This document shows positions 1 to 64,000 of a stretch of 64,000 nt of DNA, piece after piece. Numbering within the stretch: position 1 is the stretch's first letter; every line of letters begins with the position of its first letter. The position numbers and the translations under genes are program-made. The stretch lies in contig NZ_JAASQO010000007.1 of NCBI RefSeq assembly GCF_011762095.1, positions 1 through 64,000 on the forward strand, read 5' to 3'. This DNA comes from Parvibaculum indicum (GTDB lineage Bacteria; Pseudomonadota; Alphaproteobacteria; Parvibaculales; Parvibaculaceae). A model generated the notes under the pieces. The model did not search any database. It saw nothing but the letters and a program-made list of their open reading frames with translations, and was not told the DNA's origin.

Positions 1-2
1 CC

Positions 3-80
3 ATCGCATCCGCAATCCAAGCCTTCACCCCCACCGAGTGTAAAAACTATTTCGCTGCCGCAGGATATGATCAGGAATAA
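3..80 (+). mobile_element. IS630-family transposase, C-terminal tail (cut by window edge)
   Basis: The frame starting at base 3 is open from the window edge to a TAA at 78-80 and encodes a tail containing FTPTECKNYFAAAGYD. That is the typical C-terminus of IS630-family (Tc1/mariner-like DDE) transposases of Alphaproteobacteria. Only about 25 codons are in view, so integrity of the element cannot be judged. The right terminal inverted repeat should lie just after the stop, because sequence matching the Usg family begins by about base 90. The call rests on recognition of the C-terminal motif alone. Confidence 0.7.
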
Positions 81-261
81 TTTGAATCCGCTCTATGTCT
101 GGCAGCATTACGATCTGGAGCCGAAATATCCCGAGCTTCAGCGGTTTCTCGATTTCTGGGACCGGGAACTCGAAGGCCCCATCCATTCGGTAAAGGTCGC
201 CACGAGGCGGCTCATCTCCCCCTCGGAGATGCGCCGCGCGGATTTCTACGCGATGCATTGA
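67..261 (+). pseudogene. Usg-family protein, 5'-truncated next to an IS630 end
   Basis: The 64-residue frame contains YVWQHYDLEPKYPELQRFLD and then RELEGPIHSVKV and RRLISPSE, the conserved core and C-terminus of the small Usg family (about 90 residues, function unknown, named after a gene near trp genes). The usual N-terminal 25-30 residues (GYGLTT...ILY.MPDHP type) are missing. The sequence immediately before the match is the tail of an IS630 transposase read in another frame. I infer that insertion removed or separated the 5' end. The ATG at 67 lies in insertion-derived DNA and has no convincing ribosome binding site, so expression is doubtful. Confidence 0.65.
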
Positions 262-280
262 GGCCGGCAAAGATCGGACG

Positions 281-317
281 TCATTGCGAGGAGGCGTCAG
301 CCGACGAAGCAATCCAG
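281..317. repeat. Dispersed palindromic repeat, family R1 (CATTGCGAG...GAAGCAATCCA)
   Basis: This short unit begins CATTGCGAG and ends GAAGCAATCCAG. The same unit occurs at 36189-36221 and as an inverted pair at 44767-44852. Here it lies between the usg remnant and the 3' end of the leftward dihydroorotase gene. It belongs to a class of short dispersed repeats common in proteobacterial genomes whose role is not established; it could serve as a processing or termination site. Confidence 0.75.
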
Positions 318-320
318 CCC

Positions 321-1661
321 TCACACGTGGTGCGGCAGCGCCTCCACGAACTGCACGGGCTCGCCGCGCGCCTCGCCCAGGAGTTCGTCCTCCCACATCA
401 CGCGGTGGCCGCGAATGACGGTGCCGATGGGCCAGCCCTTCACCTTCATGCCGTTATAGGGCGTCCAGCCGCATTTGGAGACGATCCAGTCGTCGGTGAT
501 TTCGCGCTCCGCGCCGAGATCGACGATGGTGAGGTCGGCGTCATAGCCCACCGCGATGCGGCCCTTGCGCGAGATGCCGAAGACGCGCTGCGGCCCGGCG
601 CTCGTCAGGTCCACGAAGCGTTCCAGCGTCAGCCGGCCTTCATGCACATGGTTGAGCATGACCGGGATCATCGTCTGCACGCCCGGCATGCCGGAGGGCG
701 ATTTGGGATAGGTCTGTTCCTTTTCCTCGCGCGTATGCGGCGCGTGGTCGGTGCCGATCACATCGACGATCCCTGCGCGCAAGCCCTGCCACAGCCCGTC
801 GCGATGCTCATGGCCGCGAATGGGCGGGTTCATCTGCGCGAAAGTGCCCAGCGCGTCGTAGCATTCGGGCGCGGCGAGCGTCAGATGCTGCGGCGTCACT
901 TCCACGGTTGCCACATCCTTGTGAAGCGCCAGCAGCGGGATTTCGCCCGCCGTGGAAATGTGAAGCACATGGATGCGCTTGCCCGCCTCGCGCGCCAGCC
1001 TGAGCAGGCGCTGCGTGCAGATATAGGCCGCTTCCGCGTCGCGCCAGACGGGATGGGTGTCGACATGGCCGAGCAGCGCCAGTTCGCGGCGCTCGCGCAG
1101 GCGGAACTCGTCTTCGGAATGGAAGGCGGCGCGGCGGTTGATCGCCTTCAGCACGCGCAGCACGTCCTCGTCCTTTTCCACCAGCAACGTACCGGTGGAC
1201 GAGCCCATGAAGACCTTGATGCCGCAACAGCCGGGCTGGCGCTCCAGTTCGGGCAGAATGTCCACATTCTCCGTCGTCGCGCCGCCGTAAAAGGCGAAAT
1301 CGCACTGCATGCGATGGCGCGCGCGCTTCACCTTGTCGGCCAGCGCGTCCGGGTCGGTCGTGGGCGGCTTGGTATTGGGCATCTCGAACACGGTCGTCAC
1401 GCCGCCCATCACGGCCGCGTGGCCGCCCGTTTCAAGGTCTTCCTTGTGCTCGTTGCCGGGTTCGCGCAGATGGACCTGGGTGTCGATCACGCCGGGCAGG
1501 ATATGGAGCCCCTTCACGTCGATCGTGTCGGCGGCGTCGGCCTGCGACAGGTCGCCGATCGCGGCGATGCGCCCGTCCTTCGTGCCGATATCGGCCCGGT
1601 GCCGTCCGTCCTGATTGACGATGGTGCCGCCGCGAAAGATCAGGTCATAGGTGATGCTCAC
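321..1661 (-). CDS. pyrC: Dihydroorotase (amidohydrolase family)
   Basis: The 446-residue protein should interconvert carbamoyl-aspartate and dihydroorotate in pyrimidine synthesis. It has the class I dihydroorotase layout: HLREPG at 64-69, the MPNTKPPT loop at 94-101, GIKVFMG around K149, FHSEDE at H181, HVLHIS at H231/H234 and GTDHAPH with D305 as the likely catalytic acid. The first histidine of the usual HxH metal pair is glutamine (Q62, motif TQVH). I believe this is shared by alphaproteobacterial relatives, but it makes metal binding atypical. The family also contains allantoinases and hydantoinases, so substrate is inferred. It is followed 39 bp upstream by a glycosyltransferase gene on the same strand. 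Confidence 0.82.
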   Translation of the reverse strand: MSITYDLIFRGGTIVNQDGRHRADIGTKDGRIAAIGDLSQADAADTIDVKGLHILPGVIDTQVHLREPGNEHKEDLETGGHAAVMGGVTTVFEMPNTKPPTTDPDALADKVKRARHRMQCDFAFYGGATTENVDILPELERQPGCCGIKVFMGSSTGTLLVEKDEDVLRVLKAINRRAAFHSEDEFRLRERRELALLGHVDTHPVWRDAEAAYICTQRLLRLAREAGKRIHVLHISTAGEIPLLALHKDVATVEVTPQHLTLAAPECYDALGTFAQMNPPIRGHEHRDGLWQGLRAGIVDVIGTDHAPHTREEKEQTYPKSPSGMPGVQTMIPVMLNHVHEGRLTLERFVDLTSAGPQRVFGISRKGRIAVGYDADLTIVDLGAEREITDDWIVSKCGWTPYNGMKVKGWPIGTVIRGHRVMWEDELLGEARGEPVQFVEALPHHV

Positions 1662-1700
1662 TTGCCTCTCCTCAAACTCGTCCGGTTTCAGATCCGCTTC

Positions 1701-2663
1701 TCAGGCCACTTCCGGGAAACGGGCCAGCATCTCGCGCGCGGCCTCTTCGACCATGTCCACGCTCACATCGGTCACGGCGCTCTCGCCGAAATAGGCGTCG
1801 CCTTCCTCGGCAATGATTTGATCGCGCGAGCGCTCGCCGCGCAAGGCGCGCGCCCTGCCGTCGCTTTCGCTGCTCCAGGGACCGTATTGCGCATCCGATG
1901 TCGGCCCGAAAAGGCCGAGCGTCGGCGTGCCCGCCGCCGCGGCGAGGTGCATCAGGCCCGAATCATTGCCGACATAAAGCGCGCAGCGCGCAAAGCAGGC
2001 GCCCGTAAGCCCCAGTTCCGCGCCGACGAGGTCGATCCGGCGCTCCTTTGGCACCGCCTCGAAAACCGGCTTGCAGATCTCCCCCTCCCCGGGCCCGCCC
2101 GAAACGAGCAGATAAGCCCCTTCCATCGGACCGCCGGGCGCGGTGAGACGTGCGACCAGCGCCGCATAGCGCTCCACCGGCCACATTTTGCGCGGCCAGG
2201 CGGCGGTGGGGCCGACGGCCAACACCTTGCGGCCTTGCGGGATCAGTCTTTCGGCTTCGGCGAGATCCGCCGCGCCGTGCCAGAGGCGGGGATTGGGCGG
2301 CGGATCGAAATCGGCGACCCGCGCATTATGGACCACGCGATGCAACGTGTGATCGGGCTTCAGGATGTAGCGCTTCTTCGTCCAGAGCAGCCAGGCGGTG
2401 GCCGAGCCGCGCAGATCCACCACCACATCCCAGCGGCGCGGCAGGATGGCGGCCAGGAGCTTGCGCCAATGGCCGGCGCGCTTTTCCTTTTTCATCGGAA
2501 TGATGCGCTCGACACGGGGCGCATTCTCGAAGAGCTGAACCGCCAGCGGACCGCAGGCGACCCAGAAGGTCGCGTCCGGATAGCGTTCCATCAGCCCGCC
2601 GAGCAGGCCGGTTGACAGCACGGCGTCGCCGATCCGGTTGGAAGTAATAAAGAGAATGCGCAA
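1701..2663 (-). CDS. Glycosyltransferase family 9 (heptosyltransferase-like)
   Basis: This 320-residue protein has the GT-B fold signature of ADP-heptose:LPS heptosyltransferases. The N-terminus ILFITSNRIGDAVLSTG is the conserved acceptor-domain opening. The C-terminal nucleotide-sugar domain has LAVGPTAAWPRKMWP near residues 145-160 and the hallmark YVGNDSGLMHLAAAAGTPTL followed by GLFGPT. It probably adds a sugar to lipopolysaccharide core on the cytoplasmic face of the inner membrane. The sugar cannot be read from sequence. It lies upstream of the dihydroorotase gene on the same strand and could share a transcript with it. Confidence 0.85.
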   Translation of the reverse strand: MRILFITSNRIGDAVLSTGLLGGLMERYPDATFWVACGPLAVQLFENAPRVERIIPMKKEKRAGHWRKLLAAILPRRWDVVVDLRGSATAWLLWTKKRYILKPDHTLHRVVHNARVADFDPPPNPRLWHGAADLAEAERLIPQGRKVLAVGPTAAWPRKMWPVERYAALVARLTAPGGPMEGAYLLVSGGPGEGEICKPVFEAVPKERRIDLVGAELGLTGACFARCALYVGNDSGLMHLAAAAGTPTLGLFGPTSDAQYGPWSSESDGRARALRGERSRDQIIAEEGDAYFGESAVTDVSVDMVEEAAREMLARFPEVA

Positions 2664-2843
2664 TCCGGCCTCTTTTCGCGTCGGCGATGCCCCTATCGAA
2701 AGGGTTGGGCCGTTATAGGTTGCGCTCCCGGCCCTGCCAAGCCTGCCCCGCCGGAGCGGCGGCGCGGCCGCCGCCTCCTTGCGGGGCGCGCCGCCGAGGC
2801 CTAAATCTTGTGGACCCTCATCACTTCACTGTGCTGGAGCCCC

Positions 2844-3749
2844 ATGTCCGCCTCCGAAAAATCCAGCCTCAAAGCGGCGATCCTGCCCGAACGCGGCGTC
2901 CTGCGCCTTTCCGGCCCGGATATGCGCGAGTTCCTGCAGGGGCTCGTCACCAATAACGTCGAGACCGTCGAGCCCGGCAAAGCCGTCTATTCGGCGCTGC
3001 TGATGCCCCAGGGCAAATTCCTCTTCGACTTCTTCATCGCGGAGGACGCGGAAGGCCGCTTCCTTCTCGATTGCGAGGCCGAGCGCGCGCCTGCGCTTTT
3101 GAAACGGCTCACCATGTACAAGCTCCGCGCCAAGGTGGAGGTCGAGAACCTGACCGAAAGCCATTGCGTGACCGTGCTCTGGGATGGTGAGGCGGCGGCC
3201 ACGGCGCCGGAGGAAGGCGCCCTCTTCCCCGATCCGCGCCTTGCCGCCCTCGGTACGCGGGCGATCCTGCCGCGCGACAAGGCGGAAGATTTCATCGTGA
3301 TGGCCCGCGCCGCCCACAAATCCCCGCTCAACTGGCACCGGCACCGCATCCTGCTGGGTGTGGGCGATGCCACTTATGACTACGAGCCTGAAAAGAGCTT
3401 CCCGCTGGAACTCAATTTCGACGAGCTGCATGCGATCGACTTCAAGAAAGGCTGTTATGTCGGACAGGAAGTGACGTCGCGCACGAAAAGGCGCGGCAGC
3501 GTGCGCAAGCGGCTCCTGCCTTGCGTGGTCAAAGGCGCGATGCCCGCGCCCGGCGTCGCGGTGAAGGCGGGCACGCGCGAGGTCGGAACGGTGTTTTCCG
3601 GCGACATAGAGGCCGGGCGCGTCCTGGCGCTTCTGCGCCTCGACCTCGTCTCCGGCGCGACGCTCGACGCGGACGATGCGACGCTCGTGCCGGAAGTGCC
3701 CCTATGGGCGGGTTTTTCGCTGGAGGACGGCGCCGATGCCGACAAGTGA
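2844..3749 (+). CDS. ygfZ: YgfZ/GcvT-domain folate-binding protein
   Basis: The family is a folate-dependent protein supporting iron-sulfur cluster maintenance and tRNA modification in E. coli. The 301-residue product shows an N-terminal GcvT-like domain (GVLRLSGPDMREFLQGLVTN) and the diagnostic motif KGCYVGQEV, whose cysteine is the family's conserved residue. The ATG at 2844 (MSASEKS) is preferred over an in-frame ATG 36 bases upstream, because homology begins shortly after it. The 3' end overlaps tag by 14 bases, so the two are translationally coupled. Confidence 0.88.
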   Translation: MSASEKSSLKAAILPERGVLRLSGPDMREFLQGLVTNNVETVEPGKAVYSALLMPQGKFLFDFFIAEDAEGRFLLDCEAERAPALLKRLTMYKLRAKVEVENLTESHCVTVLWDGEAAATAPEEGALFPDPRLAALGTRAILPRDKAEDFIVMARAAHKSPLNWHRHRILLGVGDATYDYEPEKSFPLELNFDELHAIDFKKGCYVGQEVTSRTKRRGSVRKRLLPCVVKGAMPAPGVAVKAGTREVGTVFSGDIEAGRVLALLRLDLVSGATLDADDATLVPEVPLWAGFSLEDGADADK

Positions 3750-4329
3750 CGCCTCGGGGCGCTGCCCCTGGCCGGGCGACGACCCGTTCTACATCGCCTA
3801 TCACGACGAGGAATGGGGCGTTCCGGAATATGACGACCGGGCGCTGTTCGAGAAACTCGTTCTCGACGGCTTTCAGGCGGGGCTTTCCTGGATCACCATT
3901 CTTCGCAAGCGCGAAGCGTTCCGCGAGGCGTTCGACGGCTTCCAGCCGGAGAAAATCGCGCGTTACACGCCCAAACGCGTCGAGAAACTTCTCGGCAATG
4001 CCGGCATCATTCGGCACCGCGGAAAAATCGAGGCGACGATCTCCAATGCGCAGGCCTGGCTGGAGATTATGGAGCGTGATGGCGGTTTCTCGGAGTTTCT
4101 CTGGTCGTTCGTGGACGGCACGCCCCGGATCAATCGCTTCAAACGCATCTCGGACGTTCCGGCGCAAACGGAAATGAGCGTCGCCATGTCGAAAGCGCTG
4201 AAACGGGAAGGCTTCCGTTTCTGCGGCCCGACCATCGTCTATGCGTTCTCGCAGGCGGTCGGCATCGTGAACGATCATCTCGTCACCTGTCCGCGGCACG
4301 AAGCGTGTGCGCGGCTTGCACAGAAATAG
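3736..4329 (+). CDS. tag: DNA-3-methyladenine glycosylase I
   Basis: This base-excision enzyme removes 3-methyladenine from alkylated DNA. The 197-residue length is normal. The zinc-binding set is visible: cysteine in GRCPWPG near the start, histidine in YHDEEWG, and a C-terminal histidine and cysteine in NDHLVTCPRH. The core motifs LFEKLVLDGFQAGLSW and GFRFCGPTIVYAFSQAVG match the HhH-like Tag fold. The ATG at 3736 gives a normal N-terminus and overlaps the end of ygfZ; the frame is open further upstream but that extension is not homologous. Confidence 0.93.
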   Translation: MPTSDASGRCPWPGDDPFYIAYHDEEWGVPEYDDRALFEKLVLDGFQAGLSWITILRKREAFREAFDGFQPEKIARYTPKRVEKLLGNAGIIRHRGKIEATISNAQAWLEIMERDGGFSEFLWSFVDGTPRINRFKRISDVPAQTEMSVAMSKALKREGFRFCGPTIVYAFSQAVGIVNDHLVTCPRHEACARLAQK

Positions 4330-4405
4330 TCCCTGTGCCGCAGCGACTTCTCCACACTTCTTTTTGACGCGATCACTCTTCCGCCACAATCTCGGCACAT
4401 ACGGG

Positions 4406-4420
4406 ACAAACTACGTTTGT
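4406..4420. promoter_or_regulatory. Perfect inverted repeat upstream of the bactofilin gene
   Basis: ACAAAC-TAC-GTTTGT is a perfect 6-bp inverted repeat with a 3-bp centre, 38 bases before the bactofilin ATG. A TTGACG element lies at 4364-4369, but the matching -10 region (about 4387-4392) is weak. The repeat would fall in the 5' leader or early transcribed region if that promoter is used. It could be an operator; no regulator is identified. Confidence 0.35.
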
Positions 4421-4458
4421 AACGATTGTGCCTTCACCGATTTGCGGAGGGCTCCCAA

Positions 4459-5151
4459 ATGTTCAAACGCCCGAAGAGCGATTCAGGCGATCGCTCTCAC
4501 GCCGAGCGAACGTCCCATAAAAATACGTCCACAGAAGATCCGTCTTCATCAGCGCAGAGGGCATCGTCCATGCGACCCATCAACGAGCAGAAGGCTGAGG
4601 GGGACGACCCCGCTTCCAGCCGCGTCACCCCCTCTTACGAAGCAAGGAAACCGACCGTGCGAACTCTCCAGACATCACCGAGCACCAGCAATGGCACCGG
4701 GGGCACCGGATCGAGCGCGGATGCGACGCCGCCCGCCGCCAATCTTCATGTCGGCCGCGGCCTGAAACTCGAAGGCAAGATCCAGTCCTGCGACTCGCTC
4801 GTGATCGAGGGCGATGTGCAGGCCACCATCGAAAGCGGTTCGCTGACGGTGAGCGAAACCGGCGACGTGCGCGGCGAAGCGACCGTGGACGAGGCGGAAA
4901 TCACCGGCAAATTCGACGGTACGCTGCTGGTTCGCAAATGCCTGACCATCACCTCGACGGGCCGCGTCACGGGCGAGGTCCGTTATGGCGAGTTGAAGGT
5001 CGAACAGGGCGGCCAGATGAGCGGCGACATTCAGGCCGAAGGTCTGGAAGCAAAGCCCTCCGCCTCGAAGAGCGACAAGAAGGCCGACGACAAGACGGAG
5101 AAGTCCGGGAAGGACGACAAATCGTCGGACGCCTCCGCCGCCATGCTCTGA
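4459..5151 (+). CDS. Bactofilin-like polymer-forming protein
   Basis: The 230-residue product has a polar, low-complexity N-terminus (about 1-95), then a bactofilin (DUF583) beta-helix domain at about 97-200 with the typical repeating pattern (GRGLKLEGKIQSCDSLVIEG, then VQATIES, GDVRGEATV, GKFDGTL). A lysine/aspartate-rich tail follows. Bactofilins form membrane-associated filaments that localise cell-wall or morphogenesis enzymes. The start at 4459 is fixed by GGAGG at 4446-4450. Its 3' end faces the neighbouring leftward gene with a 12-base gap. The usual M23 peptidase neighbour is absent. Confidence 0.82.
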   Translation: MFKRPKSDSGDRSHAERTSHKNTSTEDPSSSAQRASSMRPINEQKAEGDDPASSRVTPSYEARKPTVRTLQTSPSTSNGTGGTGSSADATPPAANLHVGRGLKLEGKIQSCDSLVIEGDVQATIESGSLTVSETGDVRGEATVDEAEITGKFDGTLLVRKCLTITSTGRVTGEVRYGELKVEQGGQMSGDIQAEGLEAKPSASKSDKKADDKTEKSGKDDKSSDASAAML

Positions 5152-5163
5152 GGGGCGGCGTCG

Positions 5164-5856
5164 TCAGGAAACCAGCCAGACCGCGCCGTCCGGCGCGGCC
5201 AAATTGGATGTCGCGCCGTCGGGCGTGGATGCGGGGGATGTCGTCCATCGAAAGAGTGCGCGCCGATGCGTGGCGCGTCCCAGCACCAGCATGTCCAGCC
5301 TGTCATAGGTGAAAGCCAGCACGGCGAAATTGGTTTTCGCCGCGGCCCGGCGCGCCTCGTCCCCCTCCCCGGCCGCCATTGCGGTATCCGGGGACGGGCC
5401 CGAGGCGCCCGAGTCGGGAGTGCCCGGCACGGCGCGGGCCATATAATCCGCCATATTGCGCGGGCCGAGCGTGCGCCAGGCGCGCTCGGCATATTCATCG
5501 TCGGTGTGCAGCGCCGCGCGGCCCGAGAGGCGGAGCTGTATTTCGCGGCGCGGATCGTAAAAGGTGAAGGCCGCCACGGGACGGACGCCGAGTTCGCCGG
5601 CCTTGGCCGAGCGCGCATCGGTGTAAATCTCGATGCGGCGGTCTTCCGGGTCGAAACGGCGGAGAATCACGGTCCGCGCCCGCGGCGCCCCGTCCGCATC
5701 CACCGTGGAGAGCACCGGCTTTCTGAGCGGCGAGCCGGGTGTTTCCGCGCCCTCCGCCAGCAACAGGCGGGCGCCCTGCCAGAACCCGTCCAGCGTCAGC
5801 CGGGCGAGCGCGTCGTCCCCCGGCGGCTCCGCCGCGTCCCATGGTGAAATACCCAT
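5164..5856 (-). CDS. Pyridoxamine 5'-phosphate oxidase-like FMN-binding protein
   Basis: The 230-residue protein has a split-barrel flavin-binding fold: PVLSTVDADGAPRARTVILR, then RRIEIYTDARSAKAGEL and AAFTFYDPRREIQLRLSGRA, which match the FMN-binding strands of the PNPOx-like family. The C-terminal pyridoxine-phosphate-specific residues of PdxH are not evident, so I call it a family member of unknown substrate. The start MGISPWD at 5856 is chosen because upstream in-frame sequence is not conserved-looking. It is divergent from the following FabH-like gene. Confidence 0.75.
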   Translation of the reverse strand: MGISPWDAAEPPGDDALARLTLDGFWQGARLLLAEGAETPGSPLRKPVLSTVDADGAPRARTVILRRFDPEDRRIEIYTDARSAKAGELGVRPVAAFTFYDPRREIQLRLSGRAALHTDDEYAERAWRTLGPRNMADYMARAVPGTPDSGASGPSPDTAMAAGEGDEARRAAAKTNFAVLAFTYDRLDMLVLGRATHRRALFRWTTSPASTPDGATSNLAAPDGAVWLVS

Positions 5857-6057
5857 AAGGTTAATCCGCCTATTCACGCTATCGCCAATGTATCCCGCCT
5901 TGCATATGGCATAAGCGCGGCCGCTGGCATATGTTTGGCCTTCGGTTTCGGGAGGAGCCGACATGCCGGTGTCCTTGGGGGGCAATGCGAGCGGCATGGT
6001 CCGACAGACGTCCGGGACAAGGGCGCCGGGACGTGAACATGATAATCAGGTGGCCCA

Positions 6058-7182
6058 GTGACAAAAGTCGTCATAAGCGGGACGGGGGTCTTCACCCCGC
6101 CCAATTCGATTTCCAACGAAGAACTCGTCGACAGCTTCAACAAATTCGTGCGCAAGCACAACGAAGAGAACGCGGACGCCATCGAGCGCGGCGAGGTGGA
6201 AGCCCTCGCGGAATCCAGCGTGGAGTTCATCGTCAAGGCGTCCGGCATCGAAGCGCGCTACGTCATGAACAAATCGGGCATCGTGGACCCGGAGATCATG
6301 GCGCCGCGCCTGCCGCAGCGCTCCAATGACGAGCCGTCGATCCTGGCGGAAATGGCGGTCGATGCCGCCAACAAGGCCATGAAGCGGGCGCAGAAGAAGC
6401 CCGAAGACATCGACGCCGTCATCGTCGCCTGCTCCAATCTCGAGCGCCCCTATCCGGCCATCGCCGTGGAAGTGCAGGATCTGCTCGGCATCGAGGGCTT
6501 CGGCTTCGACATGAACGTCGCCTGCTCGTCCGCCACCTTCGGCATCCAGCAAGCCTACGACATGCTGCGCTCGGGCAGCGTCGATTGCGTGCTGGTGGTG
6601 GACCCGGAAATCTGTTCGGGCCATCTCAATTTCCGCGACCGCGACAGCCATTTCATTTTCGGCGACGTGTGCACCGCCATCGTGCTGGAGCGCGAGGAGA
6701 CCTGCACCGCGCCGGGTGCATGGGAAATCGTCGGCACGCGCCTCATCACCAAATTCTCCAACAATATCCGCAACAATTTCGGCTTCCTCAATCGCGCGAC
6801 GCCGGAAGGCATCGGCGCGAAGGACAAGCTCTTCGTGCAGGAAGGCCGCAAGGTCTTCAAGGAAGTGGTGCCGATGGTGGCCGAGCTCATCCTCGAACAC
6901 ATGAAGGATGAGGGCCTCGACCCGAAAGACCTGAAGCGCATGTGGCTGCACCAGGCCAACAAGAACATGAACGACTTCATCGGCCGCAAGGTGCTGGGCC
7001 GCGACCCGGAACCGGGCGAGCAGCCGAACATCCTTCAGGAATACGCCAATACGAGTTCGGCGGGCTCCATCATCGCCTTCAGCCAGAACAACGAAGACCT
7101 GAAGGAAGGCGATCTCGGCCTGATCTGCTCCTTCGGCGCGGGTTATTCGGCGGGCAATATCCTGGTGCGCAAGCGCGCTTGA
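6058..7182 (+). CDS. Beta-ketoacyl-ACP synthase III-like thiolase-fold enzyme
   Basis: At 374 residues this is longer than housekeeping FabH. It carries a full catalytic triad: cysteine in DMNVACSSATFG, histidine in WLHQANKNM and asparagine in EYANTSSAGS. The sequence type (VVISGTGVFTPPNSISNEEL start, NNIRNNFGFLNRA insert) resembles the Pseudomonas PA3286 group, which condenses medium-chain acyl-CoA with malonyl-ACP; that assignment is from memory. Translation starts at a GTG (6058). A broader alternative is another acyl-condensing role. Confidence 0.85.
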   Translation: MTKVVISGTGVFTPPNSISNEELVDSFNKFVRKHNEENADAIERGEVEALAESSVEFIVKASGIEARYVMNKSGIVDPEIMAPRLPQRSNDEPSILAEMAVDAANKAMKRAQKKPEDIDAVIVACSNLERPYPAIAVEVQDLLGIEGFGFDMNVACSSATFGIQQAYDMLRSGSVDCVLVVDPEICSGHLNFRDRDSHFIFGDVCTAIVLEREETCTAPGAWEIVGTRLITKFSNNIRNNFGFLNRATPEGIGAKDKLFVQEGRKVFKEVVPMVAELILEHMKDEGLDPKDLKRMWLHQANKNMNDFIGRKVLGRDPEPGEQPNILQEYANTSSAGSIIAFSQNNEDLKEGDLGLICSFGAGYSAGNILVRKRA

Positions 7183-7216
7183 TCGCACATTTGCGATCGC
7201 CCACACTCGGGCTCCG

Positions 7217-8290
7217 ATGTTCTGGCCGCGCCCGCGCGGCGCGACGGTGGACGATCGCTTGTTTATCGACCTGGGGCCGCTCCCGAACGCCTTGATCTTC
7301 GCCGCCGCCGCGCTTGTCGTCGGCGTGGCGGGGATCGCGCTGACGAAACGCGCCGATGTGCTGGCCGACCGCACGGGCCTTGGCGAGGCCATTGTCGGCG
7401 CCGTCCTGCTCGGCATCGCCACCTCCCTTTCGGGCACGGTCACCTCCGTCGTCTCCGCCCTTGAGGGCGCGGTGTCTCTGAGTACGTCCAATGCGCTGGG
7501 GGGCATCGCGGTGCAGACGGCCTTTCTGGCCGTCGCCGACATCTTCTATCGCCGCGCCAATCTCGAACATGCGGCGGCCGACGCCACCAATCTGGTTCAG
7601 GTCGCCCTTCTGATCCTGATGCTCTCCGTCCCGCTCGTCGCCTGGTCGACGCCGAATGTGACCGTCTGGGCGATCCACCCGGCGTCCATTCTGCTCTTTG
7701 CGATCTATCTGGGCGGACTCAGGCTCAGCGAAACGGTGCGCCACCGGCCCATGTGGAAACCGGAACAGACGCCGGAGACGCGCCACGACATGCCGGAGGC
7801 GGAAAGCGAAAACGCCCCTTCGACGACCCTGCTCGCATTCGAGCTATTTCTGTTAATCGCGGCGGTCGGCGTGGCGGGCTGGCTGATCGCGGAGACGGCG
7901 CGCGCCCTTTCCACACAGACCGGCATGTCGCAGGCGATGATGGGTACGCTTTTCACCTCGGTCGCGACATCGCTGCCGGAACTCGTCACCACCGTCGCCG
8001 CGGTCCGGCGCGGCGCCTTGCAGCTCGCCGTGGGCGGCATTGTCGGCGGCAACACCTATGACGTGCTTTTTCTGGCGTTTTCGGACACCGCCTATCGCGA
8101 CGGCTCCCTCTATCATGCGATGGACGAGCGCCAGATCTTTCTCGTCGCGACGGGCCTCGTCGTCAGCGCGCTTCTGCTGCTCGGACTGCTCAGGCGGGAA
8201 AGGCGCGGCATCGGCAATATCGGTTTTGAGGGCATTCTCATCCTCACCGTCTATGCCGGTGCCGTCGCCATGCAGATCGTACAGGGGTGA
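7217..8290 (+). CDS. Sodium/calcium exchanger-family cation antiporter
   Basis: The 357-residue membrane protein has two inverted halves of the CaCA superfamily. The first alpha-repeat is GEAIVGAVLLGIATSLSGTV (about 55-75), the second SQAMMGTLFTSVATSLPELV (about 235-255), followed by VGGIVGGNTYDVLFLAFSD. Several hydrophobic helices surround each, with a polar loop near residues 170-200. It should exchange Ca2+ or another cation for Na+ or H+ at the inner membrane. The second repeat keeps the SxPE motif; the first has SLSGT, so ion coordination may be asymmetric. It follows the ketoacyl synthase gene by 34 bases. Confidence 0.85.
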   Translation: MFWPRPRGATVDDRLFIDLGPLPNALIFAAAALVVGVAGIALTKRADVLADRTGLGEAIVGAVLLGIATSLSGTVTSVVSALEGAVSLSTSNALGGIAVQTAFLAVADIFYRRANLEHAAADATNLVQVALLILMLSVPLVAWSTPNVTVWAIHPASILLFAIYLGGLRLSETVRHRPMWKPEQTPETRHDMPEAESENAPSTTLLAFELFLLIAAVGVAGWLIAETARALSTQTGMSQAMMGTLFTSVATSLPELVTTVAAVRRGALQLAVGGIVGGNTYDVLFLAFSDTAYRDGSLYHAMDERQIFLVATGLVVSALLLLGLLRRERRGIGNIGFEGILILTVYAGAVAMQIVQG

Positions 8291-8298
8291 GCGAAGGC

Positions 8299-8673
8299 TC
8301 AGCTCTTGAGCCAGGGCTCCACCGAAACGATGCGATAGGTGCGCGTCTCGCCGTCATCTTCCTTCACCGACAGATATTCGCCGGTCTGAATCTGGTGGCG
8401 GTCCAGCTTGAAGAAGGGCTCGTCGCCTTCGGGCGTGGCGGCATCGTAATCGATCACCCAGCCGCGTCCGATATGGCGCAGCAGGCCGCGCTGGTCGTCT
8501 TCGCCTTCGCTGAAATGACGCACGACGCAATCCTTGGAATGGGACTTCCAGGCCTCGGGATCGAGCTTCATGTCGCCGTCGAGCGGCACGACGAAATCAT
8601 AGCCATGCGCGGCGGAGCCTTCGGGAAATTCATCGGTGCGCGCGAGCGACATGTGAACGCGATAAAGGGTCAT
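8299..8673 (-). CDS. Conserved hypothetical protein
   Basis: The 124-residue soluble protein (MTLYRVHMSLARTDEFPEGS start, SVEPWLKS end) has no domain I can name. It is acidic and contains repeated aromatic/charged stretches such as HFSEGEDDQRGLLRH and DEPFFKLDRHQIQTGEYL. Codon use matches its neighbours. I recall similar proteins in Alphaproteobacteria, but no function. It lies 83 bases downstream of the usp genes on the same strand and may be the last gene of that operon. Confidence 0.75.
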   Translation of the reverse strand: MTLYRVHMSLARTDEFPEGSAAHGYDFVVPLDGDMKLDPEAWKSHSKDCVVRHFSEGEDDQRGLLRHIGRGWVIDYDAATPEGDEPFFKLDRHQIQTGEYLSVKEDDGETRTYRIVSVEPWLKS

Positions 8674-8756
8674 GTCTTCCTGGATCCTGTTTCTTGGTTT
8701 ACCGCAGCCGGGCCGCTAGCGGGGCCGGCTGTTTGTCGATGATCGGTTGCGTATCG

Positions 8757-9617
8757 TCAGTGGGCCATCAGCACGGGCAGCGTCGCATGGGCGCGAATGT
8801 GCTGCGTGGCGCCGCCCATGAAGAACTCGCGAAGACGGCTATGGCCATACCCGCCCATGACGAGCAGATCGACCTTGGCGGCTTCGGCTTCGGCCAGCAG
8901 GATTTCGCCCACGGCGCGTTCCTTCCGCTCGACCTTTTTGATTTCGACGTCGACGCCGTGAAGTTTCAGATAATCGGAAAGGAATTCGCCGCTCACCGGC
9001 TCATGGTCGCCTTCGGCCACGCAGATGACGGTGACGCTCTTTGCCTTGGCAAGGAAGGGCAGCGCGCCCGTCACCGCGTGCGCGGCTTCGACGCTGCGGT
9101 CCCATCCGACCGCCACCGAGCCGCCGACCGGCTCCCATGATTTGCGCGGCGCGATCAGCACGGGCCGTCCGCCGCTCATCATGGCCGCTTCGAGAGCGGT
9201 GCCGCCGGCGCCGCCGAATTCGTCGGTATCCCCGAAAATGATGAGATCGGCGAGGCGGCTGTGCCGCGCCACAACCTCGTCGCGGCGGCCCGTCACATCG
9301 AGAAAGCGCACCGAGGGAAGCGTGAAGTCGCCCTTCTCCACCACCGGCAGGCCGGCCTTCTCCGCGGCTTCCTTCAGCCCCGCCAGCGCCTGGGCGGCGG
9401 CCTGGTCCGCGCCCTGTTTGGCCGCGGTCAGAAGATCTTCGATGACCTGGCCCGACACGCCGTCGCCGAGATAGGGCAGCGCGTCGGCCGGGTCGGGCCG
9501 CGAGAACAGGCCGACAAGCTGCGCGCCGAAATCGCGTGTCACGGCCAGTGCCGTTGCCAGCACTTCCCCGTCGGACGACGTTCCGGAAAGCGGAACCAGA
9601 ATCTTGCGCACAGACAT
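8757..9617 (-). CDS. Universal stress protein, tandem UspA domains
   Basis: The 286-residue protein has two UspA domains. The N-terminal one (KILVPLSGTSSDGEVLATAL) lacks a clear nucleotide-binding loop. The C-terminal one ends with LLVMGGYGHSRLREFFMGG, the G-2X-G-9X-G ATP-binding motif of UspA/UspFG proteins. The start at 9617 (MSVRKIL) is supported by a purine-rich AAGGAGAAAG just upstream; the frame stays open for another 185 codons but only as out-of-frame overlap with the next gene. It sits 10 bases after a second usp gene and downstream of a Lon-like protease. Confidence 0.87.
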   Translation of the reverse strand: MSVRKILVPLSGTSSDGEVLATALAVTRDFGAQLVGLFSRPDPADALPYLGDGVSGQVIEDLLTAAKQGADQAAAQALAGLKEAAEKAGLPVVEKGDFTLPSVRFLDVTGRRDEVVARHSRLADLIIFGDTDEFGGAGGTALEAAMMSGGRPVLIAPRKSWEPVGGSVAVGWDRSVEAAHAVTGALPFLAKAKSVTVICVAEGDHEPVSGEFLSDYLKLHGVDVEIKKVERKERAVGEILLAEAEAAKVDLLVMGGYGHSRLREFFMGGATQHIRAHATLPVLMAH

Positions 9618-9627
9618 TTCTTTCTCC

Positions 9628-10497
9628 TTATTCGTCCGTCTTGAGGTCGGGGACATTCGTCCGCTCGGACCCGAGAAGCAGAACCGGGCAGCCCGCCGCC
9701 ATGGAGAGCCGTGCCGCGTCCTCATCATTACCCAGCCAGCCGGCATTTGCCACCAGCAGTCCCACGCCGGCGCGATGCGCCGCTTCGGCAATATCGGCCG
9801 CCGAGGCCCCACGCGCGCGAACGCGCTGAAAACTCGACCCGAGGCGCCGCGCCAGCGCTTCGGCGAAGGCGGTGCAGCTTTCGCCCAGGCTGGAGCCCTC
9901 GTCAATGGCGACGACGGGTCGGCCCGGCTTGACCGCCTGGACCGCGCTTTGAGGCGGCACCGCGCCCTTGAGCCCGGCGCGCTTTGCGACCAGCAGCACG
10001 TCGGCGCGCGCTTCCCTGGTCGCGGAAAACACCGCCCGGCCGACCTCGCGGGGCGAGACGCCCGGCGCGCGGATGACCAGCGTGTCCTCATGCCGCGCGG
10101 CGGCGGCAAGCGAGCGCAAGGGGCGTCCGCGCCGCACATCGAAACTCCACTCCACATGCGCTTCGTCGGCAATGCGCGAAAGGACGCGGCGGGCGCTTTC
10201 GGCCTGGGCGCGCATGGCGCGCAGCATACGCTCGGTATCGACGGGGCTCACCTGCCCGGAAAAGGAAACCTCGCGCGCGAAAGGAAGCCCGGCGAGATTG
10301 AGCAGGTCTTCGTCTTCCACGAAGACGCCGCTCAGCCGCGCATCGACCGAGGCCGCCAGCCGGGCGGCGAGCGAGAGCGTTTCGCGCGCCACGATCGACG
10401 TATCGAGGCCGATCACGATACGCGGCTTCTCCGCTCCGCCCTCGCCGGTCGCGGCGGGGCTTGCGCCTTTCAGCTTCTCCTCGCCATTGTCATTCAT
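9628..10497 (-). CDS. Universal stress protein-like, degenerate nucleotide motif
   Basis: This 289-residue paralogue starts with a polar 25-residue extension, then IVIGLDTSIVARETLSLAAR, a typical first UspA strand and helix. Two domains are apparent, but neither ends in the G-2X-G-9X-G loop, so ATP binding is doubtful. It lies between the Lon-like gene (44 bases upstream) and a second usp gene (10 bases downstream), all leftward, which points to one operon. A role as a regulatory or adaptor protein for the protease is only a guess from context. Confidence 0.72.
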   Translation of the reverse strand: MNDNGEEKLKGASPAATGEGGAEKPRIVIGLDTSIVARETLSLAARLAASVDARLSGVFVEDEDLLNLAGLPFAREVSFSGQVSPVDTERMLRAMRAQAESARRVLSRIADEAHVEWSFDVRRGRPLRSLAAAARHEDTLVIRAPGVSPREVGRAVFSATREARADVLLVAKRAGLKGAVPPQSAVQAVKPGRPVVAIDEGSSLGESCTAFAEALARRLGSSFQRVRARGASAADIAEAAHRAGVGLLVANAGWLGNDEDAARLSMAAGCPVLLLGSERTNVPDLKTDE

Positions 10498-10541
10498 GGC
10501 TTTCGGCTCCGCTCGCCTGCGGCGTTCTCCACGGCCATAGC

Positions 10542-13067
10542 TCAGCGCTTCCTGTCGCCATTGCCGTCGATGCCTTCGCTGGCAAAGCGGCGCTGGTTTT
10601 CGGCAAAGGCGGCAAGGCGCTCCTCGGTGCGGGCGAAGATCGAGCCTTTCGGAAAATGGCCGTCCTCGCCGCGTTCGCCCGCGGGCGCGCCCATCAGAAG
10701 TTCTACGCCCTCTTCGATATGCTCGACAGGATAAATCGCAAACATGCCGCGCTCGACCGCGTCCACAACGTCCTGGCGCAGCATGAGATGCTTCACATTG
10801 GCGGCGGGGATGAGCACCCCCTGGTCGCCGGTAAGGCCGCGCCGCATGCAGATGTCGAAAAAGCCTTCGATCTTGTCGTTAACGCCGCCAATGGCCTGCA
10901 CTTCGCCGAGCTGGTTGACCGAGCCCGTCACCGCGAAGCCTTGCGAGATGGGCGCTTCGGCCAGCGCGGAGATCAGCGCATAGAGTTCGGCGGAAGAGGC
11001 GCTGTCGCCGTCCACGCCGCCATAGGATTGCTCGAAGACGATGCTGGCGCTCATGGAAAGCGGCACGGCGGGCAGGAACTGGCCGGAAATATAGCCCGAC
11101 AGGATAAGCACGCCCTTGGAATGGATCGGCCCGCCGAGATGGACCTCGCGCTCGATATCCACCACGCGCGAGGCGCCGAGCCCCATGCGCACGCGCGCGG
11201 TAATGCGGCTCGGGCGGCCGAAGGTGACGCTGCCCATGGAGAGGATCGACAGGCCGTTCACCTGGCCGATCGCCTCGCCCTCCGTCTCGATCATCACGAT
11301 CTCGCGGGTGATCATTTCAAGCGAGCGCTCGCGCATCCGGTCGGCCCGGCCGATCTGCGCTTCCACCGCGGCGTCTATATGGCTTGCCGACAGCGCCGTC
11401 GCCCCTTCCTCGCGCGCCAGATAGTCGGCCTCGCGCATCAGGTCGGCAATCGGGCGCATCACCGTGCTCAGCTTTTCGGCATCCTCCACGATCCGCGATG
11501 AGCGTTCGATCATTCGTCCGACGGCGGAGCGGTCGAGCGGCAGCAGCTCCTCCGCTTTCGCGGCGGCGGCGAGATGGCGCGCATAGAGCAGGTCGTTGTC
11601 GTCGCCCCGGTCGATCTCGTCCTCGAAATCGGCAGCGACCTTGAAAAGCTCCGCGAATTCGGGATCGGCATTGGACAGCACGTAATAGAGATAGCGGTCG
11701 CCGAGCAGGATGACCTTGAGGTCGAGCGGGATCGGATCGGGCTCGAGCGTGACGGTGCTGATGAGGCTCATGAACTCGCCAGGGGATTCGATCAGCACCT
11801 TGTGACGGCGCAGCGCGCGCTTCAGCGCTTCCCAGGCCAGCGGTTCGCGCAGCAGCTTCAGCGCGTCGATCAGCAGATAGCCGCCATTAGCGCGATGCAG
11901 CGAGCCGCCCTTGACCAGCATGAAGTCGGTCACCAGCGCGCCCATTTGCGGCATGTGCTCCACACGGCCGACGAGATTGGCAAGCGTCGGATGATCCTCA
12001 TAGACCACGGGCGCGCCGCCGCCGATGATCTTCTTTTCGTCGCGCTCCTCCGGCGGCGGGACGGGCGTCGCGTCGTCGTCATCGCCGTCGGTATTGCTGA
12101 CCAGCACATTTACCTGATAGCGGCGGAACGGATCGCCGCCGCCGCCGAAATTCGAGCTTTGCCCCTGCGACATGGCCTGCAGCGCCGCCATGAGCTGTTG
12201 CTGCTGGGGCTGTTCGTCGCCGCCGGCAAAGATGCCGAAATTTTCGACGATGTCCTGCGCCACGTCGTCGAGCCACGAGACCGCGGCGGGCACGCCCTGG
12301 AACAGCGAGCGGATCTGCTCCATGGCGCGGGCCACGGCGCGCTCGGCCACTTCCTCATTCAGCTCGCGCACACGCGCATGATGTTCCTTCTGCCAGCCGG
12401 GAATATGTTCCAGCGTTTCGGCCAGTTCCTCCTGCAGGGCCTGGATGATCTGTTCGATACGCTTGCGCTCTTCCTCGGGCAGCTTGTTAAACTCGTCCGG
12501 CTTCACCACTTCGCCGTCATGCATCGGCGCCAGCGCAAAACCCTGCGGCGTCCGCAGCAAGGCGATGCCCTGCGCCTCGGCCTTTTCGCGCAATTCCTCG
12601 AAGGCGTGTTCCTGGCGTTCCTGCAATTCCTCGTCGATGGTCTGCCGGCGGTTCTGGTACTCCTCGCTTTCCACGATGGAGGGAACGGTCACCTTCAGAT
12701 CGTCCACGAGCTGGTCCATCGCCTCGCTGAGGCGCGGTCCCTGCCCCGCGGCCAGTTCCAGCGCGACGGGCTTGTTCGGCGTGTTGAAATTATTCACATA
12801 GACCCAGTCGGAGGGGGCCTTCTGGTTCGGCACGATCCCCTTCAGGTAACGCAGCACCGTTTCATGCTTGCCCGCGCCGTCCGGGCCCAGCACGAAAAGA
12901 TTGTAGCCGTAGCGGCGAATGCCGGTGCCGAATTTGAGCGCTTCCAGCACACGCTCCTGGCCGACCAGCGTATCGGGCTCGTCCAGTTCGTCCGTGGTCG
13001 TGAAATCGAATTGCGTCGTATCGCAGGCGCGGTACAGCAGTTCGGAAGGAACAGGATCGACTGACAT
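10542..13067 (-). CDS. Lon-related ATP-dependent protease (LonB/YcbZ-like)
   Basis: The 841-residue protein has an N-terminal AAA+ module with a degenerate P-loop (GPDGAGKH at 61-68, histidine where Thr/Ser is usual), a long coiled-coil insert (about 125-260), and a C-terminal Lon protease domain. The Ser-Lys dyad is present: S689 in VDGDSASS and K732 in GGVNDKIEGF, with the 43-residue spacing of classical Lon. This is the membrane-free Lon-related family (COG1067). The start at 13067 (MSVDPVPSE) has an AGAGGG ribosome site. It heads an operon with two universal stress genes. Confidence 0.88.
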   Translation of the reverse strand: MSVDPVPSELLYRACDTTQFDFTTTDELDEPDTLVGQERVLEALKFGTGIRRYGYNLFVLGPDGAGKHETVLRYLKGIVPNQKAPSDWVYVNNFNTPNKPVALELAAGQGPRLSEAMDQLVDDLKVTVPSIVESEEYQNRRQTIDEELQERQEHAFEELREKAEAQGIALLRTPQGFALAPMHDGEVVKPDEFNKLPEEERKRIEQIIQALQEELAETLEHIPGWQKEHHARVRELNEEVAERAVARAMEQIRSLFQGVPAAVSWLDDVAQDIVENFGIFAGGDEQPQQQQLMAALQAMSQGQSSNFGGGGDPFRRYQVNVLVSNTDGDDDDATPVPPPEERDEKKIIGGGAPVVYEDHPTLANLVGRVEHMPQMGALVTDFMLVKGGSLHRANGGYLLIDALKLLREPLAWEALKRALRRHKVLIESPGEFMSLISTVTLEPDPIPLDLKVILLGDRYLYYVLSNADPEFAELFKVAADFEDEIDRGDDNDLLYARHLAAAAKAEELLPLDRSAVGRMIERSSRIVEDAEKLSTVMRPIADLMREADYLAREEGATALSASHIDAAVEAQIGRADRMRERSLEMITREIVMIETEGEAIGQVNGLSILSMGSVTFGRPSRITARVRMGLGASRVVDIEREVHLGGPIHSKGVLILSGYISGQFLPAVPLSMSASIVFEQSYGGVDGDSASSAELYALISALAEAPISQGFAVTGSVNQLGEVQAIGGVNDKIEGFFDICMRRGLTGDQGVLIPAANVKHLMLRQDVVDAVERGMFAIYPVEHIEEGVELLMGAPAGERGEDGHFPKGSIFARTEERLAAFAENQRRFASEGIDGNGDRKR

Positions 13068-13257
13068 GGGCCCTCTTGCGTGGTTGACGTCTTGTTCTTT
13101 TTCTTCTTTGCGTCCCGCTCTGCCGAACAGTCTAAAACCCGTGCCAGCCATCGCCAAACCGTCTATCTGCCCCGAAATGGCCTACCGCCATCGACAGGGA
13201 CCGGGGCGATGTCTAATTTCGCCTCTCCCCGCCACCGAATGTGCGAATACTCACCAT

Positions 13258-13890
13258 ATGCCTGCTCCGAAACAATCCGGCAAAACCCCTAGTTCGGTCT
13301 CCGCGTCCGCCCCGGACGCGCCGCGCGCCTGGCAGCGCATGCTGAGCGGGCGCCGCCTCGATCTCATCGACCCTTCGCCGCTCGACATCGAGATCGAGGA
13401 CATCGCCCACGGGCTCGCCCGCGTGGCGCGGTGGAACGGGCAGACGACGGGCGATCATGCCTTTTCGGTCGCAGAGCATAGCGTCGTGGTGGACGATCTC
13501 TGCCTGCGCTTCCGGCCGGGCTGGCCCAGAAAATGGCGGCTCGCCGCGCTGCTGCATGATGCGCCGGAATATGTGATCGGCGACATGATCAGCCCCTTCA
13601 AGGCCGCGCTCGGTCTCGACTACAAGGCCTTCGAGCATCGGCTGGAGGCGGCGATCCATCGGCGTTTCGGCCTGCCCGCGGAGCTGCCCAAAACGGTGGA
13701 AGAAACCATCAAGCGGGCGGACCGGGCCTGCGCCTTTTTCGAGGCGACCCAGATCGCCGGTTTCGAGGACGAGGAGGCCGCGCGCATTTTCGGGCGGCCC
13801 CGCAACGTGACCCCGATCCGGCTGAAGCCCCTGCCCGCCAGGGAGGCCCAGGCGCTCTTTCTGAAGCGCTTTCGGGCGCTTGAGGGCTGA
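13258..13890 (+). CDS. HD-domain phosphohydrolase (YfbR-like)
   Basis: The 210-residue protein shows an HD-superfamily metal site: H in AEHSVVV, then LAALLHDAPEYVIGDMISPF, which matches the YfbR/5'-deoxynucleotidase type of HD domain. Such enzymes dephosphorylate deoxynucleoside monophosphates, but the substrate here is inferred. The start at ATG 13258 gives a short, poorly conserved N-terminal segment of about 30 residues before homology begins. The gene is divergent from the Lon-like protease with a 190-base intergenic region that shows no other obvious feature. Confidence 0.82.
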   Translation: MPAPKQSGKTPSSVSASAPDAPRAWQRMLSGRRLDLIDPSPLDIEIEDIAHGLARVARWNGQTTGDHAFSVAEHSVVVDDLCLRFRPGWPRKWRLAALLHDAPEYVIGDMISPFKAALGLDYKAFEHRLEAAIHRRFGLPAELPKTVEETIKRADRACAFFEATQIAGFEDEEAARIFGRPRNVTPIRLKPLPAREAQALFLKRFRALEG

Positions 13891-14027
13891 TCCCCGCGCA
13901 GACCGACGCAAAATCGCATCATCGCCTTCACGCAGATGTACCAGAATCTGCTAAGCTTATGCTTCGTAAGGAATTTGCCCCTTCTTTGAACATTCCGGTG
14001 ATAACCGGAGCGGAGACCGGTCCCGTG

Positions 14028-14564
14028 ATGATCTATGTGAGCCCGCTCAGCGCCGTCCATGACGCGATCCGCGAGCACGAACCGTCGCATCTGGTGAGCC
14101 TGCTCGACCCGGAGACCATGATCGAGACGCCCGAGGGCTTCGACCCGGCGCGGCATCTGCGCATCGGCGTCAACGACATCGCCGAGCCGATCGACGAACT
14201 GGTCCCGCCGACGCAAGCCCATGTCGCCGACCTCATCGCCTTCATTCGCGGCTGGGACGAGGCCCGGCGCGACGGCGGGCCGGCGCCGCTGCTGCTTCAT
14301 TGCTGGGCAGGCATCAGCCGCTCCACCGCGGCCGCCTTCATCGCGCTATGCGTCTTGAACGAGGACCAGTCGGAAACCTTTCTCGCCCGCCAGATCCGCG
14401 ACAGCGCGCCCCATGCCCATCCCAACCGGCTGATGGTGACGCTCGCCGACGACGTGCTTGGCCGCGAAGGCCGCATGGTCGCGGCGGTGGATGCGCTGGG
14501 TCCGGGAAAGGCCGCCTGGGAAGGCATGCTGTTCGGCCTCCCCGTCCGGCTCGAGGAGGGCTGA
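14028..14564 (+). CDS. Tyrosine/dual-specificity phosphatase-like protein
   Basis: The 178-residue protein carries the Cys-based phosphatase loop HCWAGISRSTA (C-X5-R) near residue 90 and an upstream aspartate region (RIGVNDIAE). This is the small bacterial DSP-like family common in Alphaproteobacteria; the substrate is unknown. I chose ATG 14028 (MIYVSPLSAV), where homology starts; an ATG at 13959 would add 23 residues. The gene ends 5 bases before nadQ, suggesting cotranscription. Confidence 0.78.
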   Translation: MIYVSPLSAVHDAIREHEPSHLVSLLDPETMIETPEGFDPARHLRIGVNDIAEPIDELVPPTQAHVADLIAFIRGWDEARRDGGPAPLLLHCWAGISRSTAAAFIALCVLNEDQSETFLARQIRDSAPHAHPNRLMVTLADDVLGREGRMVAAVDALGPGKAAWEGMLFGLPVRLEEG

Positions 14565-14569
14565 TCTCC

Positions 14570-15661
14570 ATGGCGCCCGGAAAAGACGCCGCCGGCGATC
14601 AGACCCCCTTCACCTCGCCCCCCGGCCAGGAAGCGGCGAGCCCGGCCGGCAAGGCGGTGGTGATCGGCCTCAACGCCGCCATCGTCACCGTCTCCGAAGA
14701 CCAGCCGAAAATTCTCGTCGTGCCGCACGACCAGACCTCGCATGACGGAGAAGACGCGACCGACGCCACGCAATGGGATGCGCTGCCCTTCGGTCCCTTC
14801 GATCCGCTGGAACATCGCACGCTGGAAATCGGCCTGCGCTCCTGGGTGCGCGAGCAGACGCATCTTTCGCTCGGCTATGTGGAACAGCTCTACACCTTCG
14901 GCGACCGCGGCCGTCATGCGCGCGAGGTGCGCACCCCGAACGGCCATGTGGTGTCGGTCGGCTATCTCGCGCTCACCCGCACGCATGACGGCGAGCTTTA
15001 CGGCGCGGCATGGCGTGACTGGTATCAGTATTTCCCGTGGGAGGACTGGCGCGAGGGCAAGCCGCCCATCGTCGACGAGCTGATCGTGCCCTATCTGCGC
15101 GACTGGGCGGCCAAGCAGTCCGACGCCTCGCCGGAAGAGATGACCCGCGGCAAGCGGCGCGACCGGCTGCGGCTTTGTTTCGGCGTCGACGGCGTCGCCT
15201 GGGACGACGAAAAAGTGCTGGAACGCTACGAGCTTCTTTACGAAGCGGGGCTCGTGCAGGAAGCCGCGCGCGACGGACGCGCCAGCGCCGTCGCACTGGG
15301 CGAGCGCCGGCCCGTGATCGGCCGCCCCATGCAGTTCGACCATCGCCGCATCCTCGCCACCGCGATGAGCCGGCTGCGCGCCAAGATCAAATACCGCCCC
15401 GTCGTGTTCGAGCTGATGGCCTCGACCTTCACGCTCTACGAATTGCAACGCACGGTGGAAGCGCTGATCGGGCTGCATGTCCACAAGCAGAATTTCCGCC
15501 GGCTGGTGGAAAAGGGCGGCATGGTGGAACGCACGGGCCGCGTCTCCACCCGCACCGGCGGACGGCCCGCCGAACAGTTCCGTTTCCGCCGCGAGGTGCT
15601 GAACGAGCGCCCTGCCCCCGGTCTCAAACTCGCCCCCTCCCGCAGCCGCGCCAACAGCTGA
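14570..15661 (+). CDS. nadQ: NadQ-type regulator of NAD biosynthesis (Nudix-like plus winged helix)
   Basis: The 363-residue protein has an N-terminal Nudix-like sensor region (VVIGLNAAIVTVSEDQPKIL through LGYVEQLYTFGDRGR, about 30-210). It lacks an intact GX5EX7REUXEEXGU box, as expected for a regulator rather than a hydrolase. The C-terminal winged-helix part follows (FTLYELQRTVEALIG, then RRLVEKGGMVERTGR, GGRPAEQFRFRREV). This matches the COG4111 family called NadQ, predicted to repress nadABC in Alphaproteobacteria. nadABC lies 3 kb downstream with two matched inverted repeats at its promoter. NrtR is the nearest alternative family. Confidence 0.8.
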   Translation: MAPGKDAAGDQTPFTSPPGQEAASPAGKAVVIGLNAAIVTVSEDQPKILVVPHDQTSHDGEDATDATQWDALPFGPFDPLEHRTLEIGLRSWVREQTHLSLGYVEQLYTFGDRGRHAREVRTPNGHVVSVGYLALTRTHDGELYGAAWRDWYQYFPWEDWREGKPPIVDELIVPYLRDWAAKQSDASPEEMTRGKRRDRLRLCFGVDGVAWDDEKVLERYELLYEAGLVQEAARDGRASAVALGERRPVIGRPMQFDHRRILATAMSRLRAKIKYRPVVFELMASTFTLYELQRTVEALIGLHVHKQNFRRLVEKGGMVERTGRVSTRTGGRPAEQFRFRREVLNERPAPGLKLAPSRSRANS

Positions 15662-15734
15662 CACGAATCGGCAGACCGGCCCGCCCCATCTGCGCTACCC
15701 TCCCTGCCGATAATTCGCGCGAGGGGAGAGTTCG

Positions 15735-18404
15735 ATGGGTGAGGTCTTTGTCTTCATCGTGATCATTGTCGCCGGGGCGGGCTGGTACTCGCTCTCGCGG
15801 CGGGTGACGCGCCTGACGCGCGATGTGGAATGGCTGAAGGCACGGCTTGCGCCGGATACAGGCGAGACGCCCCGCCAGGCGAGCGCGCCTGCTGCGCCCG
15901 AACCGCGAGAGGAGAAAAGACCGGAAACGCCCCCGGATGTTCGGGGATGGGTCGCCCAAAGGCCGAAAACCCCGCCGCCTCAACCTGCGGATGCGCGCCC
16001 CGAAAGCCCCACCCCCGAGCGCGGAAAGCGCGACGGAGAGGGCGGCGGCCTGGAACAGGCCCTCGGAACCCGATGGACGGTCTGGATCGGCGGACTCGCC
16101 CTCGCCTTCGGCGCCATCTTCCTGGTTCAGTATTCGGTCCAACAGGGGCTTATCGGTCCCGGGGTCCGCATCTTTCTCGGTGTCCTGCTTTCCGCCGTAT
16201 TGCTCGCGGCAGGCGAAATGCTGCGCCGCCGCCCGGATATCGTCGCCCGGTCGCAAGCCGACAATGTCCCGATCCCGCCCATTCTCACCGCAACCGGCTG
16301 CATTGCGGGCTATGCCACCATCTACGCCGCCTATGCGCTTTACGGCATGCTGTCTCCCGGTGTCGCGTTCCTGCTGCTGGGCGTCGTCTCCCTCGCGACC
16401 ATCCTCCTTTCGGGTGTCCATGCGAGCTATCTCGCCGCCATCGGTCTGCTCGGCAGCGTGCTGACGCCCGCCCTCATCACCTCGGATGCGCCGCAGCCGG
16501 AAGTTCTCTTCCTTTACCTGACCTTCGTCATCGGCGCGGCCATCGCCACGGCGGAGCTGCGGCAATGGCGATGGCTCAACTACGCCGCCATCGCCGCCTC
16601 GCTCGTCTGGCCGCTCATATGGCTCGTCATGCTGTGGGTTCCCGGCGACGAGATCGTGATCGCACTCCATCTGCTCGCGCTCTACGGGTTCCAGCTCTTC
16701 TGGGCATGGGACGAAGCGCAAGAAACCGGCAAGGCGGATTTCCTCTCCCCGCCCAGCGTCGCCGCTGCGATCACCGGCTTCCTCGTCATGCTGTTCCTCT
16801 TCGCCGCCGATCATGAAGCGCCGGCGCTTGCCGGGTTCGCCGCCTATATCCTGCTCTCCATCGGCGCGGGCTGGCGGCGCGCGGGTTTCGCGCCCGCCGT
16901 CGCGATCTCCGCGCCCTTTGCCGTGGCGGGTCTTGGATTATGGGCCATCCCCCGGGCGGCGTGGGACCAGAATCTCTCCACCTCCATCACGCATTATTTT
17001 ACCCAGCCGCTCCTCTCCGAGGCGCTGACGAGCTATCTCGTCGCAAGCGCCCTCGCTGCGCTTCTTTACGGCGGCGCGGGCTATCTGAAACAGGTCGCCG
17101 GTACGCGGCAGAAAGGCTGGGCGGCGGCCGCGACCTTCGTTCCGCTGACGCTTTTCACCATCGCCTATGCGCGCACCGAGCTGCTCGAAACCAGCATCTC
17201 ATGGGCTTTCCTGGCCCTCATCCTCGCCATCCTGCATGCCGGTATCACACAGCAGCTCAATGAGCGGCAACGCGGCAGCGCGGCGGGGGATTTCGCCATC
17301 GCGCTTTATGCCGGCGCCACGCTCGGCTTCCTCGCGCTGACTTTCGCCATTGCCTTCCGCAATGAATGGCTCACCATCGCGCTTTCGCTGCTGGTGCCCG
17401 GTATCGCGTCCATCCGGCGCCATCTCAATGTGCCGGTGCTTGAAAAAATTGCGGTCTTCTTCGGCGGCGTGGTTCTGGTCCGGCTGCTCTTCAACCCCTA
17501 CCTGCCGGATTACGACATCGGCACCACACCGATCTTCAACGTCCTGCTCTACACCTACGGCCTGCCCGCGGCTTTCACCGGCCTCGGCGCCTTGCTGTTC
17601 CGTCGTGAAGGGCTGGACAGGACGGCTAACTATCTGGAGCAGGTCGCGCTCGTTCTGGGCTTCGTCCTCATCCATCTGGAAATCAATCATGCCTTCAATG
17701 ACGGCGATGCGTTCCGCTTCCCGGGCATGCGCTACAGCCTCGCCGAGCATGGCTATTTCCTCATCGTCTGGCTGACGGCCGCGCTCGCACTGATGAAATG
17801 GCGTCTCCATGTGGACAGACCCCATTATCGCTGGATGACAAAGGTGCTGTTCGGACTTTCCTATGTCGGCATCTTCTTCGGCGTCTTCGTCATGTCGCCG
17901 CTCCACTCGACCATCAGGTTCAATGGGCCGCTCTTCTTCGATGCGATGATGCTCGCCTATCTTGTGCCCGCCCTGCTGGCGGCGCTTTGCGTCGTCGCCG
18001 TGCAAAAGCTCACCCCCGGGCGCAAAGGCCTGGGCATGGCCCTCGCATCCGCCATTGCAGGCTTCGCCTATTACAGCCTGGAAATCCGCCGCCTCTTCCA
18101 CGAAGGCAGCATCGCACTTCGCCATGTGCCGGTTACCGAGGCGGAAAGTTACAGCTACTCGCTCGCCTGGCTCGTCCTCGGCGGCATCATGCTGGCCGCT
18201 GCTTTCGTCACCCGCCGGCAAATGCTTCGCGTCGGATCGCTCTGTCTCATCATCCTCGTGGTCGGCAAGGTCTTCCTGCTCGACATGTCCGGGCTGAGCG
18301 GCATCCTGCGGGCGGCCTCTTTCCTGGGGCTCGGCGCAGCGCTGATCGGCATCGGGCTCTTCTACCAGCGGATGGTCTTCCGCAAAGCCCCCGGATCGGA
18401 CTGA
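15735..18404 (+). CDS. DUF2339-family polytopic membrane protein
   Basis: The 889-residue protein has an N-terminal anchor helix (about 3-20), a short coiled-coil, a proline-rich linker (about 48-100), then more than twenty hydrophobic segments to the end. The opening of the membrane part (EQALGTRWTVWIGGLALAFG) is the DUF2339 signature. The function of this family is unknown; it is predicted to lie in the inner membrane. It sits between the NAD regulator and nadA on the same strand, but the 228-base gap before nadA contains a separate promoter, so a functional link is not established. Confidence 0.85.
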   Translation: MGEVFVFIVIIVAGAGWYSLSRRVTRLTRDVEWLKARLAPDTGETPRQASAPAAPEPREEKRPETPPDVRGWVAQRPKTPPPQPADARPESPTPERGKRDGEGGGLEQALGTRWTVWIGGLALAFGAIFLVQYSVQQGLIGPGVRIFLGVLLSAVLLAAGEMLRRRPDIVARSQADNVPIPPILTATGCIAGYATIYAAYALYGMLSPGVAFLLLGVVSLATILLSGVHASYLAAIGLLGSVLTPALITSDAPQPEVLFLYLTFVIGAAIATAELRQWRWLNYAAIAASLVWPLIWLVMLWVPGDEIVIALHLLALYGFQLFWAWDEAQETGKADFLSPPSVAAAITGFLVMLFLFAADHEAPALAGFAAYILLSIGAGWRRAGFAPAVAISAPFAVAGLGLWAIPRAAWDQNLSTSITHYFTQPLLSEALTSYLVASALAALLYGGAGYLKQVAGTRQKGWAAAATFVPLTLFTIAYARTELLETSISWAFLALILAILHAGITQQLNERQRGSAAGDFAIALYAGATLGFLALTFAIAFRNEWLTIALSLLVPGIASIRRHLNVPVLEKIAVFFGGVVLVRLLFNPYLPDYDIGTTPIFNVLLYTYGLPAAFTGLGALLFRREGLDRTANYLEQVALVLGFVLIHLEINHAFNDGDAFRFPGMRYSLAEHGYFLIVWLTAALALMKWRLHVDRPHYRWMTKVLFGLSYVGIFFGVFVMSPLHSTIRFNGPLFFDAMMLAYLVPALLAALCVVAVQKLTPGRKGLGMALASAIAGFAYYSLEIRRLFHEGSIALRHVPVTEAESYSYSLAWLVLGGIMLAAAFVTRRQMLRVGSLCLIILVVGKVFLLDMSGLSGILRAASFLGLGAALIGIGLFYQRMVFRKAPGSD

Positions 18405-18458
18405 CGCAAAGCCCGTCCATGCCTCGAAACAGGCTCTTCGGGCTCCCCTGATTTGCAG

Positions 18459-18487
18459 TTGACGGGACTAATGCTCATCTGTAGCAT
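18459..18487 (+). promoter_or_regulatory. nadA promoter with overlapping operator site 1
   Basis: TTGACG (18459-18464), a 17-base spacer and TAGCAT (18482-18487) form a sigma-70-like promoter about 145 bases before the nadA ATG. An imperfect palindrome ATGCTCATCTGTAGCAT (18471-18487) covers the spacer and the whole -10 element, the position expected for a repressor site. Its left half, ATGCTCA, recurs exactly in a second site at 18550. Confidence 0.55.
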
Positions 18488-18549
18488 AAGCCTCAGTTGG
18501 AAACTGGATCAGTCAGCCGGCCGGAGCCGGTGTTTTTGATCCCTATAAT

Positions 18550-18566
18550 ATGCTCACTTTGAGTAT
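18550..18566 (+). promoter_or_regulatory. Operator site 2 in the nadA leader
   Basis: ATGCTCA-CTT-TGAGTAT is a near-perfect inverted repeat (6 of 7 pairs) of the same 17-bp size as site 1. The centres of the two sites are 79 bases apart. A perfect TATAAT (18544-18549) overlaps its left edge, but no -35 element is placed correctly upstream. I infer binding by NadQ; the sequence itself shows only the symmetry and the shared half-site. Confidence 0.5.
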
Positions 18567-18632
18567 TAGCCTCTCCCGCACATGCCGATGCCCGGCAGGC
18601 GCGACAGGAAGAAGAGGCGTCTGGAGGTTGAG

Positions 18633-19718
18633 ATGGCACTTGCTGGCGAAATCCAAGCCAAAACCGGTCAGGGCGCTGCGACGCCGGGGTCGGTGGCCAA
18701 GAACTATGCGCCCGTCGAGAAGCCCGATCTGGAATACACGCCCGAGCTGGCGGAAGAGATGGCGCCGCTTTACGAGAAGGTGAAGCACGTCATCCCGCCC
18801 ATCGAGTGGCCTTTCTTCGCGCCCTATATCAAGGCGATCAACGAGCTGAAGAAAGAGCGCAACGCGGTCATCCTGGCGCATAACTATCAGACGCCGGAAA
18901 TCTTCCACTGCGTCAGCGACATCGCGGGCGACAGCCTGCAGCTCGCCAAGGACGCGGCGAAGGTGGATGCCGATGTGATCGTGCAATGCGGCGTGCACTT
19001 CATGGCGGAGACCTCGAAGCTCCTCAATCCGGAAAAGACGGTTCTCATTCCCGATGCAAAGGCGGGCTGCTCGCTCGCCGAAAGCATTACCGGCGCCGAT
19101 GTGCGCATGCTGCGCGAGAAGTTCCCCGGTGTACCGATCGTCACCTATGTGAACACGTCGGCCGATGTGAAGGCGGAAAGCGACATCTGCTGCACCTCGT
19201 CCAACGCCGTGCAGGTTGTGGAAAGCTTCGACAGCGACACGGTGCTCTGCATTCCGGACGAGTATCTGGCGCAGAACATCGCCAAGCAGACGAAGAAAAA
19301 GATCCTCACCTGGAAGGGCCATTGCGAAGTGCATGAGCGCTTCACGGCGGAAGAACTCAAGCGCTATCGCGAGGACGATCCGAACATCGTCATCATCGCG
19401 CATCCCGAATGCCCGCCGGATGTGGTGGAAGAAGCGGACTTCTCCGGTTCCACCAGCGGCATGATCAACTGGGTGCAGGAAAACCAGCCCAAAAAGGTCG
19501 TCATGGTGACGGAATGCTCCATGAGCGACAATGTGGCGGTCGCCAATCCGAACGTCGAATTCGTGCGCCCCTGCAATCTCTGCCCGCATATGAAGCGGAT
19601 CACTCTCCAGAACATTCTGGATTCGCTTCTCTATATGAAGGACGAAGTGACCGTCGATCCGGCCGTGGCCGGCAAGGCGCGGCTCGCGGTCGAGCGGATG
19701 ATCAATCTCGGAAACTGA
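18633..19718 (+). CDS. nadA: Quinolinate synthase
   Basis: NadA condenses iminoaspartate with dihydroxyacetone phosphate to quinolinate using a 4Fe-4S cluster. The 361-residue protein has the three cluster cysteines in conserved contexts: [20 protein letters not shown] and [12 protein letters not shown]. The substrate region AHNYQTPEI is also present. The start at 18633 (MALAGEI) has GGAGG at 18623-18627; an upstream in-frame ATG at 18582 lies beyond the second operator and adds a basic tail without homology. It is the first gene of nadABC. Confidence 0.95.
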
Positions 19719-19725
19719 CCGGCTT

Positions 19726-19748
19726 CCCCCGTGCCTCTGGCGCGGGGG
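19726..19748 (+). terminator. Hairpin between nadA and nadB
   Basis: CCCCCG (19726-19731) pairs with CGGGGG (19743-19748) across an 11-base loop; only a short TTT follows. It may act as a weak terminator or as an mRNA stabiliser that sets nadA above nadBC. It is not strong enough to prove an operon break. Confidence 0.4.
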
Positions 19749-19819
19749 GTTTGCCATCAGGTCACATGCGGTCGGTGCGCCCTCGCGCATCGCGACCGGG
19801 ACATGCGGGGTTCTGAACC

Positions 19820-21448
19820 ATGGCCCATGACAACATCACCGATGCGGGCGACGTACTCATCGTCGGGGCCGGTCTGGCCGGTCTCTTCACCGCGCTGAAA
19901 CTCGCGCCCCGCCCCTGTACGGTGCTCGCAGGCGCGCCCATCGGCGCCGGTGCCTCCAGCGCCTGGGCACAGGGCGGCATCGCCGCCGCCGTCACCGAGG
20001 GCGATACGGCGGAAGATCATGCCGCCGACACCGTCGCGGCGGGCGCAGGCCTCGTGGACGAGGACGTCGCACTTTCCATGGCGCGGGAGGCGCGCGAACG
20101 CATCGAGGATCTGCTACGGCTCGGCGTTCCCTTCGACCGCGACCTCGAAGGCAAGCTCAAGGCGGGCCGCGAAGCCGCCCATGGCTGCAACCGCATCGTG
20201 CATGTGCGCGGCGACCAGGCGGGCAAGGCCATCATGGAAGCGCTTGTCGCCGCCGTGCGCGCAACGCCCAGCATTCGCGTCATCGAAGGCTTCTCGGCCT
20301 ATGAGCTGGCCGTGGAACAGGGCCGCGTCGCGGGCGTTTTTGCGCGCCCGGCCAACACCAATGCCGCCCGCACGCCGCTTCTCATCAAGGCGCGCAGCGT
20401 GGTGCTTGCGTCGGGCGGTGCGGGCCAGCTTTTCGCCGTCACCACCAATCCGCGCGAGGCGCGCGGCGAAGGCCTTGCCATGGCGGCACGCGCAGGCGCA
20501 ATGATCGCCGATCCGGAATTCGTGCAATTCCACCCCACCGCCATCGCCGCCGACCGCGACCCCGCCCCGCTGGTGACGGAAGCGCTTCGGGGCGAAGGCG
20601 CGATCCTTCTGAACGATCGCGGCGAACGCTTCATGCAGGCGCTCCACAAGGAAGCCGAACTCGCCCCGCGCGACGTGGTGGCGCGCGCCATCTTCCGCGA
20701 GCTGGCGGCGGGCCGCAAAGTCCTGCTCGACGCCTCGAAGGCCGTGGGCAACAAATTCCCGGACGCCTTCCCGACCGTCTATCAGAGCTGCGTCGCGCTC
20801 GGCATCGATCCGACGAAAGACGGCATCCCGGTCGCGCCCGCCGCGCATTACCATATGGGCGGCATCATGGTGGACATGGCGGGCCGTTCCACCCTGCCCG
20901 GCCTCTGGGCCTGCGGCGAAGTGGCGGCGACGGGCGCGCATGGCGCCAATCGCCTTGCCAGCAATTCGCTGCTCGAAGCCGTCGTCTATGCCGCGCGCAT
21001 TGCCGCCGACATCGATGCGACCATGCCGGCCTCCGACACCGGCTCGGCGCATCATATCGCGCCGCCCGCGCTCGGGCGGGGCGACGCGGTCGCCGCGCCC
21101 ATGATGGACGAGCTGCGCCGCCTGATGACGCGCCATGTGGGCGTGGAACGCAATGAAGAAGGCCTTGCCCTGGCACTTGCCGGTATCGAGCGGCTGGAAC
21201 GCGCGGCGGGTCCGGCGAGTCTTTTCCGCAATGTCGCCACCGCCGCCAAGATCGTCACCGCCGCCGCCTATGCGCGCGAGGAAAGCCGGGGCGGCCATTG
21301 GCGGAGCGATTTCCCGGAGCCGCGCATTCCCTGCCGGCACCGCAGCTTCATCACGCTCAAGGAAGCCGAGCGCATCGCCGAGGCGGCCGTCTCCGCGGCG
21401 GGCATCCATGCGGACACCAACAAGCAAGCCGGAGACGCCGTTTCATGA
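19820..21448 (+). CDS. nadB: L-aspartate oxidase
   Basis: This FAD enzyme oxidises aspartate to iminoaspartate, the substrate of NadA. The 542-residue protein shows the N-terminal dinucleotide motif VGAGLAGL, the [14 protein letters not shown] segment, the catalytic-domain motif FVQFHPTA and the C-terminal FAD motif [18 protein letters not shown], which separates it from succinate dehydrogenase flavoproteins. The start is ATG 19820. Its stop overlaps the nadC start by 4 bases (ATGA), indicating coupling. Confidence 0.95.
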
Positions 21449-22326
21449 GTATTCCAAAGGGCATTGAAGTCGAACCGCTGCCCCAGCTCATGATCGAACC
21501 GGCCGTGCGCGAGGCGCTGCTGGAAGATCTCGGCCGCGCGGGCGACATCACCACCCAGGCGACCGTGCCCGCCGGGGCGAAAGCGCGGGTGCTGCTCAAT
21601 GCGCGCGTGCCGGGCCGCGTCTCGGGCCTCGATTGCGCGCGCATGTCCTTCCGCCTCATCGACCCGAACCTGAAAGTCGCGGTGGTGAAGCCGGACGGCG
21701 CCGACGTCATGCCGGGCGACACCATCGCCGCCATCGAGGGCCCTGCCCGTTCGATCCTCACGGGCGAGCGCGTGGCGCTCAATTTCATGGGGCACATGTC
21801 GGGCATCGCGACGGCGACGCGCGAAATCGCCAATGCCATTGCGCATACCAAGGCGCGCATCTGCTGCACGCGCAAGACGACGCCCGGCCTGCGCCTCTTC
21901 GAGAAATATGCCGTGCGCTGCGGCGGGGGCATGAACCATCGTTTCGGCCTCGACGACGCCGTCCTCATCAAGGACAACCACATCGCCGTCGCAGGCGGCG
22001 TCGCCGCGGCCATCAGGGCCGCGCAGGCCCATGCGGGGCATCTGGTGAAGATCGAATGCGAGGTCGATACGCTGGAGCAGTTGGCGCAAGCGCTCGATGC
22101 GGGCGTCGATGCCGTGCTGCTCGACAATATGGGGCCGGAGACGCTGGCTGAAGCCGTACGGCTCGTCGATGGCCGCGCCATCACCGAGGCCTCGGGCCGC
22201 GTCACCGCCGAAACGGCGCCCGCGCTCGCCGAAGCCGGCGTGGACCTCATTTCCAGCGGCTGGATCACCCATTCCGCCCCGACGCTCGACATCGGCCTCG
22301 ATTTCGACGAGCTGACGGCGTCCTGA
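21445..22326 (+). CDS. nadC: Nicotinate-nucleotide pyrophosphorylase (carboxylating)
   Basis: NadC converts quinolinate and PRPP to nicotinate mononucleotide. The 293-residue protein has the family sequence [16 protein letters not shown], the active-site segment [17 protein letters not shown] and [15 protein letters not shown], with the C-terminal barrel motifs IECEVDT and VLLDNMGPE. It begins at ATG 21445, overlapping the nadB stop. It is the last gene of the nadABC run; a short gap and a separate SDR promoter follow. Confidence 0.95.
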
Positions 22327-22362
22327 CGCCCTTTCTCCTTGCCGCCCTCGCCTCCCGCTTTC

Positions 22363-22376
22363 TAGACTTCGGTCTA
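22363..22376. promoter_or_regulatory. Inverted repeat resembling a TetR-family operator
   Basis: TAGAC-TTCG-GTCTA is a perfect 5-bp inverted repeat, reading TAGACCGAAGTCTA on the other strand. It overlaps a TATAAA -10-like element (22375-22380) upstream of the SDR gene. Boxes of the form TAGAC...GTCTA are used by NemR-type TetR repressors. A short hairpin with a UUCG loop is the alternative reading, but no T-run follows. Confidence 0.4.
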
Positions 22377-22409
22377 TAAAAACACGTCAAAGCATCAGGG
22401 AGGATCATC

Positions 22410-23222
22410 ATGGGCACCGCGAACGGGCGGCAATCCATCTTCATCACCGGCGCGGCCTCCGGCATGGGCCGCGAGACCGCGAAGCTCTTTCACGGCAAGG
22501 GCTGGTTTATCGGCGGGTTCGACGTCAATGCCGACGGCCTCGCCTCGCTCGAAAAGGAGCTGGGCGCGGAAAACTGCATGACGCGCACGCTCGACGTCAC
22601 AGATCTCGAAGACTACCGCGGGGCCGTCGCCGATTTCGGCAAGGCGACCGGCGGAAGCATGGACATTCTCTACAACAATGCCGGGATCGGGCGCGGCGGG
22701 CTTTTCGCCGATATGGCCTATGAAGACATCATGGCCGTGGTGAATGTGAATTTCGTCGGTGTACTGAACGGCATCCATGTGGCGCTGCCGCTGCTGAAGG
22801 CGACGGAGAATTCGCTCTGCTTCACCACCTCGTCTTCCTCCGCCACTTACGGCATGCCGGGCATCGCCGTCTATTCGGCGACGAAGCATGCGGTGAAAGG
22901 GCTCACCGAAGCGCTCTCCATCGAGTTCCGTCTCATCGGCGTGCGCGCGGCGGATGTGCTGCCCGGCCTCATCGACACGCCCATCCTGCCGGAAGGCGCG
23001 GTAGAGGGCGCGCCGAAGGAAGGCATGTTCCGCGCCATTCCGCCGGTCGAGGTCGCGAAATCGGTCTGGGAGGCCTACAACTCCGACAAGCTGCACTGGT
23101 ATGTGCCGCCGGAGCTTGTGGAACTCGACCAGGCGGCGGGCGTCGCACCCGAACAGGTGCGCGAGCAGATCGCATCGACCGGCCCGCTGGCCGCCCTCTT
23201 CGAGGAAATGCAGAACCAGTAA
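22410..23222 (+). CDS. Short-chain dehydrogenase/reductase
   Basis: The 270-residue protein has a Rossmann NAD(P) motif TGAASGMG near the start, NNAGIG around residue 88, a serine-rich catalytic segment (FTTSSSSATYGMPG) and the catalytic YSATK. These identify a classical SDR; the substrate is unknown. The start ATG 22410 follows a GGGAGG site. The gene has its own probable promoter with a TetR-like box and ends at a strong bidirectional terminator, so it appears monocistronic. Confidence 0.88.
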   Translation: MGTANGRQSIFITGAASGMGRETAKLFHGKGWFIGGFDVNADGLASLEKELGAENCMTRTLDVTDLEDYRGAVADFGKATGGSMDILYNNAGIGRGGLFADMAYEDIMAVVNVNFVGVLNGIHVALPLLKATENSLCFTTSSSSATYGMPGIAVYSATKHAVKGLTEALSIEFRLIGVRAADVLPGLIDTPILPEGAVEGAPKEGMFRAIPPVEVAKSVWEAYNSDKLHWYVPPELVELDQAAGVAPEQVREQIASTGPLAALFEEMQNQ

Positions 23223-23225
23223 CGA

Positions 23226-23263
23226 AAATGGCGGCGCCCTTTGAAAAGGCGCCGCCATTTTTC
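23226..23263. terminator. Bidirectional rho-independent terminator
   Basis: A long perfect stem (AAAATGGCGGCGCC with GGCGCCGCCATTTT) is flanked by an A-run on the left and a T-run on the right. It lies between the convergent SDR and sleB genes and should stop transcription from both sides. Confidence 0.88.
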
Positions 23264-23280
23264 ATCGCTTCGTGGCCGGA

Positions 23281-24045
23281 TCAGCTATCGCTGGATGCCA
23301 GCGTGGTCTTCTTCACCGGCGTGTCGCTTTTCAGGCGGTAGAAGATATGCCGCCCGACCTTGGTGACCTCCACCATGCTGCTCGCCCAGCGGGGGCGCAC
23401 ATAATCGGCGTGATAGAAGAGCGCCTTGCCCACCACATTGTCGCGCACACGGCCCAGCAGGGCCTGCTCGGCCACACTGCGCGCCTGGCGCCAGGCCCTG
23501 CGGTCATGCGGCTTTTCCGACATGCCGTCGCAGGTGAAGGAGAACTGGCAGCCCGTGGTCAGCGTGGAGCCCTGATAGACCACATCGCAGACATTGTTGG
23601 GATAGAGGCTGGACTTCACCCGGTTGAGGATCACTTCGGCCACGGCGAGCTGGCCTTTCAGCGTCTCGCCGCGGGCCTCGTAATAGATGCCGATGGACAG
23701 GCACTGGCGCTGACGGTCCAGCGCGGCCGCGTCGACATCGGCGACGGGGCGCTTGAATTCCATCAGGCCCGGCTTGTCCTTCTCCGCCGCCGCCAGCTTG
23801 TAGGTGGGCTGCACGAGTTCGGTCGGCTTCATGCTGGGCTCGGGCGGCAGCCAGGGCAGCTTGCGGCCCGGCGTCGTCGCCATCGCAACCATGGGAACGC
23901 TCGCAGGGGTCACGACGGGCGCAGGCGTACCGGCGGCGTGGAACACGGCCCCGCCGACGACACCCAGGCACATCAGCGAAACCGCCGCATATGCCGTCCC
24001 CTTGAATATGTGGCCCAGTTCGAGCCACTCCATGACCTTGCGCAT
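23281..24045 (-). CDS. Cell wall hydrolase, SleB-like domain
   Basis: The 254-residue protein has one N-terminal membrane segment (about 15-38), a proline-rich linker, and a C-terminal hydrolase-2/SleB domain (CLSIGIYYEARGETLKGQLA, VILNRVKSSLYPNNVC, then QFSFTCDG). The glutamate in YYEARGE is the expected catalytic acid. This family cleaves peptidoglycan, as in spore-cortex hydrolases, but in Alphaproteobacteria it acts in cell-wall remodelling. I chose ATG 24045 (MRKVMEWLE); an in-frame TTG at 24135 would add 30 polar residues. Confidence 0.85.
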   Translation of the reverse strand: MRKVMEWLELGHIFKGTAYAAVSLMCLGVVGGAVFHAAGTPAPVVTPASVPMVAMATTPGRKLPWLPPEPSMKPTELVQPTYKLAAAEKDKPGLMEFKRPVADVDAAALDRQRQCLSIGIYYEARGETLKGQLAVAEVILNRVKSSLYPNNVCDVVYQGSTLTTGCQFSFTCDGMSEKPHDRRAWRQARSVAEQALLGRVRDNVVGKALFYHADYVRPRWASSMVEVTKVGRHIFYRLKSDTPVKKTTLASSDS

Positions 24046-24462
24046 CGTTCTCTTTACCGACTGCGTTGTTGTACTTTCAGGGTCCTCTTTTCCGCCCGCG
24101 CCTTTCGTTCCCACTCGCTTACCGTTGGAACGCAAAGTCGCTGGAGGTTCCGTCGCTCAGATATCTCGAGTTTCGGACAGACCTGCAGACACAGCACTCA
24201 CTCGTGCCAGAGCCCGACCGCATTCATACACAGGGCGGCATTCCGGGCGTAAACCTTCTCAAGTCGCGGGCGTGGGTAACACACGCTTGACACGCCGGGC
24301 AATGGAATAAGTTGCCACACCCTTAACGGCAGCGGTTAACTTGCTGATTTTTCACAAGTTTTCGAGCTTAAATTCTGCGTAACGGAGCACGCGGAAAGGC
24401 ATTCCCAGCCCGCATAACGTAAAGGAAAGTGGTATCGAACGACTCAAATTCAAGAGCTGAAA
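24046..24462. other. 417-base intergenic region between meaB and sleB
   Basis: No coding sequence or RNA gene is evident. The region must hold the sleB promoter on the minus strand, but I see no convincing -35/-10 pair. A symmetric TTAA-N9-TTAA lies at 24323-24339, off-spacing for a CtrA box. The stretch around 24320-24470 is AT-richer than its surroundings. Confidence 0.5.
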
Positions 24463-25422
24463 TTAATGAATTCCATCACGCCATTTGCGCTGCAACCGCG
24501 CCGAAAGGTCGGCATGCAGCGCAAAGGGGGAGCGCTGCGCATCGGCGGAAATCTCTTCTGCCACAAGCGAAAGTCCCTCCCGGCCGAACCGTCCGCCCAG
24601 GGACGATCCGACCCAGGACAATCCCTGATCCCGGCGCTTGCCGGAAAGCGCACCGTCCGTGAACAGATGATCTCCATGCGCCTCGATCTCGTCCACGAGA
24701 CCGGCCACCCCCTCGCCCTTCGCGGCGGAGACGGTGAGCACCTTCACCTGCCACCCGGTGGAGGGCGCTTCGGAGAGGCCGAGCGCGCCGCGCACGTCGG
24801 CGACGGCCCGGCTCGCGGCTGGGCCCATATCGGCCTTGGTGACGAGCGCGATATCCGGCACTTCCATGATGCCCGCCTTCATGAACTGGAGGCTGTCGCC
24901 GGAGCCCGGCTGGATGCAGAAGACGACCGTGTCGGCGACGTCGGCAATGTCGGTTTCCGACTGGCCGATCCCGACCGTCTCCACCAGCACCACGTCGAAG
25001 ACGGCCCGCATCAGAACGAGCGCGGGAAAGGTGAGGTCGGCCAGCCCGCCCAGCCTGTCCCGGGCGGCCATGGAGCGGATGAAGACCCCCTGATCGGCCG
25101 GGTCCGTCACCATGCGCGTCCGGTCGCCCAGAAGCGCCCCGTGTGTGCGTCGGCTTGAGGGGTCAACGGCGATAATACCGACGGTTTTCCCACGTTTTCG
25201 CCATTCGGAGACCAGCGCATTGGTCAGTGTGGACTTGCCCACGCCGGGTGGCCCGGTGAGCCCGGCGACCGTCGCTCTGGGGGCGTCCCAGGCGGCATCC
25301 AGCAGCGCCACCGTGCGCGGATCGTCGGGCGCGGCCTCCACCGCGGCCAGCGCCCGGGCGAGCGCCGCCTTGCCACCTTTCAGCAGCTCCTCAAACGAGG
25401 GAATGTCGAGGTGCCTTGCCAC
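24463..25422 (-). CDS. meaB: MeaB/ArgK-type G3E GTPase
   Basis: The 319-residue protein has the P-loop GPPGVGKST near residue 57, the switch region DPSSRRTHGALLGDRTRM, and VETVGIGQSE, all characteristic of MeaB, the GTPase chaperone that protects and loads cobalamin-dependent methylmalonyl-CoA mutase. No mutase gene is in the window. It lies 6 bases after ppdK on the same strand, so the two are almost certainly cotranscribed, an unexpected partner. It may serve a mutase elsewhere in the genome. Confidence 0.88.
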   Translation of the reverse strand: MARHLDIPSFEELLKGGKAALARALAAVEAAPDDPRTVALLDAAWDAPRATVAGLTGPPGVGKSTLTNALVSEWRKRGKTVGIIAVDPSSRRTHGALLGDRTRMVTDPADQGVFIRSMAARDRLGGLADLTFPALVLMRAVFDVVLVETVGIGQSETDIADVADTVVFCIQPGSGDSLQFMKAGIMEVPDIALVTKADMGPAASRAVADVRGALGLSEAPSTGWQVKVLTVSAAKGEGVAGLVDEIEAHGDHLFTDGALSGKRRDQGLSWVGSSLGGRFGREGLSLVAEEISADAQRSPFALHADLSARLQRKWRDGIH

Positions 25423-25428
25423 CGGCCC

Positions 25429-28101
25429 TCACGTCTCCTTTGCGAGCGCGGCCTGCGCGGCGGCCAGCCGCGCGATCGGCACGCGATAGGGCGAGCAGGA
25501 CACATAGTCGAGCCCCACATCCTCGCAGAAATAGATCGAGGACGGGTCGCCGCCATGCTCGCCGCAAATGCCGAGCTTGATGCCGTCGCGCGTCGCGCGG
25601 CCCCGCTCGGCGGCGATCTTCACCAGCTCGCCCACGCCGTCCCGGTCGAGCGAGACGAAGGGGTCCTGCGCGATGAGGTTCTTTTGCAGATAGTCGTTGA
25701 TGAAGGTCGCGGCGTCGTCGCGGCTAATGCCGAAAGTGGTCTGCGTCAGATCGTTGGTGCCGAAGGAGAAAAACTCCGCCGTCTCGGCGATCTCGCCGGC
25801 CATCAGCGCGGCGCGCGGCAGTTCGATCATGGTGCCGACGTGATATTCGATCTCGGCGCCATGCTCCTTGCTCACCTCTTCGGCCACGGCCACGATGCGC
25901 GCCTTCAGGAAGTCGAGTTCGGCCTTCATGGCGACGAGCGGCACCATGATTTCCGGGATCACATGCTCGCCGGTCGCCTTGCCCGCCTCCAGCGCGCCCT
26001 CGAAGATCGCGCGCGCCTGCATCTCGTAGATTTCCGGGAAAGTGATGCCCAGCCGGCAGCCGCGATGGCCGAGCATGGGGTTGGCTTCCGCAAGCTCCAT
26101 CAGGCGGCGGCGCAGATCGGCCGCGGGCATGCCGGTATCTTCGGCCACTTCCGCGATTTCCTCGTCCGTCTTGGGCAGGAATTCATGCAGCGGCGGGTCC
26201 AGCAGGCGGATCGTCACCGGCAGGCCGTGCATGATTTCGAAGAGCTGGCGGAAATCGTCGCGCTGCACGGGCAGGATTTTCGACAGCGGTTCGCGCCGTC
26301 CCGCCTCGTCCTTGGCGAGGATCATCTGGCGCACATGGGTGATGCGGTTCGCCTCGAAGAACATATGCTCCGTGCGGCAAAGGCCGATCCCCTCCGCGCC
26401 GAATTTGCGCGCCGTCTTCGCATCGGTCGGCGTTTCGGCATTGGTGCGCACCTTCATGCGGCGATGCGTGTCGGCCCATTCCATCAGCGTGGCGAAATCG
26501 CCGGAGAGTTCCGGCTGCAAGGTCGGCACGCGACCTTTCATCACCTCGCCGGTGCCGCCGTCGATGGTGATGATCTCGCCCTTCTTTACCGTCTCGCCCG
26601 CGACCGTCAGGGTTTCGGCCTGATAGTCGATCCGGAGCGCGCCCGCGCCGGAAACGCAAGGCCGACCCATGCCGCGCGCGACCACCGCCGCGTGGCTCGT
26701 CATGCCGCCGCGCGAGGTCAGGATGCCGACGGCGGAATGCATGCCGTTAATGTCTTCCGGGCTCGTTTCCACGCGCACCAGGATCACGTCATGCCCGTCC
26801 TGTTTCAGCTTCGCCGCCTCGTCGGAGTTGAAGACGACTTCGCCGCTGGCTGCGCCCGGCGAGGCAGGCAGGCCCTTGGTCAGGATTTCGCGATCCGCTT
26901 CCGGGTCCAGCGTCGGGTGCAGAAGCTGGTCCAGCGCGCCGGGTTCCACGCGGGTGATCGCCATGCGCTCGTCGATCAGCCCCTCGCCCACCATCTCCAC
27001 GGCGATCTTCAGCGCGGCCTTCGCCGTGCGCTTGCCGCTTCGCGTCTGGAGCATCCAGAGCTTGCCTTCCTGCACGGTGAATTCGACGTCCTGCATCTCG
27101 CGGTAATGCGCTTCGAGCTTGCCGAAGACATCCACCAGCTCCGCATAGGCGTCGGGCATTTCCTCTTCCATGGAGGGCTTCTTGTCGCCGCCCGCGATGC
27201 GCGCCGCCTTGGACAGCGATTGCGGCGTGCGGATGCCCGCCACCACGTCTTCGCCCTGCGCATTCACCAGGAACTCACCATAGACGGCCTTTTCGCCCGT
27301 CGCCGGGTTGCGCGTGAAGGCCACGCCCGTCGCGGAGCTGTCGCCCATATTGCCGAACACCATGGCCTGCACATTGACGGCCGTGCCCCAGCTTTCGGGA
27401 ATGTTGTGCAAGCGGCGATAAGTGTCCGCGCGGCGGTTGCGCCAGGAGCCGAACACGGCGTCGATGGCACCCCAGAGCTGTTCGGTCACGTCCTGCGGGA
27501 AGGGCTTGCCGAGTTCCTCGTCCACCCGCGCCTTGTAGCGCGCGATCACGTCTTTCCAGTCATCCGCGGTCAGTTCGGTGTCGAGGTCGTATTCCTGCTC
27601 TTCCTTGTAATATTCCAGGATCTCCTCGAAATTATAGTGCTCCACGCCCAGCACCACGTCGCAATACATCTGGATGAAGCGGCGATAGCTGTCATAGGCG
27701 AAGCGCTCGTCGCCGGAGCGCTTGGCGAGCCCTTCCACGGTCTCGTCATTGAGGCCGAGATTGAGCACCGTATCCATCATGCCGGGCATGGAGGCGCGCG
27801 CGCCGGAGCGCACGGAGACGAGCAGCGGGTTTTCCTTCTCGCCGAAATTCATCCCGACGCTTTTGCCGATGGCGTCCAGCGCGGCTTCCACCTGCGCGGT
27901 CAGCCCGTCCGGATACTGACGGTCGTTCTCGTAAAAGGCGGTGCAAACTTCGGTGGTGATGGTAAAGCCCGGCGGGACCGGCAGCCCGATATTGGACATC
28001 TCGGCCAGGTTCGCGCCCTTGCCGCCGAGAAGGTTCTTCATCTCCGCCGTTCCCTCGGCCTTGCCGTCGCCGAAGGAATAGACCCACTTGTTCTCTGCCA
28101 T
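25429..28101 (-). CDS. ppdK: Pyruvate, phosphate dikinase
   Basis: PPDK interconverts pyruvate, ATP and phosphate with PEP, AMP and pyrophosphate. The 890-residue protein has the N-terminal nucleotide-binding part (LLGGKGANLAEMSNIGLPVP), the phospho-histidine swivelling domain with H470 in GGMTSHAAVVARGMGRP, and the C-terminal PEP/pyruvate barrel (GHRGCRLGITFPEIYEMQ, then FGTNDLTQTTFG and GICGEHGGDP). The start at 28101 (MAENKWVYSFGDG) is the usual family N-terminus; an ATG 39 bases upstream is possible. It is first in a two-gene unit with meaB. Confidence 0.95.
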   Translation of the reverse strand: MAENKWVYSFGDGKAEGTAEMKNLLGGKGANLAEMSNIGLPVPPGFTITTEVCTAFYENDRQYPDGLTAQVEAALDAIGKSVGMNFGEKENPLLVSVRSGARASMPGMMDTVLNLGLNDETVEGLAKRSGDERFAYDSYRRFIQMYCDVVLGVEHYNFEEILEYYKEEQEYDLDTELTADDWKDVIARYKARVDEELGKPFPQDVTEQLWGAIDAVFGSWRNRRADTYRRLHNIPESWGTAVNVQAMVFGNMGDSSATGVAFTRNPATGEKAVYGEFLVNAQGEDVVAGIRTPQSLSKAARIAGGDKKPSMEEEMPDAYAELVDVFGKLEAHYREMQDVEFTVQEGKLWMLQTRSGKRTAKAALKIAVEMVGEGLIDERMAITRVEPGALDQLLHPTLDPEADREILTKGLPASPGAASGEVVFNSDEAAKLKQDGHDVILVRVETSPEDINGMHSAVGILTSRGGMTSHAAVVARGMGRPCVSGAGALRIDYQAETLTVAGETVKKGEIITIDGGTGEVMKGRVPTLQPELSGDFATLMEWADTHRRMKVRTNAETPTDAKTARKFGAEGIGLCRTEHMFFEANRITHVRQMILAKDEAGRREPLSKILPVQRDDFRQLFEIMHGLPVTIRLLDPPLHEFLPKTDEEIAEVAEDTGMPAADLRRRLMELAEANPMLGHRGCRLGITFPEIYEMQARAIFEGALEAGKATGEHVIPEIMVPLVAMKAELDFLKARIVAVAEEVSKEHGAEIEYHVGTMIELPRAALMAGEIAETAEFFSFGTNDLTQTTFGISRDDAATFINDYLQKNLIAQDPFVSLDRDGVGELVKIAAERGRATRDGIKLGICGEHGGDPSSIYFCEDVGLDYVSCSPYRVPIARLAAAQAALAKET

Positions 28102-28144
28102 CGTTACTGCCTTTGGTTGAGGCTTACCAACGTCGTTCATGCAG

Positions 28145-28258
28145 CGCACCCCCACCCGGCCCTGGCGGGCCGACCTCCCCCTCAAGGGGGAGGTGGGAAT
28201 GGTGAATCCATTTCATCGTCCCCTCCCCCGCTCCGCGGGGGAGGGTCAGGGAGGGGGC
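28145..28258. repeat. Palindromic repeat family R4 (CCTCCCCC...GGGGGAGG)
   Basis: This gap between ppdK and glyS holds two hairpin-forming units: CTCCCCCTCAAGGGGGAG and a second built on CCCCTCCCCCGCTCCGCGGG. A related unit occurs at 60308-60377 after the atp operon. They could act as terminators for glyS, whose stop lies at the right edge of the region. Confidence 0.7.
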
Positions 28259-30547
28259 TTACCCCTCGACCTTCGAGAAGTCCGCGACCTCATGCAAGGC
28301 CGCGCGGATGAGGCTCAGAAGGCGCAGGCGGTTCGCGCGCACTTCCGCTTTGTCGGCATTGACGGTGACCTTGTCGAAAAACGCATCGACCGGCGCACGG
28401 AGCTTGGCGAGCGCGGACATGGCCGCGGCGAAATCCTCACGCCCGATCGCATGGCTCGCTTCGGAACGGGCTTCCTCGATCCGGTCGAACAGCGCGCGCT
28501 CCTCGTCCAGCTCGAAAAGCCCCGCATCCGGCTCGCCGCCATAAGAGGCTTCGTCCTTCTTTTCCTCGATGCGGAGAATGTTCACCGCGCGCTTGTAGCC
28601 CGCAAGCAGGTTTGCGCCGTCATCGGTGCCGAGAAAGTCGGACAACGCCTCGACACGCTTCACGATCAGCACGAGATCGTCCTGCCCTTCCAGTGCAAAA
28701 ACGGCATCGACCAGATCGTGCCGCACCCCGCGATCACGCAGATAGACTTTCAAGCGGTCGGCGAAGAAGGAGAGGAGGCTATTGCTGTTGAGCAGCACAT
28801 TGTCTACCGCTCTTGATATTCTCGCCCGCTGAATTTCATCTTTTGCTGTCGACAACGCGTCAGAGATTTTTCTGAGGCCGGAGAGATTTTCTGTAGAAAT
28901 ATCAGACGAAATACGAGCAAGAGGCGCGTCTGCTAAGTTATCGCTAACAAGCACCATAGAAGTTACGAACGCTTCGTTTAGGCGCATTCGCATTGCGCCT
29001 TCAAGAATAATACGGATCACACCCAGCGCAGCACGGCGCAGCGCGAACGGATCCTTGGAACCTGTGGGCTTTTCGTCAATCGCCCAGAAACCGACCAGCG
29101 TATCGATCTTGTCGGCGAGGGCGACGACCTTGCCCAGCGCGCTGGCGGGCACGTCGTCGGTCGGGCCGACCGGCGAATAATGTTCGGCAATCGCATCGGC
29201 GATGTCGTCGCCGAGGCCGTCGTTCCGCGCATAGTAAGCGCCCATCAGGCCCTGCAGTTCGGGGAACTCGAAAACCATCTGGCTGACGAGATCGGCCTTG
29301 GCGAGACGCCCGGCCTGTTCGGCCTTCGCCGGATCGACGCCCGGCAGGTCTTCGGCCAGCGCGCGGGCGAGCTTCGCGATGCGTTCGGCCTTGTCGCCGA
29401 CGCTGCCCAGCCCCTCATAGAACTTCACATCCGCCAGCTTCGGCAGGCGCGCTTCCAGCGTTTCCTTCCGGTCCTGATCCCAGAGGAAGCGCGCATCGGC
29501 GAAGCGGGCGCGCAGCACACGCTCATTACCGTTCACAATGGCCGCGCCGCCATCTTCCGCCTCGAGATTCGCAATCACGATGAAGCGCGGGGCAAGACGC
29601 CCATCCTTCGAGACGGCGCTCTGCGCCTCCTCAGGATGAGGGTTGTTTTTACCCGCGGCCTCACCCTGAGGAGCCTGCGCAGCAGGCGTCTCGAAGGGGG
29701 CGACACACGCGAAATATTTCTGGTTCGCGCGCATGGTGCTGGTCAGCACTTCCTGCGGCACGGACATGAATTCGTCGTCGATCCTGCCCATCAGCGGCAC
29801 GGGATATTCGATGAGCCCGGCCACTTCCGTCAGCAGCGCCTCGTCCTCGAAAAGCTGGAGCCCGGCATCCTCGGCGAGTTTCTTCGCCGCCGCATGGATC
29901 GCCTTTGCGCGGTCTTCCGTTGCGAGGATCACCTTCGCCGCTTCGAGCTTTTGCCGGTAATCGGCAAATCCCGTGACGTTGAACCCGTCCGGCGCCATGA
30001 AGCGATGGCCATAGGTCATGCTGTCCGCCGACAGCCCCTCGAACTCGAAGGGCACGACCTTGCCGCCGAAAATGCAGAGAATCGAATGAAGCGGGCGCAC
30101 CCAGCGCAAGGAGCCCGTCCCCCAGCGCATCGATTTCGGCCAGGGGAAGTTGCGGATCGCCTGCGGCACGATCTCGGCCAACACATCGGCCATTTCCCTG
30201 CCCGGCTTCTCGATGGCCGCGACATAGAACCGGCCCTTCTTGTCTTCCCGGATTTCCGCTTCCTCGATGGAGGAAAGCCCCGCCGCGCGCATGAAGCCCT
30301 CAATGGCTTTCTCCGGCGCGCCGACCTTCGGGCCCTTCCGCTCCTCGCGGACATCCGGCGTCTTTTCCGGCAGACCCTCGATGACGAGCGCCAGCCGGCG
30401 CGGCGTGGCATAGGCTTCCGCCGCACCCACGGCAACGCCTTCCGCCTTCAACGCATCGCTCACCAGCCGCTTCAGGTCGTCGGCGGCGCGGAGCTGCATC
30501 CGGGCGGGAATTTCTTCGGAAAAGAGTTCGAGCAGGAATTCGGACAT
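28259..30547 (-). CDS. glyS: Glycyl-tRNA synthetase beta subunit
   Basis: GlyS is the tRNA-recognition subunit of the bacterial alpha2-beta2 glycyl-tRNA synthetase. The 762-residue protein begins [14 protein letters not shown] and has the standard segments [49 protein letters not shown] and [20 protein letters not shown]. It is longer than usual because about 31 residues (284-315) are encoded by an inserted palindromic repeat. A second anomaly is an AT-rich stretch near 28795-29010. The partner glyQ is 977 bases away with another gene between. Confidence 0.95.
29605..29697. repeat. Palindromic repeat R2 inserted in frame inside glyS
   Basis: The left arm (29605-29642, CCTTCGAGACGGCG... to CAGGATGAGG) and the right arm (29659-29697, CCTCACCCTGAGGAG... 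to TCTCGAAGG) are near-complements. The same unit is intergenic at 36224-36310, 57153-57255 and 61324-61426. In glyS it keeps the frame and encodes about 31 residues including [16 protein letters not shown]. Confidence 0.88.
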
Positions 30548-30679
30548 TTGCGGGCAGTCAGGCTTGGGAAACCACGCAGCCGTCTAGCACGTCGGGGCCG
30601 AAAAGGGAAAGAATTCCAACGCGCTGCCTTGCCTCTGCCCATCGGCCCGAAAACCTCCAAAGCGGGGACGCCTCGCAGG

Positions 30680-30702
30680 AAATCCCATCAAAAAGGGGAT
30701 TT
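30680..30702. other. Hairpin in the glyS-omp divergent region
   Basis: AAATCCC and GGGATTT form a 7-bp stem around a 9-base A-rich loop, about 100 bases before the omp start. The 250-base region must contain divergent promoters for glyS and the outer-membrane gene; no clean promoter could be picked. The hairpin may be a leader structure or a terminator relic. Confidence 0.35.
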
Positions 30703-30798
30703 TGCACATCACAAGCGCGTTTTCCGCATCGCGTGCGCCCTGTAGGGGACTCTCTCGGGGTATTTCACCCAAAAGGCACAGTTTGCAGAGGGGAAACT

Positions 30799-31446
30799 AT
30801 GAGGCGTTTTTTCTTGAGTTTTGCGGTCGCGATGGCCGCGCTGGCGTCGGGGTCTCTTTCCGCTCGGGCCGATGCCGTCGGTCCGGCTCTTGCCCCCATC
30901 GACTGGACCGGCCCCTATATCGGCGTCACGGCAGGCTATGGCTGGGGCCAATCGAGGCATACAGACACGTCCGGCTCCACCACCAGCGATTTCGACCTTC
31001 ATGGCAGTGTCGCGGGTCTGGAAGCCGGTTACAATTGGCAGCTCGGCGACTTCATCCTCGGCGTGGAAGCAGACGGCTCGCTTTCCACGATCGACGGAAC
31101 CTCGACCAACGTATGCACCTTCGGCTGCACGACCGAATTGCGCTGGCTCGGCACGTTGCGCGCCAAGGCCGGCTACCCTATCGGCAAATTCCTGCCCTAT
31201 GTCACGGGTGGCGCAGCGCTCGGGAAAGTAAAGGCCGATGTGGCCTCGCTCTTCTCGAACGAGGATACGAAGTTCGGCTGGACGGCAGGCGGCGGCCTTG
31301 CCTATGCCTTCACCACCGGCTTCTCCGCCAAGGCCGAATATCTCTATACCGATCTGGGCGATATTTCGGTGATGACAGGCCTTCTCATCACGGCCAAGGC
31401 CAATGACTTCCAGATCGTCCGCATCGGTCTCGACTTCGCGTTCTGA
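30799..31446 (+). CDS. Omp25/OmpA-like beta-barrel outer-membrane protein
   Basis: The 215-residue protein has a clear signal peptide (MRRFFLSFAVAMAAL, cleavage likely after SARA near residue 24), then DWTGPYIGVTAGYGWGQ, the hallmark opening of the Omp25/Omp31 family of Alphaproteobacteria. It ends in alternating strands with a terminal aromatic (IGLDFAF), as expected for outer-membrane insertion by the BAM complex. The ribosome site AGAGGGG precedes ATG 30799. It is transcribed opposite to, and lies between, glyQ and glyS. Confidence 0.9.
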   Translation: MRRFFLSFAVAMAALASGSLSARADAVGPALAPIDWTGPYIGVTAGYGWGQSRHTDTSGSTTSDFDLHGSVAGLEAGYNWQLGDFILGVEADGSLSTIDGTSTNVCTFGCTTELRWLGTLRAKAGYPIGKFLPYVTGGAALGKVKADVASLFSNEDTKFGWTAGGGLAYAFTTGFSAKAEYLYTDLGDISVMTGLLITAKANDFQIVRIGLDFAF

Positions 31447-31468
31447 AGATCGAGCGACAGCAAAAACG

Positions 31469-31501
31469 AAACGGCCGGGAGCAAATGCTTCCGGCCGTTT
31501 T
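31469..31501. terminator. Bidirectional rho-independent terminator (omp/glyQ)
   Basis: AAACGGCCGG (31469-31478) pairs perfectly with CCGGCCGTTT (31491-31500); the loop extends the stem through AGCA/TGCT. A and T runs flank it on both sides, between two convergent genes. Confidence 0.9.
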
Positions 31502-31523
31502 CATTCAAGACTGATGGACCGCC

Positions 31524-32426
31524 CTATTCCGCGGCCTCTACGCCCGCTTGAGGCGTCTTCAGCCATTCCTCGGCGCAGCGCTTGGCGAGCGCGCGCACGC
31601 GGCCGATATAGGCCTGCCGCTCGGTGACGGAGATCACCCCGCGCGCATCGAGCAGGTTGAAATTATGGCTCGCCTTGATGACCTGGTCATAGGCGGGCAG
31701 CGGCAGCGGCTCAGCGCGGTCCAGCAGCGCATTGCACTCCTTTTCCGCATCCTCGAAATGGCGGAACAGCATTTCCGTGTTCGCCGCCTCGAAGTTGTGC
31801 GCGGAGAATTCCACCTCGTTCTGGTGGAAGACGTCGCCATAGGTCACGCGGTCCGCGCCCTCGGCGCCGTTATAGTCCAGCTCATAGCCGTTATCGACGC
31901 CCTGGATATACATGGCGAGGCGTTCGAGCCCGTAGGTCAGCTCGCCGGAAACGGGCGCGCAGTCGATGCCGCCCACCTGCTGGAAATAGGTGAACTGCGA
32001 GACTTCCATGCCGTCGCACCAGACTTCCCAGCCAAGCCCCCAGGCGCCCAGCGTCGGGCTTTCCCAGTCGTCCTCCACGAAGCGGATATCGTGGTTCTTC
32101 GCGTCGATCCCGAGTTCGTAGAGGCTTTCGAGATAAAGCTCCTGCAGATTGTCCGGGCTCGGCTTCAGGATCACCTGAAACTGGTAGTAGTGCTGGAAGC
32201 GGTTCGGGTTCTCGCCATAGCGCCCGTCGGTCGGGCGACGCGAGGGCTGCACATAGGCCGCCTTCCAGGGCTTCGGTCCCAGCGAGCGCAGCGTGGTCGC
32301 GGGGTGAAACGTGCCCGCGCCCATCAACATGTCATAGGGCTGCAGGATCACGCAGCCCTGCCGCGCCCAGTATTGCTGGAGCGTGAGGATCAGGGACTGG
32401 AAGGAGTGGTCGGGCTTGCCGGTCAT
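31524..32426 (-). CDS. glyQ: Glycyl-tRNA synthetase alpha subunit
   Basis: GlyQ carries the class II catalytic core that activates glycine. The 300-residue protein contains [20 protein letters not shown], the [12 protein letters not shown] motif and [19 protein letters not shown] (motif 2 region), and the C-terminal [19 protein letters not shown]. The start ATG 32426 matches the family. Unlike the common arrangement, glyS does not follow directly: an outer-membrane gene in the opposite direction separates them, so the two subunits need independent promoters. Confidence 0.96.
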
Positions 32427-32544
32427 GGTCGCCTTGCGAGTCGCGGGCGAGGGCGCCCTTTCTTCTTGGAAAGCGCGCGCAAGTTAGCTCCGGGGCGGGA
32501 CAGGGTCAAGAAACCGGCGGGGTCGCGCCGGGCGGGCGGGCCGA

Positions 32545-32576
32545 AAAGCAAAGAGCCCGGCCTTCCAGCCGGACTC
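32545..32576 (-). terminator. Rho-independent terminator after the small membrane-protein gene
   Basis: On the minus strand GAGTCCGGC, a TGGAAG loop and GCCGGGCTC form a stem, followed by TTTGCTTTT. It lies between the 63-residue gene and glyQ and suggests that glyQ starts its own transcript. Confidence 0.7.
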
Positions 32577-32639
32577 CCGATCTCTTTTCCGGCCCCGCCT
32601 TTCGGCCCGACCGGTATCGGATCGCCTTACGGAACGCGC

Positions 32640-32831
32640 TCAGCGGCCGTCGTCGGGAACGTAATAGCCGTCGCGGGTCTGGCGAAGCCGGCCCATGTCG
32701 CGCGGCTCCATCCGGCCGCGGGCGCGCGCGGCGGCCATGGCCGAGCGCTGGCGCTCCGCCGCCTTCACCACGGCCCGATACGCCGAGTAGCAGGCGGCAA
32801 GGAAGATCGCTGTGAAGACGAGCTTTGTCAT
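32640..32831 (-). CDS. Small membrane-anchored hypothetical protein
   Basis: The 63-residue product starts with one hydrophobic helix (LVFTAIFLAACYSAYRAVV, about 4-22) and continues with a basic, arginine-rich cytoplasmic-type tail ending GYYVPDDGR. Codon use is typical of the region, an A/G-rich stretch precedes the ATG at 32831, and a terminator follows, all supporting a real gene. A cysteine in the helix is not in a proper lipobox. No family is recognised. Upstream, 55 bases away on the same strand, is the SppA-like peptidase gene. Confidence 0.65.
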   Translation of the reverse strand: MTKLVFTAIFLAACYSAYRAVVKAAERQRSAMAAARARGRMEPRDMGRLRQTRDGYYVPDDGR

Positions 32832-32886
32832 CTGGATGCCCTTTCAACACTGGGGCCGGTCAGCCCAACCCGCTCGATTGGAATCA

Positions 32887-33789
32887 TTAAAGGCCAAATC
32901 GGCTCCAAATGGAACGCCTCTCAATGGCCGAAATGATCCCATCCGCGAATGAATCCGCAAAATTCGGGCCAAAATCAGGCAGCGTTCCGCTTTTCTGCGA
33001 CGATTTGACGGTGTTGCCGAGCGGCCAGAACGAGCGCCGCGGCGCAACGAGGCGCAGTTTCACCTCCTCGCCGAAGCGTTCCCTCATGATACGCCGGAGA
33101 TCGCCGATTCCGTCGATCAGGCCGCGTTGCAGCGCGCCTTTCGCGGCCCAGAAGGCGCCGGAGAAGAGTTCGTCGTCCCCGCCGGTCAGCTTTTCGCCCC
33201 GGCGGCCCTTCACCAGATCCTTGAAATAGTCATGCACCTCGCCCTGCAGGTCGAGCAGGCGTTTCACATCCTCTTCCTTTTCCGGCTGGAAGGGGTCGAG
33301 CATCCCCTTGTTCGTGCCCGCCGTATGGACGCGGCGCTCCACGCCCAGCTTTTCGATGAGGCCGGTAAAGCCGAAGCCCGCCGATATGACGCCGACCGAG
33401 CCGATCACCGAGCTTTCGTCGGCGAAGATCTCGTCGCCCGCGCAGGCGATCATGTAGCCGCCGGAGGCCGCCGCGTCCTCGGCGAAGACGATGACGGGCA
33501 GTTTCTTCTCCTCCGCCAGCGCCCGGATGCGCTTGAAGATCAGCGAGGACTGGACGGGCGAGCCGCCGGGCGAATTGACGACGAGCGCCACCGCCTTCGC
33601 GCCTCTCATGGAGAAGGCCTGCTCCAGCGGACCGGCCAGCGCGGCCAGCGTCACACCGTTCCGCAAGGGCTGGCTGCCGCCGATGACGCCGGAAATACGC
33701 ACCACCGGCACCACGGGCGGCGGCGACCAGCCCGGGGCGATGCGACTCATGAGGGGTTTGGGGAGAATGCGTCCTGCGAGGTTTTTCAT
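32887..33789 (-). CDS. sppA: S49-family serine peptidase (SppA/SohB-like)
   Basis: The family degrades cleaved signal peptides or membrane proteins. The 300-residue protein has the short SppA form with the Ser-Lys dyad: S109 in DAAASGGYMIACA and K161 in AGTNKGMLDPF, 52 residues apart as in bacillary SppA. The substrate-groove motif VNSPGGSPVQSS is present. No strong N-terminal membrane helix is visible with ATG 33789 (MKNLAGRI); a TTG at 33825 would add 12 residues. It follows the methyltransferase gene on the same strand by 49 bases. Confidence 0.88.
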   Translation of the reverse strand: MKNLAGRILPKPLMSRIAPGWSPPPVVPVVRISGVIGGSQPLRNGVTLAALAGPLEQAFSMRGAKAVALVVNSPGGSPVQSSLIFKRIRALAEEKKLPVIVFAEDAAASGGYMIACAGDEIFADESSVIGSVGVISAGFGFTGLIEKLGVERRVHTAGTNKGMLDPFQPEKEEDVKRLLDLQGEVHDYFKDLVKGRRGEKLTGGDDELFSGAFWAAKGALQRGLIDGIGDLRRIMRERFGEEVKLRLVAPRRSFWPLGNTVKSSQKSGTLPDFGPNFADSFADGIISAIERRSIWSRFGL

Positions 33790-33838
33790 ACGGTTCCAGA
33801 TAGGTGTGTGAAGGCCGATAGGCAAGGCGGGCGGCGCG

Positions 33839-34639
33839 TCACGCCCGGTCGAAATGGAGCGCCTCCCCGCCCCGCAGGATTGCTTCCGCGGCTTCGGAGA
33901 AGCGCCCGTCCTTGCGGTGTAGCACGAGCCCCTGCCGCAGCAGGAGCGGCCCGCGCGAGCCCCTGACGCCGCGCACGATCACCCGGCTCGCCGCCTTGCC
34001 GAGGGCCGGCCAGAGCGGAAAGATCTCGATGCCGCCGACATGGCCCTGAAGCGCGGCGAGCAGCGTCGCCAGCGCGTCGGCCCGGTGGATGAAGGTCACC
34101 GTCGCCTTGGGCCGCGCCATGACGCAGGCAAAGCGCACCCAGTCCTCAAGGTCCGAGCCCAGCGTCATATGCGCCTTCGCCTTGCTCTCGTTCGGCGAGA
34201 CGGGGCTTGCCGCCGGGTCGTGGAAAGGCGGATTGGCGAAGACATGATGATAGGAATTGGGTTCCAGGCCCAGCGCGGCGAGGTCGCGCGCGGGCATGCC
34301 GATATCGCCCTCGATTATGGAGACGCGCTCCGCAAAACCGTTGCGGCGCATATTCTCTTGCGCCAGCGCCACCATGCCGGGCTGCAGTTCCAGCCCGTCC
34401 ACTTCCAGCCCCGGCACGCGCGCGGCCAGACAGGCGCTGGCAACGCCCACGCCGGCGCCCGCTTCCAGCGCGCGCTCGCCGCTTCGGGCCTGGACGGAGG
34501 CGGCCAGCAGCACCGCGTCGATCCCCGCCCTGTAGCCCCTGGCGGGCTGCCGGAGCGTGATGCGGCCGTCCAGAAAGCCGTCTTCCGTCGTCTCTTCGAT
34601 CGTGTCGGAGGTCGTTTCGCGTGCCGCCACACCGCTCAT
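33839..34639 (-). CDS. TrmN6-like N6-adenine methyltransferase
   Basis: The 266-residue protein has a class I SAM fold: GERALEAGAGVGVASACLA (motif I, about 54-72) and the amino-methyltransferase motif NPPF at 136-139. The N-terminal IDAVLLAASV segment is typical of YfiC/TrmN6, which methylates A37 of tRNA(Val). The exact target here is inferred. The start overlaps the stop of the upstream DUF2007 gene by 4 bases, indicating translational coupling. Confidence 0.85.
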   Translation of the reverse strand: MSGVAARETTSDTIEETTEDGFLDGRITLRQPARGYRAGIDAVLLAASVQARSGERALEAGAGVGVASACLAARVPGLEVDGLELQPGMVALAQENMRRNGFAERVSIIEGDIGMPARDLAALGLEPNSYHHVFANPPFHDPAASPVSPNESKAKAHMTLGSDLEDWVRFACVMARPKATVTFIHRADALATLLAALQGHVGGIEIFPLWPALGKAASRVIVRGVRGSRGPLLLRQGLVLHRKDGRFSEAAEAILRGGEALHFDRA

Positions 34640-34908
34640 TCGTCGTCTCCCTGCTTTTCCGGCCCCTTGTCGCCCCGTTCCCGTTCTCCCGGCCCGGCTT
34701 CGCTTTCTCGCTGCACCTCGTCGAGAATGCGCGCCGCCGCGGGGTGGTCCTCTTCGGCCACCATCATACGCCGCGGCAGGATACCCAGCGAGCCCTCGAC
34801 GATGGAGGTATAGGCATCGAGCACCAGCGGCTCTACACCTGCCTCACGCAGGCGGTGTTCCAGATAGGACACCAGCACGGGATCGTTGCTTCTCAGAAGT
34901 TCCTTCAT
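34636..34908 (-). CDS. DUF2007 small protein
   Basis: The 90-residue protein begins MKELLRSNDPVLVSYLEHRL, the typical DUF2007 opening (a small ferredoxin-like fold, sometimes called a signal-transducing protein, function unknown), with GSLGILPRRMMV as the second conserved element. A charged tail (ESEAGPGERERGDKG) follows. ATG 34908 has GGGGAG upstream. The gene overlaps the following methyltransferase by 4 bases and is divergent from the polyprenyl synthase gene. Confidence 0.82.
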   Translation of the reverse strand: MKELLRSNDPVLVSYLEHRLREAGVEPLVLDAYTSIVEGSLGILPRRMMVAEEDHPAAARILDEVQRESEAGPGERERGDKGPEKQGDDE

Positions 34909-35156
34909 GGGGCTCCCCGATCCAGGGCGGCATTCGGCCGCATTCGGGACGACTCTAACGGGAGCGCCCCTCCCGACCCCAGAAAAAACGCGACCCGTTC
35001 GCAATTTGAGACAATCCCGAAACGCTCTGTTGCAAGGCGCGGCCCCTCCCGCACTTGCCGCAACGGGGCCGCCAACCTATTCTCCCGGAAAACCCCCTTC
35101 AAAGGGCCTGACGCGCGGTTCGCGCGGCCGGTCCGGCAATCTTAAGGAAGTCAGTT

Positions 35157-36176
35157 TTGGGTGTCGTCGTCCCCCTCGGAGAAGACCGCGAACGCAGCAA
35201 GAATGCGATCGCCGACCTGCAGCGGCTCGTCGCGGCCGATATGGAGCAGGTCAATGAGTTGATCCGTGAGCGGATGGACTCCGACGTGCAGATGATCCCC
35301 GATCTTGCCTCCCATCTGATCGAATCCGGCGGCAAGCGCCTGCGCCCCATGCTGACCGTCGCCTGCGCGCGCATGTGCGGCTATGAGGGCACGTCGCATC
35401 AGAAGCTCGCCGCCACGGTGGAGTTCATGCATACCGCCACCCTCCTTCACGACGATGTGGTGGACGAGAGCGATCTCAGGCGCGGCAAGGTGACCGCGCG
35501 CATGATCTGGGGCAATCAGGCCAGCGTGCTGGTGGGCGACTATCTGCTGGGCCGCGCCTTCAAGCTGATGGTGGAGACGGGCTCGCTGCGCGCGCTCGAC
35601 ATCCTGTCGGACGCCGCCGCCGTCATCGCGGAAGGCGAAGTGATGCAGCTCATCGCGGCCAAGGACACCGGCACCACGGAAGACGCCTATATGCGCGTCA
35701 TCGAGGCCAAGACCGCCGCGCTCTTCGCCTCGGCGTGCGAGATCGGCGCCGTGATTTCCGAACATGGCGAGCGCGCGGAGGCCGCGCTTCATTCCTATGG
35801 GCGCAATCTCGGCATCGCCTTCCAGCTTGTGGACGATGCGCTCGACTATGGCGGCGCGGCGGCCGCGCTCGGCAAGAATGTCGGCGACGATTTCCGCGAA
35901 GGCAAGATCACCCTTCCCGTCGTGCTCGCCTATCGGCGCGGCGACGACGAGGAACGCGCCTTCTGGCAGCGCACGCTGGGCGAAGGCGACCAGTCGGAAG
36001 AAGACCTGCAACACGCCATGTCGCTCATCGAAAAGCACGATGCGCTCGGCGACACGATTTCCCGGGCCCGGCATTACGGCGCCATCGCCATCGACGCGCT
36101 GGCGATCTTCCCGGAAAGCGACTACCGGCAGGCGCTGAGCGATCTCGTCGAGTTCTGCATCAGCCGCGACCACTGA
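35157..36176 (+). CDS. ispB: Polyprenyl diphosphate synthase (octaprenyl-type)
   Basis: The 339-residue protein is a trans-isoprenyl diphosphate synthase that makes the quinone side chain. Both aspartate-rich motifs are present: LLHDDVVDESD (first) and QLVDDALDY (second), with GGKRLRP upstream. Chain length cannot be proved, but the class is the C40-C50 type common in Alphaproteobacteria. Translation starts at TTG 35157: AAGGAAG lies 6-7 bases upstream and the resulting MGVVVPLGE is the usual N-terminus. It is divergent from the DUF2007 gene. Confidence 0.9.
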   Translation: MGVVVPLGEDRERSKNAIADLQRLVAADMEQVNELIRERMDSDVQMIPDLASHLIESGGKRLRPMLTVACARMCGYEGTSHQKLAATVEFMHTATLLHDDVVDESDLRRGKVTARMIWGNQASVLVGDYLLGRAFKLMVETGSLRALDILSDAAAVIAEGEVMQLIAAKDTGTTEDAYMRVIEAKTAALFASACEIGAVISEHGERAEAALHSYGRNLGIAFQLVDDALDYGGAAAALGKNVGDDFREGKITLPVVLAYRRGDDEERAFWQRTLGEGDQSEEDLQHAMSLIEKHDALGDTISRARHYGAIAIDALAIFPESDYRQALSDLVEFCISRDH

Positions 36177-36188
36177 GCGCTCTTCCCG

Positions 36189-36358
36189 TCATTGCGAGAA
36201 GCGAAGCGACGAAGCAATCCATCTTTCGAGACGGCCCTTCGGGCCTCCTCGGGATGAGACCTGCCTGACTTGCACCTCATGCTGAGGAGCGGCGAAGCCG
36301 CGTCTCGAAGCAGCTTCGCTTGCCGCTCCGGATCCCGGCACAGGGCCGGGATGACAGC
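36189..36358. repeat. Repeat cluster: R1, R2 and R3 units
   Basis: The gap between convergent ispB and ispE contains an R1 unit (36189-36221), an R2 palindrome (36224-36310, TTCGAGACGG... to CGTCTCGAAG) and an R3 unit (about 36328-36356, GATCCCGGC...GCCGGGATGACA). No gene is present. The hairpins may terminate transcription from both sides. Confidence 0.8.
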
Positions 36359-36416
36359 TATTGTTTGAAAGCGAAACTCACAACGAAATCGGCATCGCGG
36401 AAACGAAATGTCCGCG

Positions 36417-37313
36417 CTACCCCGTCACCACGGGCGCGGCGACGCACCACCAGTCGGGACAATCCGCCGACAGCGTGGAAAGCGCGTCCTGCGCCGCGTT
36501 CCGGTCGCTGAAGATCGCAAAGCATGTCGCGCCCGAGCCGGACATGCGGGACAGCAGCGCGCCCGGCAAGCCGTCGAGCTTGCGCAGCACCAGGCCGATT
36601 GCCGGTGCGACGTCCATGGCGGGCGCTTCGAGATCGTTGGGATGGCGTGCCAGCCATTGAAGAAGCGCGTCCAGCATTGCGAAGGACGGCGGCGGCGTGG
36701 CCTCCCTGTCCTCTTTCACAGGTGCGGCGTCGAGCCGGGCAAACACCTCGCCCGTCGCCACCGACATGCCCGGATTGACCAGCAGCAGCACGAAATCCGG
36801 CAGTGCGGGCAGGCGCGCGACGCGCTCGCCGATCCCGGTCATGAAAGCCGGCGCGGCATCGAGGCAGACCGGCACATCCGCGCCCAGTCCGAGGCCGATG
36901 CGCGCCAGCGCCTCCCCGTCGAGCCCCGTCTCCCACAAATCGTTCAACAGATGGAGCGCGGCGGCCGCGTCCGCCGAGCCGCCGCCTATGCCGGAGGCGA
37001 CGGGCAGCCATTTGTCGAGCACGATGCTTGCGCCCTTGCCGCATCCCGTCTCGGCCCGCAGGGCGCGGGCGGCGCGCAGCACGAGATTGTCGGCCTCGTC
37101 CGTCAGGCCGTCGGCGAAGGGGCCTTCGATGTCGAGCGTGAGATCGGGCGCGGGTTCCGCCGTCAGCCCGTCGCCGGTATCGGGGAAGACGACGAGGCTT
37201 TCCAGTTCGTGATAGCCGTCGGGGCGGCGGCCGGCGATGCGGAGCGACAGGTTCACCTTGGCCCGCGCCTTGTTGGCCCGCCTTGCCGGGGCCATGCGCG
37301 CGCCCTCGCCCAT
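36417..37313 (-). CDS. ispE: 4-diphosphocytidyl-2-C-methyl-D-erythritol kinase
   Basis: IspE phosphorylates CDP-methylerythritol in the MEP isoprenoid pathway. The 298-residue GHMP kinase has AKVNLSLRIAGRRPDGYHEL at the N-terminus, the ATP-binding loop PVASGIGGGSADAAAAL and the C-terminal MSGSGATCFAIF. The ATG at 37313 shares a base with the TGA of the TPR gene upstream (TGATG), so the two are coupled; an internal ATG 18 bases later is less likely. Confidence 0.93.
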   Translation of the reverse strand: MGEGARMAPARRANKARAKVNLSLRIAGRRPDGYHELESLVVFPDTGDGLTAEPAPDLTLDIEGPFADGLTDEADNLVLRAARALRAETGCGKGASIVLDKWLPVASGIGGGSADAAAALHLLNDLWETGLDGEALARIGLGLGADVPVCLDAAPAFMTGIGERVARLPALPDFVLLLVNPGMSVATGEVFARLDAAPVKEDREATPPPSFAMLDALLQWLARHPNDLEAPAMDVAPAIGLVLRKLDGLPGALLSRMSGSGATCFAIFSDRNAAQDALSTLSADCPDWWCVAAPVVTG

Positions 37314-39148
37314 CAGGCGCCGGTGCTCTGGCCCGGCGCCCCCGTATCGAGCAACGCGCCGACATCATTGCGCTTTTCGGCCTGTTCGAGACCGTATTCC
37401 AGCTTGTCCTTCAGGAGCGGAATGCGCTTCTTGTCCGGGTCGAGTTCGAGCGCGTGGCCCCATTGGAACCCGGCTTCGATCCTGCGGCCCACCTTCCACA
37501 GCGCATCGCCCAGATGCTCGTTGATGGTGGGGTCGCCCGGTTCCAGTTCCACGGCGCGTTCCAGATATTTCACCGCTTCCCCATAGTCGCCCAGCCGGTA
37601 ATGCGCCCAGCCGAGACTGTCCACGATGTAGCCGTCGTCGGGGCGCTGCTCCACCGCCTTTTCGATCATGTCGAAGGCTTCGCTCAGATGTTCGCCCTGC
37701 TCCACCCAGGAATAGCCCAGATAGTTCAGCACCAGCGCATTGCCGTCGGAAAGTTTGAGCGCCAGCTTCAGATCCTTCTCCGCCTGGTCCCAGTTGCCCA
37801 GCCGCTCGTTGCAGATGCCGCGCGCATAATAGAGCGTCCAGTCCGAGCGGGAGGGCGTCTCCACCAGGGCGATCGCCTTTTCATATTCGGCTTCGGCGCT
37901 GGCGTAGTCTTCCTTGCTGCGATAGATGTCGCCCAGCGCCACCAGCGGGTCGACCTGCCGGGGATGTTCCTCGACGAGGTCGCGCAGAAGCGCTGTCGCT
38001 TCTTCCTCGCGCCCGAGCCGGTTGAGGTCGATCCCGGTCTGGATCTGCGCGGAAAGATAGAGCGCGGAGTCCTCGGGAACCTCCGAATACTGATCGATGG
38101 CGATCTGCCAGCGTTCCTGATCTTCGTAGAGCCCGCCCAGCACGGTGCGCGCCACGTCGAAATCCGGCTTCATGAAAAGCGCCAGATGGATATAGAGCTG
38201 CGCGAGCTGGCGCGTCGCGCCCTGGTCCAGCGCGCTGCCGAGGCCGTAAAGCACTTCGGCCACACCGGCGGCGGGCGTCGCCGCCACGCGCGGCAGGGCC
38301 TCGTCCGCGGCCAGACGGCGCAGCGCGTCTTTCACCAGCGGATTGTCCGGGGCGAGTTTTGCGAACTGCCCGAAAAGCGTTGCCGCGTCGTCCGCATGGC
38401 CGTTGCGCTGCAGGAAGGAGGCATAGGCCTGAACAACGCGGATCGAGCCGCCGCCCGTCGCGGTCATCGCCGCCGCGAAGGCGTCGTTCGCGCCTTTCGC
38501 GTCGTCGAGATAATCGAGGATCAACGCCTTGTGAAAGCTGCGGAAAAGGTCGTAGGCCGTGCGCCCCTCGAAGGCGGCGAGCTTTTCAAGCGCCGCCGCC
38601 CTGTCGCCCTTGCCGGCTTCGGCCCATGCGCCGGTCAGCGTCCCGACCAGGGCGCTGAAGGGGCCGTTGTCGGACTGCGCCTGCGCCACCACCGGATCGT
38701 CGTAATGGCCGCGCTTCACCGCGTCCAGCGCCAGCACGAGCCCCGCCAGCCGGTCGTCCGGCGTCTGGGCGACGAGTTTGCGCGCCAGCCTGACCGCGCG
38801 GGTCTCGTCGGAGGCGACCAGCGATGCGGTAAAGGCGCGTTGCAGCACGACGGGGTCGGTCGGCGCGGCTTTCAGCGCCTGGTCGAAATAGGCCGCCGCC
38901 GTGTCGCTGTCGCTCTGCGCGGCGGCGTGACGCCCGGCGAGATAGGCGCCATAGGCGCTTTCGGTGCGGATGACGTCGTCGTCGCCCAGCCCCAGCGACG
39001 GGGCGAGCCCGGCGCAGCCGGACAGGGCGAGCGCCAGACCGCCGAAAAGAGCGAGCCGCGCGACAGCATGTCCCGGACGGGAAAGAAGACGGGCGCGACC
39101 TCTCGCGGAATGGCGGTTTCCCCCGCGGGCTTCACGCTTCAACATCAT
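37313..39148 (-). CDS. TPR-repeat lipoprotein
   Basis: The 611-residue protein has an N-terminal lipoprotein signal (LALFGGLALALSGC, lipobox LSGC near residue 44) and many tetratricopeptide repeats, clearest in the C-terminal half (YYARGICNERLGNWDQAEKD, LNYLGYSWVEQGEHLSEAFD, DSLGWAHYRLGDYGEAVKYL). It is probably an outer-membrane-anchored scaffold, function unknown. ATG 39148 was chosen because a normal basic N-terminus and signal follow. It precedes ispE, an arrangement I recall from other Hyphomicrobiales. Confidence 0.85.
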   Translation of the reverse strand: MMLKREARGGNRHSARGRARLLSRPGHAVARLALFGGLALALSGCAGLAPSLGLGDDDVIRTESAYGAYLAGRHAAAQSDSDTAAAYFDQALKAAPTDPVVLQRAFTASLVASDETRAVRLARKLVAQTPDDRLAGLVLALDAVKRGHYDDPVVAQAQSDNGPFSALVGTLTGAWAEAGKGDRAAALEKLAAFEGRTAYDLFRSFHKALILDYLDDAKGANDAFAAAMTATGGGSIRVVQAYASFLQRNGHADDAATLFGQFAKLAPDNPLVKDALRRLAADEALPRVAATPAAGVAEVLYGLGSALDQGATRQLAQLYIHLALFMKPDFDVARTVLGGLYEDQERWQIAIDQYSEVPEDSALYLSAQIQTGIDLNRLGREEEATALLRDLVEEHPRQVDPLVALGDIYRSKEDYASAEAEYEKAIALVETPSRSDWTLYYARGICNERLGNWDQAEKDLKLALKLSDGNALVLNYLGYSWVEQGEHLSEAFDMIEKAVEQRPDDGYIVDSLGWAHYRLGDYGEAVKYLERAVELEPGDPTINEHLGDALWKVGRRIEAGFQWGHALELDPDKKRIPLLKDKLEYGLEQAEKRNDVGALLDTGAPGQSTGA

Positions 39149-39289
39149 TGACGGATTGCCTCTGGTCCTTGTCTGCCGAACGCCCGCGCAAGGCCCCCGC
39201 CCCGCCCGCGCGCCCCGGCGTTCCGACAGCGTAAGACCATGCGAACCGCTTTGCCAGCCCGGCGGACCGGCAAAGCGGCGCATGCCTGC

Positions 39290-40969
39290 TTACATATTCG
39301 GGTAGTTCGGCCCACCGCCGCCTTCGGGAACCGTCCAGTTGATGTTCTGGGAAGGATCCTTGATGTCGCAGGTTTTGCAGTGGACGCAGTTCTGCGCGTT
39401 GATCTGGAAGCGCGGATTGGAGCCGTCATCCTCCCTGACCACTTCATAGACGCCGGCCGGGCAGTAGCGCTGCGCGGGCTCGTCATACATGGGCAGGTTG
39501 TAGTTGATCGGGATCTCCGGATCCTTGAGACGCAGATGGACCGGCTGGTCCTCCTCGTGATTGGTCGCCGACAGGAAGACCGAGGACAGCTTGTCGAAGG
39601 AAATCTTGCCGTCGGGCTTGGGGTAGTCGATCGGCTTGCAGTCCGCCGCCTTTTTCAGCGTGGCGCTGTCCGGCTTGCCGTGCTTCAGCGTGAAGGGCAG
39701 GCCGATGCCCAGATTGTTCATCCACATGTCGAGGCCGCCGAAGGCAAGGCCGATCATGGTGCCGAACTTCGACCAGAAGGGCTTCACATTGCGGACGCGC
39801 TTCAGGTCCTTGTAGACCGCGCTCTTCTCATAGGCGTCCGTATAGGCCGTCAGCTCGTCGCCGCTGCGCCCGTCCTTCACCGCGTCGAAGGCCGCTTCGG
39901 CGCCCATCATGCCGGTCAGCATGGCGTTGTGGCTGCCCTTGATGCGCGGCACGTTGACGAAACCGGCCGAGCAGCCGATCAGCGCGCCGCCCGGGAAGGT
40001 GAGCTTCGGCACCGACTGGAAACCGCCCTCGGTGATGGCGCGCGCGCCATAGGAGATGCGCTTGCCGCCCTCGAAAGTGTCGCGCACGGCTTCATGCTGC
40101 TTGAAGCGCTGGAACTCGTCGAAGGGCGAGAGATACGGGTTCTTGTAGTTCAGGTGAACCACGAAGCCGACCGACACCAGATTGTCGCCGAAATGATAGA
40201 GGAACGACCCGCCGCCGGTATTGTTGTCGAGCGGCCAGCCCATGCTGTGCTGCACCAGCCCCTTCTTGTGCTTCTTGGGGTCGATTTCCCAGAGTTCCTT
40301 CAGGCCGATGCCGAATTTCTGCGGCTCGCGGCCTTCGTCGAGGCGGAATTTGCGGATCAGCTCCTTGGAAAGCGAGCCGCGCACGCCTTCGCCGAAAAGC
40401 GTGTATTTCGCGCGCAGTTCCATGCCGCGCATGAAGCTGTCCTTGTGCTCGCCATCCCTGGCGACGCCCATATCGCCGGTCGCGACGCCGGTGACGGAGC
40501 CGTTCTCGTCGTAAAGGATCTCGGCGCCCGCGAAACCGGGATAGATTTCCACGCCCAGCTCTTCGGCCTTGGCGGCCAGCCAGCGGCACAGATTGCCCAG
40601 GCTGACGATGTAGTTGCCGTGATTGTTCATCAGCGGCGGCATCAGGAAATTCGGCACGCGCAGGCCGCCGGCCGGGCCGAGAAAGAGGAAATGATCCGCC
40701 GTCACCTCGGTGTCGACGGGCGCATCCTGCTCGCGCCAGTCGGGAATGAGCGCGTCGAGGCCGACCGGGTCGATCACCGCGCCCGAAAGGATATGCGCGC
40801 CGATTTCCGAGCCCTTTTCGATCACGCAGACCGAAAGGTCGAAATCCTCTTCCGCCGCCTTCTGGCGCAGGCGGATCGCCGCGGAAAGGCCCGCCGGGCC
40901 GCCGCCAACGATCACGACGTCGTATTCCATATATTCGCGCTCGGGAAGCGCGTCCGCCTGGTCGCTCAT
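39290..40969 (-). CDS. Electron transfer flavoprotein-ubiquinone oxidoreductase
   Basis: ETF-QO passes electrons from ETF (fatty and amino acid oxidation) to ubiquinone at the inner membrane. The 559-residue protein has an FAD motif VVIVGGGPAGLSAAIRLRQK, the family motif GSEIGAHILSGAVIDP, and a C-terminal 4Fe-4S module with YCPAGVYEV and NCVHCKTCDIKDPSQNINW, which supply four cysteines. Length and order are normal. The 305-base region to its left on the map separates it from the divergent uracil-DNA glycosylase gene. Confidence 0.95.
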   Translation of the reverse strand: MSDQADALPEREYMEYDVVIVGGGPAGLSAAIRLRQKAAEEDFDLSVCVIEKGSEIGAHILSGAVIDPVGLDALIPDWREQDAPVDTEVTADHFLFLGPAGGLRVPNFLMPPLMNNHGNYIVSLGNLCRWLAAKAEELGVEIYPGFAGAEILYDENGSVTGVATGDMGVARDGEHKDSFMRGMELRAKYTLFGEGVRGSLSKELIRKFRLDEGREPQKFGIGLKELWEIDPKKHKKGLVQHSMGWPLDNNTGGGSFLYHFGDNLVSVGFVVHLNYKNPYLSPFDEFQRFKQHEAVRDTFEGGKRISYGARAITEGGFQSVPKLTFPGGALIGCSAGFVNVPRIKGSHNAMLTGMMGAEAAFDAVKDGRSGDELTAYTDAYEKSAVYKDLKRVRNVKPFWSKFGTMIGLAFGGLDMWMNNLGIGLPFTLKHGKPDSATLKKAADCKPIDYPKPDGKISFDKLSSVFLSATNHEEDQPVHLRLKDPEIPINYNLPMYDEPAQRYCPAGVYEVVREDDGSNPRFQINAQNCVHCKTCDIKDPSQNINWTVPEGGGGPNYPNM

Positions 40970-41274
40970 CTAACCCTCTTTTCTCCTGCCGCGTTCCGTC
41001 CTCGGTTCCCTTTCGGGCCTGCCGGTCCGGGCCCGGGGAACGCCGGAATCCCTCTGAATTTCGCAACACTTATGGTGCCTACGGCTGTTGCGGTCAACAC
41101 GGAGGGCCGTTCAGAGCCGTTTCCCCGTTCATGCCGGATGCACATGGCCGGGTTCGCTGATAATCTCGTCTCGTCAATCATGCAGAAGACAGTAGGCAGT
41201 GATTTGCGACCGTCAAATGCGGCGGGCGCGATCGGTCCCTTTCGGGGCGGGATATTCGGGAGTTCTTTTCCATA
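40970..41274. other. Divergent intergenic region, etfQO/udg
   Basis: This 305-base region must hold promoters for both flanking genes. The etfQO side has a purine-rich ribosome site (AGAAAAGAGGG on the minus strand). I could not place a convincing -35/-10 pair, and I see no RNA gene or repeat of the dispersed families. Confidence 0.5.
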
Positions 41275-42129
41275 ATGGATGGCGAGTCGCGGGAATTTTC
41301 GGCGGAAGACGCGGCGGCGCTGCTGGCGCTCTATGTCGAATCCGGCTGGACGGACACACTGGCCGAAAAACCGGTGAACCGCTACGAGCTGCCGGAGGCG
41401 CCGGCCCGCGCCGCCGGGGCCGCGCCCGCCGCGCCGGACGGCCCGCGCAAGGCGCCTGCGCCGCGTCCGGCGCCTGTCGAGGCCTCCCGCCCCGCCGCCC
41501 CCGCCTCGATCCCGCTGGAAGAGGCGGAAGCGGCCGAAACCGCGCGGGAAATCGCCGCGCGCTGCCAGACGCTCGACGAACTCAAACAGGCGCTCGCCGA
41601 TTTCGAGGGCTGCGCGCTCAAATTCACCGCCAAGAACCTCGTTTTCGCCGACGGCAATCCGGAAGCGGACCTCATGTTCGTGGGCGAGGCGCCGGGGCGC
41701 GACGAGGATATTCAGGGCCTGCCTTTCGTGGGCCGGGCGGGCCAGCTTCTCGACCGGATGCTCGCCGCCATCGGCCGCGACCGGCAGAGCGTCTACATCA
41801 CCAATGTGCTGAACTGGCGCCCGCCGGGAAACCGCGCGCCCACACCCGCCGAACAGGCCATCTGCCAGCCCTTCATCGAGCGCCATATCGCGCTGGCAAA
41901 CCCTGAAGTGCTGGTGTTCCTGGGCGGCGTATCGGCCAAGCAGCTCCTCAACACCACCACCGGCATCATGCGTCTCCGGGGCAAATGGAACGTCTATCGC
42001 GCGGGCGAGCGCGAAATCCCGGCCCTGCCGACGCTGCATCCGGCCTATCTTCTGCGCCAGCCCGCCCAGAAGCGTCTGGCCTGGCAGGATCTTCTCTCGC
42101 TGATGCAGCGGCTCAACGCCCCCCGTTAA
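41275..42129 (+). CDS. Family 4-type uracil-DNA glycosylase, atypical cysteines
   Basis: The 284-residue protein has an alanine/proline-rich N-terminal region (about 40-80) and then the family 4/5 UDG core: motif [21 protein letters not shown] (138-157), [15 protein letters not shown] and motif [13 protein letters not shown]. It should excise uracil from DNA. Of the four cysteines that bind 4Fe-4S in family 4, C113 and C197 remain, but the other two positions are F110 and W181, so no standard cluster is expected. Alphaproteobacterial relatives may share this. It is divergent from etfQO. Confidence 0.87.
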
Positions 42130-42171
42130 CCTACGAGTAATTAATTTGCCTTGGCGCTTGAGAGGCGGCAG

Positions 42172-44031
42172 ATGAGCGATATGATACTCGCTCATGCGCT
42201 GGGGGGTGCATCAATGACGGCTTCGGTTTCCGGGGGGCGGACGCTTCGTCCTGCCCGTACATTTTGCAAATTCGCGCTCGCGGGCTTTCTGGCCGGCGCC
42301 GCGCTGGCGCCGCTTCCCGCGGCGGCGGCGCAAGGCACCTCGGCAGAAGCAAATGCGGTAGCGCCCGCGCGCATCTGGAGCCCGGAAATCCTGAGCGGCA
42401 AGGACCGCGAACTCTACCGGCAGCTTTTTGCCGAGACCCGGCGCGGCAACTGGAAGAAAGCCGACGCCATCGCCGCCAGGCTTTCCGACAAGCGGCTGAT
42501 GGGCTTCGTCCTCTACGAAAAATATATGGGCCCGCATTACCGCACGCCCTATTCGGAACTCGCGGCCTGGATGAAGAAATACCGCGACCTGCCGGGCGCG
42601 AAGGACATCTACAAACTTGCCGTGAAGCGCCGCCCTCATGGCGCGTGGCCCGCGCGGCCCGCGCGGCGCAAATGGCGCGCACCGGCCCATACCGATTATG
42701 CGGTCTATGAAAAGGACGACCGGCCCCTGTCGGCGGCCTATAAGCGGATCGCGCCCCAGGTCCGCCGCCATGTCTCGTCCGACAGCGCGGAAGAAACGCT
42801 CCATTTCCTGAAGCGCTATCACGTCAAATCGAAGCTCACCGCCGTCGAATACGACAAGGTGCGTGTGCGGGTCGCGGCCTCCGCCTTCCTGGAAGGCGAT
42901 GACGAGCTGGCCTATCGCATCGCGGACGAAATTTCCTCGCGTCATGCGCGCTACGTGCCGCTGGCGGACTGGTATGCTGGTCTGTCGGCCTGGCGACGCG
43001 GGCAATACGCCGATGCCGCGCGCCACTTCAAGCGCCTGTCGGAAACCGACAGCGCGGGCGACTGGTCCAAGGCGGCGGGCGGCTTCTGGGCGGCGCGCGC
43101 CTATCTGGCCGATCGCGACCCCGAGCGCGTGGCGCCGATGCTCGAACGCGCCGCCGCGACGGGCGCGACCTTTTACGGCCTTCTCGCCACGCGCCAGCTC
43201 GGCCGCCGGATCGACATCGACTGGGTGGACCCCCAGCTCGACCAGTCATCCTTCCGCGCGCTCATCGCCAACAAGGCGGTCGCCCGCGCCGTGGCGCTCG
43301 TCCAGATCGGCCGCAAGGATCTCGCCGAACGCGAACTGATCCGCGCCCATGGCGAACTCGATCCCTCGCTCGACCAGCCGCTGATCGCGCTGGCGCAGAG
43401 TTTCGCGCTGCCCGCCGTGGCGCTGCAGGTGGCGAGCGCGGCGCGTGTGCCGCATCGCATGGTCGATGGCCGTGTACGGATGAATGCGGGCCTCTTTCCC
43501 ATTCCCGAATACAGGCCCAAGGCCGGCTACAAGATGGACCGCGCGCTCATCTTCGCCTTCATGCGGCAGGAGAGCAAGTTCAAGCCCGACGCCAAATCCT
43601 ATGCCGGCGCGCGCGGCCTGATGCAGATCATGCCCGCCACGGCGAGCTACATCACCAAGGACCGCAGTCTGGCGGGCCGCAACCGGGACAAGCTCCTCGA
43701 TCCGAGTTTCAATGTCGGGCTCGGGCAGGACTATCTTTCCGAGCTGATGAGCTACAGCCAGCCGCAGGGCAATCTCTTCATGCTTACCACCGCCTATAAT
43801 GGCGGCCCGGGCAATCTGATGCGCTGGCTCCAGAATATCGACTTCAAGGACGATCCCTTCCTCTTCATCGAGTCGATCCCGGCGCCGGAAACGCGCGGCT
43901 ATATCGAGCGGGTCATTTCCAATTTCTGGCTCTACCGCTCCCGCCTCGGCCAGCCCGTCCGCTCGCTCGACGAGAGTGCATCGGGCACCTGGCCGGTGTA
44001 TAAGGGCGTGGACGGGTCGCCGTCCTCCTGA
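42172..44031 (+). CDS. slt: Soluble lytic murein transglycosylase
   Basis: The 619-residue periplasmic enzyme cleaves peptidoglycan glycan strands. It has an N-terminal signal region (FALAGFLAGAALAPLPAAAA), a long alpha-helical U-domain, and a C-terminal SLT domain with catalytic E467 in FMRQESKFKPDAKSYAGARG, then LMQIMPATASYI and TAYNGGPGNL. ATG 42172 (MSDMILAH) has AGAGGCGGC upstream; ATG 42214 (MTASVSGG) would give a shorter signal peptide. It begins 43 bases after udg on the same strand. Confidence 0.92.
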   Translation: MSDMILAHALGGASMTASVSGGRTLRPARTFCKFALAGFLAGAALAPLPAAAAQGTSAEANAVAPARIWSPEILSGKDRELYRQLFAETRRGNWKKADAIAARLSDKRLMGFVLYEKYMGPHYRTPYSELAAWMKKYRDLPGAKDIYKLAVKRRPHGAWPARPARRKWRAPAHTDYAVYEKDDRPLSAAYKRIAPQVRRHVSSDSAEETLHFLKRYHVKSKLTAVEYDKVRVRVAASAFLEGDDELAYRIADEISSRHARYVPLADWYAGLSAWRRGQYADAARHFKRLSETDSAGDWSKAAGGFWAARAYLADRDPERVAPMLERAAATGATFYGLLATRQLGRRIDIDWVDPQLDQSSFRALIANKAVARAVALVQIGRKDLAERELIRAHGELDPSLDQPLIALAQSFALPAVALQVASAARVPHRMVDGRVRMNAGLFPIPEYRPKAGYKMDRALIFAFMRQESKFKPDAKSYAGARGLMQIMPATASYITKDRSLAGRNRDKLLDPSFNVGLGQDYLSELMSYSQPQGNLFMLTTAYNGGPGNLMRWLQNIDFKDDPFLFIESIPAPETRGYIERVISNFWLYRSRLGQPVRSLDESASGTWPVYKGVDGSPSS

Positions 44032-44185
44032 CACCGCGCCCGACTTCCGGCATTCCGCTTCCCCGACCGGGAGGGTCGTTCCGCTCCTTCGGCTTCGGAC
44101 GGATACCGGCTCGTCTTTTCAGACAGATCGCGGCGGCCTCCCGCCGTCCTCCTCGGCAGCAACTCCTCAGCGAAAGGGTCCCCCC

Positions 44186-44728
44186 ATGCCCGGTATCGAC
44201 GAAACGCGCGACTTCATTCCGCTCAACATCGCGGTGATGACGGTATCCGACACGCGCAAGCCCGAGACCGACAAATCGGGCGACGTGCTGGCGGACCGCA
44301 TCGCGGCGGCCGGGCACCATCTCGCCGAGCGCACCATCGTCAGCGACGACGTCCAGCGCATCCGCTCGCAGCTCCTGCGCTGGATCGCGGCCAAGGAAAT
44401 CGACGTCGTCATCTCCACCGGCGGCACGGGGCTCACGGGGCGCGACGTGACGCCGGAAGCCTTCTTCTCCGTCTACGACAAGGAGATCGAAGGCTTCGCC
44501 GCCATCTTCCACCGCGTCTCCTTCGAGAAGATCGGCACCTCCACCATCCAGTCCCGTGCCACGGCGGGCGTCTCCCACGGCACCTATCTTTTCGCGCTGC
44601 CCGGCTCGCCCGGCGCCTGCAAGGATGGCTGGGACGAGATCCTGAAATACCAGCTCGACTACCGCTACCGCCCCTGCAATTTCGTGGAAATCATGCCCCG
44701 CCTTCAGGAGCATGTCGGGCGGGCGTAA
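44186..44728 (+). CDS. moaB: Molybdenum cofactor biosynthesis protein B
   Basis: MoaB-type proteins adenylylate molybdopterin or act in the molybdenum-insertion branch. The 180-residue protein has NIAVMTVSDTR, the motif STGGTGLTGRDVTPEA in the middle and GTYLFALPGSPGACKDGWDE near the end, all typical of MoaB/MogA. MogA is the close alternative; the length and start favour MoaB. ATG 44186 follows a GAAAGGG site. The frame extends upstream but only into non-homologous sequence. Confidence 0.9.
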   Translation: MPGIDETRDFIPLNIAVMTVSDTRKPETDKSGDVLADRIAAAGHHLAERTIVSDDVQRIRSQLLRWIAAKEIDVVISTGGTGLTGRDVTPEAFFSVYDKEIEGFAAIFHRVSFEKIGTSTIQSRATAGVSHGTYLFALPGSPGACKDGWDEILKYQLDYRYRPCNFVEIMPRLQEHVGRA

Positions 44729-44734
44729 AGAAAA

Positions 44735-44852
44735 ACGGCGTCATCCCGGGGTGACACTGAAAAAACCGTCATTGCGAGCGCAAGCGAAGCAATCCAGTGC
44801 GTCGCGGCAAAGCGTGGATTGCGTCGTCGGCTGACGCCTCCTCGCAATGACG
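44735..44852. repeat. R3 unit plus inverted pair of R1 repeats
   Basis: The gap between convergent moaB and the methyltransferase gene contains a short GTCATCCCGGGGTGAC palindrome and two R1 units facing each other (CGTCATTGCGAGC at 44767 and CTCGCAATGACG ending at 44852). The whole 44767-44852 stretch can fold into one large hairpin and probably terminates transcription. Confidence 0.82.
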
Positions 44853-44857
44853 TGCTC

Positions 44858-45619
44858 CTACTCCGCCCGCGTCATCACATAGAACACGTATGAAAACTCG
44901 CCGAGGAAGCGCTCGGCGATGTCGATCTCGCGATACATCTCGTTGAAGACGGCCTTTGCCTCTTCCACGCCTTCATACGCGCCCCAGCTTTTGCGGATTT
45001 CGTCCTTCATCGGCGCGTAGTAGTCCGCGAACCAGTCCTCTTTCGGCAGCACGGTGGTCGCGACGACGCGATAGCCCGCGCGCTTTGCCGCTTCCTTGTT
45101 GGTCGCGACCGTTCCCATGCCCGGATACATTTCGCGCCAATAGTCCCAGGCTTCGGGCGAGGGCGTATCGGTCAGCCAGGTGAGTTCGGAAACGACGCAG
45201 GCGCCCGTCGGCTTCAGGTGCCGCCGCCACGCCTTCAAGCCTGCCTCGAAGCCCATCAGATAGATCGCGCCTTCCGACCAGATGAGGTCGAACGCGCCGT
45301 CGCCGAAGGGCAGTTCTTCCATGTCGGCGCGCTTCACGGTGAGCCGCTCCTCCGGCACCTCTTCGGCCACCGCGCGCTCATGCAGCTTGTCCAGAAAGGG
45401 CTCGAAAAGATCGACCGCCGTGACACGGCCTTGCGTGAGCGCCAGCAGGTCGAAGGCTTCCGGCCCCTGCCCGCAGCCCACATCGAGGATTTCCGGCGCG
45501 GGCGGCAGCTCCGGCACCAGCGCGAAGGCTTCCGCCGTCGCGCGCGCACTGCCCGGCCCGTTCCTCGGCAGCTTCAACTGGATATCGAGAAACAGTTTGA
45601 AGGGATCGATATCGCTCAT
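44858..45619 (-). CDS. Class I SAM-dependent methyltransferase
   Basis: The 253-residue protein has motif I EILDVGCGQGPEAFDLLAL (about 43-61), an acidic RADMEELPFGDGAFDLIWSEG segment and LKPTGACVVSE, a standard class I methyltransferase of the ubiE/small-molecule type. The substrate is unknown. Its start overlaps the stop of a TIGR04282-type glycosyltransferase gene by 4 bases, so it belongs to a three-gene leftward unit. It lacks the cysteine set of arsenite methyltransferase (ArsM). Confidence 0.82.
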   Translation of the reverse strand: MSDIDPFKLFLDIQLKLPRNGPGSARATAEAFALVPELPPAPEILDVGCGQGPEAFDLLALTQGRVTAVDLFEPFLDKLHERAVAEEVPEERLTVKRADMEELPFGDGAFDLIWSEGAIYLMGFEAGLKAWRRHLKPTGACVVSELTWLTDTPSPEAWDYWREMYPGMGTVATNKEAAKRAGYRVVATTVLPKEDWFADYYAPMKDEIRKSWGAYEGVEEAKAVFNEMYREIDIAERFLGEFSYVFYVMTRAE

Positions 45620-46227
45620 GTGTTCGTCTGTCTTTCGCTCTCTTTCCAGCGGCGGTAATCCGCGCCGGTGTCGATGTCGTTCAGCGTGTCGATCAGGGCG
45701 AGCGTCAGCCCCGCCTTGTCGATATTCGCGCGCGTATCGGCCAGCGTGTTTTCGCTCGACCAGCGTACGCCCTGAAAAATCTCCGCCACGCGCGGAAAGC
45801 GCTTCATGCCGACAAGCCAGTAGCCGCCATCCTCCGCCGGTCCGAGCACGGTATCGGCGCGGCCCAGTGCCTCAAAGGCGCGGGCGATATGATCGCGCGT
45901 AATGCCGGGAATGTCGCCGCCGATAATCACCGCCGGGCCCGGCGGCAGGTCGCGGAAAAGCCGCCCCATCCGGTCGCCGAGATCGCCGCCGCCTTGCGCG
46001 ATGCGCGGCACGCCGTCCGGCCAGACGCCCGTCTCATGCACGGCGCGGTCGGGCGTCAGGGCGAGCACGGTCTGCCAGCGCGGATCCGGCGCGACGCGGC
46101 GCAGCAGATCGCCGCATGTCCGGCGGAAAAAGGCGAGCGCGGCCACATCGCCGATCTCGCGGGCAAGGCGGGTCTTTACCCGGCCCAGACGCGGCGCCTT
46201 GGCCATGACGACAAGCTGCCTGTCCAT
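45616..46227 (-). CDS. TIGR04282-type (DUF2064) glycosyltransferase
   Basis: The 203-residue protein starts VVMAKAPRLGRVKTRLAREIG and contains IIGGDIPGITRDHIARAFEAL and DTVLGPAEDGGYWLVGMK, the conserved parts of the DUF2064/TIGR04282 family. These nucleotidyl/glycosyl transferases often occur with TIGR04283 proteins in arsenosugar or related clusters. The gene overlaps the methyltransferase gene by 4 bases and follows the TIGR04283-like gene by 12. No arsS or arsM is nearby, so the actual product is uncertain. Confidence 0.85.
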   Translation of the reverse strand: MDRQLVVMAKAPRLGRVKTRLAREIGDVAALAFFRRTCGDLLRRVAPDPRWQTVLALTPDRAVHETGVWPDGVPRIAQGGGDLGDRMGRLFRDLPPGPAVIIGGDIPGITRDHIARAFEALGRADTVLGPAEDGGYWLVGMKRFPRVAEIFQGVRWSSENTLADTRANIDKAGLTLALIDTLNDIDTGADYRRWKESERQTNT

Positions 46228-46239
46228 GAGCCGTTCCGT

Positions 46240-46935
46240 CTACTGATAGATACGGGCGATCAGCCGGGGCGGCACGCGCAGATAATAGAGCGTGAGGCAG
46301 GCGAAGTTGCGCAGGATGCGCGCGGCGAAACCGTCCTTTATATAGCGGTCCGGGCTGGTGACGGCGCGCGAGCGCAGCATCACCAGGCGCCGCCTGCCGA
46401 TCCGGCGCACGAAATCCACATCCTCCATCAGCGGCATGTCGCGATAGCCGCCGAGCTTTTCATACAGCCGCCGGTTGATGAGGAGACCCTGATCGCCATA
46501 GGGCAGGCGCAGGATCGCGCAGCGCAGCGCGACGATGCTTTCCAGAAAGCGCGCCCAGCCCGAAAAATCGTCCAGCGTGAAACGGAACGCGGCGGCGATC
46601 TCGGAGCTGCGGAAACGCCCCGCCTCCACCTGTTCCAGAAATTTCGACACTTCTTCGTCCCAGCCGGTTTCCAGCACCGTGTCGGCATGGAGGAAGAGCA
46701 GCCAGTCGCCCTTCGCCTCCCGCGCGCCGGCGGCAAGCTGGGGGCCCCGCCCCCGCTCGCCCGTCACCAGATGGGCGCCCGCCGCCTCCACCACGTCCAG
46801 CGTGCCGTCGGTGGAGCCGCCGTCGGAAACGACGACTTCCTTCACACGGCCGCGCACCACCGCGCCCACCAGCGGGAACATGGCGCGGGGCAATTCGTCT
46901 TCGGCATTCAGGGTCGGGATGATCACGCTCAACAT
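46240..46935 (-). CDS. TIGR04283-type family 2 glycosyltransferase
   Basis: The 231-residue protein is a GT-A family 2 glycosyltransferase: LSVIIPTLNAEDELPRAM, VVVSDGGSTDGTLDV, the metal-binding FLHADTVLE, and a C-terminal MEDVDFVRRIGRR segment. It matches the TIGR04283 type. The start is ATG 46935; a TTG three codons upstream is possible. It is the first gene of the leftward unit with TIGR04282 and the methyltransferase, and is divergent from the radical SAM gene. Confidence 0.87.
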   Translation of the reverse strand: MLSVIIPTLNAEDELPRAMFPLVGAVVRGRVKEVVVSDGGSTDGTLDVVEAAGAHLVTGERGRGPQLAAGAREAKGDWLLFLHADTVLETGWDEEVSKFLEQVEAGRFRSSEIAAAFRFTLDDFSGWARFLESIVALRCAILRLPYGDQGLLINRRLYEKLGGYRDMPLMEDVDFVRRIGRRRLVMLRSRAVTSPDRYIKDGFAARILRNFACLTLYYLRVPPRLIARIYQ

Positions 46936-46997
46936 GCGAGCCAATTAGCCATGGAGCGTAGTCACACTGCAAGGAAACTGTCCCCTTCCGGATAAAT

Positions 46998-47012
46998 GTT
47001 CTTGTTCTGCTC
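46998..47012 (+). promoter_or_regulatory. Possible degenerate SOS (LexA) box
   Basis: GTTC-N7-GCTC has one mismatch from the alphaproteobacterial LexA box GTTC-N7-GTTC. It lies 24 bases before the start of the radical SAM gene. Additional GTTC copies at 47004 and 47017 have wrong spacing. Weak evidence. Confidence 0.2.
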
Positions 47013-47035
47013 TCTCGTTCTGCTAGGATTTCCTC

Positions 47036-48241
47036 ATGACGATGAGTCGCCACATAGCGCGTCCCGGCCGCACCGCCCGTCCCCACGCCAATTCCCCGAT
47101 TGGCTCCAAGGCGGTGGCGCGGCCGTCCCGGCTCCCCAACGCCCCGTCCCCCGTACCCCAAGGCGTGAGCGAGCCCAACCTGCCCCCCGACGGCCGCCGT
47201 GGCCGGGGCGCGCTTACCAACCGCCCGGGCCGGTTCGAGCCGCGCGGCTATGAGCTGGAAGACGATGGTTGGGACGGGCTTTCCTCGGTCCCCGCGCTGA
47301 AGACGGAAGTCACCGTCGAACATGCCAAGACCATCATCTCGCGCAACCGGTCGCCGGATATTTCCTTCGACCGCTCGATCAATCCCTATCGGGGCTGCGA
47401 GCATGGCTGCGTCTACTGCTTCGCCCGGCCGACCCATGCCTATATGGGGCTGTCGGCCGGGCTCGATTTCGAGAGCCGCCTTTTCGCCAAGCCCAATGCG
47501 GCGGAGCTTCTGGCGCGCGAGCTGTCCAGGCCCGGCTATGAGGTGCGCCCCATCGCCATCGGCACCAATACCGATCCCTATCAGCCGATCGAGCAGCGCT
47601 ACCGCGTCACGCGCTCCATCCTCGAAGTGCTTTCGGCCTATCACCACCCCGTCACCATCGTGACGAAATCCGCGCGGGTGACGCGCGATCTCGACATCCT
47701 CGCCGACATGGCGACGCGCAATCTCGTCAAGGTCGCGATCTCCGTGACGACGCTGGACGCGACCCTCGCCCGCAAGATGGAGCCGCGCGCCTCCACGCCC
47801 TCCAAACGCATGGAAGCGCTTTCCATGCTGTCGGAAGCGGGCGTGCCGACGGGCGTCATGGTCGCCCCCGTCATCCCCGCGCTGAACGACAGCGAGATCG
47901 AGCGCATATTGCAGGGCGCGGCCCATGCCGGCGTCGCGCAGGCCGGTTTCGTCCTCTTGCGCCTGCCGCTCGAAATCGCCGACCTCTTCAAGGAATGGCT
48001 CAACGAAAACGTGCCGGACAGCGCCGAGCGCGTCATGTCCCTCATCCGCCAGATGCGCGGCGGCAAGGAATACGATGCCGAATGGGGAAGCCGCATGAGA
48101 GGCACCGGCCCCTACGCCTGGCAGATCGGCCGCCGCTTCGAAATCGCCGCCCGCAAATTGGGGCTCAACAGGATCGGGACCGATCTCGACTGCGACCGGT
48201 TCACGGTGCCGGGACGAGGCAAGCAGCTCGAATTGCTGTGA
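47036..48241 (+). CDS. Radical SAM protein, PA0069/SplB-like
   Basis: The 401-residue protein has a basic, proline-rich N-terminus (about 1-75), then the radical SAM cysteines in NPYRGCEHGCVYCFARPTH (C-X3-C-X2-C, about 119-126). This belongs to the PA0069 family, related to spore photoproduct lyase, but no DNA-repair role has been shown. IGTNTDPYQPIE is a further family motif. Start at ATG 47036 or 47042. A cluster of repeats, not another gene, follows before rnhB. Confidence 0.87.
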   Translation: MTMSRHIARPGRTARPHANSPIGSKAVARPSRLPNAPSPVPQGVSEPNLPPDGRRGRGALTNRPGRFEPRGYELEDDGWDGLSSVPALKTEVTVEHAKTIISRNRSPDISFDRSINPYRGCEHGCVYCFARPTHAYMGLSAGLDFESRLFAKPNAAELLARELSRPGYEVRPIAIGTNTDPYQPIEQRYRVTRSILEVLSAYHHPVTIVTKSARVTRDLDILADMATRNLVKVAISVTTLDATLARKMEPRASTPSKRMEALSMLSEAGVPTGVMVAPVIPALNDSEIERILQGAAHAGVAQAGFVLLRLPLEIADLFKEWLNENVPDSAERVMSLIRQMRGGKEYDAEWGSRMRGTGPYAWQIGRRFEIAARKLGLNRIGTDLDCDRFTVPGRGKQLELL

Positions 48242-48249
48242 GGCCCTTC

Positions 48250-48710
48250 AGCCGTCATGCCGGGCTCGCCCCGGCATCCATACCGACTCCGAATAACGGA
48301 ACACCTTCCACATGGACCCCGGATCAAGTCCGGGGTGACGGTCTCTGGATTTGGCAAAGCCCCGCAACGAGTGCCGGGACGACACCGAGTTTTTGACGCT
48401 TTCCGAAAACACAACAAAGACTGTCATCCTGGCACATGCCGGGGCCCAGGGGCCGCGGACACCGGACGTACCGCCCATGGATCCCGGGACAAGCCCGGGA
48501 CGACGCCGAGTTTTTGACACTTTCCGAAAACACAACAAAGGCTGTCATCCCGGCGAAAGCCGGGACCCACTCGCTTTTCCCCAGCCCGCCTAAGTCGTTT
48601 AGGGCACTTCGGAACATGCAAGGCACAATCCAATCGCACCTCATCCATATGCCGCGCCGCCAATGGGTCCCGGCTTTCGCCGGGATGACACGGAGAGGGA
48701 ATCTACGGAT
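48250..48710. repeat. Dense cluster of R3 palindromic repeats with a 56-base direct duplication
   Basis: This 512-base gap before rnhB is almost entirely repeats of the R3 type (GTCATCCCGGCGAAAGCC...GGGACCCA and its complement; ACCCCGGATCAAGTCCGGGG). Two 56-base blocks, 48374-48429 and 48495-48550, are near-identical direct copies (both contain TTTCCGAAAACACAACAAAG) 121 bases apart. No coding sequence is supported; all open frames here are translations of the repeats. Confidence 0.9.
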
Positions 48711-48753
48711 AGAGTGATTGAGGTTTTACATTCCACATCACAAACTCCGCTCC

Positions 48754-49464
48754 ATGCCCCGCCCCGCCAAACCGAAAACCACTTTCACCCCCGACTTCGC
48801 CTTCGAGGAAGAAGCCGGCGCGCCGCAGGTGATTGTCTGCGGCGTGGACGAGGCCGGTCGCGGCCCGCTGGCGGGGCCTGTCGTCGCCGCCGCCGTCATT
48901 CTCGATCCCGCGCATCTGCCGCCCGGCCTCGACGATTCCAAAAAGCTCACCGCGAAGAAGCGCGAGGCGCTTTACGGCCTCATCCGCGCCCAGGCGCAGG
49001 TCGGGGTCGGCATGGCGAGCGTCGAGGAAATCGACCGCATCAACATTCTCGCCGCCTCCATGCTGGCGATGTCCCGCGCGGTGGCGGCGCTGCCCTCAGC
49101 CCCCGCCCATGCCCTTATCGACGGCAACCGCTCGCCGGAGCTTGCCTGCCCCGCCACGCCCGTCGTCAAAGGCGACAGCCGGTCGCTCTCCATCGCGGCG
49201 GCCTCCATTGTCGCCAAGGTCACGCGCGACCGGATGATGATCGAGATGGCCGCCGAATTTCCGGCTTACGGATTCGAGCGGCATATGGGCTACGGCACGA
49301 AGCAGCACCTCGATGCGCTCGAAAATGCCGGTCCCTGCCCGCATCACCGCAAAAGTTTCGCGCCCGTCGCCGCGCTCCTAACTCAAGATATTGAGTCCGC
49401 CGAGTCCCGAGAGACTCGATTTAGTGTCTCCGAATCCGTTAACCCCTTGATTCCACAAAAATAA
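48754..49464 (+). CDS. rnhB: Ribonuclease HII
   Basis: RnhB removes ribonucleotides from DNA. The 236-residue protein has [19 protein letters not shown] with the first catalytic D-E pair, then [20 protein letters not shown] with the third acidic residue, [21 protein letters not shown] and [13 protein letters not shown] 48754 (MPRPAKP) is used; a TTG 36 bases upstream is weaker. The last 28 residues after VAAL do not look like RNase HII, are AT-richer, and coincide with GANTC sites of the ccrM control region. Confidence 0.93.
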
Positions 49465-49493
49465 TTGACGCCGATTCGCGACCTCGCCATGAT
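49393..49493 (+). promoter_or_regulatory. ccrM control region: six GANTC sites and a sigma-70-like promoter
   Basis: GANTC sites start at 49393, 49402, 49413, 49432, 49449 and 49473. TTGACG (49465-49470), a 17-base spacer and CATGAT (49488-49493) form a plausible promoter, with the last GANTC inside the spacer. The first five sites overlap the 3' end of rnhB. CcrM methylates GANTC, so autoregulation by methylation is likely. Confidence 0.7.
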
Positions 49494-49520
49494 CGCCGGC
49501 TCCAACGGGGCGACATGTAG

Positions 49521-50636
<1,116 letters not shown>

Positions 50637-50639
50637 TCC

Positions 50640-50960
50640 TCATTTGTCATTGCCGGGCCCGACCCGGCAATCCAGCGCAACAATGCGCGGCACGCGCCGC
50701 TCTGGATGCCCGGATCAAGTCCGGGCATGACAAAAAAGAATGTCATCCCGGCGAAAGCCGGGACCCAATCCACGTTTCAGCGCGTTGTGACGCGAGTGGA
50801 TCCCGGGAACAAGTCCCGGGATGAAAATGTATTTTGTGGTTACAGCAGAAAATCAAAAAGCTCTGCGTCGTCCCGGCACTCGTTGCCGGACCCATTAGCG
50901 CAGCGGTGTATCGTCGAGGCGAGTGGGTCCCGGCTTTCGCCGGGATGACAGCCATTGTTG
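50640..50960. repeat. Cluster of R3-type palindromic repeats
   Basis: The gap between convergent ccrM and mutY is filled by at least five hairpin units: CATTGCCGGG...CCGGCAATCC, GCCCGGATCAAGTCCGGGC, GTCATCCCGGCGAAAGCC with GGGACCCA, TCCCGGGAACAAGTCCCGGG and GGGTCCCGGCTTTCGCC with GGGATGACA. No gene is present. They probably terminate transcription from both sides. Confidence 0.88.
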
Positions 50961-50963
50961 TAG

Positions 50964-52097
50964 CTACTTCCCCTTGAACAAAGGCCCCGCATCCGGCGCG
51001 GCATGCGCGGCGGCCTTTTTCATCACGGTCGGCAGGGCCTGCGCGTCCAGCTCCTCCTCCGGCACCCAGAGCCCCTCGGCCTTTTTCGCCTCGCGCGCGC
51101 CCACTTCGGCCACGAAGATCGCAAGCTGAAGGTGGAAATGCGTAAAGGTGTGTTCGACGAGCCCCGGCACACGCGCCCATTTCGCCGTCACCGGCGCGGC
51201 TTCCAACAAAACGTCCTCGTCGATCTCGGCTTGCGTCCACTCCGTCGTCGGCACTTCCAGCATGCCGCCCAGCAGCCCCTTGTCGGGCCGGCGGCGCAAG
51301 AGCACCTCGCCCTTCCCGTTCCTTAGATAGAAGCAGGCGCCGCGCCGCGTGGGCCGCGCCTTTTTCGGTGCGCGGCGCGGCAGCGTTTCGGCGATGCCCT
51401 TCTCGAAGGCCAGACACCCTTGCGACACCGGACAGCGATTGCAGGACGGGCTTTTGGGACTGCATATCGTCGCGCCCAGATCCATCATCGCCTGCGCGAA
51501 ATCGCCGGGGCGTTCGTCGGGCGTCAGTGTCTCGGCGGCGGGACGGATTTCCTTCTTGGCGTCGGGCAGCGGCGTTTCGATGGCGAAGAGCCGCGCCACC
51601 ACGCGCTCCACATTGCCGTCCACCACGGTCGCCTTGCGGTCGAAGGCGATGGCGGCGATCGCCGCGGCCGTATAGGGCCCGATGCCCGGCAGCGCCTTCA
51701 GCCCTTCCTCGGTGTCGGGAAAGCGCCCGTCATGCTCGTCCGCCACCCTGATGGCGCAGGCATGGAGGTTCCGCGCGCGGGAGTAGTAGCCGAGCCCTGC
51801 CCAGGCCTCCATCACCTTGTCGCGCGGCGCGGCGGCGAGGCTTTCCACATCCGGCCAGCGGCTCACGAAATCGCGGAAATAGGGGCCGACGGTCGCCACC
51901 GTCGTCTGCTGGAGCATGATCTCGGACAGCCAGACGCGATAGGGGTCCGCCCGTGCGCCCCTGTCGCGGGCCCCCTTTTGTTTTTTGGGCGGCCGCACCC
52001 GCCAGGGCAGGTCGCGCGCATGCACGTCGTACCAGGCGAGCAGCCTTTCGCCGACGCTCTCCCGTTTCCCGCCCTTTTTTGCCGCTTTTGCTGCCAT
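50964..52097 (-). CDS. mutY: A/G-specific adenine glycosylase
   Basis: MutY removes adenine opposite 8-oxoguanine. The 377-residue protein has LPWRVRP and YRVWLSEIMLQQTTVATV near the N-terminus, the HhH motif LPGIGPYTAAAIAAIAFD with the catalytic aspartate in VVDGNVERV, and the 4Fe-4S loop CSPKSPSCNRCPVSQGC (C-X6-C-X2-C-X5-C). The C-terminal Nudix-like OG-recognition domain follows (LLRRRPDKGLLGGMLEVPT). It is divergent from dciA. Confidence 0.95.
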   Translation of the reverse strand: MAAKAAKKGGKRESVGERLLAWYDVHARDLPWRVRPPKKQKGARDRGARADPYRVWLSEIMLQQTTVATVGPYFRDFVSRWPDVESLAAAPRDKVMEAWAGLGYYSRARNLHACAIRVADEHDGRFPDTEEGLKALPGIGPYTAAAIAAIAFDRKATVVDGNVERVVARLFAIETPLPDAKKEIRPAAETLTPDERPGDFAQAMMDLGATICSPKSPSCNRCPVSQGCLAFEKGIAETLPRRAPKKARPTRRGACFYLRNGKGEVLLRRRPDKGLLGGMLEVPTTEWTQAEIDEDVLLEAAPVTAKWARVPGLVEHTFTHFHLQLAIFVAEVGAREAKKAEGLWVPEEELDAQALPTVMKKAAAHAAPDAGPLFKGK

Positions 52098-52179
52098 GCC
52101 TTCATATGTCGTTTCGAGGGCGTTCCCGTCAAACGATCCGGCGGGCAGGCCTTACGAAAGGGAGATGTGCGTAAGAAGC

Positions 52180-52190
52180 GATTCCGAGTC
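52180..52190. promoter_or_regulatory. Two adjacent GANTC sites in the mutY-dciA leader
   Basis: GATTC (52180-52184) and GAGTC (52186-52190) lie 13 bases before the dciA start. They are substrates for the CcrM enzyme encoded 1.5 kb away. No clear promoter is visible. Confidence 0.55.
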
Positions 52191-52202
52191 AGAATGCGCG
52201 CC

Positions 52203-52730
52203 ATGAACGAGTTGCTGGGAGATAAGGTCGCCTCCAGGCGCTATGCCCCCGCGCCCATCGGCGGGCGGGTGATGGCGGCCGCGCGCGACGCCTTCAAGAA
52301 GCGTGGCTTTGCGCAGGTGCAGATCCTCTCCCATTGGCCGGAAATCGTGGGCGAGACGCTGGCGGAATATTGCGCGCCGGAAAAGCTCGCCTTTCCGCGC
52401 TTCTCGAAGGATGAAAAGCAGAAAGGGCCCTCCACCGGCGCGGTGCTGACCTTGCGCGTGGAAGGCCCCGCCGCGGTCGAGATCAAGCATCTGGAACCCC
52501 AGATCGTCTCCCGCATCAACGCATATTATGGGTATGACGCGGTCGCCCGGCTGAAACTCGTGCAGGGCCCGCTGCCGCATAAACCCGTCCGCAAGCGCCG
52601 GAAAATCAGGGCGCTGACGCCGGACGAACGAAAGAAGCTCGCTCAAGAGCTTGAATCGATAGAGGAAACGCCTCTCAGGGGAGCGCTGGCCCGGCTGGGC
52701 GAGCGGGTGATCGGAGCCCATAAGCGCTGA
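52203..52730 (+). CDS. dciA: DciA-like (DUF721) helicase-loading protein
   Basis: The 175-residue protein contains a DUF721 domain: VQILSHWPEIVGETLAEYCA, then VLTLRVEGPAAVEIKHLEPQ, IVSRINAYYGYDAVARLKL, with a basic C-terminus (RKRRKIRALTPDERKKL). DciA proteins load the replicative helicase DnaB in bacteria without DnaC. Start at ATG 52203; ATG 52194 is possible. The order mutY-dciA-dsb-smc is one I recall as conserved in Alphaproteobacteria. Confidence 0.85.
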   Translation: MNELLGDKVASRRYAPAPIGGRVMAAARDAFKKRGFAQVQILSHWPEIVGETLAEYCAPEKLAFPRFSKDEKQKGPSTGAVLTLRVEGPAAVEIKHLEPQIVSRINAYYGYDAVARLKLVQGPLPHKPVRKRRKIRALTPDERKKLAQELESIEETPLRGALARLGERVIGAHKR

Positions 52731-52773
52731 ACGCGAGTCCCGATTCTCGTCTGATGGCAACAGAAAGGATTCG

Positions 52774-52802
52774 TTGAGGGGGCCCCTCAAGGCCGCCATA
52801 AT
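52774..52802 (+). promoter_or_regulatory. dsb-smc promoter with a perfect 17-bp palindrome
   Basis: TTGAGG (52774-52779), a 17-base spacer and CATAAT (52797-52802) form a good sigma-70-like promoter 28 bases before the GTG start. TTGAGGGG-G-CCCCTCAA (52774-52790) is a perfect 8-bp inverted repeat covering the -35 box and half the spacer. Three GANTC sites (52735, 52742, 52768) lie just upstream. No T-run follows the palindrome, so an operator is likelier than a terminator. Confidence 0.55.
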
Positions 52803-52830
52803 ACGCAACATCTAGTGGGGACTAGCAGTC

Positions 52831-53580
52831 GTGAATCAAAATCGAGTTATCATCATCCTTGCCGCCGTCGTGGTGGTTTTGGGCCTTGGCTATCTCGCCT
52901 ACACCCAGTTCGGGGCTTCCGCGGAGGCCGAGCTGGCGTCGGCGGACGTCATGACGGCGGACAGCGCGCTGGAAAAGGAGCTTCTGGTTCCCGGCCCGCT
53001 CGGCGACATGACCATGGGCGAGAAGGACGCGCCGGTGGTCGTCATCGAATATTCCTCGATGACCTGCCCCCATTGCGCCGACTTCAACAACCAGACCTTC
53101 CCCGACCTGAAAAAGACCTATATCGACACCGGCAAGGTCTATTTCATTTCGCGGCCCTTCCCCTTCGACAGCGCGGCGACGGCGGCCTTCATGCTGGCCT
53201 TCTGCGCGGGCCCGGAGCGGTATTTCGGCTTTGTGGACGTGCTGTTCGAGCAGCAGCGCCAGTGGATCCTCGCAGACGATCCGATGGCCGCGCTGGAAAA
53301 GATCGCCCGGCAGGGCGGCTTCTCCAAGGAGCAGTTCCAGCAATGCATGCAGAACGGCGAGGTCTTCGACCATATTTCCAAGGTCGCCAAGCGCGGGGCG
53401 GAAGAGTTCAACATCCGCTCGACGCCCACCTTCTTCATCAACGGCCAGATGGTTCAGGGCTTCATGAGCTGGAAGGAGTTCCAGCCGCTGGTCGAAAAGG
53501 CGCTCGAGGGCAAGGACATCACCAAATCCGAGCCCGAAGGCGAGACGACGCCCCAGGACGAAGCGCCCGGGGAAGAATGA
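52831..53580 (+). CDS. DsbA-like thiol oxidoreductase, membrane-anchored
   Basis: The 249-residue protein has an N-terminal membrane helix (VIIILAAVVVVLGLGYLAY, about 6-24) and a periplasmic thioredoxin-fold DsbA domain with active site CPHC in SSMTCPHCADFNNQ (about 80) and the cis-proline strand RSTPTFFINGQMVQG. It should oxidise or isomerise disulfides in exported proteins. It starts at GTG 52831. A charged tail (EPEGETTPQDEAPGEE) ends the protein. It is followed 70 bases later by smc. Confidence 0.9.
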   Translation: MNQNRVIIILAAVVVVLGLGYLAYTQFGASAEAELASADVMTADSALEKELLVPGPLGDMTMGEKDAPVVVIEYSSMTCPHCADFNNQTFPDLKKTYIDTGKVYFISRPFPFDSAATAAFMLAFCAGPERYFGFVDVLFEQQRQWILADDPMAALEKIARQGGFSKEQFQQCMQNGEVFDHISKVAKRGAEEFNIRSTPTFFINGQMVQGFMSWKEFQPLVEKALEGKDITKSEPEGETTPQDEAPGEE

Positions 53581-53650
53581 TCGGCGGGGAGAGCGCGAAA
53601 GCGCGCCTCTCCCCTTTTTTCAACGCTAGAGAGACGAACGAGCAACGCAC

Positions 53651-56600
53651 GTGAAGTTCAACCGGCTACGCCTTTCCGGCTTCAAATCATTCGTCGACCC
53701 GACCGACCTCATCATCGAGGCCGGGCTTACCGGCGTAGTCGGCCCCAATGGCTGCGGCAAATCCAACCTGCTGGAAGCGCTGCGCTGGGTGATGGGCGAA
53801 AACTCGTTCAAGAACATGCGCGGCTCGGGCATGGAGGATGTGATCTTCGCAGGCACCTCCGCCCGCCCGGCGCGCAACCATGCCGAGGTCGTGCTCTATA
53901 TCGACAATGTCGATCGCACCGCGCCCGCCGCCTATAACGACTGCGAAGTGGTGGAAATCTCGCGCAAGATCGAGCGCGATGCCGGCTCCACCTATCGCAT
54001 CAACGGGCGCGAAGTGCGCGCGCGCGACGTGCAGCTCTTCTTCGCCGACGCTTCCACCGGCGCGCATTCGCCCGCGCTCGTCCGGCAAGGCCAGATTTCG
54101 CAGCTCATTTCGTCCAAGCCGATCAATCGCCGCCGCATCCTCGAAGAGGCTGCGGGCATTACCGGCCTTTATACCCGCCGTCACGAGGCGGAGCTGCGCC
54201 TGAAGGCGGCCGAAACCAACCTCACCCGTCTCGACGATGTGGTGGCGCAGCAGGAATCGCAGCTTGCGAGCCTGAAGCGTCAGGCCCGTCAGGCGGTGCG
54301 CTATCGTAATCTCTCCGGTCAGGTGCGCGAGACGGAAGCCATGCTGCTTCACCTGCGCTGGAGCCATGCACGCGAAACGCTGGCCGCCGAAGAGCAGCGC
54401 CTTGCCGAAACCGATGTGCGCGTTGCCGACCTCACCCGCGAGGCCGCCGCCGCCGCGCGTCTGGAAGGCGAGGCCTCGCAGGGCCTGCCCCAGCTTCGCG
54501 AAAAGGAAGCGGAAGCCGCCGCGCGGCTTCACCGCCTCAATGTCGAGCGTGAAAATCTCGATGCGGAAGAAACCCGCGCCAAGGAACAGGCGACCCGCCT
54601 TTCCGCCCGGATCGAACAGACCGACCAGGATCTCGGCCGCGAGCGGGGGCTGATCGAAGACACCAATGCCGCCATCGAGAAACTCGATGCCGAAACCGCC
54701 GAACTGAAAGCGTCCGAGGAAGGACAGGATCGGGCCAAGGCGGAAGCCGAGACCCGCGTGAGCGAAGCGCAGGAAAAGCTCAATACGCATGAAAGCGAAC
54801 TCGACCAGCTCAATCAGGAAATTGCGAAACTCTCCGCGGAGCGCAACAGCCTGGTGAAATCGATCGAGAACTCGCGCCAGCGCATCGAGAAGCTGGAACG
54901 CCAGCTTGCCGACATTGCCCGCGAGCGCGACACGCTGTCGGACGCGGAAGAAAAGAAAGCCGCCATCGCCGCCCAGACCGCCGAGCTTGAAGAAGCCGCG
55001 GAAAAGGTGACGGCCTCCGAACGTCAGGCGCAGGAAGCCGAAGACGCCCGCAAGAATGCGCAGACCGCCGAAGCGCAGTCGCGCGAGCCGATGCAGGCCG
55101 CCGAGCGCGTGGTCGGCGATCTGGCCGCCGAAGCGAAGACGCTGACCGAACTCTTGGCCGTCGGCGAAAGCGATCTCTTCCCGCCGCTGATCGACGCGGT
55201 GACGGTGGAGCATGGCTACGAAACCGCGCTCGGCGCCGCGCTGGGCGACGATCTCGCCGTGCCGGCCAACGATGCCGCCCCGGTCCATTGGGGCACGCTG
55301 CCGCCTTTCGACACGCCGCCGGCGCTGCCGGAAGGCGTGACGCCGCTTTCCTATTTCGTGCAGGCGCCGCCCGCCCTTGCCCGCCGCCTGTCGCAAATCG
55401 GCATCGTGGTGTCGGAGGAAGACGGCAAGCGCCTTCATGCCTCGCTGAAACCCGGCCAGCGTCTCGTCACGCAGGAAGGCGCGCTCTGGCGCTGGGACGG
55501 CTACACCGCCGCCGCCGATGCGCCCACCGCCTCCGCCAAGCGGCTCGAACAGCGCAACCGGCTTGCCGATCTCGAAGAGGAGCTGGTCGAGGCCCGCCGC
55601 AAGGCGGCCGATGCGCGCACCGCCTTCGAGGAAGCGCGTCTCGCCGCCGAGCAGGCCGCGCAGAACGAACAGGAATGCCGCCGCGCCATGCGCGAGGCAT
55701 CTCAGGCGCATAACCAGCTTCGCGACCGGCTGACCGCGGCCGAACGTGCCGCCTCGCAGCAGATTTCGCGCCTCGAAGCGCTGGCCGAAGCGCATGAGCG
55801 CATCACCGGCGATCTGGAAGAAGCGCGCAAATCGCTCGAGGAATCGCAGAGCGCGCTCGACGCCCTGCGCCCGGACGAGGAACTGCGCAGCCGCGCTGGC
55901 GAACTGCGCGACACCGTCGCCTCGCTGCGGCTGGAACTTTCCGAAGCGCGCGCCCAGGCCGAGGGTCTTCGCCGCGAGGCGGAAGCCCGCACCCGGCGCC
56001 TCGGGGCGATCGAGCAGGAAAGCGCGGCGTGGAAACTTCGCGCCGACAATGCGACCAAGCAGATCGAAACGCTGGAAAACCGGCAGGCGGAAGCCCGCGA
56101 AGAGCTTCAGGCGCTGGAAGGCGTGCCGGCCCAGATCGAGGAAAAGCGCCGCTCGCTGCTGGAATATATTGCCGAGGCCGAAAAGGCGCGCGGCGAGGCC
56201 GCCGACCTCCTCGCCACGGCGGAGACCCAGCTTGCCGAGACCGCCAAGCACGCCAAGATGACGCAGAGCCAGCTCGGCGAAACGCGCGAGGAGCGCGCCC
56301 GGATCGACGGTCTCGTCACCGGCGCGCGCGAGCGGCTGGCCGAATCGGAAGCGCGTATCCGCGAAGTGCTGGAATGCGCCCCGGAAGAAGCCCTCGCCCA
56401 GGCCAATCTGGCCGAAGGCGCGGAACTGCCGGACGCCGACCAGATCGAGGCAAGGCTCGAAAAATACAAGCGCGAGCGCGAGAGCCTTGGCGGCGTGAAT
56501 TTGCGCGCCGAGGAAGAGGCCCGCGAACTCTCCGAAGAGCTCGAGGCGATGAATTCCGAGCGCGAGGATCTCGTCAGCGCCATCGCCAAGCTGCGCCAGG

Positions 56601-57112
56601 GCATCGGCAGCCTCAACCGCGAAGGCCGCCAGCGCATGCTGGAAGCCTTCGAGAAGGTGAACGAGAATTTCGGCCGCCTGTTCACCCACCTCTTCGGCGG
56701 CGGCGAAGCGCATCTGAAGCTCACCGAATCGGACGATCCGCTGGAAGCGGGGCTGGAAATCATGGCCCGTCCGCCCGGCAAGCGGCTTCAGGTCATGTCG
56801 CTGCTCTCCGGCGGCGAGCAGGCGCTGACCGCCATGTCGCTCATCTTCGCGGTGTTCCTCACCAATCCCTCGCCGATCTGCGTGCTGGACGAGGTGGACG
56901 CGCCGCTGGACGACGCCAATGTGGAGCGTTTCTGCGAGCTGATGGAAGAGATGACGCGCACCACCGATACGCGCTTCCTCATCATCACCCATCATGCGCT
57001 CACCATGGCCCGGATGAACCGCCTTTACGGCGTGACCATGCAGGAACGCGGCGTTTCGACACTGGTCTCGGTCGATCTCGACACCGCCGAGCAGATGCGC
57101 GAAGCCTCCTGA
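53651..57112 (+). CDS. smc: Chromosome segregation ATPase SMC
   Basis: SMC organises and segregates the chromosome with ScpAB. The 1153-residue protein has the N-terminal P-loop GPNGCGKSNLLEALRWVMGE (about 32-51), two long coiled coils (about 170-500 and 640-1000), a hinge between, and C-terminal ABC signature LLSGGEQALTAMSLIFAVF with Walker B PICVLDEVDAPLDDANV. Length is normal. Translation starts at GTG 53651. An R2 repeat and a strong terminator follow. Confidence 0.96.
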   Translation: MKFNRLRLSGFKSFVDPTDLIIEAGLTGVVGPNGCGKSNLLEALRWVMGENSFKNMRGSGMEDVIFAGTSARPARNHAEVVLYIDNVDRTAPAAYNDCEVVEISRKIERDAGSTYRINGREVRARDVQLFFADASTGAHSPALVRQGQISQLISSKPINRRRILEEAAGITGLYTRRHEAELRLKAAETNLTRLDDVVAQQESQLASLKRQARQAVRYRNLSGQVRETEAMLLHLRWSHARETLAAEEQRLAETDVRVADLTREAAAAARLEGEASQGLPQLREKEAEAAARLHRLNVERENLDAEETRAKEQATRLSARIEQTDQDLGRERGLIEDTNAAIEKLDAETAELKASEEGQDRAKAEAETRVSEAQEKLNTHESELDQLNQEIAKLSAERNSLVKSIENSRQRIEKLERQLADIARERDTLSDAEEKKAAIAAQTAELEEAAEKVTASERQAQEAEDARKNAQTAEAQSREPMQAAERVVGDLAAEAKTLTELLAVGESDLFPPLIDAVTVEHGYETALGAALGDDLAVPANDAAPVHWGTLPPFDTPPALPEGVTPLSYFVQAPPALARRLSQIGIVVSEEDGKRLHASLKPGQRLVTQEGALWRWDGYTAAADAPTASAKRLEQRNRLADLEEELVEARRKAADARTAFEEARLAAEQAAQNEQECRRAMREASQAHNQLRDRLTAAERAASQQISRLEALAEAHERITGDLEEARKSLEESQSALDALRPDEELRSRAGELRDTVASLRLELSEARAQAEGLRREAEARTRRLGAIEQESAAWKLRADNATKQIETLENRQAEAREELQALEGVPAQIEEKRRSLLEYIAEAEKARGEAADLLATAETQLAETAKHAKMTQSQLGETREERARIDGLVTGARERLAESEARIREVLECAPEEALAQANLAEGAELPDADQIEARLEKYKRERESLGGVNLRAEEEARELSEELEAMNSEREDLVSAIAKLRQGIGSLNREGRQRMLEAFEKVNENFGRLFTHLFGGGEAHLKLTESDDPLEAGLEIMARPPGKRLQVMSLLSGGEQALTAMSLIFAVFLTNPSPICVLDEVDAPLDDANVERFCELMEEMTRTTDTRFLIITHHALTMARMNRLYGVTMQERGVSTLVSVDLDTAEQMREAS

Positions 57113-57152
57113 TCCGACCTTCGTTCATCGGTATCTGAACGATCTCAAAGCC

Positions 57153-57255
57153 CTCATCCTGAGGAGGACGCGCAAGCGTCCGTCTCGAAGGATGGCGATA
57201 AGCACGGGCCTCGCCCTTCGAGACGCGGACTTGCATCCGCGCCTCAGGGTGAGGA
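57153..57255. repeat. Palindromic repeat, family R2, downstream of smc
   Basis: The left arm CCTCATCCTGAGGAGG... to GTCTCGAAGG and right arm CCTTCGAGACGC... to CAGGGTGAGG form an inverted pair of about 100 bases. It matches the unit inside glyS (29605-29697) and those at 36224 and 61324. Confidence 0.88.
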
Positions 57256-57281
57256 ACGGCGTGAGTGACGCAACGTCAAGG

Positions 57282-57304
57282 CCCCGCTTCGGCGGGGCTT
57301 TTTC
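57282..57304 (+). terminator. Rho-independent terminator downstream of smc
   Basis: GCCCCGC-TTCG-GCGGGGC is a perfect 7-bp stem with a UUCG loop, followed by TTTTT. It ends the dsb-smc transcript before the atp operon. Confidence 0.92.
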
Positions 57305-57448
57305 GCGGGAAGGCCGAAGGCCCCTCCCGCCCCTTTGCGAGACTCGGACATGGCGTTTTTTCAGAAACCCGCGAAGGGCGATGCCGCGCCTGCGAAGACG
57401 TGCGTTTTTTCGTTCAAAATCAGGGACTTGGGACGGATAACCCTGTTC

Positions 57449-57477
57449 TTGACAGTCCATGCCCCCGCAAGTAGGGT
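57449..57477 (+). promoter_or_regulatory. Promoter of the F0 ATP synthase operon
   Basis: A consensus TTGACA (57449-57454), a 17-base spacer and TAGGGT (57472-57477) form a strong promoter. It predicts transcription from about 57484, which excludes an in-frame ATG at 57459 as the atpI start and leaves a leader of about 70 bases. The stretch 57305-57448 between terminator and promoter holds no gene I can support. Confidence 0.65.
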
Positions 57478-57551
57478 GCGCGCGGCTTGAGGCGGGGGAA
57501 CTGCGGAATTTTGCGGTCCCGAAGGCCTTTTCAGAAGGCGGAGAACGGGTT

Positions 57552-57905
57552 TTGGCGAACGATAAGCGCGACCCTTACGCTGTCGACGAGAAGGCCTTGT
57601 CCGATCTGGACAAGCGTATCCGGTCCGCGCGGAAATCGACGAAGGACCCCCGAAACCAGCCAGACGATGACGCAGACGCGCGCCGGTCGTCCGATATGAG
57701 CCTCGCATTCCGCATGTCGTCCGATCTCGTGGCCGGCGTGCTGGTCGGAGCGTTTATCGGTTGGGGGCTCGATTGGGTGCTCGGCACCTCTCCGTTCGGC
57801 CTCATCGTCTTTCTGGGGCTCGGCACCGTTGCCGGCGTCAGAAATCTGCTTCGCACGGTCCGAAAGATGTCCGGCGAAGATGGCAAGGACAAGGACGGGC
57901 AATAG
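57552..57905 (+). CDS. atpI: ATP synthase protein I (AtpI-like)
   Basis: The 117-residue protein has a charged N-terminal half (DKRIRSARKSTKDPRN) and two hydrophobic helices (SSDLVAGVLVGAFIGWGLDW and TSPFGLIVFLGLGTVAGV), the AtpI/Gene1-like fold that assists c-ring assembly or Mg2+ supply. The start is taken as TTG 57552, giving MANDKRDPY, because the operon promoter lies at 57449-57477 and homology begins here; an upstream ATG at 57459 would be outside the mRNA. It is the first gene of the F0 operon. Confidence 0.82.
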   Translation: MANDKRDPYAVDEKALSDLDKRIRSARKSTKDPRNQPDDDADARRSSDMSLAFRMSSDLVAGVLVGAFIGWGLDWVLGTSPFGLIVFLGLGTVAGVRNLLRTVRKMSGEDGKDKDGQ

Positions 57906-57935
57906 CCCGACGTAATAAAACAGGGGCTTTGCGCC

Positions 57936-58709
57936 GTGGCAGCTGAATCCGGGTCTGGTTTCCCAGTCGATCCTCTTCACCAGTTCGTGGTGAACAAGAT
58001 TTTTCCGCTGGAGATCGGCGGCATCGATGCCTCCTTCACCAATTCCAGCCTCTGGATGATCGTCGTTCTGGGCTTCGTTACCGCCTTTACCGTGATCGGC
58101 ATGAGCCGGCGCTCCATGGTGCCCGGCCGGCTGCAATCCTCGGTCGAGATCTTCTACGAATTCATCGCCAACATGGTGCGCGACAATGCGGGCCATGACG
58201 CGCAGCGTTTCTTCCCGTTCGTCTTCACGCTCTTCATGTTCGTCTTCACGGCGAACGTCATCGGCCTTTTCCCCTACGCCTTCACGGTGACGAGCCACAT
58301 CATCGTCACCTTCGCGCTGGCGATCATGGTCTTCCTGGGCGTCACGGTGACGGGCCTCATCCTGCACGGGCCGAAATTCTTCGGTCTCTTCGTGCCGTCG
58401 GGCGTGCCGGTCTACATGCTGATCCTGGTGACGCCGATCGAGATCATTTCCTACATCTCGCGTCCGATCAGCCACTCGGTTCGTCTTTTCGCGAACATGC
58501 TGGCCGGTCACATCACGCTGAAGGTGTTCGCAGGCTTCGTGATTTCGTTCCTGGGCGCGGGCGCGGTCGGCTGGGCCGGCGCCGTGCTGCCCTTCGGCAT
58601 GATCGTGGCGCTCACCGCGCTCGAATTGCTGGTCGCGGCGCTGCAAGCCTATGTGTTCGCGGTTCTTACCTGCATGTATCTGGGCGATGCGCTGCATCCG
58701 GGTCACTGA
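57936..58709 (+). CDS. atpB: ATP synthase F0 subunit a
   Basis: Subunit a forms the proton half-channels. The 257-residue membrane protein has the hallmark arginine in [19 protein letters not shown] and C-terminal [20 protein letters not shown]. The N-terminal [14 protein letters not shown] is typical of alphaproteobacterial AtpB. Translation starts at GTG 57936, 30 bases after atpI. A hairpin lies in the 127-base gap before atpE. Confidence 0.96.
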
Positions 58710-58737
58710 TCCCGCGCGGCTCGCCGTTTAAGTCATT

Positions 58738-58758
58738 GCGGCCTCCAAAAGGGGCCGC
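58738..58758 (+). other. Intercistronic hairpin between atpB and atpE
   Basis: GCGGCC (58738-58743) pairs with GGCCGC (58753-58758). No long T-run follows. It may protect the atpE message, which is usually needed in excess because the c-ring has about ten copies. Confidence 0.45.
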
Positions 58759-58836
58759 GCCGTTTGAAAAACAAGAGATTTGTCGGGTCACTCCGGCCCG
58801 TCAGAGTTCCAGTTAACCCCGAAGGAGCAGAAGGTT

Positions 58837-59061
58837 ATGGAAGCAGAAGCAGCAAAGTACATCGGCGCCGGCATCGCGTGCCTCGGCATGGGCGGCGCGG
58901 GCATTGGCCTCGGCGCGATTTTCGGCAACTACCTGGCGGGCGCGCTGCGCAACCCGTCGGCGGCTCAGGGCCAGTTCGGTAACCTGATCTTCGGTTTCGC
59001 CGTGACGGAAGCGCTGGGCATCTTCTCGCTGCTCGTCGCGCTGATCCTGCTGTTCGCGTAA
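58837..59061 (+). CDS. atpE: ATP synthase F0 subunit c
   Basis: The 74-residue proteolipid is a two-helix hairpin: a first helix with the glycine run [14 protein letters not shown], a polar loop RNPSAAQGQ, and a second helix with the proton-binding glutamate in [20 protein letters not shown]. The carboxylate is followed by ALG, as in H+-coupled c subunits rather than the Na+ type. ATG 58837 has GAAGGAG upstream. The c-ring of this protein drives rotation. Confidence 0.97.
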
Positions 59062-59151
59062 TCCCCAAGATCTTTTTCTCGGGGATTTAACGACTGGCTG
59101 GCCGCCTTGCCGGATTCGTCCGGAGGCGGCCATTCCGGCTAGGAGAAAAAA

Positions 59152-59745
59152 ATGGCCACTGAGACGGCGCATCAGATCGTCGCCCAAGTTGAACATGCGG
59201 ACCCGACCGAGCACACCATGGCCGGTCAGGAAGCGGCTCATGGCGGCGCTCACGAGACCGGCTTCCCGCCATTCAATCCGGACTCGTTCTCGTCGCAGCT
59301 CATCTGGCTGGCGATCAGCTTCGGCATCCTCTATCTGCTGATGTCGCGCGTCGCCCTGCCCAAGATCGCGACCGTTCTGGAAGAGCGTCACGACCGCATC
59401 GCCGACGATCTCGATCAGGCGGAGCAGTTCCGTTCGCAGACGCAGGAAGCGATCGAGGCCTATGAAAAGGCGCTCGGCGAAGCCCGCGACGAAGCTCACA
59501 AGATCGCCCAGGCGACGCGTGACGAGCTTCAGGCCGAAACGGACCGCCAGCGTCAGGAAGTCGAGGGCGAGCTTGCCGCCCGGATCGCCGACGCGGAATC
59601 GCGCATCAAATCGACCAAGGACACGGCCATGGGCAATGTCCGCGACATCGCCGCCGACGTGGCCGGTACCGTGGTCAGCCAGGTGCTTGGCGAAAATGCC
59701 GACACGGCCGCTCTCGAGCGCGCCGTCGACGCGGAAATCAAGTGA
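59152..59745 (+). CDS. ATP synthase F0 subunit b' (second b-type subunit)
   Basis: The 197-residue protein has a non-conserved N-terminal extension (about 1-45), one membrane helix (SSQLIWLAISFGILYLLMSR) and a long charged coiled coil, the b-type stator fold. Two different b subunits, b' and b, occur in Alphaproteobacteria and phototrophs; this one is the b' type by position and extension. It is followed by atpF 10 bases later. Confidence 0.93.
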   Translation: MATETAHQIVAQVEHADPTEHTMAGQEAAHGGAHETGFPPFNPDSFSSQLIWLAISFGILYLLMSRVALPKIATVLEERHDRIADDLDQAEQFRSQTQEAIEAYEKALGEARDEAHKIAQATRDELQAETDRQRQEVEGELAARIADAESRIKSTKDTAMGNVRDIAADVAGTVVSQVLGENADTAALERAVDAEIK

Positions 59746-59755
59746 GGAGAGACTT

Positions 59756-60241
59756 ATGCTTCTGACAGGTGAATTCTGGGTCCTCCTCGGTCTGATCGTT
59801 TTCATCGGCATCGTCATCTATATGCGCGTGCCGGGCATGCTGACCAAGTCGCTCGACGAGCGCGGCGCCGGCATCGCCAAGGAACTCGACGAGGCCCGCC
59901 GCCTTCGCGAGGAAGCCCAGCAGGTGCTGGCCTCCTATCAGCGCAAGCAGCGCGAAGCGATGAAGGAAGCCGAAGACATCGTCGCCCAGGCCAAGGTGGA
60001 AGCCGAAGCCATGGCGAAGGAAACCCGCGACAACCTCAAGGCCCAGGTCGAGCGCCGCACCCAGATGGCGGAGCAGAAGATCGCGCAGGCCGAGGTTCAG
60101 GCGATGAACGAAGTTCGCGCCGTGGCCGCCGACGTCGCCATCGAGGCGGCCCGCCGGCTGATCGCGGAAAAGGTCGACACCTCCAGGGATGCGGAGATCA
60201 TCGAAAAGTCGATCGCGGATCTCACGGCCAAGCTGCACTGA
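59756..60241 (+). CDS. atpF: ATP synthase F0 subunit b
   Basis: The 161-residue protein has an N-terminal membrane helix (FWVLLGLIVFIGIVIYM) and a long alpha-helical stalk (EARRLREEAQQVLASYQRK) that binds the F1 delta subunit as part of the peripheral stator. ATG 59756 has GAGGAGAG upstream. It is the last gene of the F0 operon; the F1 genes are elsewhere in the genome, as is usual for the group. Confidence 0.95.
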   Translation: MLLTGEFWVLLGLIVFIGIVIYMRVPGMLTKSLDERGAGIAKELDEARRLREEAQQVLASYQRKQREAMKEAEDIVAQAKVEAEAMAKETRDNLKAQVERRTQMAEQKIAQAEVQAMNEVRAVAADVAIEAARRLIAEKVDTSRDAEIIEKSIADLTAKLH

Positions 60242-60262
60242 CGGCTCGCCAACCGAACGCCC

Positions 60263-60302
60263 GAAACCCCGCCCTCGGAAACGAGCGGCGGGGTTTCTTT
60301 TT
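60263..60302 (+). terminator. Rho-independent terminator of the atp F0 operon
   Basis: GAAACCCCGCC pairs with GGCGGGGTTTC, extended by CTCG/CGAG around a GAAA tetraloop, and is followed by TTTTTG. A bulged C interrupts the stem once. Confidence 0.9.
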
Positions 60303-60307
60303 GTGCA

Positions 60308-60377
60308 TCCCCTCCCCCTTTTCTTCACCTCCCCCTTTGACGGGGGAGGTCGGCGCGAAGCGCCGGGAGGGGGCGAC
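60308..60377. repeat. Palindromic repeat family R4 after the atp operon
   Basis: CCCCTCCCCC and CCTCCCCCTTTGACGGGGGA are followed by GGTCGGCGCGAAGCGCCGGG, similar to the unit at 28145-28258. The stretch to the next gene start (60454) holds no coding sequence. Confidence 0.65.
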
Positions 60378-60453
60378 GCAAGAGCGCGGAACGCACCTTT
60401 TCTCCCCCGGCTCGACAAGGCAGGATACGCCCTCACACAGGGGAGAGGGGCCG

Positions 60454-61254
60454 ATGCTGTCCGACTATCAGAAGACCGAATTCACCCATGAGGGCGAGAC
60501 GAAGCCCGTCTATACGCGGGGGATGGGGCCCGCCGTCATCGTCATTCATGAGATTCCCGGCATCACGCCGGAGGGCGTCCGATTCGCGGACTGGGTGGTC
60601 GATGCGGGGTTTCGCGTCTATATGCCGGAGCTTCTCGGCATAGCGGGCAAGCCGCTCACCACGCCCTATGCCCTGCGCTCGATCGCAAAACTCTGCATCA
60701 GCCGCGAGTTCCATGTGCTGGCCGCCCATCGCTCCAGCCCCGTCACCGACTGGCTGCGCGCGCTGGCCCGCCACGCGCATGAGGAAGCCGGCGGCAAGGG
60801 CGTCGGCGCCATCGGCATGTGTTTCTCGGGCAATTTCGCCCTCTCCATGATGATGGAACCCTCCCTGATGGCGCCGGTGCTGTCGCAACCCTCCATGCCC
60901 TTCCCGCTCGGCGCCGAGCGCAAGGCCGCGCTCCATCTCTCTCCGCGGGAATGGCAATGCGTGAAGGACCGCTGCGCCCCTGTCGAAGAAGGCGGACGGG
61001 GCGACAAGGTGCTGGGCCTGCGCTTCAAGGGCGACCGTTTGAGCCCGCCGGAGAAATTCGAAACGCTGCGCCGCGAGCTCGGCGACGCTTTCGAGGGCAT
61101 CGAACTCGACGACAGCACCGCCAATCCCGATTCGCCCGCGCCGCAGCCGCACAGCGTCGTCACGAACGACCTCATCGACCGCGACGGCGAACCGACCAGG
61201 GAAGCGGCGAAGCGCGTGATCTCGTTTTTTCGGGAGCGGCTTCTGGGGACCTAA
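60454..61254 (+). CDS. Dienelactone hydrolase-family protein
   Basis: The 266-residue alpha/beta hydrolase has the oxyanion strand AVIVIHEIPGITPEGVRFA and the nucleophile region GAIGMCFSGNFALSM, where cysteine is followed by FSG as in dienelactone hydrolases (Cys nucleophile) instead of the usual Ser. The C-terminal SVVTNDLIDR contains a possible catalytic acid and VISFFRERL ends the chain. The substrate is unknown. ATG 60454 has a GGGAGAGGGG site. Confidence 0.82.
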   Translation: MLSDYQKTEFTHEGETKPVYTRGMGPAVIVIHEIPGITPEGVRFADWVVDAGFRVYMPELLGIAGKPLTTPYALRSIAKLCISREFHVLAAHRSSPVTDWLRALARHAHEEAGGKGVGAIGMCFSGNFALSMMMEPSLMAPVLSQPSMPFPLGAERKAALHLSPREWQCVKDRCAPVEEGGRGDKVLGLRFKGDRLSPPEKFETLRRELGDAFEGIELDDSTANPDSPAPQPHSVVTNDLIDRDGEPTREAAKRVISFFRERLLGT

Positions 61255-61267
61255 CCCCACACTCAGC

Positions 61268-61426
61268 TGTCATCCCGGCGAAAGCCGGGACCCATTGGCT
61301 CTGCGGCGACTGCCGCCTTCGCTCCTCACCCTGAGGAGCAGACGTCAGTCTGCGTCTCGAAGGGCGAGGCCCGGGCTTGCCGCCGTCCTTCGAGACGGAC
61401 GCATTCGCGTCCTCCTCAGGATGAGG
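61268..61426. repeat. R3 unit and R2 palindrome between convergent genes
   Basis: TGTCATCCCGGCGAAAGCC with GGGACCCA (about 61268-61295) is followed by an R2 unit at 61324-61426 with arms CCTCACCCTGAGGAGC... and ...CCTCCTCAGGATGAGG. This fills the gap between the hydrolase and the leftward nucleotidyltransferase-like gene; no gene is present. Confidence 0.86.
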
Positions 61427-61433
61427 CCAATAT

Positions 61434-61988
61434 TTACCCCCCCACCAGCCGCACTTCCGGCCACTTCTCCAGCCAGCGCGCCGCCTTGCGTCGCAGTTCG
61501 GCCGCGTCGAAATTCGCGACCGGGTTGGGGCGGATCACCATGTCTTCAATGTCGTCGAAGCCCTTCGGCGCGTAGACATCGCCCGCCGCCGACATTCCCA
61601 CCATGCAGGCGGGCGCGAGGAAACGGTCGATCCCGTCGGTCGCTTTCGCGAGCGGTGGATAGGGCCGCCCGAATTTTTCCTCATACCAGAGATGCACGCG
61701 CGCCTGATTGCGGATTTCCATTTCCACGCCGAGCCCGGAAAACAGCTCCCGCCCGCGGGCGATCGCATCGTCCTCCGCCTCCCATGAGGTGTCGGAATCG
61801 AAATAGAAAATGTCGTAATCCTTGATGCCATAGCCCGGCTCGCGCCCGGTCAGCGCGTTCCAGACCGTCTGGAAAAGACAGCCCGAAACGAGCCAGCTAT
61901 CGGCAAGCCCCAGCTCCGGCAACAGGGACAGGACGGCGCGGTTCGCCTCATTGGTCAGCGCCAGTTCCGTGAACCGCGTCGCCTCCAT
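61434..61988 (-). CDS. NTP_transf_6/DUF925-type nucleotidyltransferase-like protein
   Basis: The 184-residue protein contains LVSGCLFQTVWNALTGR and then GIKDYDIFYFDSD, which carries the paired aspartates of a minimal nucleotidyltransferase site; the overall match is the DUF925/NTP_transf_6 family, whose function is unknown. The ATG shares a base with the stop of the upstream serine hydrolase gene (TGATG), so the pair is translationally coupled. Confidence 0.82.
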   Translation of the reverse strand: MEATRFTELALTNEANRAVLSLLPELGLADSWLVSGCLFQTVWNALTGREPGYGIKDYDIFYFDSDTSWEAEDDAIARGRELFSGLGVEMEIRNQARVHLWYEEKFGRPYPPLAKATDGIDRFLAPACMVGMSAAGDVYAPKGFDDIEDMVIRPNPVANFDAAELRRKAARWLEKWPEVRLVGG

Positions 61989-63220
61989 CAGTTCCCGGCC
62001 CGTATCTTCGCCGCCATCGCCTCGAACAGCGCGATGGTTTCGTCCTCGCGGAAACTCGTCTCCTCATTGGTCCGGCCGTAATCGCTGTTGGCCGATGTCT
62101 TGACGATGACGAGATCCTGCGCCGGATCGACATAGATGAACTGGTTGTAGATGCCGACCGCCGCGAAAGGACCGTCCGCCGCGCGCGGCAGCCACCACAG
62201 ATAGCCATAGCCCCATACCGTGTCGGACAGCTCCTGCTTGCCGGGCATGAGCCGCGGCGCGTCCGGCGTATGCGACGCCTTCACCCAGTCCGCGGGCACG
62301 ATCCGTTCGCCGTTCCATTTACCGCCGTTCAGATAGAGAAGACCGAACCGCGCATAGTCGCGCAGCGTGACGTTCACCCCGCCCGCGGCAAGCTCCATGC
62401 CGGTATCGTCCAGCACCCAGTAGCCGTCATGCTCGGCGCCGATCTTCGACCAGATCCGGTCTTCCAGATATTCGCTCGGGCTCTCGCCCGTCGCGCGCAG
62501 CAGCACCAGGCCCAGCATCTGCGCATCGAGACTGTTATAGAGGTTCACCGTGCCGGGTTCGTTCGCGCGGCCCAGCGTCTTGGCGAATTCCACCATGGAG
62601 CTGCCGAAGGCCAGCGCCCGACCAAAACGCGAAATGTCGGAGTCCGGATCGCTGTAATCCTCGTTCCAGGCGACGCCCGACGACATTTCCAACGCATTGC
62701 GGATCGTCACGCCGTCATAGCTCGTGCCTTTCAGTTCCGGCGCATAGTCGACGAGCTTATCGTCGATGCTGGCGATATGGCCTTCCTCGACGGCAATGCC
62801 GATCAGCGCGGAGATGAAGGATTTGCCGACGGACCATGAAATCCAGCGCGTGTCCCTGTCATTGCCGCGCCGGTAATTCTCATAGACCACGCGGCCCTGG
62901 CTCACCGCCATGAGGCCGGTCGTGTCGGTGTCGGCGAGAAATGCCTGCGTATCGCGGGTTTCGCCGCCATAGGCATAGGTCGCAGGCAGATCGATGGTCT
63001 CGCCCTGCGGCAGGTCGGAAACGGGTCCCCCGCGGCGGAACGCCCTGACCGGGAAATAGGCATCCATGTTCCGGAAACGCTCGACCTGCTCCTGACCGGA
63101 AAACATGCTGGCGACGAAACGCGCCCGCTGGATTTCCGGCCATTTCCACACGCCGACCGCCGCGATTGCCGCCACCGCCGCCACGCCGGCCCCGATGGCG
63201 ATTTTCCATCCCGTCTTCAT
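61988..63220 (-). CDS. Beta-lactamase-fold serine hydrolase, membrane-anchored
   Basis: The 410-residue protein has an N-terminal membrane helix (IAIGAGVAAVAAIAAVGVW, about 8-26) and a class C beta-lactamase/esterase fold: SVGK (SxxK nucleophile motif, within WISWSVGKSFISALIGIAVE) and YNS in VNLYNSLDAQML as the YxN motif. The C-terminal WGYGYLWWLP matches 6-aminohexanoate-dimer hydrolase and esterase relatives, so antibiotic resistance is not implied. It is coupled to the downstream DUF925 gene. Confidence 0.86.
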   Translation of the reverse strand: MKTGWKIAIGAGVAAVAAIAAVGVWKWPEIQRARFVASMFSGQEQVERFRNMDAYFPVRAFRRGGPVSDLPQGETIDLPATYAYGGETRDTQAFLADTDTTGLMAVSQGRVVYENYRRGNDRDTRWISWSVGKSFISALIGIAVEEGHIASIDDKLVDYAPELKGTSYDGVTIRNALEMSSGVAWNEDYSDPDSDISRFGRALAFGSSMVEFAKTLGRANEPGTVNLYNSLDAQMLGLVLLRATGESPSEYLEDRIWSKIGAEHDGYWVLDDTGMELAAGGVNVTLRDYARFGLLYLNGGKWNGERIVPADWVKASHTPDAPRLMPGKQELSDTVWGYGYLWWLPRAADGPFAAVGIYNQFIYVDPAQDLVIVKTSANSDYGRTNEETSFREDETIALFEAMAAKIRAGN

Positions 63221-63268
63221 TCCGCTCTCCCCCGTTCCCTCTTTTTCTCGTTCGCTCCAGTCTAAACA

Positions 63269-63297
63269 AAAACCGCCGGCGAGCGGCCGGCGGTTTT
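63269..63297 (-). terminator. Rho-independent terminator after gcvPB
   Basis: AAAACCGCCGGC (63269-63280) pairs perfectly with GCCGGCGGTTTT (63286-63297) around GAGCG. A T-run follows on the minus strand, so it ends the leftward glycine dehydrogenase transcript before the serine hydrolase gene. Confidence 0.88.
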
Positions 63298-63341
63298 CAG
63301 ATCGCGCAGGGTCGGTCCGACGGCCATGGCCGCCGGCACCG

Positions 63342-64000
63342 TCAATCCGCGGCCTGGGCCGGCATTTCCGGCTGCCAGCGCAGGATCGGCTTGCGGGCCG
63401 CCGCCGTCTCGTCGAGGCGGCCGCGCGGCGCGAAATGCGGTGCGCCGGAAAAGCGTTCCTTGTCGTTCGACTTGGTCGCCGCCACGAGGTCGCGCAGCGT
63501 GGCGATAAAGAGGTCGATGCCCTGCTTCGATTCCGTTTCCGTCGGCTCGATCAACAGCGCCCCATGCACGACCAGCGGGAAATACATGGTCATGGGATGG
63601 TAGCCCTCGTCGATCATCGCCTTGGCGAAGTCGAGCGTCTCGACGCCCGTGCCCTTCAGGAAGCGGTCGTCGAAAAGTGCCTCATGCATGCAGGGGCCTT
63701 CATAGGATGCGCTCATCACATCCTTGAGCGAGGCCAGCACGTAATTGGCGTTGAGTACGGAATCTTCCGCCACCTGACGAAGCCCGTCCGAGCCATGGCT
63801 CATCATATAGGCGAGCGCGCGGACGAACATGCCCATCTGGCCGTGGAAGGCCGTCATGCGGCCGAAAGGCGAGGTGCCGTCGGCTTCCGCCTCGTCTTCC
63901 GTTTCGATGAGGTCGTAAACGCCGTCCTTCTGCACCACGTAAGGCAGCGGCACGAAGGGCGCGAGCGCTTCGGAGAAAACCACCGGACCGGCACCCGGCC
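63342..64000 (-). CDS. gcvPB: Glycine dehydrogenase (decarboxylating) subunit 2, 3' part
   Basis: Only the C-terminal ~219 codons are in the window; the frame is open through base 64000 (GAGPVVFSEALAPFVPLP). The sequence SYEGPCMHEALFDDRFLK, then EGYHPMTMYFPLVVHGALLI and IEPTETESKQGIDLFI are the conserved C-terminal region of the PLP-dependent GcvPB subunit of the glycine cleavage system. The split gcvPA/gcvPB arrangement is inferred from subunit type. The PLP lysine is outside the visible part. Confidence 0.93.
   Translation of the reverse strand, partial: PGAGPVVFSEALAPFVPLPYVVQKDGVYDLIETEDEAEADGTSPFGRMTAFHGQMGMFVRALAYMMSHGSDGLRQVAEDSVLNANYVLASLKDVMSASYEGPCMHEALFDDRFLKGTGVETLDFAKAMIDEGYHPMTMYFPLVVHGALLIEPTETESKQGIDLFIATLRDLVAATKSNDKERFSGAPHFAPRGRLDETAAARKPILRWQPEMPAQAAD

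Follow-up and report, generated by a model that had tools for sequence, protein, structure and literature searches.

The window (the whole 64,000-nucleotide stretch analysed here) belongs to a 4.02-Mb genome, G000 below, and carries glyS, the gene for the beta subunit of glycine--tRNA ligase (Table 1). The identity of the gene product was established by profile search (TIGR00211, 764 bits; PF02092, 629 bits), and its closest named matches are Parvibaculum records, with P. sedimenti at 67%. At about residues 525-588 (window about 28790-28975) the protein has a hypervariable linker, 9-99 residues long, that cannot be aligned across many congeners, the 90% identical G004 included; its GC content is below that of the remainder of the gene in all 18 rows measured (of 26; 0.46 vs 0.64 in the window). 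Within glyS lies a REP-type palindromic element with further copies in the window, which also holds two other palindromic repeat families (CGTCATTGCGAGG... and TGTCATCCCGGC...) resembling CGTC-type REPs.

Table 1. Features of the glyS locus and palindromic repeats of the window (positions are those of the window).
Feature	Positions	Strand	Basis
glyS, glycine--tRNA ligase beta subunit, 762 aa, bearing the insert	28259..30547	-	TIGR00211 and PF02092 matches; ORF list
Palindromic element of REP type, 99 bp, two hairpin units joined head to head	29602..29700	.	covariance model, fold, alignment A3
Hairpin unit 1, outer stem CATCCT/AGGATG, inner hairpin variable	29602..29638	+	two-hairpin structure over 32 copies
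Hairpin unit 2, reverse orientation, outer stem with one mismatch	29662..29700	-	A3 alignment, two-hairpin structure
Net insertion of 90 bp compared with the unoccupied site of G004	29609..29698	-	DNA alignment with G004, G024, G002, G001
Intergenic head-to-head copy, between convergent genes	36220..36314	.	covariance model, gene-context survey
Intergenic copy, tail-to-tail halves	57154..57253	.	half-unit pattern, gene-context survey
Intergenic copy, tail-to-tail halves	61326..61425	.	half-unit pattern, gene-context survey
Further palindromic repeats, two families	278-316 and 44815-44853; 48411-48690, 50730-50961, 61257-61307		

An earlier note, made from the letters of the window, had claimed that a dispersed palindromic repeat at 29605-29697 is inserted in frame within glyS and adds about 31 residues (284-315). 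The insertion itself is borne out by the fold of the element, by its matches elsewhere in the genome and by an empty site in a close relative, and the location is right, but the element is slightly wider than claimed and the extra segment comprises 30 residues at 283-312, so that the original figures were off by 1-3 residues. Alignment with relatives confirms the segment: its columns hold only 1-3 residues in 79/79 rows from other genomes (80 loci fetched, L087 without a row; several records are shared with the genus set), and at most one residue in 24/24 other genus genomes with a GlyS match. The genus set comprised 27 genomes including G000, two of which (G013 and G018) had no GlyS match, while the GlyS of G015 is split over two contigs. 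In the nearest relative, G004, whose GlyS is 90% identical, the site is empty and 90 bp shorter. In the solved structure 7yse, which we take to be the E. coli GlyS, the residues equivalent to 282 and 313 are direct neighbors (291 and 292). The inserted residues, sought in the GlyS of relatives without the repeat, were thus found neither in the rows nor in the congeners nor in 7yse. One of the 79 rows, L089, has 28 extra residues of its own at this turn, unrelated in sequence.

The ends of the insert are ambiguous relative to G004: the similarity between the element end AAGGATGG and AAGGACGG of that genome leaves more than one possible junction; by eye, no target duplication was seen in the alignment with relatives. 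We also modeled the segment, as had been proposed, with AlphaFold from a 28-sequence alignment (mean pLDDT 86.8, pTM 0.73). Residues 288-312 have pLDDT values below 50 and are flanked by strands 279-283 and 316-326, and the inserted segment is probably a disordered loop linking these two strands. Only one genome among those examined carries the insert, and selection on it is therefore not measurable.

The structure of the element was derived from an alignment (A3) of 32 copies, 22 from G000 (the glyS copy included) and 10 from G024, G020, and G010. Two opposed hairpin units of ~37-40 nt are separated by a spacer of variable length, giving dimers of about 95-105 bp. Each unit has a 6-bp outer stem followed by three more pairs, encloses a distinct inner hairpin that varies between copies, and its head is CCTC followed by AT or AC; no CCA tail was seen in the alignment. 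As single-stranded DNA, positions 29601-29702 fold with -33.6 kcal/mol, whereas shuffled sequences average -18.0 (z -6.4, 0/200 shuffles as good), and the glyS copy, itself part of the covariance model of the element, matches that model at 1.8e-21. No Rfam match above the gathering threshold was found within the window.

In the two-hairpin structure, 96.9% of cells are paired, 12 pairs are changed on both sides, and the covariation score of 0.286 is matched by 0/500 shuffles and reaches at most 0.038 in slid controls. The aligned copies were picked by similarity, and kinship alone may let them beat shuffles without any structure; despite this kinship, the swaps from C-G to G-C at columns 4-37 (26 and 6) and 78-113 (26 and 5, 1 unpaired) are hard to explain without pairing. 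Pair 76-115 of the second hairpin is unpaired in 13 of the 32 copies. A four-armed fold of the whole dimer, with an outer and a central stem, is the minimum-energy fold. As the conserved structure, this four-armed (cruciform) form was rejected, given its covariation score of 0.172 vs 0.286 for the two hairpins and its failure to pair columns 4-113, 37-78, and 38-77 in 10, 11, and 13 of the 32 copies, respectively; the dimer may nonetheless adopt it.

A half-unit pattern of the element has 68 exact matches in G000, against none for the reversed control pattern, and is present in 7/27 genus genomes (G000 counted). The other rich genomes are G024 (61 matches) and G020 (17), and G004 has a single match. 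A longer pattern was detected in 19/289 genomes sampled across the class, again counting G000 and with 0 matches for the controls; the repeat family is therefore scattered. We counted 43 places in G000, comprising 31 head-to-head dimers (distinct, at E below 1e-10 in the covariance model), 7 tail-to-tail pairs and 5 single halves. The copy survey scored 40/67 and 150/3293 candidates and may miss strongly decayed copies. A fuzzy half-unit search returned 130 clusters, many of them chance singles, and we retained only places backed by other pattern or model searches. The listed G000 matches lie on 9/37 contigs (C1, C2, C4, C5, C7, C8, C10, C11, and C14), with none among the matches listed on C3, C6, and C9, which indicates a regional bias.

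Gene context was surveyed for 42 of the 43 places in G000 (C11:7427 was left out), using a codon-usage gene caller trained on long ORFs of the fetched loci rather than curated annotation. Forty of the 42 places are intergenic, flanked by convergent genes in 16 cases, by co-directional genes in 22 and by divergent genes in 2; the remaining two are inside genes. As had been claimed, the window's three other copies are all intergenic. All 36 places in G024 are intergenic among the matches listed, as are 12/13 in G020, where the remaining one overlaps the 3' end of a gene. Thus, none of the 49 places examined in these two relatives lies inside a gene, and 88/91 places pooled over the three genomes are intergenic.

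The gene status of the two intragenic copies in G000 is additionally backed by homology. Besides the glyS copy, a search for other coding copies, also proposed in the earlier note, uncovered one at G000:C4:63357-63449 (L194:3358-3450), likewise in frame, in a fused hydantoinase/oxoprolinase of 1,233 residues (PF05378, PF01968, PF19278, and PF02538). Residues 805-837 of this protein (33 residues) stand against a single codon in G004, with the two sides 92 and 93% identical, and when the protein is matched to 7hk5, query residues 804 and 843 bound a gap that faces 3 residues of the chain. The element is read in a different frame here than in glyS.

A different REP dimer, with arms starting GTCATTGCCGGG, is present in frame in the GlyS of three congeners, G007 (L126), G008 (L125), and G017 (L133), near the position of residue 403 of the G000 protein, where AlphaFold predicts a loop joining helices 383-400 and 406-415. 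With a TGTC/CGTC head, a stem that starts with AT and a CCA tail, it is a putative member of the CGTC type. Two different repeats thus occupy two GlyS loops in different Parvibaculum lineages. Exact matches to this dimer number 10 in 6/27 genomes, and three of the 10 are these glyS copies. A scan of GlyS genes for exact inverted repeats (at least 11 bp), insensitive enough to leave the window's own copy unflagged, flagged G005, G007, G008, and G017 plus 7/80 other loci, and REP dimers were recognized in G007, G008, and G017. Separately, G007 and G025 (L135) have additional residues after GlyS residue 143; the two inserts are dissimilar by eye, one being glycine/alanine-rich, and no palindrome was seen in either by eye.

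The arms of the congener dimer are invariant at 60/60 columns, compared to 55/66 for the rest of the insert and 450/600 for the flanking gene, and the corresponding counts for third codon positions are 20/20, 15/22, and 106/200. Arms and rest of the insert differ with Fisher p 0.0007 (third positions, p 0.009), values computed over columns that are not independent. In a GlyS tree from 604 gap-free columns (G015 left out; some deeper nodes weak), G008 groups with G016 (0.93), which does not carry the dimer in its GlyS, and G007 with G017 (0.88). The carriers do not form one clade, and losses, repeated insertion or exchange are therefore required. A recent interspecies exchange of the entire segment could account for part of this pattern, since the insert outside the arms likewise exceeds the flanks in conservation. 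The conservation of the arms exceeds what such exchange accounts for, which suggests gene conversion or a constraint at the nucleotide level, a lead that comes from three sequences at one locus. That REP hairpins within essential coding DNA are actively kept, by conversion or by selection on the hairpin, with glyS of Parvibaculum as a repeated target, is a tentative proposal that we consider rather doubtful; these copies offer a system for testing gene conversion against selection on DNA or RNA.

The earlier note had gone on to suggest that the element is permissive to translation or even selected for it. This suggestion is not supported. Full dimers, 66 in all (30, 29, and 7 from three genomes), have on average 1.70 stop-free frames of 6, vs 2.23 after mononucleotide shuffling and 3.59 in random segments of G000 loci (genes included), which is the opposite of a translation-permissive sequence. 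Dimer lengths modulo 3 are distributed 23/26/17 for 0/1/2 (n = 66), with no preference for multiples of three. Open frames are scarce and length is unbiased, and the two insertions into genes therefore look like survivors. Two intragenic copies are too few for a test of bias, and that both are in frame is expected under a survivor effect and under targeting alike; in the glyS copy, 4/6 frames are stop-free.

We thus favor, with a probability of roughly 0.85, the reading that the glyS insert is a rare tolerated insertion of a mostly extragenic repeat. The glyS copy would have arrived after the split from G004. Most insertions into genes would break the frame or bring in a stop, and would hence be lost, whereas the one in glyS would have survived with a net length that is a multiple of three, a stop-free sequence in the needed frame and a target turn tolerant of extra residues. 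The encoded peptide is probably without a function of its own. No linked transposase of the Y1_Tnp class was found that would point to the route by which the element is mobilized. The locus offers a clean case of an extragenic repeat turned coding: a sister with 90% identity has the site empty, the target is a loop of a tRNA synthetase, and the same genome contains a second case.

Foremost among the alternatives is an element adapted to translation that spreads through genes as a harmless peptide, as Rickettsia palindromic elements (RPEs) do. Its occurrence in frame in two conserved genes, together with the different palindromic repeat in frame in the GlyS of three congeners, would fit such an element; we nevertheless hold it to be improbable, since only 2/42 places in G000 and 0/49 in the two relatives are in genes, a count that itself argues against adaptation to translation, and since open frames are fewer than in shuffled or random DNA, lengths are unbiased and the two coding copies are read in different frames. 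Highly improbable as well is a regulatory role, in which the hairpins would be retained for slowing or pausing ribosomes on the glyS mRNA or for protecting it. The strong fold of the element is consistent with this, as are the invariant third positions in the arms of the congeners' other REP (20/20 vs 106/200 in the flanks), whereas the insert under study occurs in a single genome examined, so that its conservation is not demonstrable.

That same restriction to one genome would also be expected of an assembly or contamination artefact. We regard this as very improbable indeed, given that the contig spans 230 kb, the frame is kept open, both inner hairpin sequences of the glyS copy are unique among the 68 half-unit matches, and a second in-frame copy exists elsewhere in G000. 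The reading of the palindrome as ancestral GlyS sequence or a chance palindrome, with no insertion at all, found no support and can be dismissed, as it is contradicted by its absence from 79/79 rows, 24/24 congeners and 7yse, by a family with 68 exact half-unit matches vs 0 for the reversed control, and directly by the empty site in G004.

In REPIN/RAYT systems, two hairpin units in inverted orientation form one doublet, and the RAYT (Y1_Tnp) gene is flanked by the repeat. The element described here shares the doublet of inverted hairpin units but differs in having no linked Y1_Tnp transposase. A search covering the Y1_Tnp class gave one match among the 27 genus genomes, in G000 (L141, G000:C2:325657-326019), and none in the repeat-rich G024. 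This match lies between two minus-strand ORFs that are presumably TnpB-like, and its 3.4-kb locus contains 0 copies of the half-unit pattern. Mobilization by a RAYT was rejected, as Y1_Tnp occurs in 1/27 genomes and is unlinked to the repeat. The CIR repeats of Caulobacter contain the CcrM site GANTC inside the repeat, a feature that the glyS copy does not share, GANTC being absent from 29602-29700.

The likeness to RPEs drawn in the earlier note stands in part. According to a review (PMC10969869), almost half of all RPEs in R. conorii are located within genes, each encoding a conserved peptide. Shared with these elements are the palindrome (about 150 bp; here 99), the alphaproteobacterial host and in-frame insertion in unrelated genes; the small genic share (2/42 places), the different frames and the absence of a conserved peptide set the present element apart.

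General features of REP or BIME-type repeats are all present, namely a short hairpin, tens of copies, 40/42 places intergenic and pairing in opposite orientation. The closest comparison is with the CGTC REPs of Di Nocera et al. (2013; PMC3733652), whose text describes REPs as mostly intergenic, chiefly between co-directional or convergent genes, and CGTC elements as mainly head-to-head dimers without a linked transposase. In the same text, families 1-4 have a stem of 8-9 bp, a loop of 4-5 nt and mostly a CCA tail, and the terminal tag is CGTC, with variants TGTC or CCTC and AT as the first stem pairs. Our element likewise has short palindromic units that are mostly intergenic and sometimes in genes, with head-to-head dimers outnumbering tail-to-tail pairs in G000 (31 vs 7) and no linked transposase of the Y1_Tnp class. 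Its head reads CCTC, listed there as a variant of the tag, and continues with AT or AC. It differs in its longer, branched hairpin and CCTC head, with no 8-9 bp stem, 4-5 nt loop or CCA tail. REPs inside coding regions are also described in that text, where over half occur as dimers or groups that contribute 20-30 residues and the targets include tRNA synthetases of X. oryzae, E. lithoralis, and S. alaskensis; its main text has 0 occurrences of "Parvibaculum." Among the open-licence papers listed in our searches on palindromic repeats of Parvibaculum and on intragenic REPs in tRNA synthetases, none deals with this case, judging by titles and abstract openings. In-frame REPs, some in tRNA synthetases, are thus already published (PMC3733652), and, relative to that report, the new detail is the second REP dimer, with its invariant arms, in the GlyS of the congeners.
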